In this document: in pieces, positions 1 to 33,285 of the stretch
How positions within the stretch are numbered: the stretch's first letter is position 1
Layout: each line of letters opens with the position of its first letter
Origin: Candidatus Stoquefichus massiliensis AP9
GTDB taxonomy: Bacteria > Bacillota_I > Bacilli_A > Erysipelotrichales > Coprobacillaceae
Assembly (NCBI RefSeq): GCF_000455285.1
Contig: NZ_HG005285.1
Span: 315,286-348,570 of the forward strand
Length of the DNA: 33,285 nt
Direction: 5' to 3'
Notes under the pieces: generated by a model
What the model was told of the DNA's origin: nothing
Databases searched by the model: none
The model's input: the letters and a program-made list of their open reading frames with translations, nothing else
Made by a program: the position numbers and the translations under genes

Positions 1-69
1 AATAATTAATTTGAATTTTATAGCCTATTATCACTATTAATTCAGTGTTTTATAAGAAATTTCAACCAT

Positions 70-95
70 AAAATGGAATCAAATCCATTTTTATT
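70..95 (+). terminator. Hairpin with T-run, likely end of a gene left of the window
   Basis: Stem AAAATGGA (70-77) pairs with TCCATTTT (84-91) around a 6-nt loop, followed by a T-rich tract. It would end a plus-strand transcript from outside the window. No coding region is seen in 1-104. Confidence 0.45.
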
Positions 96-103
96 AAGAA
101 CAA

Positions 104-132
104 TCAAAAAAAGAACTCAATTAAGAGTTCTT
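104..132 (-). terminator. Rho-independent terminator of the 205-codon gene
   Basis: The inverted repeat AAGAACTC/GAGTTCTT (111-118 and 125-132) overlaps the stop codon and is followed on the minus strand by a T-run (106-110). Confidence 0.75.
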
Positions 133-748
133 ATTCAATATCTTCATCAATAACTGCATAACCTTCATGACTGCATATTTTAAATATAACGTTTCCTTCC
201 ACATCATAACAACACAAATCTTCAAACTCACCACCAAAGATTTTATATGTTGAGAATAGTTTTTTCATATGAATCATAACTTCATCAAAAACATTCATAG
301 AAAATGTAAACATTTCATAGACTGGTCCTATTGTGACTGGAGTAATTCTAGTATATTCTTTTTTGAGTAATGAATCTAGTGGAATATCCAAGACTTCTGG
401 TTGTTGATTTTCAAACTCACAATACTGATATTCATCATAAACTTCTAGTTTCTGATTAAAGAGTTCATCAAAATAATCCATTGCTTCTTTTTCGTTATCA
501 AAATGGAAGAGGGTATTTAATTCATCACGATAGCCATTTCTATTTTCTTGATAATCTAAGATATGTTGTTCATGTTCATATACAATTTTATCCATGAATT
601 GTTGTTGCATATGTGTATATTCATCTAAACTCATATAACCATCATAATATCTAACTATTGAAAAAGTTTGACTTTTATTCTTAACTTTTATTAATAGATC
701 TTGTAATTTTTTTCTTTTCAAGTTTATTTCTATAGTTTTTTCTTTCAC
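131..748 (-). CDS. Hypothetical acidic protein, 205 aa
   Basis: I do not recognise this protein. It is soluble, rich in Glu, Asp, Tyr and Phe, with no signal peptide or membrane segment. The start is GTG at 748, supported by a well-placed GGTGAT ribosome binding site five bases upstream; GGTGAT recurs before other starts in this window. Upstream, an extended -10 (TGCTAAAAT, about 768-776) is a plausible promoter, and a terminator overlaps the stop, so it looks monocistronic. Length, ribosome binding site and signals at both ends support a real gene. An immunity-like or phage-derived protein is possible, but nothing in the sequence shows it. Confidence 0.7.
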   Translation of the reverse strand: MKEKTIEINLKRKKLQDLLIKVKNKSQTFSIVRYYDGYMSLDEYTHMQQQFMDKIVYEHEQHILDYQENRNGYRDELNTLFHFDNEKEAMDYFDELFNQKLEVYDEYQYCEFENQQPEVLDIPLDSLLKKEYTRITPVTIGPVYEMFTFSMNVFDEVMIHMKKLFSTYKIFGGEFEDLCCYDVEGNVIFKICSHEGYAVIDEDIE

Positions 749-858
749 TGTTAATCACCGCTAGTATTTTAGCATAAATTATGAAATCATTTAAGTCATG
801 ACAAAACTTTTAGATAATTTTACATAATAACCTTAAAAATATCACATATTTTTAACAA

Positions 859-1197
859 TTATTTGAATCTTTGCTGTAACCCCATTTTTCTAACTGCATC
901 AATCCATTTATATACATCACTTGATGAATATAGAAAATCATTTTTTAATCTTGCATTTTCAAGTGCATATGCCATCAATGCATACTCATTTTCTAATGAT
1001 GTATCAAAAACTCCTTGATCATCTGTATTGATAGAAACATTAATTTGTGCGCATTCTTTATCTTGACCCTGGCATAACTCACTATTATAAAACTTAATAA
1101 TTGGATGCTTTTCGTAACAACACAATTTAGAAATGAGAAGGTTTGAAGTTGGGTTGCATTCAATATAGATTCCTAAATGAGCTATTTGAAATTGCAT
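859..1197 (-). CDS. Hypothetical protein, 112 aa
   Basis: Unrecognised small protein with several Cys residues (a Cys-Cys pair near residue 26), no membrane segment or signal peptide. Its ATG at 1197 overlaps the last 16 bases of the upstream 170-codon frame, so the two may be translationally coupled. The ribosome binding site is poor: AAAAAGG touches the start codon. That weakness and the debris upstream leave open that this is the distal part of a broken gene rather than an independent one. Confidence 0.45.
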   Translation of the reverse strand: MQFQIAHLGIYIECNPTSNLLISKLCCYEKHPIIKFYNSELCQGQDKECAQINVSINTDDQGVFDTSLENEYALMAYALENARLKNDFLYSSSDVYKWIDAVRKMGLQQRFK

Positions 1198-1694
1198 CCT
1201 TTTTGTATCACACTAACCAATCTAATGTAATCAAAAACAATTTTGAAGTCATATGTTTCTTTTCCGACTGTTCTTACATTCGAATCGTAATGATATAAAT
1301 AATATAACCTTTGATTTTTATCTGTTCTATATTTTTCATCGACATATTTATTAATTGCATAGTAATCAATTTTTCTATATTTTATTTGATTATTCATTAT
1401 ACCATCTACTCTATATAGTTCAGGATTATCTCCTCGTAATTTCCATGCATCATAATATTCATCTATTGTATAATCACCATCTATATACATCTGATCCAAT
1501 ATCTTATAAAACTCTGTTTTAAGTTCACCAAAACAAGGATATTCTGATAAATCAATATTTAGTTCTGTCGCTTCCCCAAATAACCAAGCAATATTATCTA
1601 TAAAATCCTGTTTTGTCATAATTAATCGATCTTTCTTTTTATAATAATCTTCCACTTTAATTCCTAATGCTGTAGCATGTCCCAATAGCATCAA
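1182..1694 (-). CDS. Hypothetical protein, up to 170 aa, possibly rearranged at its N-terminus
   Basis: Unrecognised soluble protein rich in Tyr and Asp. The open frame begins with TTG at 1694, but the first plausible ATG is at 1619 (protein beginning MTKQDFIDN). Residues 3-17 (LLGHATALGIKVEDY) resemble residues 38-52 (LFGEATELNIDLSEY), with 7 of 15 identical, so the part before the ATG looks like the tail of a related domain joined to this one. Neither start has a strong ribosome binding site. It overlaps the downstream 112-codon frame by 16 bases. I read it as a real but possibly decayed gene of unknown role. Confidence 0.45.
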   Translation of the reverse strand: MMLLGHATALGIKVEDYYKKKDRLIMTKQDFIDNIAWLFGEATELNIDLSEYPCFGELKTEFYKILDQMYIDGDYTIDEYYDAWKLRGDNPELYRVDGIMNNQIKYRKIDYYAINKYVDEKYRTDKNQRLYYLYHYDSNVRTVGKETYDFKIVFDYIRLVSVIQKGCNFK

Positions 1695-1808
1695 TTTAAG
1701 AATTTGTTAAGTTGATGCCATTGAGAAAAAAATATATTTTGATCCTTATACTCAAAATAATAACAATCATCTTGAATATTATTAAACAAACATAAAACTT
1801 CCAATATC

Positions 1809-1935
1809 TTTATGTAATACATCCAATGAAGAAAAGGCAATGCAATTTACTGTATTACAAGCGAATGAAGATTCACGAGGAAATAGCCGATTGAATGATG
1901 AATATTATTTACTAGCAAGAAAATATAAAAAATAG
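1809..1935 (+). pseudogene. Gene remnant, C-terminal fragment of an unknown protein
   Basis: About 40 codons read as protein-like sequence ending LNDEYYLLARKYKK and a TAG at 1933-1935. An in-frame stop lies shortly upstream and there is no start with a ribosome binding site, so only a C-terminal fragment remains. I cannot name the parent protein. The rest of 1695-1993 is AT-rich and shows no gene. Confidence 0.3.
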
Positions 1936-1993
1936 AAGTAAAATAACAAATAATTCAATTCTTATTTTTCAACTTTCTAATAGCAAAAAAGAT

Positions 1994-2344
1994 ATGAACC
2001 ATATAAAATATATGAAAGAGTATATTTTAATTATTATATATATCATATTTGCTTCTATTTCCTATTTAGAAGAAAAAATTATTTTAGAAACTTTTTGTAG
2101 TTCCTATGCAACAAAGCCTTTTAAATTTTTACTCAATGTTATTATACTTATTCTGTTATCTGCATATATATACGTTTATCTTAATATCAATGTTGTGATT
2201 TTGCCAGAACATAATCGATTTATAAACGCATTTATATATAGTATACAAAACTTTGTTCCAATTAGTATCATTGCTGAAGAAATCTTAGGAACTATTGTTT
2301 TATCACTATTTACTATTTCATATACTAGAAAAGTTATAAAATAA
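1994..2344 (+). CDS. Small hydrophobic membrane protein, 116 aa
   Basis: Three hydrophobic stretches (about residues 8-24, 44-64 and 86-108) predict a small integral membrane protein. No family is recognised. The ribosome binding site before ATG 1994 is weak (AAAAAAGA); an alternative ATG lies at 2012. A hairpin terminator directly follows the stop. The gene adjoins remnants at 1809-1935, so it may itself be a leftover of an accessory locus. Confidence 0.45.
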   Translation: MNHIKYMKEYILIIIYIIFASISYLEEKIILETFCSSYATKPFKFLLNVIILILLSAYIYVYLNINVVILPEHNRFINAFIYSIQNFVPISIIAEEILGTIVLSLFTISYTRKVIK

Positions 2345-2367
2345 AAATCTCTTCACTGGGATTTTTT
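2343..2367. terminator. Bidirectional terminator between convergent genes
   Basis: Stem AAAAATCTC (2343-2351) pairs with GGGATTTTT (2358-2366, one G-T pair) around TTCACT. A/T runs on both sides let it work for the plus-strand membrane protein and the minus-strand dehydrogenase. Confidence 0.7.
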
Positions 2368-3532
2368 ACATACTTGCTTTTAAAATACCAACAATCTCAT
2401 CATGAGATAGTTCTTTATAACCACCATTCATTGAAAATGTTGCATCAGCAATGCCTTCAATCATTTCATCAGTCACACCTAAGTCATGAATATTCATAAC
2501 TAATCCCAAATGATTCATATAATCTTCCATTGCCTTTAATCCTTCTAATGCGATTGTTTCATCACTTTTACCTTCTGGAGATACATTCCAAACATTTAAT
2601 GCAAAACGTTTAAACTTATCTAAAGCATAAGGCATAATATAACGGTAATATGCCATTGATACAGCTGATAATGTCATGCCATGAGTAGCATCTGTATAAG
2701 CACCGACTGCTTGTCCAATCATATGAACCATCCAATCTGTTGTCTTTCCTTTTGCGACTAAGGTATTTAATGCCCAAGTTGCAGTCCACATAATATTACT
2801 TCTTGCCTCATAATCTTGAGGATTTTTGACAGCTATTTGAGAACTATGAATCAATGATTTTAATAATCCTTCCATTATATAATCAGAAGTATTATCATCA
2901 CTTCCGGAAAAATATTGTTCTAAAATATGAGACATAATATCATAAAAACCAGCGACCATTTGATAAGTTGGTAATGTATAAGTATAAACTGGATTTAAGA
3001 TTGAGAATTTTGGAAAAACATTTTCACCAAAAACATGTCCAATCTTTAATTTTGTTTCATGATTGGTAATCACTGCTCCACCATTCATCTCTGAACCAGT
3101 ACCAACCATTGTTAAAACACAACCTACTGGAATGATTTCATTATCAACATCTTCCATTTTTAAGTAATACTTATCCCATGGGTCCTCATTACAATATGCT
3201 GATACAGACACTGCTTTTGCATAATCACAAACAGACCCACCACCCACTGCTAAAATCAAATCGACTTGATGCTCTCTAGCTATAGAAACACCTTCATATA
3301 ATTTTTCAACAGTTGGATTAGGCATAACTCCTGATAACTCATAAACTGTTTTATGTGATTCATTTAAAATCTTCATAACATCATCATAAATTCCATTTTT
3401 CTTAATAGATCCACCACCATAAACAAGTAAAATTCTTTCACCATAATTCTTTAACTCATCTCTTAAATATTCTAATGAATCTTCTCCAAAATATAATTTT
3501 GTTGGATTACAATAACTAAAATTTCCTAACAT
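2366..3532 (-). CDS. Iron-type (group III) alcohol dehydrogenase, butanol dehydrogenase-like
   Basis: A 388-residue cytoplasmic NAD(P)-dependent alcohol/aldehyde oxidoreductase of the BdhA/YqhD branch. An N-terminal nucleotide-binding half contains GGGS (97-100) and the VGTGSEMNGGAVITN stretch (143-157). A C-terminal helical half carries the metal-binding set D198, H202, H270 and H284 expected for this family. Length is normal and all key residues are present. The start follows a clear ribosome binding site (GGAG). It is last in a minus-strand run behind the flavoprotein, 14 bases apart, and its stop sits at the shared terminator. Likely role: reducing aldehydes formed in fermentation or stress. 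The substrate cannot be read from sequence. Confidence 0.92.
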   Translation of the reverse strand: MLGNFSYCNPTKLYFGEDSLEYLRDELKNYGERILLVYGGGSIKKNGIYDDVMKILNESHKTVYELSGVMPNPTVEKLYEGVSIAREHQVDLILAVGGGSVCDYAKAVSVSAYCNEDPWDKYYLKMEDVDNEIIPVGCVLTMVGTGSEMNGGAVITNHETKLKIGHVFGENVFPKFSILNPVYTYTLPTYQMVAGFYDIMSHILEQYFSGSDDNTSDYIMEGLLKSLIHSSQIAVKNPQDYEARSNIMWTATWALNTLVAKGKTTDWMVHMIGQAVGAYTDATHGMTLSAVSMAYYRYIMPYALDKFKRFALNVWNVSPEGKSDETIALEGLKAMEDYMNHLGLVMNIHDLGVTDEMIEGIADATFSMNGGYKELSHDEIVGILKASM

Positions 3533-3546
3533 ATACTTCTCTCCTT

Positions 3547-4089
3547 TTATAATTTTTTTCCTAACTCATAAGCCTGGTTCATAAAATCTTTTATAACAGA
3601 CTTTGACTCGTCACTTTCTTCACATCCACCTGCTAAAACCATTCCTAAATCTTTCCAGCCAAGTGCCTCTGTAAAGAAGCGATAAAATGAAACAGACTGT
3701 TCAAAAGCATAAAATTCTTGACTGCCAGCAGTCATTAATAAAATGGTTTCTTTATATGGATATTCATCATTTGTGGATATCGCATAAAGACGATCAATAA
3801 ATGATTTTAATCTTGCTGAAAGACTCCAAAAATAAAGTGGCGAAGCCATGACAACTGTATCAGCCTTTTCAAATAAAGGATAAATATCTTGCATTTGATC
3901 TTGAATAACACAATGATGATTATTCTTTTGACAAGCCTTGCAGCCCTTACATCCTTGTATAACATAATTGAGATTAATTTTCATGACATGATGTCCTGCT
4001 TCACTAGCTCCTTTTATAAAATAATCTGATAATTGATTTGTATTCCCATGACGATTTCCACTACCAACAATGACTAAAATATTTCTCAT
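3547..4089 (-). CDS. Flavodoxin-fold NAD(P)H-dependent oxidoreductase with Cys cluster
   Basis: A 180-residue FMN-binding flavodoxin-like protein (NADPH-dependent FMN reductase / iron-sulfur flavoprotein superfamily). The N-terminal beta strand and phosphate loop (GSGNRHGNTNQL, about 9-20) and the SPLYFWSLSARLKSFIDR stretch are characteristic. Cys47, 50, 53 and 60 form CX2CX2CX6C, the compact motif that binds a 4Fe-4S cluster in iron-sulfur flavoproteins, so electron transfer is a reasonable inference. The open frame extends to GTG 4098, but ATG 4089 has the better-spaced AGGTGAG site and is preferred. It lies close to the stop of the lipoprotein gene and upstream of the dehydrogenase, suggesting one redox operon. 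Confidence 0.85.
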   Translation of the reverse strand: MRNILVIVGSGNRHGNTNQLSDYFIKGASEAGHHVMKINLNYVIQGCKGCKACQKNNHHCVIQDQMQDIYPLFEKADTVVMASPLYFWSLSARLKSFIDRLYAISTNDEYPYKETILLMTAGSQEFYAFEQSVSFYRFFTEALGWKDLGMVLAGGCEESDESKSVIKDFMNQAYELGKKL

Positions 4090-4090
4090 T

Positions 4091-4564
4091 CTACTCACCT
4101 ACTCTTTCAATGTGTAATTGTCCACTCAATTCTTGAATATAATCACTTCCTTCAATGGCTTCTCCTAATATGTATAACTCACTATAAGCATGACTTTCTC
4201 CATAATACATCACCACATCATCCCATAAAGCAAAATAAGCCAGTGTTCCCTTTCCACCTTCTTGCAATAATGGTGTATCTGTTGTATCAAGAGGTTTCAG
4301 TGGATAGAATATTTTTTCATTATTACCATAATTCTCGACTGTGATATCTAATGGCAATTGCTGATAGAGTGTTTGTGATGCTGTGTTGTCTTTTAATAAA
4401 TAGATGATTTCAGACATTTGATTGCTGACTTTTATTTTCATTGATTTTTCCTCCTGAATTTTCATTTGAATATTTGTTTGTTTTTGATAATCATCTTTTT
4501 GGCTTTGACAACTATACAAACCAAGCAAATAAATTATAAAGATAAATATTCCTATTCTTTTCAC
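4091..4564 (-). CDS. Lipoprotein with cyclophilin-like domain
   Basis: A 157-residue exported protein. The N-terminus is a lipoprotein-type signal: KR, a hydrophobic run, then LYSC with Cys19 as the likely lipidation site. After a Gln/Lys linker (20-42), residues 43-157 match the cyclophilin-like fold family common in Firmicutes and often found beside flavoproteins and aldo/keto reductases (MSEIIYLLKDN, PLDITVENYGNNEKIFY, YFALWDDVVMYYG). Family membership is recognised from memory; prolyl isomerase activity is not implied. It runs directly into the flavoprotein gene, so co-transcription is likely. The role is unknown. Confidence 0.75.
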   Translation of the reverse strand: MKRIGIFIFIIYLLGLYSCQSQKDDYQKQTNIQMKIQEEKSMKIKVSNQMSEIIYLLKDNTASQTLYQQLPLDITVENYGNNEKIFYPLKPLDTTDTPLLQEGGKGTLAYFALWDDVVMYYGESHAYSELYILGEAIEGSDYIQELSGQLHIERVGE

Positions 4565-4660
4565 TTACTCACCTTCTTTATTAATTCTATTTTATTTCTA
4601 TTTCTTACAAATATCAAATACCTATATTCAATATCTTGTCATACCTAAAACGTATAGATA

Positions 4661-4688
4661 AAAAAACAGAATACATCGAATGTACTCT
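4661..4688 (-). terminator. Terminator downstream of the aldo/keto reductase remnant
   Basis: On the minus strand AGAGTACAT pairs with ATGTATTCT (one G-T pair) around TCG and is followed by a run of T (4661-4666). Confidence 0.65.
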
Positions 4689-4697
4689 GCTATTCTA

Positions 4698-5842
4698 TTA
4701 ATCTTCAATATATCCCTGAAAACTATTTTCAGTTAAAAAATTGATAGCTTCTTGCAAGGCCGTATTGACATCAAAAGCATTGTTGATTTTTGAATTTAAC
4801 CATGAGTAATCTGCCTTTTCAAAAGCTCTATCATAGCCTGATCTAAATGTTTTATAATAATTCAATTCAGCCCCAAATGTTGGAATGGGTTGAATCAACA
4901 AACTGTTATATGACCTCATAATTGCTGATAAAGGAACATGATAATCATTATCATCCAATACAGACCAGTCATCACATTGATATTTCCAGGTTTTGATGAT
5001 TTCCTGCTTTGTATAGGCTAAAATATCATATTCTTCTTTTGTAAGAGATTGAAAATCAAGCATATATGATATATTATCTTGCATTTGTTCCATATTTGAC
5101 ATACCTGAAAGAACCGCTACAACACCATCATAACTTGCACAATAACGTATTGCATAACTTGCTGTACTCGCATGAGGATAAAGTGCCTGCATCTTTTCAA
5201 TTGCCGTCTGAGGAATATTCACTAATGCACCACCTTTGACTGGTTCCATAATGATGACTTGACACCCATGTTTTCTAATCACATCATAGCATGCTTTTCC
5301 TTGAATCATAGATTCATTATCATCATAATAATTCATCACTATTTGTACAACTTCTACTTCTGGATGCTCAGTTAATATTTGATCTAAATGCGTTGCATCA
5401 TCATGATAAGAAAAACCTATATGTTTAATTTTTCCCTCTGTTTTCCATTTTTTCATATAATCAAATAAATGATTCTTTTCAACTTCTATTTCATATAAAA
5501 TACGATTTAAATTATGTAATAAATAGTAATCAAAATATTCAACTCCACACTTATCTAATTGTTCTAAAAAGATTGATTCAACTTGGTCCTCAGAAGGAAG
5601 ATTGAATGTGGGAAACTTTGATGCCAAAACATACTGATCTCTTTGATATCTATCAACCAATGCTTTTTTATTGCATTCTCTGATGTACCATCATGATAAA
5701 CATATGATGTATCAAAATAAGTGAATCCTGATTCAATAAATAAATCAACCATCTGATTCAATTGTTGTTGATCTATATCTGTTGGATTATCACTTATCAA
5801 AGGTAATCTCATCAATCCAAAACCTAATTTTCCTAAACTCAT
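4698..5842 (-). pseudogene. Aldo/keto reductase split by a 1-nt frameshift
   Basis: Together the two frames encode one about 380-residue aldo/keto reductase of the larger COG1453-like group. The 5' part (from ATG 5842, with GAAGGG site) holds the N-terminus with D44 and Y49 of the catalytic tetrad (FDTSYVY); the 3' part carries ASKF (Lys) and YLLHNL (His) and runs to 4698. The frame breaks at about 5667-5672, a run of six A on the coding strand; seven A would join ENAIKK to ALVDRYQRD. Everything downstream is undamaged, so this is a very recent mutation, an assembly error or a slippage site. An upstream in-frame ATG at 5866 abuts the preceding gene's stop, but the internal ATG has the proper ribosome binding site. 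Confidence 0.85.
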
Positions 5843-5866
5843 TTTATACCCTTCTTTCTTTTTCAT

Positions 5867-6703
5867 TTATATTTTATAAACTCTTTTAAGACTCTCTAAA
5901 CGATACGATGTATCTTCTACTTTTTTGACATCAAGAGCTGCTATTCTATTCATATCCTCATCACTTAAAGTAAAATCAAAAATATTTATATTTTCTTTCA
6001 TTCTTTTATCATCATGAGATTGAGGGATAACGACAATTCCTCTTTGAATATGCCATCTCAATATAATTTGTCCAACACTTTTTCGATATTGATAACTAAG
6101 TTCTTTTAATAACTCATTATCAAACAAGTGATTCATCCCTGATGCAAAAGGTGACCATGCCTGCAATTGAACATCCCATTCCTGATATAATTTTCTTTCA
6201 TCTTCCCGCTGCATAAAAGGATGACACTGAATTTGATTTACTGCAGGTTTGACTTCTGTGTTATAAATTAAATCATATAAACGATCATCAAAGAAATTGG
6301 AAACACCAATTGCTTTGATTTTTCCCTCTTTATATAATTCTGTTAAAGCTTTCCATGCGCCATAATAATCACCCAGAGGACGATGAATCAAATACAAATC
6401 AATATAGTCTAACTGTAATTTTTCTAATGATTCATCAAAACCTTTCTTTGCTTTTTCATAACTATTATCAGTTACCCATAACTTAGAAGTTATAAAAAAT
6501 TCATTTCTTGGTATTCCGCTTTTTAAAATTGCATTTCCAATAGCTTCTTCATTTCCATAAATAGCTGCTGTATCAAACAAACGATAACCAGATTCGACTG
6601 CCTTTAAGACAATATCTTCACACGCTTTTAAATCTGTAAATCCACAGACTCCAAATCCTATTTGAGGTATAATAATGCCATTATTTAATTTGATATATTC
6701 CAT
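5867..6703 (-). CDS. Aldo/keto reductase, AKR5-like (glyoxal / 2,5-diketogluconate reductase type)
   Basis: A 278-residue NADPH-dependent carbonyl reductase with a TIM-barrel fold. The catalytic tetrad is complete: D44 and Y49 (FDTAAIYG), K74 (TSKLW) and H107 (YLIHRP). GVSNFF and the C-terminal IPQSHDDKRMKENINIFDF nucleotide-binding stretch are typical. Length is normal. It is first in the minus-strand unit and directly follows a MerR-type promoter (6741-6776), divergent from the MerR gene, which suggests induction by a reactive aldehyde or electrophile. The second, frameshifted reductase is directly downstream. Confidence 0.92.
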   Translation of the reverse strand: MEYIKLNNGIIIPQIGFGVCGFTDLKACEDIVLKAVESGYRLFDTAAIYGNEEAIGNAILKSGIPRNEFFITSKLWVTDNSYEKAKKGFDESLEKLQLDYIDLYLIHRPLGDYYGAWKALTELYKEGKIKAIGVSNFFDDRLYDLIYNTEVKPAVNQIQCHPFMQREDERKLYQEWDVQLQAWSPFASGMNHLFDNELLKELSYQYRKSVGQIILRWHIQRGIVVIPQSHDDKRMKENINIFDFTLSDEDMNRIAALDVKKVEDTSYRLESLKRVYKI

Positions 6704-6740
6704 ATTTCTCTCCTTTACACAATATATTATCTTTGTTACA

Positions 6741-6776
6741 ATTGTATTGTAATATCCTCGAGTTACTTGAGGTCAA
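6741..6776 (-). promoter_or_regulatory. MerR-type promoter with 19-bp spacer and operator dyad
   Basis: On the minus strand, -35 TTGACC (6776-6771), a 19-bp spacer and -10 TACAAT (6751-6746). The over-long spacer is the hallmark of promoters activated by MerR-family DNA distortion. Centred in the spacer is the dyad CCTCAAG-TAA-CTCGAGG (6756-6772; 6 of 7 pairs). A perfect CTTGAGGTCAAG palindrome (6766-6777) overlaps the -35. It should serve the aldo/keto reductase genes and be bound by the divergent regulator. Confidence 0.75.
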
Positions 6777-6806
6777 GAACTTTTTTTGAAAAAGGAGAAA
6801 AATATT

Positions 6807-7214
6807 ATGTATACTTTAAAAGAAGTCTGTCTTTTACTTGATATGAGCGAACATACTTTGCGTTATTATACTGATCAAAATATTGTCCCACATGTCCAAA
6901 GAGATAAAAATAATAGAAGAATATTTAATGATGAAACACTTGATTGGTTACATGGCGTAAAATATTTAAGAGGTCTCGGCATGTCTATTGATGATATTCG
7001 TGAATTTCAATATTTATGTCAGCAAGATGGTGATGAAGCTATTTTGCAAAGATTGACTATTTTAACCAAACAACTTGAAAAAAGTAAACAAGAACTTAAT
7101 CAAGCACAACAAAGAGTCAAATATTTAGAAGATAAAGTCCTAAGAGAAAAAATGATTCTTGAACATCTTATTCCCGACGATAAGAATCCTTCTCAAAAGA
7201 AATACAATGACTAA
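6807..7214 (+). CDS. MerR-family transcriptional regulator
   Basis: A 135-residue regulator with an N-terminal winged helix-turn-helix (MYTLKEVCLLLDMSEHTLRYY, then the wing and GLGMSIDDIREF) and a C-terminal dimerisation coiled coil (about residues 75-120). It has no conserved Cys pattern for metal sensing, so it fits the electrophile- or aldehyde-linked branch found beside aldo/keto reductases. The open frame extends to TTG 6786, but the AAGGAG site lies within that extension and points to ATG 6807. It is divergent from the reductase genes, and the shared intergenic region carries the MerR-type promoter. A strong terminator follows. Confidence 0.9.
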   Translation: MYTLKEVCLLLDMSEHTLRYYTDQNIVPHVQRDKNNRRIFNDETLDWLHGVKYLRGLGMSIDDIREFQYLCQQDGDEAILQRLTILTKQLEKSKQELNQAQQRVKYLEDKVLREKMILEHLIPDDKNPSQKKYND

Positions 7215-7217
7215 AGA

Positions 7218-7247
7218 CCAGAAGTTTATCTTACTTCTGGCCTTTTT
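7218..7247 (+). terminator. Terminator of the MerR gene
   Basis: CCAGAAGT (7218-7225) pairs perfectly with ACTTCTGG (7233-7240), followed by a T-run. The rest of 7248-7418 shows no gene. Confidence 0.85.
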
Positions 7248-7418
7248 CTACTTTTCATTAATAATTTTCACTACATAACACTGTTTCTTATAAAAAGAAA
7301 TTCCACATGCTAATGCATGTAAGTATCCCTTATTCCTTATAGCATCAATATAATTTTTTTCTTTAATTTATTTGGCTACTATAAATTGCTATCAACTTTT
7401 AAATACATAAAAACGTAG

Positions 7419-7445
7419 AAAAAGATGCCAATATTTTTTGACATC
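7419..7445 (-). terminator. Terminator of leuS
   Basis: On the minus strand GATGTCAA pairs with TTGGCATC (one G-T pair), followed by TTTTTC just beyond the leuS stop. Confidence 0.8.
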
Positions 7446-7454
7446 CTATTTTAT

Positions 7455-9857
7455 TTATCTTATAACCACATTGACAATCTTATTCTTAACCACAATCACT
7501 TTGACGATATTTTTACCATCAGTATGCGTCTTCACATTATCTTGTGACAATGCTTCAGTTTTCACAACTTCGTCATCTTCATCCTTAGCAACGGTAATTT
7601 TAGCACGAAGTTTTCCATTCACTTGAACAGCCATTTCTACTGTTGTCTGTTCTAACATTTTTTCATTATATATTGGCCATGCTTCATAAGCAATTGTTCC
7701 CTCATGCTCTAACAAAGTCCACATTTCTTCACAAATATGTGGAGCAATACAGCTTAACATCTTGACTAAGTTTTCAGCATATGGACGATATAATGTTTTG
7801 GCTTTATAAGCTTCATTTACAAAAATCATCATTTGTGAAATAGCAGTATTAAATCCTAATGTTTCATAATCAGCAGTCACTTTTTTCACAGTAGCATGAT
7901 AAATATAATCTAATGAATGATCATTTTCATCAGTCAATTTATCTGATTCAATGATTAAACGATAAACACGATCCAGCCATTTTCTTGCTCCATCTACACC
8001 ACTTTCACTCCATGGTTTACTTGCTTCTAATGGTCCCATAAACATTTCATAAACACGTAATGTATCTGCACCATAAGCTTCAATAATATCATCAGGATTA
8101 ATAACATTTCCTTTTGATTTACTCATTTTTTCTCCATTACCACCTAAAATCATACCCTGATGGTATAACTTTTGGAATGGTTCTGGATGTGATACAAATC
8201 CTTTATCATATAAATAACGATTCCACATACGTGAATATAATAAATGTCCAACAGCATGTTCTGGTCCACCAACATACAAATCAACTGGTAACCAGTGATC
8301 TAATAACTTTCTATCAGCGATTTCTTTATCATTATGTGGATCAATATAACGCATATAATACCAACTGCTACCTGCACTTCCTGGCATTGTACTTGTTTCA
8401 CGTTTTCCGTGTTTTCCATCAACTTCTACATTTACCCAGTCAGTGGCTTTATCTAATGGTGAAGCTCCTGTTTTAGATGGTGAATAATCTTCTAATGGTG
8501 GTAAAATCAATGGTAATTGATCATCTGATAAGGCAACAGATGTTCCATCATCAAAATTAATTACAGGAATTGGTTCACCCCAGTATCTTTGACGAGCAAA
8601 GATCCATTCTCTCAAACGATAATTAACTTTTTGTTGACCACAATGATGGTCTTCTAACCATTTTGTCATAGCTGCAATGGCATCTTCTTTATTCATACCA
8701 TCTAAAAAATCAGAATTGATATGTAATCCATCTTGAGTCCATGCTTCCTTAGAAACATCTCCACCTTCCAAAACAGGAATAATATCAATACCAAATTTCT
8801 TTGCAAATTCATAATCTCTATCATCATGTGCAGGCACTGCCATAATTGCTCCAGTTCCATACCCTGCTAAAACATAATCAGAAATCCAAATAGGAATTTC
8901 TTTTTGATTGACAGGATTAATCGCATATGCTCCTGTAAATACCCCTGTCTTCTCTTTATTTAACTCTGTACGTTCTAATTCTGACTTTGTTGCACAAGCT
9001 TGTACATAGCCTTCAACCGCTTCTTTTTGTGAATCAGTTGTGATTTTAGCAACCAATTCATGTTCTGGTGCCAAAACACAATAAGTTGCTCCAAATAAAG
9101 TATCACAGCGTGTTGTAAAGACTGTAAACTTATCATCATGTCCTGATACTTTAAAGTCAACATGTGCACCAATAGATTTACCAATCCAGTTTCTTTGAAT
9201 TTCTTTTGTAGATTCAGGCCAGTCAATTTCTTCTAATCCCGCTAATAGTTTTTCAGCATAGGCAGGAATATCAATTACCCATTGTTTCATATTCTTTCTA
9301 ACAACTGGGAATCCACCACGTTCACTCTTCCCATCAATGATTTCATCATTAGCTAGAACAGTTCCCAACTCTTCACACCAGTTAACTGGAATATCTACAT
9401 TTTTAGCCAACCCATCTTGATATAATTGTTTGAAAATCCATTGTGTCCATTTATAATAATCTGGATCACATGTAGAAATACATTTATCCCAATCAAATGA
9501 GAATCCTAACATCTTTAATTGCTTTGTAAATGTTGCAATATTTTCTAAAGTGAATCCTTCAGGATGATTTCCTGTTTTGATTGCATATTGTTCAGCCGGT
9601 AAACCAAAAGCATCAAATCCCATAGGATGCAATACATTATATCCTTGCATTCTTTTCATTCTTGACATAATATCAGTGGCTGTATATCCCTCTGGATGTC
9701 CAACATGTAATCCTTGTCCTGATGGATATGGAAACATATCCAAAGCATAATATTTTGGTTTTGAAAAATCCCATACATCTGTATAGAAAACCTTATTTTC
9801 ATCCCAATACTTTTGCCACTTCTTTTCAATTTGTTTGTGATCAAACGGCATACTCAT
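7455..9857 (-). CDS. leuS: Leucyl-tRNA synthetase
   Basis: An 800-residue class I aminoacyl-tRNA synthetase charging tRNA-Leu. The HIGH motif appears as HVGH (51-54) and the KMSKS loop is intact (about 572-577). The editing domain ([13 protein letters not shown], then [18 protein letters not shown]) and C-terminal anticodon-binding region are complete; length is normal for the bacterial type. The open frame starts MSMPFDHK; a strong AAAGGAGG sits only two bases before the first ATG, so the second ATG (9851) is better spaced. It is transcribed alone behind a leucine T-box leader and has its own terminator. Confidence 0.98.
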
Positions 9858-9875
9858 TTCCTCCTTTAAAATATA

Positions 9876-10091
9876 AAAAGTCGTCCATCTAAGGACGACT
9901 TTATCGCGTTACCACCTTAGTTCATGTATTTACATGCCCTCAACACCTTAACGCAGTGATACGATCAAAACTACTCATTTCATTTTGACATCTCCAAGGC
10001 GAGTTCATTGCATCCTCTACTTGTTTTCACCACCCACAAGTTCTCTACAAGATTCCTAACAACTACTATTCCTCTTCATTGATTTTACATA
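9876..10091 (-). promoter_or_regulatory. Leucine-specific T-box leader of leuS
   Basis: The untranslated leader has the conserved T-box core AGGTGGTAACGCG (complement of 9905-9917), where the uncharged tRNA 3' end pairs. It is followed by a strong terminator, AAGTCGTCC/GGACGACTT (9878-9886 and 9893-9901) with a T-run. Upstream, the distal stem-I signature GGTGGTGAAAAC and a specifier segment TGAACTCGCC are seen. The specifier reads CTC, a Leu codon (10001-10003), matching the gene. Uncharged tRNA-Leu should stabilise the antiterminator and allow leuS expression. Confidence 0.93.
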
Positions 10092-10097
10092 CACATC

Positions 10098-10125
10098 ATT
10101 ATATCATATGTTTTTTGAATTTCAA
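10098..10125 (-). promoter_or_regulatory. leuS promoter
   Basis: -35 TTGAAA (10125-10120), 16-bp spacer, -10 TATAAT (10103-10098) on the minus strand, placing the start at about 10091, the beginning of the T-box leader. Confidence 0.8.
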
Positions 10126-10169
10126 CCGATTTCTTTTGAATTATGTGATGAAAATGGATAGAAATTCTT

Positions 10170-12026
10170 TTATTCCTTTAAATGCATAACAGTATTCATC
10201 TTCAATACATAAAAGAGTGGTGGTAACTGACTTATAAAAACCAGACCATAAGAAAGACCATAAACAATCAGTAAGATCTGATAATTAAACGCAAAAGAAA
10301 ATGTATCATTCAATAACAGTTCCTGTACAAACTGATTCACAAGATGAATTATTTGCCAATATAAAAGTGTACACATCAGTTGTGAAAATAAAATAATTTC
10401 TAATGATTCATACAAAACAATTCTCAATAAATCAAAAGAATTCGCTCCAAAACATTTCATAATCGCTAAATCTTTTTTCTTTTGAACAACGTTCAAAAAC
10501 ATGACTTCTCCTATTAAAAACAACGACGAAAGAATTGCAAGTATGGAAAAAACAATCAAAACAATTCTCACTTGTTTCATTGTATCTGTAACATTCTTTG
10601 AAGTTGAGGCTCCTACTTCTATAAATTTATATTCAGGTAAATCTTTTTTTAATTGTGCAATGATATCACTTCTTTGATATTCTGGTTGAATATAAACTAA
10701 ACCTAAAGTCTTTTTAACTTGGTTTTCATCATATTGATAGATATCCTTTAATAAATGGATATAAGCATTTTCTTTTTGATAAAGGGTATCCAGAGTTGTT
10801 GATTGATCAGTAATTCCAACAATTTTTAAAGTTACTGGCTTGACTTGATTATCGTGCTGATACCATGAATAAACTGTTTGTCCAATTAATGACGAGAGAT
10901 CTTCCTTCTGCCACAAATGTTTAGCAGTTGATAATGATAAAAGAATATCTTGATCATCCTCAGGATAGTTTCCATATTTTAATTGCATATTCAGATATGG
11001 TGAAGCATCATCCCCAATAAATAGAACTTGTGATTCTTGATAACGTTCTAAGTGAAAACTGATACCGAGATTCTCATAATCATCTAAAAAAAGCTGAACC
11101 CTTGAAATGGATTCATAGGTTTTCAGTTGATTATAAGTTTGTTGTGAAATAGATTGCTTCGATTGATTTTGGAAACTGATACTTGAAGCAGGAACAAGTG
11201 AGTAAATATAATCTTGAATTTGTTTTTCCAATCCTTGACTCATTGTCAGTGTTAAAACAATACATAAAAAGGATAGAGTTAAACCAAAGATGAGTTGTAG
11301 AGAACGTGATTTATGTGACAACAATGACATAAAGGAAAGAGAAAGTTTAGAAAATGGAAGATGATAGGGTTTCTTTGATATTTTTTCTATTTTTTGGCAT
11401 TCATGTATAATTTGATGTCCTGTTATTTGTCCGTCTGTTATTGTATAGATTTCATCACAATATTGTTGTACTAACTCATGATTATGTGATACTAAAATCA
11501 CAAGACGATATTGTGATTCTTCTTTAAGCAGTTTCATAACCTCAACAGCATGTTCCGAATCTAATGAACCTGTTGGTTCATCACATAATAAAATATCAGC
11601 TTGCTGATATTGAGATCTCAAATAAGCAATTCTTTGTCTTTGTCCATGTGAAAGAGAAGGCATATTCAGTTCCTTGAATTCTTCAATATTAAGACGTATT
11701 TCGGTATTTGAAAGTTTTTGAAAATAGTGTGATAAACGTATATTCTGATGAACAGTCAACCATTGAATTAAGTGAAAATTCTGAAATATAAAACTCACAT
11801 GTTTTCTGCGATAGTTTGATAAATGACGTTTGACATATTTTCCATTAAAGATAATATTACCTTGAAAATCACGATCTATACCACCAATAATATGTAATAA
11901 TGTACTCTTCCCACAACCAGATGCTCCAACAATTCCCATCATTCCACAATCAGGCATTTCTAAACATATATCATCCAGCACCTTCTGATATTGATAACGC
12001 TTGGATATATGTGATAATTTCAACAT
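10170..12026 (-). CDS. ABC exporter with fused ATPase and MacB/FtsX-type permease (second gene)
   Basis: A 618-residue fusion. Residues 1-215 are an ABC ATPase with Walker A GASGCGKST (34-42), a variant signature LSHGQ, Walker B ILLCDEPTGSLD and the H-loop SHNHE. The remainder is a MacB/FtsX-type permease: a membrane helix (about 240-262), a large extracytoplasmic domain and three C-terminal helices. Such transporters drive mechanotransmission or export of peptides and lipids rather than uptake. Its ATG is two bases from the stop of the paralogous gene upstream, so the two are co-translated and may form a heterodimer. The substrate is unknown; no bacteriocin or two-component genes are adjacent. 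Confidence 0.88.
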   Translation of the reverse strand: MLKLSHISKRYQYQKVLDDICLEMPDCGMMGIVGASGCGKSTLLHIIGGIDRDFQGNIIFNGKYVKRHLSNYRRKHVSFIFQNFHLIQWLTVHQNIRLSHYFQKLSNTEIRLNIEEFKELNMPSLSHGQRQRIAYLRSQYQQADILLCDEPTGSLDSEHAVEVMKLLKEESQYRLVILVSHNHELVQQYCDEIYTITDGQITGHQIIHECQKIEKISKKPYHLPFSKLSLSFMSLLSHKSRSLQLIFGLTLSFLCIVLTLTMSQGLEKQIQDYIYSLVPASSISFQNQSKQSISQQTYNQLKTYESISRVQLFLDDYENLGISFHLERYQESQVLFIGDDASPYLNMQLKYGNYPEDDQDILLSLSTAKHLWQKEDLSSLIGQTVYSWYQHDNQVKPVTLKIVGITDQSTTLDTLYQKENAYIHLLKDIYQYDENQVKKTLGLVYIQPEYQRSDIIAQLKKDLPEYKFIEVGASTSKNVTDTMKQVRIVLIVFSILAILSSLFLIGEVMFLNVVQKKKDLAIMKCFGANSFDLLRIVLYESLEIILFSQLMCTLLYWQIIHLVNQFVQELLLNDTFSFAFNYQILLIVYGLSYGLVFISQLPPLFYVLKMNTVMHLKE

Positions 12027-12028
12027 AA

Positions 12029-13810
12029 CTATTCCTCCCTTAAAACATCAATCATATCTGTTTTCATCATCCTTTTCATTGGAACAAGACTTCCTATCAT
12101 TGTCATGAACATATAAACAATAATCAGAAAAATATATAAATCAAATGGTGTCACAATGATTTTCTTTAAAACCAACCGTATATGAATATGCTGAGCAATC
12201 CGATAAACATCATTGACATAAAAATAAACAAGCATTGATAATAAACATCCCCCTAATCCCATCATCATTCCCATAAATAAAGCTTCCATAAATGATAAAA
12301 AGAATAATCTTTTTTTACTCATCCCAAGTGACAGTAAGTAAGCAACATCATGTTTTCGCTCTAAATAAATAATTGATTCAACAATTGCAATCAAAAGTAA
12401 AGAAATCACAAAACTCACTCCTATAAAAATATATGCAATGAATCTTGCTAAAGTCAGAATAGACTGATAATTCTCTACCCTTTCAATCACATCACTATAA
12501 ACATTGTATTCTTTAGATAACTGTTCATATAATTCTCTTGCTTTCTTTGTTTTGGCTTCAATTTCTAAAACATGACTGTTAGTAAAGTTTTGTAATGATT
12601 CTCCAAAAGAAGAGAAACAATAAATATCTTCACTATCAAAAAAACTATCTGCAATGACACCCACAATTTTCATATCAAAGACTTGCTGCTGATAGGTAAA
12701 CTGAATTATTTCTTTGGATTTAATGGATTGATACAAGGAATGTGAAACTAGAATCTCATAGGCTGATTGTGGTAATCTTCCCTGCTGTAAAGGGATATGA
12801 TTGGTTTGCTGGGGTAAATAATGAACCATGCATGATAACGATTGTGAATCATTTGTAAGTGATAATTGTTCTAAATAGGATGCATATTGGACATAGTGAA
12901 TGAAAGTATTGTTTATAAATTCTTGAAAGGCTGTTCCATCTCTTTTTTCAATTGTCATCGTATTGGCATGCACGGATTGCCATTCACTTTCTTCAATAGC
13001 CTCAAAAACGCCATTCATAGCTGTGACAATGCAAAAGAAAGAGACAATCACAATCCACTGAAACAAAAAAAGAAACACGAGTTTGTTTCTTTGATGTAGT
13101 AATTGTTTGATTGGATAATGGATTAATGAGGAATGATGGTATTTTTGATGATGAATAGGAAGTGATTTTTTCTTTTTCATCCGTCCTTTTAATTGTCCAT
13201 TTTGCAATGTTAAAACATGTTCACAATACTGATTGAGTAAATCTAAGTCGTGTGAAACGACAATAACTAATGAATTTTGTGATAGTTTTTGAAGTTGCTC
13301 CATTACAACATGTGCCTGTGAAGAATGAAGAGCTCCAGTTGGTTCATCAGCTAGAATTATAGATGATTGTTTTAATAGAGCTTTTGCTATAGAGGCTCTT
13401 TTTAATTGACCACCTGATAATTGAGTTGGATATCTTGATAACAGTGAATCTATTTCTAATTGAGACGTTATTTTCTTTAATTGATTCATATCATAAAATA
13501 CATGACTGACCTGACAGGGCAATATAATGTTTTCCTTTAATGTCAAAGCTGAAATCATATCTTTGCTCTGCATCATATAAGAGATATTCTGACGTATAAA
13601 AGCTGGTCTATCTACGATGATTTCTCCATTATAAAAAATATCTCCCTGATAGTCTTTATCCAGCATTCCAATGACATAAAGCAGCGTACTTTTTCCACAC
13701 CCACTTTCTCCCTGTATACCAATCATTCCTGTATCAGGAAAAACGATAGATATATCATCAAGAATGATACGATCTTGAAATTTTTTTGAAATATGTTTTA
13801 ACTCTAACAT
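12029..13810 (-). CDS. ABC exporter with fused ATPase and MacB/FtsX-type permease (first gene)
   Basis: A 593-residue paralogue of the downstream gene with the same order: N-terminal ABC ATPase with Walker A GESGCGKST, canonical LSGGQ signature, Walker B IILADEPTGALH and H-loop SHDLD; then a membrane helix (about 245-268), an extracytoplasmic region and three C-terminal helices. The open frame extends to 13840, but AAGGAGGAG precedes ATG 13810, giving MLELKHISKKF, which aligns with the paralogue's start. The canonical signature here against LSHGQ in the partner suggests an asymmetric ATPase pair. The promoter region is shared with the divergent radical SAM gene. Confidence 0.88.
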   Translation of the reverse strand: MLELKHISKKFQDRIILDDISIVFPDTGMIGIQGESGCGKSTLLYVIGMLDKDYQGDIFYNGEIIVDRPAFIRQNISYMMQSKDMISALTLKENIILPCQVSHVFYDMNQLKKITSQLEIDSLLSRYPTQLSGGQLKRASIAKALLKQSSIILADEPTGALHSSQAHVVMEQLQKLSQNSLVIVVSHDLDLLNQYCEHVLTLQNGQLKGRMKKKKSLPIHHQKYHHSSLIHYPIKQLLHQRNKLVFLFLFQWIVIVSFFCIVTAMNGVFEAIEESEWQSVHANTMTIEKRDGTAFQEFINNTFIHYVQYASYLEQLSLTNDSQSLSCMVHYLPQQTNHIPLQQGRLPQSAYEILVSHSLYQSIKSKEIIQFTYQQQVFDMKIVGVIADSFFDSEDIYCFSSFGESLQNFTNSHVLEIEAKTKKARELYEQLSKEYNVYSDVIERVENYQSILTLARFIAYIFIGVSFVISLLLIAIVESIIYLERKHDVAYLLSLGMSKKRLFFLSFMEALFMGMMMGLGGCLLSMLVYFYVNDVYRIAQHIHIRLVLKKIIVTPFDLYIFLIIVYMFMTMIGSLVPMKRMMKTDMIDVLREE

Positions 13811-13827
13811 TGTCTCCTCCTTTATGT

Positions 13828-13848
13828 TATAATCACACATGGTGATTA
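13828..13848. promoter_or_regulatory. Extended -10 promoter overlapping an inverted repeat in a divergent region
   Basis: On the plus strand TGTTATAAT provides an extended -10 (TATAAT 13828-13833) for the radical SAM gene. Overlapping it is the perfect repeat TAATCAC-ACATG-GTGATTA (13830-13848). The right arm also contains the GGTGAT ribosome binding site of the radical SAM gene, so the symmetry may serve as an operator or be partly incidental. Confidence 0.5.
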
Positions 13849-13850
13849 AA

Positions 13851-14783
13851 ATGAATCAATTTCCTTATACATTCGATAACAAGCGTTATCATACTTATAA
13901 TTACTTTTTAAAAAATAAATATCAGAAAAAAATCGCAAAAGTTTCTTTAAATGCAGGATTTACCTGTCCTAATCGAGATGGTACCAGTGGTTTTGGTGGA
14001 TGTATATTCTGTTCCGATAAAGGATCTGGAGATTTTGCAGGAAATGTTTATGATTCTTTGCAAAAACAATTTGCTGATGTTTCTTCCATCATGCGTCAAA
14101 AGTGGCCTGATTGTCAGTTTATTGCGTATTTTCAGGCCAATACAAACACTTATGGTTCTGTTGAACGATTAAAACAAACATTTGAACCTTTTATTCACTA
14201 TCCAGATGTTGTGGGTATTGCGATTGCAACAAGACCCGATTGTTTAAGTGAAGAGATTTGTGATTATCTTTATGAATTATCACAAAAATGTGACTTATAT
14301 ATAGAATTAGGATTACAAACCATTCATGATCAAACTGCTCAATTCATCAATCGTGGGCATGATTATCAGACCTTTCTAGATGGCTTATCACGTTTAAGAC
14401 AAAGAAACATTGATGTATGTGTCCATATTATTAATGGTTTGCCTTATGAAACACATGAAATGATGATGGAAACTGCCAAAACTGTTGGTCAGTTAGATAT
14501 TCAGGGATTAAAAATTCATAATCTCTTTATGTTAAAAAATACGGTTCTTCATCATATCTATCAAAAAGAGCCATTTCCTATACTTTCTAGAGATGAATAT
14601 ATTCAATTGGTTGTCAAACAGTTAGCATATATTCCAGACAATGTTATCATTGAACGGTTAACTGGTGATGCTCCATTGCACGATCTTGTTGAACCTTTAT
14701 GGTCCATTAAAAAAGTAACTATCTTAAATGATATTGATAAACTGATGAAAGAAAAAGACATCTACCAAGGATGTCTCTTATAA
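13851..14783 (+). CDS. Radical SAM protein, YhcC/YtqA type (TIGR01212 family)
   Basis: About 310 residues. The cluster-binding Cys residues lie in GFTCPNRDGTSGFGGCIFC, the non-standard spacing typical of the YhcC family rather than CX3CX2C. YIELGLQTIHD, RGHDYQTFLDGLSRLR and HIINGLPYETHEMM follow as expected for the radical SAM barrel. The family's substrate is not firmly known to me; a tRNA or translation role has been proposed for relatives. The open frame extends to ATG 13839, but GGTGAT at 13842-13847 points to ATG 13851. The leader is only about ten bases long. The 3' end of the gene contains a second hairpin (AGACATC/GATGTCT). Confidence 0.88.
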   Translation: MNQFPYTFDNKRYHTYNYFLKNKYQKKIAKVSLNAGFTCPNRDGTSGFGGCIFCSDKGSGDFAGNVYDSLQKQFADVSSIMRQKWPDCQFIAYFQANTNTYGSVERLKQTFEPFIHYPDVVGIAIATRPDCLSEEICDYLYELSQKCDLYIELGLQTIHDQTAQFINRGHDYQTFLDGLSRLRQRNIDVCVHIINGLPYETHEMMMETAKTVGQLDIQGLKIHNLFMLKNTVLHHIYQKEPFPILSRDEYIQLVVKQLAYIPDNVIIERLTGDAPLHDLVEPLWSIKKVTILNDIDKLMKEKDIYQGCLL

Positions 14784-14784
14784 G

Positions 14785-14808
14785 AAAAAGATCCTTTCGG
14801 ATCTTTTT
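14785..14808. terminator. Bidirectional terminator between the radical SAM gene and hpf
   Basis: AAAAAGATCC (14785-14794) pairs perfectly with GGATCTTTTT (14799-14808) around TTTC. The A and T runs make it work on both strands; the hpf stop codon overlaps its edge. Confidence 0.9.
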
Positions 14809-15338
14809 TATTCTGTTTCAATTAAACCGTAATCTCCATCATGTCTCTTATAAACAACACTGATAAGATTTGTTTCAGTATCCTTATAAACAAAGAATGA
14901 ATGTCCAATTAATTCCATTTGCATAATAGCTTCTTCCATATCCATAGGTTTTGGACTAATTGTCTTTGTTTTAACGATAACATCTTCCTCTTCGTTTTCT
15001 AATGGTTCAATAGAAGATACGTTGAATGCGAGTTTATTATCTTTAGATTTTCTACTCAATCTCGTTTTGTACTTTCTAATTTGCCCTTCTAACTTGTCAA
15101 TGACTAGATCAATTGCATTATAAAGATCTTCATCAATGACTTCTGCTCTTAATAATACATATTCTGTTGGAATAGTCACTTCGATTTTTTGACCAACTGG
15201 ATAAGTTCTGATTAAAACTTTTGCTTCAACATTGTCGCTCATGATAAAATACTTATCTAACATGTTTAGCTTTTTATTGACTTTTGTTTCAATCCCTTCA
15301 GTTAGTTCAATATTTTTTCCTCTAATAATGACTTTCAT
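14808..15338 (-). CDS. hpf: Ribosome hibernation promoting factor, long form
   Basis: A 176-residue protein that binds the 30S subunit and, in its long form, dimerises ribosomes into inactive 100S particles. Residues 1-100 form the conserved beta-alpha-beta-beta-beta-alpha domain (MKVIIRGKNIELTEGI through KLEGQIRKYKTRLSRK); residues 120-176 are the C-terminal dimerisation domain (KPMDMEEAIMQMELIGHSFFV). The frame extends to 15404, but AAAGGAGG precedes ATG 15338, the family's usual start. A TATAAT element lies about 15361-15366 upstream. Single gene with a terminator at its end. Confidence 0.96.
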   Translation of the reverse strand: MKVIIRGKNIELTEGIETKVNKKLNMLDKYFIMSDNVEAKVLIRTYPVGQKIEVTIPTEYVLLRAEVIDEDLYNAIDLVIDKLEGQIRKYKTRLSRKSKDNKLAFNVSSIEPLENEEEDVIVKTKTISPKPMDMEEAIMQMELIGHSFFVYKDTETNLISVVYKRHDGDYGLIETE

Positions 15339-15410
15339 AAATATTCCTCCTTTGATAATTATATTATACAATAATTTTAAATAAATTACACTCCTTAGAC
15401 ACAAAAAAGT

Positions 15411-15432
15411 GAAAAAGCTCCCATAGGAGCTT
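15411..15432 (-). terminator. Terminator of metK
   Basis: AAGCTCC (15415-15421) pairs with GGAGCTT (15426-15432), with a T-run on the minus strand. It overlaps the metK stop codon. Confidence 0.85.
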
Positions 15433-16573
15433 ACAAATATTTTTTTAAATCTTCTGTTTTATCTAAATTCTCCCATGGTAAATTCAAATCACCTCTACCA
15501 AAGTGTCCATAAACGGCTGTATTTAAATAAATTGGTCTTAATAATTGTAGTGTATCAATAATACCTTGAGGTGTTAATTGAAACTCTGTTTTAATAGCAT
15601 GTAAGATCGTATCTTTGGAAATCTTTTCTGTATCATATGTTTCAATATAAACGCTTGTTGGCTCTTTCACACCAATAGCATAAGACAACTGAATTTCAAT
15701 ACGATCACAAAGTCCAGCAGCCACAATGTTTTTAGCCATATATCTTGCCATATAGGCAGCACTTCTATCAACCTTTGATGGATCTTTACCAGAAAAAGCA
15801 CCACCACCATGACGAGCTGTTCCACCATATGTATCAACAATAATTTTACGTCCTGTCAGTCCTGTATCACCATGTGGACCACCAATTACAAAACGTCCTG
15901 TTGGATTGATATAAACTTTATAATCAGTATTCATATCATATTTTTTCACAACATCTTTCATAATAACATTTTGAATATAATCTTTAAATAAACGTTCATC
16001 AAAATCATCATCGTGCTGAATTGACATTAAGATTGTATCAATACGTGGATTTTGCATATCTGAATAATCAATTGTCACCTGTGATTTCATATCAGGACGG
16101 GCCCATTTAAATTCACCAGCATGTCTTTTTTCAGTTGCATAACGCACCAGATGATGAGCAATAGAAACAGGTAATGGCATATAGCCTTCTGTTTCATTAC
16201 AAGCATAACCAAACATAATGCCCTGATCTCCAGCTCCACCAACTTCGACATTTGTTCCTAAAGCAATATCTACTGATTGAGTATCCATCACAACCTCAAT
16301 CTGACAATGATCAGCATCAATTCCTAGTTCATCACTTGTATACCCAATTTTTCTTAAAACACCTCTCGCAATACTTTCATAATCAACTTTCGCATTGGTT
16401 GTGATTTCTCCACCAATAACTAATAGATTTGTTGTTGTAAAACATTCACAGGCAACTCTTGAATAAGGATCCTGTGCTAAACATGCGTCTAAAATTGCAT
16501 CACTAATTTGATCACAGACTTTGTCTGGATGTCCTTCTGAAACAGATTCAGATGTAAATAAAATCTTTTCCAT
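15431..16573 (-). CDS. metK: S-adenosylmethionine synthetase
   Basis: A 380-residue enzyme making S-adenosylmethionine from ATP and methionine. ESVSEGHPDKVCDQISDA, GDQGIMFGYA, and the P-loop-like GGAFSGKDPSKVDRSAAY are all intact; length is normal. The frame extends to 16594, but ATG 16573 follows GGAGG at good distance and gives the usual MEKILFTSESV start. Transcription passes through a SAM-I riboswitch (16596-16725), so the product's own end product represses it. Confidence 0.98.
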   Translation of the reverse strand: MEKILFTSESVSEGHPDKVCDQISDAILDACLAQDPYSRVACECFTTTNLLVIGGEITTNAKVDYESIARGVLRKIGYTSDELGIDADHCQIEVVMDTQSVDIALGTNVEVGGAGDQGIMFGYACNETEGYMPLPVSIAHHLVRYATEKRHAGEFKWARPDMKSQVTIDYSDMQNPRIDTILMSIQHDDDFDERLFKDYIQNVIMKDVVKKYDMNTDYKVYINPTGRFVIGGPHGDTGLTGRKIIVDTYGGTARHGGGAFSGKDPSKVDRSAAYMARYMAKNIVAAGLCDRIEIQLSYAIGVKEPTSVYIETYDTEKISKDTILHAIKTEFQLTPQGIIDTLQLLRPIYLNTAVYGHFGRGDLNLPWENLDKTEDLKKYL

Positions 16574-16595
16574 TTTTCTTTCCTCCCAATTCAAT

Positions 16596-16725
16596 AAAAA
16601 AAGCTTTCAAGAGGAAAGCTTTGTGCTTCCTCTTATTGTTCAAGTAAACTTGCTAGGTAAGGCACCTTCTTTAAAAAGGGTTGCCACCACTTCATTGATC
16701 CTCATCTCGTGGTTCTTAATAAGAG
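16596..16725 (-). promoter_or_regulatory. SAM-I (S-box) riboswitch with intrinsic terminator, metK leader
   Basis: On the minus strand P1 is CTCTTATT...AATAAGAG (16725-16718 with 16637-16630). Inside are AAGAACCAC/GTGG (P2), the GGCAACC...GGTGCC P3 core and a CAAGT/CTTG P4. Downstream, AAAGCTTTC/GAAAGCTTT plus a T-run (16596-16622) is the terminator. The 3' P1 strand and following AAGAGGAAGC can pair with GCTTTCCTCTT of the terminator, giving the expected antiterminator switch. P2b looks unusually short (GAT-GAGG-ATC), with GAGG free for the pseudoknot with CCTT. Confidence 0.9.
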
Positions 16726-16732
16726 CTTTCTA

Positions 16733-16858
16733 TTATTGATATAATTTTGTTAGTTCTTCATGACTTAGAGATGTCATGGCTTCAATGAGTTCCATTTCTA
16801 ATCCTAAATCATAAAGAATCGCAGCGATTTTTAACTGCTCTTGCTTTCTTGTATTCAT
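16733..16858 (-). CDS. Small protein of 41 aa directly upstream of the SAM riboswitch
   Basis: A short gene with ATG at 16858, GGTGAT five bases upstream, and TAA at 16733-16735, seven bases before the first base of riboswitch P1. The product is predicted to be mostly helical: a basic N-terminus (MNTRKQEQLKIAAILYDLGL) then an acidic amphipathic half (EMELIEAMTSLSHEELTKLYQ). It has no signal peptide or membrane segment. I do not recognise a family; the pattern resembles a small helix-turn-helix or adaptor. Because no promoter separates it clearly from the riboswitch, it may share the metK transcript. Codon use is like its neighbours. Confidence 0.6.
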   Translation of the reverse strand: MNTRKQEQLKIAAILYDLGLEMELIEAMTSLSHEELTKLYQ

Positions 16859-17011
16859 AGTATCACCACTATTAGTTTATCCCAATCAAATGACATTATT
16901 CTACAAATCAAGACTTTCTCAATTATATGCTACTGATATCTATAAATCAAGAGATATTTTCGCATATTAAGATTATAACACATATTTTTTGATATTTTTC
17001 TCAAATTTGTC

Positions 17012-17443
17012 TCAATTTTTATTTTCTTTTAATAAATCTCTAATTTCAATTAACAATTCCTCAGTTGATGGACCTTTTTCTTCCACAATTTCCTCTTCTT
17101 GTTTTTGACGTAAAGACGATAACTTCATAACAAACTTTAACATCATAAAGATGACCAAAGCAATAATCAAAAAATCAATAACATTTTGTAAAAAACTTCC
17201 ATACATTAAAGAAATTCCTTCACTGATAACTTTCTCATTCTCCATAATAGGTTCTTTTAAAACCAAAGATAATTTTGAAAAGTCAGCAGCACCAGTAATT
17301 AAGGTAATAATAGGCATAATCATATCATTGACTAATGATGAAACAATTTTACCAAATGCTCCACCAATAATGACTCCTACTGCCATATCTAGAACATTAC
17401 CTCGCATGGCAAATTCTTTAAATTCTGTAATGAACTTTTTCAT
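17012..17443 (-). CDS. mscL: Large-conductance mechanosensitive channel MscL
   Basis: A 143-residue inner-membrane channel that opens on hypo-osmotic shock. The signature FKEFAMRGNVLDMAVGVIIGGAFG (given here in part: residues about 8-31) contains the amphipathic helix and TM1. TM2 lies at about 84-104 (FLQNVIDFLIIALVIFMMLK), followed by the charged cytoplasmic helix bundle (about 115-143). Length is normal. Its ATG shares one base with the stop of the upstream nfu-like gene (TAATG), so the two are translationally coupled. Confidence 0.96.
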   Translation of the reverse strand: MKKFITEFKEFAMRGNVLDMAVGVIIGGAFGKIVSSLVNDMIMPIITLITGAADFSKLSLVLKEPIMENEKVISEGISLMYGSFLQNVIDFLIIALVIFMMLKFVMKLSSLRQKQEEEIVEEKGPSTEELLIEIRDLLKENKN

Positions 17444-17670
17444 TAGATTGCCTGTACCTCTAAAACACCAGGAACTTCTTCAATGAGGATTTGTTCAACA
17501 CCATCTTTGAGTGTAGCATCAAGCATTGTACAACCAGCACATGCTCCGTGCATTTGGACATACACAATACCTTCTTCAAATTTAATAAATTCAATATCTC
17601 CACCATCTCTTTGAAGATATGGTCTTAATTTATGAATAACCTTTTTGATTTCTTCTTCTACATTCATCAT
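17443..17670 (-). CDS. NifU-like Fe-S cluster scaffold/carrier (Nfu C-terminal domain)
   Basis: A 75-residue stand-alone Nfu domain that carries a 4Fe-4S cluster at the interface of a dimer. The pattern LRPYLQRDGGDIEFIKFEEG followed by GACAGCTMLDATLKDGVE shows the cluster-binding CXXC. Length matches the small Firmicute form (YutI type). ATG ATG doubles at the start, after GAGGAGG; either codon could be used. It is first in a two-gene unit with mscL. A TATAAT element at 17694-17699 is a good -10. Confidence 0.93.
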   Translation of the reverse strand: MMNVEEEIKKVIHKLRPYLQRDGGDIEFIKFEEGIVYVQMHGACAGCTMLDATLKDGVEQILIEEVPGVLEVQAI

Positions 17671-17757
17671 TCATTCCTCCTCGTATTTTTCATATTATAC
17701 CATAATTTTTAAAATATAAAAGTATCATAACCTTTTTTCACTTTATTGTGAATTTGA

Positions 17758-17776
17758 AATGTGATATAATCACATT
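17758..17776 (+). promoter_or_regulatory. Extended -10 promoter inside a perfect palindrome
   Basis: AATGTGAT-ATA-ATCACATT (8-bp arms, 17758-17776) contains the extended -10 TGATATAAT (TATAAT 17765-17770) for the S1/pgi unit. The leader would be only about 16 bases, mostly the ribosome binding site GGAGGG. The palindrome is a candidate operator. Confidence 0.55.
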
Positions 17777-17792
17777 GATTGGAGGGCTGTTA

Positions 17793-18167
17793 ATGGAATA
17801 TCGCGTCAAAACTGGTGATATTATTGATGTGACCATTACTGGAATTCAACCTTATGGTGCATTTGCATCTTTGCCTGATCATTCCTCTGGATTGATTCAT
17901 ATCTCTGAAATTTCTGATAAGTTTGTTAGAAATGTTGAAAGTTTTGTTCATGTTGGTGAAATCATTCGAGTGAAGGTCATTGATATAGATGAAAAGAGTC
18001 ATCAAGCTAAACTTTCTTTAAAAGCTGTTCATAGTGCAAAAAGAAAGTATAAAAGAGCCTATAAAAATCAAAGGGAAAAGATACAGGAAACACCTTTAGG
18101 ATTTAATCCATTAAAAGAGAAATTGCCTGAGTGGATAGCTCAAGGCATCATAAAGGAGGAAGAATAA
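17793..18167 (+). CDS. S1-domain RNA-binding protein (YugI/GSP13/CvfD-like)
   Basis: A 124-residue protein with one S1 domain (about residues 5-75: [40 protein letters not shown]) and a basic then Pro-rich C-terminal tail ending in LPEWI. This architecture matches the Firmicute YugI/CvfD family of ribosome-associated stress or regulatory proteins. The start at 17793 is set by GGAGGG; the open frame's earlier ATG at 17748 lies upstream of the promoter's -10. Its stop overlaps the pgi start by one base (TAATG), so the two are coupled. Confidence 0.9.
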
Positions 18168-19447
18168 TGATTAAAGTTGATTTATCTCAAGCAAAATTAA
18201 CAGAAAGTATGGATTCATACAAAGAACAAGTTACATCTATTCATGATATGATTCATAACAAAACTGGAAAAGGAAATGATTTCTTAGGTTGGGTAGATTT
18301 ACCTGTTGCTTATGATAAAGATGAAGTCAAAGCAATTCAAGAAAAAGTTTTAGAATTAAAAGATGAAATTGATGTTTTATTAGTTTGTGGTATTGGTGGT
18401 TCTTATTTAGGAGCGAGAGCAGCTATTGAAGCATTGAATGGTTTGTTCCCTGCTAATGATGTTCAAATCATTTATGTTGGTAATACATTCTCTTCTAATT
18501 ACTTAACTCAAGTTAAAGAATATGTAAAAGATAAAGAATTTGCAATTAATGTTATTTCTAAATCTGGAACAACAACAGAAACTTCTATTGCATTTAGAAT
18601 CTTTAAAGATTTACTTGAAGCAACAAAAGGAAAAGAAGTTGCAAGAAAAAGAATTGTTGCAACAACTGATAAAGAAAAAGGTGCATTAAAAACTTTAGCA
18701 ACAAATGAAGGATATACAACATTTGTTGTGCCTGATGATGTTGGTGGACGTTATTCAGTTTTAACTGCTGTTGGTTTATTCCCAATTGCAATGGCTGGAA
18801 TTGATATTGAAGCTATGTTAAAAGGAGCTGCAGATGCAAGAGAAACTTACAACAATCCTAACTTAGATGACAACGCTGCTTATCAATATGGTGTAGCAAG
18901 ACAAATGTTATCTAAACAAGGTTATCCTGCTGAAATGTTTGTCACATATGAATTACAATTAGCAATGACTGCTGAATGGTGGAAACAATTATTTGGTGAA
19001 TCTGAAGGTAAAGAAGGAAAAGGAATTTTACCAACAAGTGCAACTTTCTCAACTGATTTACATTCACTTGGACAATTTATTCAAGAAGGTACAAAAGTCT
19101 TATATGAAACGGTTTTAAAAATTGAAAAACCAATTTCTGATTTAGAAATTCCTACTGATAAAGATAATTTAGATAATTTAAATTATTTAGCTGGTAAAAC
19201 TGTTGACTATGTTAATAAAAAAGCATGCGAAGGAACAATCGATGCTCATGTGAATACTGGTGGTGTACCAAATATTCAAATTACACTTGATGAATTAACA
19301 CCATATTCATTTGGATATATGGTTTATTTCTTTGAAAAAGCATGTGCTATGTCAGTCTATTTATTAGATGTTAATCCATTTAATCAACCTGGTGTTGAAG
19401 TTTATAAAAAGAACATGTTTAAATTATTAGGGAAACCTGGAGCATAA
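18167..19447 (+). CDS. pgi: Glucose-6-phosphate isomerase
   Basis: A 426-residue glycolytic enzyme interconverting glucose-6-phosphate and fructose-6-phosphate. [34 protein letters not shown] and [17 protein letters not shown] are the sugar-phosphate-binding loops; [16 protein letters not shown] is the conserved C-terminal signature. Length fits the short Gram-positive type. GGAGG sits before ATG 18167, which overlaps the previous stop. Codons are very A/T-biased and repetitive, as expected of a highly expressed gene in a low-GC genome. It ends at a strong terminator. Confidence 0.98.
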
Positions 19448-19456
19448 CATACCAAG

Positions 19457-19486
19457 GCATAATCTAAAAAAAGATTATGCTTTTTT
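19457..19486 (+). terminator. Terminator of pgi
   Basis: GCATAATC (19457-19464) pairs with GATTATGC (19473-19480), followed by TTTTTT. Confidence 0.9.
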
Positions 19487-19586
19487 CTTTGTAATCAGTC
19501 TTGTTATTCCAAATATTTCCTATATATAGGTATTTTATTTCATATTATTTGAAAATATAAGTATAGCATTATTCTCTTTTATTACA

Positions 19587-19615
19587 TTGACGAATTATGA
19601 AATAAAAAGTACAAT
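19587..19615 (+). promoter_or_regulatory. Promoter of the diguanylate cyclase operon
   Basis: -35 TTGACG (19587-19592), 17-bp spacer, -10 TACAAT (19610-19615). Further upstream, a CCTATATATAGG palindrome (19519-19530) could be an operator but has no other support. Confidence 0.8.
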
Positions 19616-19641
19616 AAGTATAGATATGGGGAGACAATGGC

Positions 19642-21167
19642 ATGAAAAAACAAAAAAGTCCGCTAAATAAAATCAAAATATACTATCGCCTTTTTTTATA
19701 ATTGTTATAGTGATTTGCATATTTGGAAATATATATTCTTCATTAAGAACAGTTCATTCGAATTCTGTTTCTCAATTACATGATATTTCTAATGTTATAG
19801 GGAGTAGAATCCAAACAACTATTCAATTGCTTGAGTCTATACGCTATGATGAAATTATTGGAAATACACAGCTTTCATTAAAGGAAAGAGCTGAAAAATT
19901 AAAAGTATACAGCAATGCATTTCATTATAAAATCATGGGTATTACCGATGAAGAAATCAATGTTTATTCTTCTAATGATAAAGCTGGTAATCTTGCACGT
20001 AGAGACTTTATGCAAAAATTATATTCGACTGGTGAAACACAGGTCACGAATATTTATAGTGCTGGTGAAAATGGTTCGTTACTTATTTACACAATTGCTG
20101 TCCCTATTTTTAAAGATGAAAAAGTTGTTGGTAGTGTTTGGGCTTCTCTTGCTCAAAATGAATTAGAGGAGATAATACTGTCTTTTGTAAAACGTAATCA
20201 GTCAGATGACTTTGTTTTATTTGGAAGTGAAAATACTGTTCTTGCTTCTTCTGAAGAAGGAACATATGATACGAGCTTAGATAATCTCAATCAAGGATCA
20301 ACTCTATTTGGAGGAAACATAAAAACTGTTAATCAAAACTTAAAAGATCGAAAGTCTGGACATTATTATGGCTTTAAGAATGGAAAATTGTGGTATGCAA
20401 GTTATCAGAATATTGAGCAAACACCTTGGACTATTATGTTTCGTGGTAATATCTTTTCACAAATGTCAAAAGATATAGGTGGACTTGTTTCTCAATTGCT
20501 TATCATTATTATCATTGGATATATATTTGACGTAATGATGAGAAAACATATGAAAGAGAGTCTTTCTTCATGGGAAGCAACAATCGCATCTATTCAAGCA
20601 ATGAATTTAAAGATTCGTGGTGAAAAAGCTGAAATGAATACTCAAGATATTTTAGACATAACAAGTCAGGGTCTTATTGATTCATTAACAGGCACTGCAA
20701 CAAGAACTGTTTTTGCAAATTCTATCGTTAACAAACTTAAGTCAGCTAATCCTGATAAACTCTCTGTTTTATGTTTTATTGATCTTGATAATCTTAAAAC
20801 TTTAAATGATACATTTGGTCACGAAGAAGGAGATAAAGCTTTAGCAAATATTGGATATTGTTTACGAAAATTAGAAAAGATATATGATGGTATTACAACA
20901 AGATATGGTGGAGATGAATTTTTATTGTTTATTCCTAATTTGAAATCAAGAAAGGAAGTTGAAAATCTTCTTCATGATATTATTGTTCAATTGGATTCTG
21001 AATTAAATATTAATGAAAATAAACATTCTATTCATTGTAGTATTGGTGCTTCGCTTTATCCAAATGATGCAACAACAATCAAAGATTTAATTGCAAAAGC
21101 TGATAAAGCTTTATATAAAGCAAAACATCGTGGTAAAAACACATATTGTATTTTTGATGAAATGTAG
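19642..21167 (+). CDS. Membrane diguanylate cyclase (Cache-like sensor + GGDEF), frameshifted near the start
   Basis: The enzyme makes cyclic di-GMP from two GTP. ATG 19642 has a GGGGAG site and encodes a basic N-terminus, but the frame stops after 19 codons at a run of seven T (19691-19697). One more T would join YYRLF to FIIVIVICIFGNIYSS, restoring the first membrane helix. The remaining 485 codons (19710-21167) are intact: extracytoplasmic Cache-like sensor, second helix (about LLIIIIIGYIF), then a GGDEF domain with IDLDNLKTLNDTFGHEEGD and an intact RYGGDEF active site. No RXXD inhibitory site is seen before GGDEF. Eleven bases separate it from the degenerate partner gene. It may be a pseudogene, a sequencing error or a slippage site. 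Confidence 0.85.
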
Positions 21168-21178
21168 AGGAGAATCAA

Positions 21179-22435
21179 ATGATTAGCAAAATAGAAAAAT
21201 GTATATTGGCAGGTTTTATTTTGGTCAGTTTTCTTCTTTCATTATTTATTGGAATTCAAGTTAATAATAGTTATATAAAAACACAAAAACAAGATGCTAA
21301 ACCATTCATTGCCTTACAATGTCAACTCATTGAAAATAAATTAAAGAGTGAATATAATTATACAGATCAATTCAATAGTTTTTTACAAGCTGATGTCCAA
21401 GCCAATATTAAAGCTTCTTCTTTATATCAAAGTGTCATGGATAAAGAAGAAGTTCTTGATATCATTATTAAATCAAAAAATGAAGTAAAATTATTTGGTT
21501 CTTCTGCTGAACCTGGAAAATTAGATAAAGATTATCCTTATCGTTTAGCAGTATTAAGAAAAGAATTAATTATTTATGGACCTATTCAAATAGATGAATA
21601 TGATAAAAGCATTATTATTACAATTCTACCGATTTATAAAGATAACAATCTTATCTGCTGTGTTGCTGTTGTATTAGACGCACAAAAGATTATTGATGAA
21701 TTGGGTCTTGATGTTTTAGCAGAAACATTTCATTATGATTATCAATTATGGACTGTTTCAGCGGAAACTGGACATAAACTTGTACTTGAAACATCTAATG
21801 AAAATGCTGATTACTTAGATGTTGTTGAAGAAAGTTTTGAAATTCCTGCTCAGTGGTCTTTATTAGTGAGACCTAAAAACGGCTGGGGAATTGCAATTGT
21901 TCCAATAGTCGTTATAGGGACATTCTTCGGAACAATCTTAACAAGATTATTCTATCTTCACTTAGTTGCCAAAAGAGAAAAAGATGAACTTAAACGTTTA
22001 GAACGTATTGATAGAGAAACTCAATTTTTAAATTTATTTGGTTTTATAGAATTCTTACAAAATAGTCATTCTCAAAAAACAATATTTGTTATTGAAACAA
22101 CGCGAGCTCATAAAATATTTAATATGTTAGATATTGATAAACGTACTGACTGGAAAAATGACATTATTGCAACACTACAAAAATATGCTAAAAACAAGAC
22201 TGTGCTAGCTAGAATACAGGAATCTATGTTTGCAATTGTATTTGATGAATACTTCGATGAAAAACAAATTCGTGAGATTCATAGAGAACTTGAAATTGAA
22301 ATCATTCAATCAATTATTATTGATGACGAAAGAATTATACTACAACCTATTATTCAAGTCTTTCATTACAATCAAAATGACAATATTGAAGAAAAGCTTG
22401 CTGTAGTGCAAAAAGAGATTTGGAGACAATTATAG
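21179..22435 (+). CDS. Membrane sensor protein with degenerate GGDEF domain
   Basis: 418 residues: an N-terminal helix (about 9-29), an extracytoplasmic region resembling a Cache/PDC sensor (about 40-235), a second helix (about 237-262), a short coiled segment and a C-terminal domain. That domain keeps the outline of GGDEF (RIDRETQFLNLFGFIEFL for the DxLTGLxNR region), but the catalytic loop reads RIQESMF instead of RYGGDEF, so cyclase activity is not expected. Paired with an active cyclase in one operon, it may form heterodimers, bind nucleotide as an effector or tune signalling. A good AGAGGAG site precedes the ATG. Degenerate-GGDEF assignment is inference from alignment by eye. Confidence 0.75.
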   Translation: MISKIEKCILAGFILVSFLLSLFIGIQVNNSYIKTQKQDAKPFIALQCQLIENKLKSEYNYTDQFNSFLQADVQANIKASSLYQSVMDKEEVLDIIIKSKNEVKLFGSSAEPGKLDKDYPYRLAVLRKELIIYGPIQIDEYDKSIIITILPIYKDNNLICCVAVVLDAQKIIDELGLDVLAETFHYDYQLWTVSAETGHKLVLETSNENADYLDVVEESFEIPAQWSLLVRPKNGWGIAIVPIVVIGTFFGTILTRLFYLHLVAKREKDELKRLERIDRETQFLNLFGFIEFLQNSHSQKTIFVIETTRAHKIFNMLDIDKRTDWKNDIIATLQKYAKNKTVLARIQESMFAIVFDEYFDEKQIREIHRELEIEIIQSIIIDDERIILQPIIQVFHYNQNDNIEEKLAVVQKEIWRQL

Positions 22436-22439
22436 TTTA

Positions 22440-22467
22440 AGAAATAGAAATTCTATTTCTTTTTTTG
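22440..22467 (+). terminator. Terminator of the cyclase operon
   Basis: AGAAATAG (22440-22447) pairs with CTATTTCT (22453-22460), followed by a T-run. Confidence 0.85.
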
Positions 22468-22478
22468 ATATTTTCTTC

Positions 22479-22507
22479 TTGACTGACTATATCTCCTATG
22501 GTATTAT
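22479..22507 (+). promoter_or_regulatory. Promoter of the tRNA cluster
   Basis: -35 TTGACT (22479-22484), 17-bp spacer, -10 TATTAT (22502-22507), twenty bases before the first tRNA. Confidence 0.75.
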
Positions 22508-22527
22508 AAGTAAGCACTAAGAAATAC

Positions 22528-22603
22528 GGAGGTTTAGCTCAGTTGGGAGAGCATCTGCCTTACAAGCAGAGGGTCAGCGGTTCGAGCCCGTTAACCTCCA
22601 CCA
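22528..22603 (+). tRNA. tRNA-Val (UAC)
   Basis: Complete cloverleaf with acceptor GGAGGTT/AACCTCC, anticodon loop CTTACAA (anticodon TAC), T-loop GTTCGAGC and encoded CCA. Confidence 0.96.
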
Positions 22604-22606
22604 TTT

Positions 22607-22682
<76 letters not shown>

Positions 22683-22690
22683 TGTTTCTT

Positions 22691-22774
22691 GGGGAGGTAG
22701 CGAAGTGGCTAAACGCGGCTGACTGTAACTCAGTTCCTTTCGGTTCGGTGGTTCGAATCCGCCCCTCCCCACCA
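22691..22774 (+). tRNA. tRNA-Tyr (GUA)
   Basis: Class II tRNA with acceptor GGGGAGG/CCTCCCC, anticodon loop CTGTAAC (anticodon GTA), a long variable arm and encoded CCA. Confidence 0.95.
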
Positions 22775-22783
22775 TTTTTTTAT

Positions 22784-22859
22784 TGGGATATAGCCAAGCG
22801 GTAAGGCAACAGACTTTGACTCTGTCATCTCCCTGGTTCGAATCCAGGTATCCCAGCCA
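22784..22859 (+). tRNA. tRNA-Gln (UUG)
   Basis: Acceptor TGGGATA/TATCCCA, anticodon loop CTTTGAC (anticodon TTG), T-loop GTTCGAAT, discriminator G and encoded CCA. Confidence 0.95.
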
Positions 22860-22869
22860 ATGTATATTT

Positions 22870-22945
22870 GACCCGCTAGCTCAGTCGGTAGAGCATCTGA
22901 CTTTTAATCAGAGGGTCAGGCGTTCGAGTCGCCTGCGGGTCACCA
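22870..22945 (+). tRNA. tRNA-Lys (UUU)
   Basis: Acceptor GACCCGC/GCGGGTC, anticodon loop CTTTTAA (anticodon TTT), T-loop GTTCGAGT, encoded CCA. Confidence 0.96.
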
Positions 22946-22954
22946 TTCTTAAAT

Positions 22955-23028
22955 GCGGGTGTAGTTCAATGGTAGAACTTCAGCCTTCCAAGCTGACTAC
23001 GTGGGTTCGATTCCCATCACCCGCTCCA
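22955..23028 (+). tRNA. tRNA-Gly (UCC), copy 1
   Basis: 74 nt with acceptor GCGGGTG/CACCCGC, anticodon loop CTTCCAA (anticodon TCC), T-loop GTTCGATT, encoded CCA. Identical to the copies at 23052 and 28176. Confidence 0.96.
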
Positions 23029-23051
23029 TTTAAAATTTTATAAATCCTTAT

Positions 23052-23125
23052 GCGGGTGTAGTTCAATGGTAGAACTTCAGCCTTCCAAGCTGACTACGTG
23101 GGTTCGATTCCCATCACCCGCTCCA
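23052..23125 (+). tRNA. tRNA-Gly (UCC), copy 2
   Basis: Identical in all 74 positions to copy 1, 23 bases after it. Last tRNA of the cluster. Confidence 0.96.
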
Positions 23126-23135
23126 TTAAAAAAAT

Positions 23136-23170
23136 AACTTACAGACATAATAGTTTGTAAGTTTTTATTT
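23136..23170 (+). terminator. Terminator of the tRNA cluster
   Basis: AACTTACA (23136-23143) pairs with TGTAAGTT (23156-23163), followed by TTTATTTT. Confidence 0.8.
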
Positions 23171-23272
23171 TATATATAATACACAACTTTCATCTTAACT
23201 GATTTAAAATTATAAGAATTTGTATATGGATTGAACTTATCTTAGCCATTTAGTTCCCATTACAATAAATTC

Positions 23273-23592
23273 TCATGATACTAAACACTTAAATAAAGCA
23301 AGATATTTAGAAATTTTCACACTACCTCCGTTAACAAATACAGTTACAGAATATTTTTTATAACTTGTTTCTAATTCATTTGAATAATAAATGATATATT
23401 TACTAAATTTTTGGAGTGTCGATTCTTTGTAAACAGTTGTTTCATATTTCCTATTTTCAATGCATCCACTGTATTAATTTTTGTTATATCATTTTTTGGA
23501 ATAGAAGTCATAAAACTCAATACAACAAATCAAACAATGATAATAACCATAACCAGTAATATCATTCTAATAATTTTCAATACTTTTCTCAT
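23273..23592 (-). pseudogene. Decayed small secreted or membrane protein gene
   Basis: A good AAGGAGAAG site precedes ATG 23592, which begins MRKVLKIIRMILLVMVIIIV, a signal- or anchor-like segment, then hits an in-frame TGA. The same frame continues FVVLSFMTSIPKNDITKI. After this the protein-like reading switches frame: NRKYETTVYKESTLQ, then YYSNELETSYKKYSV and TVFVNGGSVKISKYL, to a stop at 23273. So there is at least one nonsense codon and one frameshift. The family is unknown. It lies ten bases after the hydrolase stop and was probably third in that operon. The rest of 23164-23272 shows no gene. Confidence 0.5.
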
Positions 23593-23601
23593 ATCTTCTC
23601 C

Positions 23602-24582
23602 TTATCTTACTGTTAAATATTTATCTAAATATTCTTCTACAGTCTCCAGCCATTTTCTGTAAACTTCGTCATCATTTTGAAGTCCATGCCCTGAATGGGA
23701 ACATTCAAAATATTGATAATCAACATTATATTTTTGATATGCCTGCAATAATCGTTGTGACCCTTTATATGGTTGTACCTTATCATGTTTACCATACGCT
23801 ACAACACTTGGAACTGTATTTTCATCCACCCACATTACTGCACATATTGGTTTGAGTTTTTCAATATAGGAACCATCCTTTATCATATTTGATGTCAGTT
23901 CCACACCGCCCATGATACCTAACAATCTTGCCGTTCCTTCTCTAGCCTCATCTGTATCTTTATCAAAACCATAAATATCCCAATCTGCAGCATAAAAACT
24001 TGATGGTCCTACGGCACCAAATAATAATTTAACAGGTACTGGTGATTCTTTGGCATCTCTGTATGCATAAATCATTGCCAGTGCATGACCAGCTGATCCA
24101 CCAGCGATTCCCATTTCATTGACATGATACCCATATTTCTCTGCAGTTTCAATAACCTTTGGTATTGCTTCTTTTATTTCATTTGATTGAGATAAAACAC
24201 TTTTATCATTTGTTTCATTTCTGAGCGTATAATTAATACCTGCTGTCACATAACCTTTGTTGCATAGCCAAGAAAGCATTTCTCTATCATCTGACTTATC
24301 TCCCTGGGTAAAACCTCCAGCATGAAGATAGACAACTAATCCATAATTTTTCCTTGTATTATCCCTAGGTAAGTACAGATCAAACTTATGTGCCTCTCCA
24401 TCTCCATAGGCAATATCATTATAGAGTGTTCCTAAATTATCACTCCATTCAATAGAATATTTTTGTGACCATGCAGGCTTCATGGCTATTTTAGAATATG
24501 CTCCTACTCCCATAGATACTAAAAAAACAAATACACATAATAAAATAAACATACCATTTCTCCTCTTCTTATCATTTTTCAC
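23602..24582 (-). CDS. Membrane-anchored alpha/beta hydrolase (HSL/BD-FAE-like esterase)
   Basis: A 326-residue protein with a basic N-terminus and one hydrophobic anchor (11-30), so the catalytic domain is outside the membrane. The hydrolase fold shows the oxyanion HAGGF (87-91; the common form is HGGG), the nucleophile elbow GGSAGH (Ser163), Asp267 in YGKHDKVQP and a His near 299 (SHSGHG). An esterase or lipase on small esters or acylated polysaccharide is likely. The start is GTG 24582: it overlaps the stop of the upstream 42-residue gene as GTGA and follows GGGGG. An internal ATG (24552) after GAGGAG is an alternative but would lose the basic n-region. Confidence 0.85.
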   Translation of the reverse strand: MKNDKKRRNGMFILLCVFVFLVSMGVGAYSKIAMKPAWSQKYSIEWSDNLGTLYNDIAYGDGEAHKFDLYLPRDNTRKNYGLVVYLHAGGFTQGDKSDDREMLSWLCNKGYVTAGINYTLRNETNDKSVLSQSNEIKEAIPKVIETAEKYGYHVNEMGIAGGSAGHALAMIYAYRDAKESPVPVKLLFGAVGPSSFYAADWDIYGFDKDTDEAREGTARLLGIMGGVELTSNMIKDGSYIEKLKPICAVMWVDENTVPSVVAYGKHDKVQPYKGSQRLLQAYQKYNVDYQYFECSHSGHGLQNDDEVYRKWLETVEEYLDKYLTVR

Positions 24583-24707
24583 AAAAAATTACCCCCAAAC
24601 AATGTTCCACCCATCAGTAAATTTAAGATTGCACGTACTACTAATCTTCCCATAATTATTCCAAACACAATAACAGCACCTAGAATAACCCATCTTTTTC
24701 CAGTCAT
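24579..24707 (-). CDS. Small membrane protein, 42 aa
   Basis: ATG 24707 follows a strong AAGGAGGAG site. The product starts MTGKRW, has one hydrophobic helix (VILGAVIVFGIIMG) and a second weaker one (VVRAILNLLMGGTLFGG). It ends at TGA 24579, overlapping the hydrolase GTG by four bases (GTGA), so translation is coupled. It is first after the TetR operator. Function unknown; perhaps a partner or anchor for the hydrolase. Confidence 0.7.
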   Translation of the reverse strand: MTGKRWVILGAVIVFGIIMGRLVVRAILNLLMGGTLFGGNFL

Positions 24708-24739
24708 TATTCTTCTCCTCCTTGATTTATTATTTTAAT

Positions 24740-24759
24740 GATGTTATATTTATAACATC
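24740..24759. promoter_or_regulatory. TetR-type operator, perfect palindrome
   Basis: GATGTTATA-TT-TATAACATC has 9-bp arms and lies between the divergent TetR gene and the small membrane protein/hydrolase genes. TATAAA within it can act as a minus-strand -10. A related half-site TGTTATG follows at about 24760-24768. It is probably bound by the adjacent TetR protein. Confidence 0.7.
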
Positions 24760-24834
24760 TGTTATGTTATGCTAAAAACAAATAGAAAGCAATAGCACTC
24801 AGTACAAATGTTAAGAAAAGGAGTTGTTTATAAC

Positions 24835-25329
24835 ATGGAATTACAAAGTGATTTTTCGAAAAAATGTATTGCTGATGCATTAATATATCTAATGCAAAAA
24901 AAGAAGTTTGAAAGAATAACAAACAAAGATATTAGTCATAAAGCTGGTGTTTCTCACATGACGATTTATCGTCATTTTAAAAACAAGAATGAAATCATAT
25001 CTTATTATTTAAAAATTATATTTGATGAATGGAAACAGAAGTGGGATAACAACGATAATATTGGATATCAAATATTTTTATTCTTCCAAGAAAATAAAGA
25101 AATAATTGATATATTATATAAAGCTAATCTTCAGCATCTCCTTATTGAGCATATTTTAGCAATATGTGATTATAAAGAGGATGATTCTGATGTAATGGCT
25201 TATTCTAAGGTTACTATTGCTTATCTTATCTTTGGCTGGTGTAATGAATGGTATAAAAGAGGAATGAAAAATACACCAGAAAAAATGGCTATGTATTTTA
25301 ATCAACAAAGCAATAATGGAAAAATATAA
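24835..25329 (+). CDS. TetR-family transcriptional regulator
   Basis: About 164 residues: N-terminal helix-turn-helix (IADALIYLMQKKKFERITNKDISHKAGVSHMTIYRHFKNKNEI, positions about 10-50) with a helical ligand/dimer domain behind it. The frame extends to ATG 24808, but AAAAGGAG lies inside that extension (11 bases before ATG 24835), so 24835 is preferred. It is divergent from the hydrolase unit, and the palindrome between them is the likely binding site. It is convergent with the ABC operon. The inducer is unknown. Confidence 0.88.
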   Translation: MELQSDFSKKCIADALIYLMQKKKFERITNKDISHKAGVSHMTIYRHFKNKNEIISYYLKIIFDEWKQKWDNNDNIGYQIFLFFQENKEIIDILYKANLQHLLIEHILAICDYKEDDSDVMAYSKVTIAYLIFGWCNEWYKRGMKNTPEKMAMYFNQQSNNGKI

Positions 25330-25360
25330 AGGGCTCATTTCTTTCAAACGAGTCCTTTTT
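25328..25360. terminator. Bidirectional terminator, tetR and ABC operon
   Basis: AAAGGGCTC (25328-25336) pairs with GAGTCCTTT (25350-25358, one G-T pair). T-run on the plus side and T-rich exit on the minus side. Confidence 0.75.
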
Positions 25361-25362
25361 GT

Positions 25363-26310
25363 TTATCGACTTGGTAATTTTCTTTTTTCAATTATAACCG
25401 CTGTTAAAATAAAGAGAAATGATACTACAATAACATAAACAATCCCTATCGATGGTAATGATGTCTGATTTTCTAATGCCAGTAGTAATGACATGATTTG
25501 TTGTTGTGGAAATATTTGAACAATGGTATGAAAAATGACATTGTCAGTAACTTGAACAAATCCTCCTGAAACAATAGTTCCTATTATTGCAAACATATTT
25601 CCAATCATCATACTCTCTTCAATTGTTTTTGATAATACATTGATCCATAAACCAAATGAAGTTGCAAAAAAGCATAGTAAGAATAATATGAATACAAATA
25701 ACCCATAATCAATTGATAAAGGTATATGAAAAAGATATAAAACCAGACTTATAATGATGAACGCTGGAACAAAGAGAAAGCTCAAGACAACGACAAAATG
25801 ACTTAACAAATATTGCCAGCAGGAACATGCTGTTCCTAATATGCGTTTATTCATTCCTTTTCTTTCATCAAAATAATATTGATACATTTGAACGCCCAAT
25901 AATGAAATAACCATCATAAGGAATCCAAGAATATGAGAAGCAGTTCCTCCACTATTCTCATTAGGTAACGAATCTATTTGGCCATTGATGATAAGTTGAA
26001 CAAGCTGGTTATATTCGTCACCTTTAGTAGATAGAATTTGTATACTATCATTTTCTAAATAAGCAACAGCATCATATTCATTCAAAACCATTTGTGATGT
26101 CTTTGGAATCTCATCCAATGGAATATAATCAACATTTTTATTTTCTCCTGTTTCTATATTGCCAACAATACCGATTTGCATCTGATAAGAAAGATTATTA
26201 GTTATATAGACTGCTATTCCCATCACAACAGGTATTAAAATTAAATAGGTTATAAAAAATGCTTTGTTATGCGCAATACGATAAAACATTAACCTCATAT
26301 GTTTATACAT
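25363..26310 (-). CDS. ABC-2 type permease (third gene)
   Basis: A 315-residue membrane protein with an N-terminal helix (about 18-36), an extracytoplasmic region (about 40-130), then five helices including ILGFLMMVISLLGVQMYQYY and the amphipathic RKGMNKRILGTACS loop typical of ABC-2 (DrrB/YhgE-like) permeases. It should form a complex with the ATPase at 27068-28006 and the sister permease upstream, 11 bases apart. The substrate is unknown; drug, lipid or peptide export is usual for this type. Confidence 0.85.
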   Translation of the reverse strand: MYKHMRLMFYRIAHNKAFFITYLILIPVVMGIAVYITNNLSYQMQIGIVGNIETGENKNVDYIPLDEIPKTSQMVLNEYDAVAYLENDSIQILSTKGDEYNQLVQLIINGQIDSLPNENSGGTASHILGFLMMVISLLGVQMYQYYFDERKGMNKRILGTACSCWQYLLSHFVVVLSFLFVPAFIIISLVLYLFHIPLSIDYGLFVFILFLLCFFATSFGLWINVLSKTIEESMMIGNMFAIIGTIVSGGFVQVTDNVIFHTIVQIFPQQQIMSLLLALENQTSLPSIGIVYVIVVSFLFILTAVIIEKRKLPSR

Positions 26311-26321
26311 CTTTCTTCCTC

Positions 26322-27068
26322 CTATATATAATCATCTGGACGATAGTTTCTATGAACAATCATCAGTAACAATAAAGACAAAACAACAAGTCCAAATATA
26401 ATCCACCAATAATATTCACTTCTTCCATCATAGATAATCTGAAAAAGACAATCTACAGTCCATTTCATAGGAGAAAATTGTGCAATCATTTCAAAGAAAT
26501 CACCTAAACTTGCAATAGGAAAGAAAATTCCAGATAACAAGCCCAATACAGACATTGAATTAGAAATAATTACATTTGTTAATTCTTCACTATGAATCGT
26601 AACACAAAGAGCAGTACTCAGTAATATCAAAAACAAAACAAATGCCCCCATTAATAAAATCACATAACTGATACGAGAACCACCTAAATTAACAAATGAC
26701 GTGACTTGAAATAGAATCATATTGATTGATATACATAAAGACATGACTACAAAACACGCCAATATCTTTGCCATATATATACTAACCCTTGAAACAGGGC
26801 TATAAAAAATTCTTGTATTTCCACTTTTTAAATGTTTTTCTAAGAAAATATTAGCAGGAACAGTAGCTCCCATCATGGCAATAAAAACAATCATTGTCAC
26901 ACCATAAAAATCATAAGAACTGACTAAAGTAGTATTGTATAAACCATCAAATAGGAATCCCATAAGAAATGTCAAAACTGACGGAAATATAAGAAAGATA
27001 GTCAATGTTGCAGGTGTAAGCAATTGACATAAAGCTTGCTTAAATAATGTATAAAAACCTTTCATCAT
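26322..27068 (-). CDS. ABC-2 type permease (second gene)
   Basis: A 248-residue membrane protein with six predicted helices (first at LTIFLIFPSVLTFLMGFLF). FLEKHLKSGNTRIFYSPVS matches the conserved cytoplasmic loop of ABC-2 permeases. The frame extends upstream to 27152, but ATG 27068 overlaps the ATPase stop as TAATG after GAGGG, so translation is coupled. Partner of the downstream permease and the ATPase. Confidence 0.87.
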   Translation of the reverse strand: MMKGFYTLFKQALCQLLTPATLTIFLIFPSVLTFLMGFLFDGLYNTTLVSSYDFYGVTMIVFIAMMGATVPANIFLEKHLKSGNTRIFYSPVSRVSIYMAKILACFVVMSLCISINMILFQVTSFVNLGGSRISYVILLMGAFVLFLILLSTALCVTIHSEELTNVIISNSMSVLGLLSGIFFPIASLGDFFEMIAQFSPMKWTVDCLFQIIYDGRSEYYWWIIFGLVVLSLLLLMIVHRNYRPDDYI

Positions 27069-28006
27069 TAATCCCTCAATTTCTTTCCTGTTAATTCTAA
27101 AAAAACCATCTCTAAATTTCCTTCTTCCATTTCCATTTTGGTTATATGACAATTCTCTTGAATGATCAACAAAATGATTTTATGAAAAATATCTTCTTTT
27201 TTTGAGATTGTAATCGTCAATGAATCTTCCAATCTTTCAATATTTTCCACTCCTTGAATCATTCTTAACTGATTTTCAATATCTAATGTAAGCCCCTGTA
27301 TATACAAACGATAAATCAGTGTGTCTTTATATCTTTCTAAGAGTTCATGAAGTGTACCTTCTGCTATTTTTCTCCCTTTATCCATAATGACAATTCTATC
27401 AGCAATCTCTTCTACTTCTTCCATATAATGAGTTGTATAAATAATTGTTGTCCCCATCTCTTTCAATTGTTTTAGTGATGATAATATATGGTTCCTTGAT
27501 TGTGGATCAATCCCTACTGTTGGTTCATCTAAAATCAATAGTTTTGGATGATGGGCAATCGCACAAGCAATATTCAGCCTTCTTTTCATCCCTCCACTAA
27601 ATGTTTTAGGGAGTTCATTTTCTTTGTCATCCAATCCTACAAACTTTAATGCATCATGAACTCTTCGTTTAAGTTCACTTTTTTGTAAACCATATAATGA
27701 AGCAAAGAACGCAACATTACGATAAGCTGATATATCCTCATAAATTGCAATTTCTTGAGGAACAATACCCAGCTGACTTTTCACATGATTGGTATGAGAC
27801 ATAAGTGAGTATCCAAATACATTTATCTCTCCTGCATCACTTTTTAATAATGTAGACAGTATACTTATCATTGTACTTTTCCCTGCTCCATTAGGCCCTA
27901 ATAAACCTAAAATTTCTCCTTCATAAACATCAAATGATAAATTGTGAATAGCTTTATTTTCTTTGTAACTTTTTTCTGTGTTTTTGACTTCTAAGATTTT
28001 ATTCAT
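27068..28006 (-). CDS. ABC transporter ATP-binding protein, DrrA-like (first gene)
   Basis: A 312-residue ATPase with Walker A GPNGAGKST (about 38-46), signature FSGGMKRRL, Walker B LLILDEPTVGIDP, H-loop TTHYMEEVEE and a C-terminal extension (about 225-312) typical of the DrrA/CcmA group. It energises the two ABC-2 permeases encoded downstream with overlapping or close spacing. GGAGG precedes the ATG. Upstream, 28007-28175 contains TTCCTTTTAAGGAA (28067-28080) and a direct repeat GGTTGC (28086-28091 and 28099-28104), candidate regulatory sites without a recognised regulator. Confidence 0.92.
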   Translation of the reverse strand: MNKILEVKNTEKSYKENKAIHNLSFDVYEGEILGLLGPNGAGKSTMISILSTLLKSDAGEINVFGYSLMSHTNHVKSQLGIVPQEIAIYEDISAYRNVAFFASLYGLQKSELKRRVHDALKFVGLDDKENELPKTFSGGMKRRLNIACAIAHHPKLLILDEPTVGIDPQSRNHILSSLKQLKEMGTTIIYTTHYMEEVEEIADRIVIMDKGRKIAEGTLHELLERYKDTLIYRLYIQGLTLDIENQLRMIQGVENIERLEDSLTITISKKEDIFHKIILLIIQENCHITKMEMEEGNLEMVFLELTGKKLRD

Positions 28007-28125
28007 ATATCTTCCTCCTTGATTTCACTATAAAGATTTCATATTATTTTGGCTACAAACTTTGCTTTCCTTTTAAGGAACTATTGGTTGCAAATCATGG
28101 TTGCGATAATTATTTATAAAAAATA

Positions 28126-28154
28126 TTGAAATCTATTCAAAAAAATGATAGAAT
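28126..28154 (+). promoter_or_regulatory. Promoter of solitary tRNA-Gly
   Basis: -35 TTGAAA (28126-28131), 17-bp spacer, -10 TAGAAT (28149-28154), about 21 bases before the tRNA. Confidence 0.7.
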
Positions 28155-28175
28155 ATAAAAGTCAAATCAAGAGTT

Positions 28176-28249
28176 GCGGGTGTAGTTCAATGGTAGAACT
28201 TCAGCCTTCCAAGCTGACTACGTGGGTTCGATTCCCATCACCCGCTCCA
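28176..28249 (+). tRNA. tRNA-Gly (UCC), copy 3
   Basis: Identical in all 74 positions to the two copies at 22955 and 23052, about 5 kb away, with its own promoter and a downstream hairpin terminator. It abuts the 3' end of the retron reverse transcriptase gene. Confidence 0.96.
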
Positions 28250-28260
28250 TAAAACAAACA

Positions 28261-28290
28261 AACTCATACACTAAACGTGTATGAGTTTTC
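28261..28290. terminator. Bidirectional terminator, tRNA-Gly and retron RT
   Basis: AACTCATACAC (28261-28271) pairs perfectly with GTGTATGAGTT (28277-28287), with T-rich tracts on both exits. The last codons and stop of the reverse transcriptase lie inside the hairpin. Confidence 0.85.
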
Positions 28291-29232
28291 ATATTCTTTC
28301 AACTTATCTTTATATATTTGAAATTCTTTATCTTGAGCGTTGATTTGTAGAATATACAAAACTTGTCCATAAATATGATTAAGATAACGCTCAGGGCTTT
28401 TTTGGTAACCAATTTTTTCTAAATGTGACTGTAATCCATATGCTTCAATATAATGCATGGTTTGTCTTATTTTTCGACGATATAAACGAGGAACTTGTAT
28501 TTTTTCATTAACAACAATACCTGTAACATTCTGTTGTTGTGAATGATTGATAACATGAATTTTTTGATAATTAAGTTTTAAACCTAATGGATTAAGATAT
28601 TGTTTAACTTTTCTAATCACATCAGCTGGTATCAAGTCGCCGGAAAATGTCATATCATCAGAATACCTTGTATAAGATATGTTCCTTTGTGAACACCAAT
28701 CTCCTATTTCTTCATCAAAATCTTTCATAACAAGATTAGATATATAAGCAGAAGTAGGTGCTCCTTGTGGTAAATCATCATGATAAGTACATAACTGTGT
28801 CAATAACATACCTATTGGTTTAGGAAAATATGCAAGCGAAAAGCATGATTCATAGACATTAATAAATTGTATGTGGTTAAAAAAATCTTGAATATCTAAT
28901 TTAAGAATTCTTTTTTGATGAACATGTGGTAACGCATTTTCTTTTAATCCAATATGAGGATGATATGCTTTTGCATAAGAGGAAATAGACTTATGATTTA
29001 ATATTTGATGTAAGATTTTTCTTTGAATTGATTTAAGAAGAGGATGGGGACAATAGATTGTTCTTAATTTTCCACTATTCTTTTTTATCTTAATAATTTC
29101 ATATTGGTTTTCAATAGTATTACTAATTGTATATAATAATTTTATCTTTTCTTGATCAGATAAATCACCATCAATAAGATGAAGAGATAATAAAAACTGG
29201 TTGCACATTTCCTGATTCATATACTTCCACAT
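28264..29232 (-). CDS. Retron reverse transcriptase
   Basis: A 322-residue RNA-directed DNA polymerase. Motifs in order: NALPH (99-103, the retron NAxxH), DIQDFF with catalytic D113, LPQGAPTSAYISN (QGxxxS, 156-161), YSDD with D192 and D193, and NVTG (VTG, 236-238), the retron-specific thumb motif that helps recognise the cognate RNA. Length matches stand-alone retron RTs (about 300-350). There is no maturase, nuclease or other fused domain. The frame extends to 29262, but AAGGAGGGAG points to ATG 29232, 20 bases after the predicted a2 end of the ncRNA. Expected product: a branched RNA-DNA molecule (msDNA). Retrons usually act in phage defence with an effector; none is visible next to it. Confidence 0.92.
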   Translation of the reverse strand: MWKYMNQEMCNQFLLSLHLIDGDLSDQEKIKLLYTISNTIENQYEIIKIKKNSGKLRTIYCPHPLLKSIQRKILHQILNHKSISSYAKAYHPHIGLKENALPHVHQKRILKLDIQDFFNHIQFINVYESCFSLAYFPKPIGMLLTQLCTYHDDLPQGAPTSAYISNLVMKDFDEEIGDWCSQRNISYTRYSDDMTFSGDLIPADVIRKVKQYLNPLGLKLNYQKIHVINHSQQQNVTGIVVNEKIQVPRLYRRKIRQTMHYIEAYGLQSHLEKIGYQKSPERYLNHIYGQVLYILQINAQDKEFQIYKDKLKEYENSYTFSV

Positions 29233-29251
29233 TTTTATCTCCCTCCTTGCT

Positions 29252-29399
29252 GAACAATACAAATGATATTGTCATATGGAAATGGGCGGTGACTCTACAT
29301 GTCTCGTGTAGTTAAGCCCCTTGGAATATGACAATTTCCATGTCTTTATTTTTCTCATTCTTTAGCGACTCGCTAAAGTTTCGTATATCACTATTGTTC
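29252..29399 (-). ncRNA. Retron ncRNA (msr-msd), template and primer for the RT
   Basis: Minus-strand region just upstream of the RT gene. The ends pair as a1/a2: GAACAATA (29399-29392) with TATTGTTC (29259-29252), then TGATAT (29390-29385) with ATATCA (29269-29264), separated by an uneven internal loop. After a1 comes the hairpin CTTTAGCGA-G-TCGCTAAAG (29378-29360), containing UUAGCGAG as at the start of the classical Ec86 msr. A 24-nt A-rich linker leads to a long stem-loop: ATTGTCATAT (29335-29326) with ATATGACAAT (29277-29268), an internal loop, GGGC/GCCC, and a terminal CTACA/TGTAG hairpin, the likely msd. Boundaries of msr and msd are inferred; the pairing is seen directly. Confidence 0.85.
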
Positions 29400-29407
29400 A
29401 TAAATTC

Positions 29408-29416
29408 ATCATATCA
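29408..29416 (-). promoter_or_regulatory. Extended -10 promoter of the retron
   Basis: TGATATGAT on the minus strand (TATGAT 29413-29408). A start about seven bases downstream would fall at about 29401, next to the a1 5' end at 29399. No good -35 is seen. Confidence 0.55.
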
Positions 29417-29418
29417 CA

Positions 29419-30582
29419 TCATTTTATTTTTCGCATCTCTTTTATATAAAATGCCATCATATATGGAAACATATCTTCATAAGATGATAATGAATTATGG
29501 AGCAATTCTTTAATCTTTGTTAAGCGATAATTAATCGTATTACGGTGTGTGTAAAGATGTTTAGCAATCGCCTGTGGACTACCATTGTATTCCAAATAAT
29601 AATAAAGTGTCTTTTCTAATTCACCATGATGTTTTTGATCATATTCAATGAGTGGATCTAATAAACGATGATACATATCATCCAATATGGACTGATCATC
29701 AATTGAACAAAGAACTTGATAAATTCCCATATCTCTAAAATATAAAATCGGCTGATGAAATTGTGAAGCTAATCTTACAGCACTCAATGCACGTTTATAA
29801 CTGGCAATAACATTTCTAAAATCAGTCACTTGTGTTCCTAATCCAATATGTATGAAATACTTGCTCATTCTTTTTTGCGCACGTTTATACATATTCATAA
29901 TTGTTGCATCAAATAATTTTTCATCTAAATTATTCACAACTAATGTAAAATGTCCATCATACCAAAAGAAACTATAAGTACATTCTATTTTCTCAAAATA
30001 GAGTTCTATCTGAAAAGCCATACGTCTTCTTTCAATCGTATCCCATTGATCAGAATTCTCAATATCAATCAGTAATACCTGAAAAGTTCCATCCACATCA
30101 AAAGCAGTTGCCACTCCTGCTCTTGAATCTTCTACAGTTAAAGGATTCATAAAAACATTTTTAAAATACTTAGAAACTTGCCTATCTTCTTTTTCAGAAT
30201 ATAAACATCGCATACTAAAATCCTTTATTAAATCAGCTAAATGAACTTTCCATGGTGTTGTTAATAATGGAAAATCATGCTCATCACAATAACAAATCAC
30301 ATCTTGAGGAACATCAACAATATACTTTCCAGTATTAATAATTAATCCAACACTATGATATTGTATTAATTTTTGTACCAGATTCATTAATGCCCCCTCT
30401 TCTTGAAAGCCTAAGCCTGTTGTCACAGCTAATTCTTTCCCCCATAACTGACGTATAATAATCGTATCTTCTATTAAGTGAACCCAACTAATTGCATTAG
30501 CACACCCTAATTGACCTGCTAAAAGGTTTAACTGGAAACGTTCTTGTGTTTGCACCAATGCATCTTCAATTGTAAACCCCAT
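29419..30582 (-). CDS. PucR/CdaR-type transcriptional regulator
   Basis: A 387-residue protein with an N-terminal PucR-like ligand domain (about 5-125: GCANAISWVHLIED, GKELAVTTGLGF, HSVGLIINTGKYI), a middle GGDEF-like region typical of the family and a C-terminal helix-turn-helix NGSPQAIAKHLYTHRNTINYRL (about 331-352). The family controls purine, sugar-acid or amino-acid catabolism genes, but none is adjacent, so the target is unknown. AAGGAGGG precedes the ATG. An inverted repeat overlapping its promoter suggests autoregulation. Only 20 bases separate its stop from the retron a1 start, so read-through into the retron is possible. Confidence 0.87.
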   Translation of the reverse strand: MGFTIEDALVQTQERFQLNLLAGQLGCANAISWVHLIEDTIIIRQLWGKELAVTTGLGFQEEGALMNLVQKLIQYHSVGLIINTGKYIVDVPQDVICYCDEHDFPLLTTPWKVHLADLIKDFSMRCLYSEKEDRQVSKYFKNVFMNPLTVEDSRAGVATAFDVDGTFQVLLIDIENSDQWDTIERRRMAFQIELYFEKIECTYSFFWYDGHFTLVVNNLDEKLFDATIMNMYKRAQKRMSKYFIHIGLGTQVTDFRNVIASYKRALSAVRLASQFHQPILYFRDMGIYQVLCSIDDQSILDDMYHRLLDPLIEYDQKHHGELEKTLYYYLEYNGSPQAIAKHLYTHRNTINYRLTKIKELLHNSLSSYEDMFPYMMAFYIKEMRKIK

Positions 30583-30603
30583 ATGTTTTCCCTCCTTATT
30601 CCT

Positions 30604-30636
30604 ATTATATCACTTTTTGTGCAATGAGCACAAAAA
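30604..30636 (-). promoter_or_regulatory. Promoter and candidate operator of the PucR gene
   Basis: -35 TTGTGC (30633-30628), 18-bp spacer, extended -10 TGATATAAT (30609-30604) on the minus strand. The perfect repeat TTTTTGTGC-AATGA-GCACAAAAA (30614-30636) covers the -35 and spacer. A second hairpin GTCTC/GAGAC (about 30639-30662) lies between this promoter and the divergent small gene. Confidence 0.65.
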
Positions 30637-30738
30637 AAGTCTCTATCTTTAGATTTTGAGACCCTTTTATTATTTAATATATAGTATATAATGAAATTGT
30701 ATTAAAAAGGGAACAATAAAACCAAGGGAGGTACTTTT

Positions 30739-30867
30739 ATGAACGCTACTTATGATTATTATTATTTAACACACAATTATGATACTTATCCATCTTGGAT
30801 TCAAAGTGAACGTTATTTTAATTGTGATAGTTTTTCAAAACTTTTCTCATTTTTATGGAATAAATAA
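30739..30867 (+). CDS. Tyrosine-rich small protein, 42 aa
   Basis: ATG 30739 follows GGGAGG and an upstream TATAAT element (about 30686-30691). The product begins MNATYDYYYLTHNYDTYPSW, with eight Tyr in 42 residues, one Cys and an aromatic C-terminal third. No signal peptide or membrane helix is clear. It ends at TAA 30867, shortly before a strong terminator, so it has promoter, ribosome binding site and terminator of its own. I recognise no family. A regulatory leader peptide or a coding small RNA is possible. Confidence 0.6.
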   Translation: MNATYDYYYLTHNYDTYPSWIQSERYFNCDSFSKLFSFLWNK

Positions 30868-30886
30868 AATAATAGAAGATATTACA

Positions 30887-30915
30887 AGAAAAGCGATTGA
30901 ATCGCTTTTCTATTT
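30887..30915. terminator. Bidirectional terminator
   Basis: AGAAAAGCGA (30887-30896) pairs perfectly with TCGCTTTTCT (30902-30911), serving the plus-strand small gene and the minus-strand PadR operon. Confidence 0.85.
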
Positions 30916-31623
30916 TATTTTATATTGAATTTCCTGATAAATTTTTTGTGTTTCTTCTTTTGTTTTAGCATTGAATACAACCACTTCTGAATTCAAATAA
31001 ATCACAATATAGTCATCACAATTTTCATATGCATATAAATGATAACTTCCAAATTTTTCATTTTTAAAGCGACCGGCACCTATAACGGCATTCCCAATTC
31101 CAAATGTTCTACTTCCAGTATCTAAATTAGTTATATAATCAACAGAATCAATATCCTGATAATCTATTTCCATTGATTTTGTCATTGACGCACTGACTTT
31201 TAAATAATCATCTTCAAATGTTACATAGACATTGCCAGTAAACATCGCAACTCCAATAACCACCATAACAACAATCCCCAAAAGTGTACTCAACATTTCT
31301 TTTTTCTTATACCAAGGTTTATTATGTTGGTATTGAGTATTATTGCTATAACAAAATCTAGTTCCATAAAGCATGATGATTGTACCAGCGAACATACAAG
31401 ACATCATAAGAATTGTCCCATCTTTTTTTAATAATAATGCAGCCAATAAACCTAATGTCACAACAGAAAAACCAATTCCCATTACACGGCATAATTTCTT
31501 TTCATCATACTTTTGTTTTTCTTCTTTGTTAGCTGTATTATATCCAGCAATCAAGAAACTACCTTTTCCAAGTAAAAATATTATTGAAATCACAGCAAAT
31601 ATAAGTGTTATTATAATCAACAT
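30910..31623 (-). CDS. DUF3784 membrane protein with C-terminal PH-like domain
   Basis: About 237 residues with four predicted helices (about residues 2-22, 47-65, 72-90 and 112-132). KGSFLIAGYNTANKEEKQKYDEKKLCRVMG matches DUF3784 (residues about 20-49). The C-terminal 100 residues (VYVTFEDDYLKVSAS onward) resemble a bacterial PH-like beta domain outside or at the membrane. GGAGG precedes ATG 31623; the frame extends to 31638. It is last in the PadR operon, 18 bases after the preceding gene. Function unknown; a sensor or envelope role is an inference. Confidence 0.7.
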   Translation of the reverse strand: MLIIITLIFAVISIIFLLGKGSFLIAGYNTANKEEKQKYDEKKLCRVMGIGFSVVTLGLLAALLLKKDGTILMMSCMFAGTIIMLYGTRFCYSNNTQYQHNKPWYKKKEMLSTLLGIVVMVVIGVAMFTGNVYVTFEDDYLKVSASMTKSMEIDYQDIDSVDYITNLDTGSRTFGIGNAVIGAGRFKNEKFGSYHLYAYENCDDYIVIYLNSEVVVFNAKTKEETQKIYQEIQYKIK

Positions 31624-31641
31624 TTTTCTGTCCTCCACCCA

Positions 31642-32277
31642 CTATTTCATATACAATCCAGCTAAATGACTATCACTTGTAAAAGTTAATGTATATGTTA
31701 CTGATTTGTTTTCATATAAAGCCACAACTTCACCAACGGCCATATCTTCTCCATTTTGTTTCACTTCTGCAAAATAGTGACTGGTTATCTTTTGATATTT
31801 TCCCAGTTCTCCCATTGTTTTTAATGCAGTTTCCCAATTTTCTCTTGTAAATTGTCGTTGCATTTGTGGTGTACAAGCATTATAAAGAACTTGATAATCA
31901 TGAATATGAGTGATAGTTCTTTCACTCCACTGCAACAATAATTCTTCATTAAATAGTCCAGATGTACCTAATGGTGTGGTTTCAGGAATTAATGAACGAA
32001 TATAGAATATAGCTGCAATCACAAGAGCAATAATCACTATACCAATACTAACGATAAGTTTAAGGTGAGATTTCTTTTTAATAACTCCCATATTATCATT
32101 CAGTTCTTGTGCTAATTGCTCTGGTTTACCCATTCTTTTCATAATATCTTCAAATGTTTCTCCACTGTTCAAAGCTATTTGAATATCACTTTCTAAATCA
32201 CTTTTCACTTTCATTTTCTGTTGTTTTGAACATCCTAAATGTTTTACCACTATCCTAATATATGAATCCTTATTCAT
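31642..32277 (-). CDS. HAAS-domain membrane protein with C-terminal DUF3887
   Basis: About 211 residues. Residues 1-62 form the HAAS/DUF1700-like helical domain usually encoded beside PadR regulators (GCSKQQKMKVKSDLESDI, RMGKPEQLAQELN). One membrane helix follows (about 72-92), then an extracytoplasmic DUF3887-like domain (LLLQWSERTITHIHDYQVLYN region). ATG 32277 with GGGGA overlaps the PadR stop by eight bases, giving tight coupling. The family is linked to envelope-stress sensing with a PadR partner; the specific signal is unknown. Confidence 0.75.
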   Translation of the reverse strand: MNKDSYIRIVVKHLGCSKQQKMKVKSDLESDIQIALNSGETFEDIMKRMGKPEQLAQELNDNMGVIKKKSHLKLIVSIGIVIIALVIAAIFYIRSLIPETTPLGTSGLFNEELLLQWSERTITHIHDYQVLYNACTPQMQRQFTRENWETALKTMGELGKYQKITSHYFAEVKQNGEDMAVGEVVALYENKSVTYTLTFTSDSHLAGLYMK

Positions 32278-32617
32278 CACAATCATCCCCTAACATTTGA
32301 TTCACAGTTGTTGAAAATTCTTTCCATAGTTCCTTTAATTCCTTTAAAGTTTCAATTCCAAGTAAAGTAATCACATAATATTTTCTTGAGACTTCCTTAT
32401 TCTTAGGCTCACTCCATTCACTTTTAATAAAGCCATCGTCTTCTAAACGATATAAAATAGGATATAAAGTTCCTTCCTTCATTTCAAATAATCCATGACT
32501 TCTATTCTTCATTTCCATAATCATCTGATAGCCATACATCCGTTCTTTTGAAAGAAGCTGAAGAACTAATATTTCAAGTGCTCCTTTCTTTAATTGTCTT
32601 TCATACTTTACATTCAT
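32270..32617 (-). CDS. PadR-family transcriptional regulator
   Basis: A 115-residue repressor of the short PadR type: N-terminal winged helix (GALEILVLQLLSKERMYGYQM, EGTLYPILYRLEDDGFI, SRKYYVITLLG) and a short C-terminal helix for dimerisation. It is first in an operon with the HAAS-DUF3887 and DUF3784 membrane proteins. A perfect TATTTAGT/ACTAAATA repeat just below the -10 of its promoter is the likely autoregulatory operator. Confidence 0.93.
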   Translation of the reverse strand: MNVKYERQLKKGALEILVLQLLSKERMYGYQMIMEMKNRSHGLFEMKEGTLYPILYRLEDDGFIKSEWSEPKNKEVSRKYYVITLLGIETLKELKELWKEFSTTVNQMLGDDCDE

Positions 32618-32633
32618 CGCATCACTTCATTTC

Positions 32634-32682
32634 TATTTAGTATTACTAAATACATTCTAATACAAAATAATGAAATTGTCAA
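32634..32682 (-). promoter_or_regulatory. PadR operon promoter and operator
   Basis: -35 TTGACA (32682-32677), 17-bp spacer, -10 TAGAAT (32659-32654) on the minus strand. TATTTAGT-ATT-ACTAAATA (32634-32652) covers the expected start site, an ideal position for a PadR repressor. Confidence 0.82.
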
Positions 32683-32775
32683 ATAGAATGATATCCCAAT
32701 ATTTCACAAATTTTCTTATCACAAAGTTAATCATAAAGACATAAAAAGAGGCAATACTATATGTGGGTGATAAAT

Positions 32776-33285
32776 ATGAATCAAAAAAGATTTACATTTG
32801 ATGATGAATATGAAGAAGCTTCTTCTCAATTCAATAATGATGAAAGAATCAATGATAATGCTCCGTATGAGAATAATCAATATCAAAAAGAACAAACTTC
32901 TTTGCGTAAAGATTCAAAAGTTCATCATAAAAAGCCAAAAACAAAAATAAAAAAGAAAACAAAAACAGTTGTAAAAAAGAAACGGCCTCAAAAAATCATA
33001 AAAGAAAGAAAACGTTCTTGGTTTTCAACATTACTCTTATTTCTTTTATCTATTCTTATCATTGCTGGTATTTGTGCTGGTGGTTACATAGCTTATGATT
33101 ACTACACAAAACAGCAGGCACAGATTGATCAATTACAGCAGCAATTACAAGAATCTCAACAACAGCCTACTCCTCCACCTGTAACAACCCCTCCAGTCGA
33201 GGATCATACCCAAACTCAAGAAACTCCAAACCAGGATGAATCACAACAAACGCCTGACACTCCAGATGAAGAAATTCCAGAAAAT
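32776..33285 (+). CDS. Membrane-anchored Lys-rich protein, cut by the window end
   Basis: An open frame from ATG 32776 (GGTGAT site eight bases upstream) runs off the window after 170 codons. The N-terminal 85 residues are cytoplasmic: acidic and Asn-rich first, then strongly basic (KKPKTKIKKKTKTVVKKK). A helix (about 92-112, LLLFLLSILIIAGICAGGYI) is followed by a Gln-rich coiled-coil stretch and a Pro/Thr/Gln/Glu-rich linker, so the missing C-terminus is outside the cell. This layout suits a cell-wall, division or septum protein (for example LysM- or SPOR-type), but the domain lies beyond the window. Confidence 0.75.
   Translation, partial: MNQKRFTFDDEYEEASSQFNNDERINDNAPYENNQYQKEQTSLRKDSKVHHKKPKTKIKKKTKTVVKKKRPQKIIKERKRSWFSTLLLFLLSILIIAGICAGGYIAYDYYTKQQAQIDQLQQQLQESQQQPTPPPVTTPPVEDHTQTQETPNQDESQQTPDTPDEEIPEN

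Follow-up and report, generated by a model that had tools for sequence, protein, structure and literature searches.

The small gene and its neighbours

The window is a 33,285-nucleotide stretch of the genome of Candidatus Stoquefichus massiliensis AP9. On its minus strand, genes for a NifU-like protein and MscL are followed by a small open reading frame (ORF), a SAM-I (S-box) riboswitch with its terminator, metK, and a gene whose product has both S30AE (hibernation factor) domains (Table 1). The original prediction held that the small ORF is an unlisted 41-aa gene directly 5' of the riboswitch, with GGTGAT, ATG and TAA in register and an end seven bases before P1 of the aptamer. These elements are all as described: GGTGAT lies at positions 16867..16862, a few bases 5' of the ATG, the 41 codons 16858..16733 translate as MNTRKQEQLKIAAILYDLGLEMELIEAMTSLSHEELTKLYQ, and a gap of 7 nt separates the stop (16733) from the start of the Rfam SAM aptamer (16725). 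The score of the aptamer exceeds the covariance-model gathering score (44.4 bits), and this element 5' of metK is the only RF00162 match in the whole genome. From what is generally known of S-box leaders, we take the stem at 16608..16635 to be the antiterminator. Elsewhere in the window, a T-box leader (141.7 bits, 9888..10088, minus strand) lies 5' of an 800-aa ORF (7455..9857), seven tRNA genes are clustered at 22528..23122 (plus strand), and an eighth lies at 28176..28246.

Table 1. Features of the small-gene and metK locus, numbered within the window
Feature	Position	Strand	Basis
Promoter-like TTGATT-17-TATAAT, sigma-70-like	16922..16950	-	10/12 consensus matches
Predicted hairpin pairing the small-gene Shine-Dalgarno GGTGA (16867..16863)	16863..16893	-	MFE -5.5 kcal/mol, z -1.78, SD 5/5 paired
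Small gene, 41 aa, ATG to TAA, predicted three-helix HTH-like product	16733..16858	-	Homology, selection, model
SAM-I (S-box) riboswitch aptamer, RF00162	16630..16725	-	Rfam match, 62.1 bits
Alternative stem, read as antiterminator	16608..16635	-	Stem found in sequence
Intrinsic terminator stem, then T run	16600..16622	-	Stem found in sequence
metK, S-adenosylmethionine synthetase	15431..16573	-	Pfam S-AdoMet_synt N/M/C; ATG start read from sequence

Conservation and genomic linkage

One check proposed with the original prediction was a search for conserved short homologues 5' of metK, and such homologues exist. With the peptide as query, tblastn found matches in 25 of 60 genomes (the window's own counted), all among the 37 from the window's family and none among the 23 outside it. 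A profile search matched 30 of 43 family genomes at E <= 3.3e-16, and named carriers include Thomasclavelia, Faecalibacillus, Massilimicrobiota and Longibaculum. Twenty-four loci were drawn by a pattern-based scan from a collection of 84,980 species. Matches in frames of several hundred codons, which are either chance or Rpn-type proteins, were not counted, and a match in L027 (43% over 21 residues, in a 173-aa frame) was left out as chance. The remaining 13 family genomes gave only weak matches in long frames (4) or none at all (9) in the profile search. Because these 13 have no clear homologue, the small gene would not be essential within the family. In one family genome (G003, locus L040), a 36-aa ORF, MEDEYLKKLMEVYKSVHLSDDVIEALVHNKDNSTKY, precedes SAM-I and may be a divergent version of the small gene; it was accepted by no profile and was not counted.

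Across the conserved core, the ORF frame is free of stops in 30 family members, while the other five frames carry a stop in 16 to 30 of the 30. For eight chosen pairs pooled, pN/pS is 0.096, with 59.3 synonymous changes (130 sites) versus 22.7 non-synonymous changes (518 sites); the binomial p of 6e-24 for the synonymous excess in these pairs is too small, since the sequences are related. One of the eight, L012/L014, is an exception that displays no such constraint (6 non-synonymous and 2 synonymous changes). Within a 27-residue core, compared in 23 sequences of equal length, all 27 third codon positions vary and only 9 second positions do so. The least conserved part of the peptide is its C-terminus, which is nearest P1. 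Conservation is thus found at the amino-acid level, and these patterns indicate both that selection acts on the encoded protein and that ORF 16858..16733 is a genuine conserved protein gene.

Within the family, the gene is closely tied to the riboswitch. The aptamer start motif adjoins it in 29 of 30 loci, the thirtieth being cut by a contig end, and SAM-I at gathering score lies directly 3' in 24 of 24 testable loci among the first 25 matches (26 loci were scanned; the two negatives were a contig end, L015, and the chance match L027). A scan with RF00162 took in 36 genomes, 23 outside the family and 13 within it, 12 of the latter lacking a tblastn match; SAM-I is kept in 10 of these 12. Where non-carrier loci of the family could be read, they contain SAM-I and metK with a short leader that has no homologous ORF, G003 having the divergent short ORF.

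Homologues also occur beyond the family. A profile search of 294 genomes of the order matched 48, comprising the 30 of the window's family and 18 of group f2, one of which (G070) is a long frame containing a stop. No SAM-I at gathering score was found at the 16 f2 loci read, and no metK was seen beside the f2 copies; instead, several follow genes with a TSCPD-type tail, or NusG_II and Hpre_diP_synt_I-like genes. At one locus, L114, the next gene resembles, by eye, the S30AE gene located 3' of metK in the window. Matches were also obtained in 27 of 196 genomes from another order (13 in f13, 4 each in f8, f26 and f28, and 1 each in f31 and f32), and a repeat search of 147 genomes from another centre returned 26 matches in the same genomes. 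The metK motif is present 3' of the small gene in 23 of these 27 carriers outside the order (G812 and G776 were unparsed, and the motif was not found in the fetched stretch of G784 and G793). SAM-I at gathering score lies between the small gene and metK in G582, G768, G772, G597, G778, G774, G770, G765 and G786. By group, an aptamer is present in this position in f26, f28, f32, one f13 genome and, below threshold, f8; it is absent there from the remaining f13 genomes with metK and from f31. The f8 aptamers score 36 to 39 bits (L151:1710-1817, L182:1373-1480 and L181:1707-1814), and in L151 and L182 the first 61 nt of the SAM-I-like aptamer double as coding sequence of the small gene. Another f8 locus, L179, has the same sequence and is not among the scored matches. 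At L172, the SAM-I match is located ~1 kb before the small ORF instead.

Two loci bridge the f2 and metK contexts: at L153 the row reads NusG_II, Hpre_diP_synt_I, small ORF, SAM-I, metK, and at L151 a TSCPD gene precedes the small ORF. These arrangements thus support a single origin of the f2 and metK-linked copies. Since homologues precede metK without SAM-I and occur away from metK in f2, the conserved function of the peptide is independent of the riboswitch.

Promoter, leader RNA and position of the stop codon

Sites of the form TTGxxx-N16/17-TAxxxT are present in most family members at about the same distance as the promoter-like site of the window. No good promoter precedes the ORF in the g7 genomes (L011, L014 and L066), whose small genes may be read from mscL, and at L096 the best-scoring site falls inside the ORF. 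A leader block, TGATTTGTAGAATAATGTCA (16891..16910 in the window, minus strand), shows strong conservation across several genera, the promoter-less g7 among them. The original prediction placed the riboswitch between two genes if these are co-transcribed. Given a promoter-like site 5' of the ORF and a stop-to-P1 gap of just 7 nt, which leaves no room for a separate promoter, the riboswitch most likely does lie between two genes of one transcript, the small gene and metK.

The predicted hairpin over the Shine-Dalgarno (SD) sequence of the small gene has counterparts at other loci. Mean z is -1.57 in 65 small-gene start segments versus -0.18 in 95 control gene starts from the same loci (p 2.6e-10, too small since the sequences are related), and the SD is paired at 4/5 positions or more in 72% of the small-gene segments versus 31% of controls. 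The mean z is -1.92 for the 37 segments outside the family and -1.12 for the 28 within it; in genus g4 the hairpin is weak or absent (mean z -0.33). An SD-overlapping hairpin also accompanies homologues before metK in six other family-level groups. Its arms differ between groups, for example CTCAC/GTGAG and ATCAC/GTGAT, and a covariation count at one flanking pair, with the arms chosen by a simple script, is suggestive at most: 28 of 47 sequences are paired versus 21.2 expected (p 0.026, too small since the sequences are related). (The parsing script skipped L125, L181, L189 and L190; L189 was added by hand to the covariation count.) RNAalifold found no single consensus structure in the family leader alignment. 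Pairing of the stop-codon region (AATAATAG) with P1 in an anti-P1 hairpin, spotted by eye, was dropped: in 28 of 29 loci the folding energy is 0 to -1.4 kcal/mol, L026 (-3.1 kcal/mol) being the outlier.

The original prediction also suggested that translation ending next to P1 could influence folding of the aptamer. In 25 of 35 loci (2 of 37 were unparsed) the stop falls within the aptamer or at most 9 nt ahead of P1, so that, given the usual ribosome footprint, a ribosome terminating there would contact P1. In genus g4 and in G768 and G765, the ORF ends within the P1 sequence of the aptamer, CTCTTATTAA, which encodes its tail SY and its stop. Coupling between translation and riboswitch may therefore operate in many of these bacteria, being neither uniform nor needed where there is no riboswitch. 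However, in an attenuator uORF the stop would hold a fixed position relative to the RNA structure, and here the stop-to-P1 distance ranges from -61 to +57 nt; the conserved device is thus not a ribosome held at an exact position. Because the distance varies, and because the gene is also found before metK without a riboswitch and away from metK, an effect on P1 cannot be what has conserved the gene.

Predicted fold, function and related systems

An AlphaFold2 model built from a 30-row alignment (pLDDT 93.8, pTM 0.69) has helices at residues 3-17, 22-29 and 33-40; the product is thus predicted to be a compact three-helix, helix-turn-helix (HTH)-like protein. The nearest solved structures found by Foldseek are E. 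coli RpnA-S (rmsd 0.6 over 34 columns, 35% identity, E 0.44), then the FlhC N-terminus, then a TrpR-like protein, with none at E <= 0.001. VIA-align gives Z of 6.8, 6.5 and 6.4, respectively, all below the telling level of 8. The model does form an RpnA-S-like three-helix bundle (rmsd 1.2 over 38 residues to 7th0), a weak likeness given a predicted model of 41 residues. Since Foldseek yields no match at that threshold and Z stays below 8, fold likeness alone shows no function. In eight members tested, no Pfam or NCBIfam family scored above its cut-off. Three identities were considered and rejected: FlhC (PF05280, E 2.2e-4, 21.5 of 27 bits; NCBIfam, 21.2 of 216 bits), the Rpn family TIGR01784 (14.1 bits, cut-off 52.1) and Wmk (3.4e-5, 23.4 of 300 bits, restricted to a 37-residue HTH-like piece). 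Phage records gave no match and plasmid records only an FlhC match at E 0.06.

We consider it probable that the ORF is a real small-protein gene heading the metK unit and encoding a trans-acting HTH-like regulator, whose own translation is probably checked by the SD hairpin. As the first gene of the unit, it would be transcribed from its own promoter whatever the level of SAM, and SAM-I with its terminator would decide only whether RNA polymerase continues into metK. The product, probably a dimer, would most likely be a small regulator that works in trans by binding nucleic acid or protein. The SD-covering hairpin would probably restrain translation of the small gene, possibly as a form of autoregulation.

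A different role for the ORF would be in cis: a ribosome terminating at or in P1 would block the 5' strand of P1, favour the antiterminator and raise metK expression, making translation a second input to the riboswitch. The many stops close to or inside the aptamer fit such a device, as do the P1 sequence that encodes the ORF tail in g4, G768 and G765 and the 61-nt entry of the f8 ORF into the aptamer. However, the variable stop-to-P1 distance, the variation of every third position in the core while amino acids are kept, the poor conservation of the P1-proximal C-terminus, and the copies that accompany metK without a riboswitch or lie away from metK make this possible but unlikely as an account of the gene. 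A leader-peptide attenuator, sensing methionine or SAM through stalling at Met codons or arrest of the nascent chain, could draw on the internal Met codons and on the position before a methionine-pathway gene. Yet the Met codons form no run, several members have Ile or Val in place of Met28, the C-terminus is unconserved, and neither conservation of a folded core nor the f2 copies away from metK suit it; we find this reading scarcely credible. That the ORF arose by chance in a long leader, as its shortness and its absence from the annotated genes according to the original prediction might suggest, is refuted by protein-level conservation and the open frame, and its probability is practically nil.

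The structural match raises the question of a stand-alone RpnS-type antitoxin directed against Rpn nucleases encoded elsewhere. Besides RpnA-S being the nearest solved structure, the profile also matches Rpn-sized frames in G583, and an Rpn match is present in 26 of 30 family carriers versus 3 of 13 non-carriers, a difference that is not independent of relatedness. Rpn proteins are frequent among family genomes (29 of 43), and some sets of Rpn-type nucleases are large (17 matches in G001, of the window's genus, and 16 in G021). However, an Rpn match (TIGR01784, E <= 0.001) is missing from 26 of the 27 carriers outside the order, and none is seen in 17 genomes there without the small gene. The family carriers G035, G033, G036 and G014 likewise have no Rpn match, and the gene is linked to metK rather than encoded in or with rpn. 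Because carriers exist without Rpn, this reading is rejected as very improbable. A fuller scheme would have a class-wide, so far undescribed family of small HTH-like proteins, with a gene that bears an SD-covering control hairpin and has remained next to metK. The protein would bind this hairpin and so set its own synthesis; where the stop codon falls at or within P1, the translating ribosome would gate SAM-I folding, and metK would integrate the levels of SAM and of the small protein. This scheme is distinctly doubtful.

A conserved protein gene thus appears to lie inside the S-box leader in several bacterial groups, in some overlapping the aptamer, which would leave the annotation and the riboswitch models of their metK genes incomplete. 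The small protein family has a clear genetic address, a confident predicted fold and a testable RNA partner, and its stop codons, located before, beside, inside or without an aptamer, offer a natural series for probing the effect of translation on riboswitch folding. A search of open-licence PMC text found no paper on a small protein before SAM-I and metK.

S-box leaders are usually taken as non-coding RNA between promoter and gene. The locus resembles an ordinary S-box metK leader in having a SAM-I aptamer, antiterminator and terminator before metK and differs in the conserved protein gene between the putative promoter and the aptamer. Among proteins, RpnS (E. coli RpnA-S, PDB 7th0) is alike in its three-helix bundle of ~45 residues, its HTH resemblance and its sequence pattern; the N-terminal segment of FlhC (PF05280; PDB 8j56, 2avu) follows the same three-helix path with 29-32% identity in structure alignments. 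The small protein, however, is a quarter of the length of FlhC, lacks its other parts and falls below the Pfam cut-off. RpnA-S is described as a dimeric three-helix bundle, and RpnS proteins, which arise from internal starts within rpn genes, inhibit the full-length nuclease (PMC10327210), whereas the small gene stands alone before metK. The SAM-II leaders of S. meliloti are also SAM-responsive leaders of methionine genes with unusual translation, but they belong to another riboswitch class, and the abstract mentions no conserved upstream protein (PMC9373788). In M. tuberculosis, riboswitch-linked uORFs are reported for B12 with metE and ppe2 (PMC11260477) and for the Mbox with pe20 (PMC12810186). 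As here, a short translated ORF and a riboswitch share one leader (PMC11260477, PMC12810186), and Mbox/pe20 further involves a conserved small protein with one homologue outside the riboswitch context (PMC12810186). The M. tuberculosis ORFs are reported to be controlled by the aptamer or to be located within it or 3' of it (PMC11260477, PMC12810186); the small gene, unlike them, lies upstream of its aptamer and would escape the switch, its 3' end overlapping the aptamer in some groups.

Follow-up and report, generated by a model that had tools for sequence, protein, structure and literature searches.

Among described retrons, the element closest to the one considered here is Ec107 (Retron-Eco5) of Escherichia coli, whose reverse transcriptase (RT) has a YCDD box, whose gene lies between slmA and pyrE (ttk-pyrE), and whose insertion replaces an intergenic palindrome (PMC6868368). 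The well-studied retron defence systems all possess an effector (PMC12548924), and a literature search returned no account of effectorless retrons. The window, that is, the whole 33,285-nt stretch of Candidatus Stoquefichus massiliensis AP9 DNA that was analysed, carries on its minus strand what we hold, at a probability of roughly nine in ten, to be a chromosomal retron of the Ec107 group, in which the msr-msd and, after it, its own RT share one transcript and no effector is encoded in cis. Judged by its sequence, the element is a new member of this known group, and it supplies a well-defined noncoding RNA (ncRNA) for retrons known mainly from one E. coli element.

On the minus strand, the region from 29400 to 29250 folds with a minimum free energy of −38.8 kcal/mol, against −23.2 ± 3.4 for shuffled sequences (z = −4.6; none of 200 shuffles was as good). 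The retron RNA opens with a1 and closes with a2 (29400–29251); between the two arms lie, in turn, an invariant G, a hairpin built on a CGAGUCG core and an msd stem in three parts. It is followed by a ribosome-binding site (AAGGAGGG) just upstream of the RT gene, the gene itself and a bidirectional terminator; the RNA is 149 nt long and the RT 322 aa (Table 1). The initial annotation had described this region as an msr-msd, and the fold reproduces the architecture that it drew. The msr hairpin, CUUUAGCG-AGU-CGCUAAAG, consists of 8 bp and a 3-nt loop and, read as a palindrome, has 9-nt arms around one base, such that the proposed palindrome holding UUAGCGAG is indeed present. The msd likewise shows the 10-bp base (AUUGUCAUAU with AUAUGACAAU), the symmetric 6-nt internal loop that separates it from a 4-bp GC stem (GGGC with GCCC), and the 5-bp terminal hairpin (CUACA, 29311–29307, with UGUAG, 29299–29295) that had been claimed, and its base-to-base span of 68 nt agrees with the short msd then envisaged, as the anatomy of the msd hairpin. 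Beyond the fold, support for the msr-msd assignment comes from the retron RT next to it, from the duplex of a1 with a2, from covariation among 34 orthologues and from homology to the Ec107 ncRNA. Rfam returned no retron family at the locus under either gathering or relaxed thresholds. The ncRNA occurs as a single copy in its own genome.

Table 1. Features of the retron locus (window positions; arms and motifs are given as read on the minus strand)
Feature	Position	Strand	Basis or remarks
Candidate extended −10 promoter element (TG-A-TATGAT)	29408–29413	−	Sequence; 7 nt upstream of a1
a1 arm, UGAACAAUA	29392–29400	−	Duplex with a2; pairing in 98.7% of cells (34 orthologues)
Predicted branching (priming) guanosine	29391	−	G in 34/34; directly after a1; inferred
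Second end-pairing block, GUGAU with AUCAU	From 29391, with about 29267–29262	−	Fold
msr hairpin, CUUUAGCGAGUCGCUAAAG, conserved CGAGUCG core	29360–29378	−	99.6% of cells paired; 4/8 pairs double-changed
msd base stem, 5′ arm, AUUGUCAUAU	29326–29335	−	Fold and covariation; 7/10 pairs with double changes
msd middle stem, 5′ arm, GGGC	29316–29319	−	Double changes in 3/4 pairs
msd terminal hairpin, CUACA...UGUAG	29295–29311	−	95.1% of cells paired
msd middle stem, 3′ arm, GCCC	29284–29287	−	Covariation test
msd base stem, 3′ arm, AUAUGACAAU	29268–29277	−	Fold and covariation
Invariant G just 5′ of a2	29260	−	G in 34/34 orthologues
a2 arm, UAUUGUUCA	29251–29259	−	Pairs with a1, 29400–29392
Retron reverse transcriptase, 322 aa	28264–29232	−	NALPH, YSDD and VTG (NVTG) motifs
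Bidirectional intrinsic terminator	28260–28288	−	12-pair stem; T run on both strands

The sister species within the genus has a related RT (66–67%), and so do numerous genomes from another family of Bacilli and seven contigs of uncultured Bacilli or Clostridia; the regions upstream of these RTs fold alike. Covariation was assessed in 34 distinct orthologous sequences, relatives rather than independent samples, and the test is fair in that the alignment was made by MAFFT and not by structure. Pairing is kept in 93.7% of cells and in 30–49% once the partners are slid by 1–3 columns, a comparison that favours the tested structure, which was partly read off the same alignment; this effect is too little to explain the double (compensatory) changes, seen in 27 of 43 pairs against 11.2 ± 1.9 in shuffles, with none of 500 shuffles as high. 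Conserved RNA pairing at the locus exceeds chance, and what the orthologues preserve through compensatory changes is pairing, not sequence alone. The two end-pairing blocks of the initial annotation fared differently. The first, between a1 and a2, stands, with 98.7% of cells paired and double changes in five of its seven pairs; the second (columns 43–47 with 212–217) is paired in 80.6% of cells with hardly any compensatory change, and may therefore be chance or transient.

Where the earlier description does give way is the branching G, which it had placed in the UUAGCGAG hairpin by resemblance to Ec86 (Retron-Eco1). The base in question, 29373, belongs to the sole AGC in the window's msr, and an AGC motif around the priming G has been reported as conserved in retrons (PMC6868368). 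However, 29373 is A in 22 of the 34 orthologues and G in the other 12, its U partner being kept, and the E. coli Ec107 hairpin reads GGCGAG, without AGC. The AGC of Ec107 stands instead at the a1 junction, its duplex being bounded by GCAATA/GCG and G/TATTGC (the slash marks the edge of the a1:a2 duplex). In Ec86, as read from an E. coli genome, the duplex ends CCCTTA/GC and ACG/TAAGGG, and the known priming G14 is the G directly after it. Because UUAGCGAG in Ec86 continues from the a1 arm instead of forming a hairpin around a CGAGUCG core, its likeness to the window's hairpin is, on this comparison, a coincidence. A branch G inside the hairpin was dropped, and we regard it as highly improbable. 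Both junctions, A/G at a1 and G/U at a2, are invariant among the 34 orthologues. This invariance, together with the same junction in Ec86 and Ec107, makes G29391 the predicted branch point, a candidate by conservation and position, and the alignment thus allows both the branch G and the start of the template to be predicted to the single base. Sitting less easily with an Ec107-group retron, the a1 junction of the window has AGU where the conserved motif would be AGC; the base after the invariant G is U in 27 of 34 orthologues, and AGC or GGC is found there in five. At four loci of a more distant family, the perfect duplex stops three bases earlier, leaving the a1 junction less clear.

The RT carries the motifs of the retron clade (NAXXH, VTG and YXDD) and adjoins an msr-msd with complementary a1/a2 ends, the arrangement that marks a retron. 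Its match to the PADLOC model RT_Ec107-like reaches 439.8 bits over 306 of 307 positions, the next model (type III-A) scoring 346 bits; Pfam assigns it to RVT_1, and its best PDB match is the Ec86 RT (1.9e-33). No extra domain is fused to the protein, which ends at 322 aa. It is under purifying selection between the two species of the genus (dN 0.25, dS 1.04, the latter near saturation). All phage and plasmid matches lie below 60% identity, and no close relatives were found in viral contigs. The terminator overlaps the 3′ end of the gene and is shared with the convergent tRNA-Gly (28176–28249). Upstream of a1, TG-A-TATGAT would be the −10 promoter element; in the alignment, TATAAT stands at this position in many orthologues, and a consensus promoter scan did not list the candidate and gave no evident −35. 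Several other RT genes or fragments are present in the same genome (six loci; three contigs); the best matches of those scanned are group II intron maturases, which leaves the RT of the retron as the sole retron-type RT found there. Among the relatives, one uncultured Bacilli contig (L014, 4899–5946) has the orthologous RT split over two frames, probably through decay of the copy or an assembly error, and at another locus (L010, 2689–4524) a serine-recombinase-like ORF of ~611 aa just upstream of the orthologous retron hints at a mobile element.

The Ec107 reference was reached through E. coli genomes in which the slmA–pyrE intergenic region is split. The two examined have a 320-codon RT between slmA and pyrE and no other gene; one RT was translated and has the YCDD box, and by site and box the two elements are taken to be Ec107 itself or a very near relative. 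In E. coli as a whole, about 370 of 5374 genomes lack the region as one piece, and, as both genomes examined carry an Ec107-type RT, Ec107 may be fairly common in the species. The RT from this site is 42% identical to that of the window and scores 437.4 bits with RT_Ec107-like. A covariance model built from Bacilli only, run over 218 kb, recovered both E. coli ncRNAs at full length (model positions 1–169) with 47.7 and 41.1 bits (E = 1.7e-5 and 2.2e-4, values that the tool itself describes as rough); the Ec86 locus was not reported in that search. A second family of the order has a diverged Ec107-like ncRNA of higher GC with a CAGCGAGUCGCUG-type hairpin.

In the window, the retron is flanked by a PucR-type regulator, the tRNA-Gly and an ABC transporter, and defence models applied to these neighbours gave nothing beyond generic ATPase matches of the transporter. 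The sister species has a retron at the same site, following the PucR-type gene (85% identity), and there the ABC transporter is separated from it by other genes; in other genera the PucR-type gene occurs without a retron. Relatives that lack the retron have other sequence after this gene, and no exact empty site was found. Across 55 loci (some duplicates), with flanks often of 1.5 kb, no protein family other than local syntenic genes recurs beside the RT; with flanks so short, a more distant partner gene would be missed. The locus thus has neither the effector gene nor the fused domain that tripartite defence retrons (types I–XIII) carry in cis, and, as in Ec107-like retrons, no accessory or effector gene stands beside the RT in the window, its relatives or E. 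coli. The most frequent neighbour, an ATPase whose gene precedes the RT in four Bacilli species, was rejected as an effector because many genomes of that bacterial family have it although the search found no retron in them, and because in two carriers it sits on another contig. A CTP synthase, whose gene adjoins two loci, is a housekeeping enzyme. Elsewhere in the window, a T-box leader (9888–10088) and a SAM riboswitch (16630–16725), both on the minus strand, exceed their Rfam gathering scores, and a tRNA cluster (Val, Thr, Tyr, Gln, Lys, Gly, Gly) occupies 22528–23125.

The inverted repeats could in principle serve the RT gene or that of the PucR-type regulator as a leader, attenuator or terminator, and the plus strand of the CUUUAGCG hairpin does pass a terminator pattern. 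That strand, however, runs opposite to the genes, the a1-msr-msd-a2 layout is conserved in its entirety in Ec107, a known msDNA producer, and RT orthologues keep the RNA while the genes upstream change; such a reading is scarcely credible. Nor is there much room for a decayed, nonfunctional retron, as might be suspected from the absence of an effector and from broken copies elsewhere (the two-frame RT of L014), when the 322-aa ORF is intact, with its catalytic residues, ribosome-binding site and terminator, dN/dS is well below 1 and the RNA covaries; we consider decay very improbable. The missing effector counts to some degree against the Ec107-group reading itself, as most studied retrons have one. 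A separate proposal is that the retron is tripartite and functions in trans, its effector being encoded elsewhere in the genome or being a core host protein. No gene recurs in the 55 loci, even though selection conserves both RT and RNA, and every well-studied retron defence system has an effector (PMC12548924); no candidate partner was seen, however, and we give this proposal slightly less than even odds.

Purifying selection on the RT, together with the conserved RNA, implies that the Ec107-group retron benefits itself or its host. Its likeliest function would be that of a phage-sensing or stress-linked ribonucleoprotein that works via a partner for which the host carries the gene at another locus. 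Phage sensing in concert with such a trans-acting partner is a first guess by analogy with other retrons, and a stress role is suggested solely by the published rise in Ec107 expression on phosphate starvation (PMC6868368). The consistent absence of an effector in both Bacilli and E. coli poses the question of what a toxin-less retron does. One answer, rather doubtful, is that the Ec107-like retrons make up an ancient lineage, spanning E. coli to gut Bacilli, that dispenses with a dedicated toxin and in which the RT, RNA and msDNA (or a core host protein) would themselves be the active device, and the near-invariant CGAGUCG hairpin its recognition element.

As for the working of the Ec107-group retron, transcription of the RNA would start just upstream of a1, a1 and a2 would pair, and the RT would bind the msr, for which the CGAGUCG hairpin is the likeliest recognition element. 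The RT would then prime from the 2′-OH of G29391, with cDNA synthesis beginning at G29260, just 5′ of a2, or a few nt upstream of this G (about 29260–29268) and continuing past the far stem arm (29335). The predicted product is a branched RNA–DNA molecule whose cDNA, ~70–80 nt long, would fold into the same stem. We infer msDNA synthesis from the locus on these sequence grounds, and an RNA of 149 nt with an RT of 322 aa is compact enough that it may serve DNA production in Bacillota.

Set beside known systems, the retron resembles Ec107 most closely. Both have an RT of the same group (RT_Ec107-like, about 440 bits each), an ncRNA homologous over its full length with the CGAGUCG hairpin and the A/G and G/U junctions, and no effector gene beside the RT. 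They differ in the catalytic box (YSDD in the window, YCDD in Ec107), in the msd sequence, in the long a1/a2 extension, which the window retron lacks, and in location, the window retron sitting downstream of a PucR-type regulator and beside tRNA-Gly. With type III-A retrons (PRTase plus DNA-binding protein) the likeness lies in the second-best PADLOC RT model (346 bits), whereas no type III partner gene stands beside the window RT. Ec86 shares a retron RT, a priming G directly after the a1:a2 duplex and a G just before a2; unlike the window retron, it has an effector gene, lacks the CGAGUCG hairpin and is not reported by the Bacilli covariance model.
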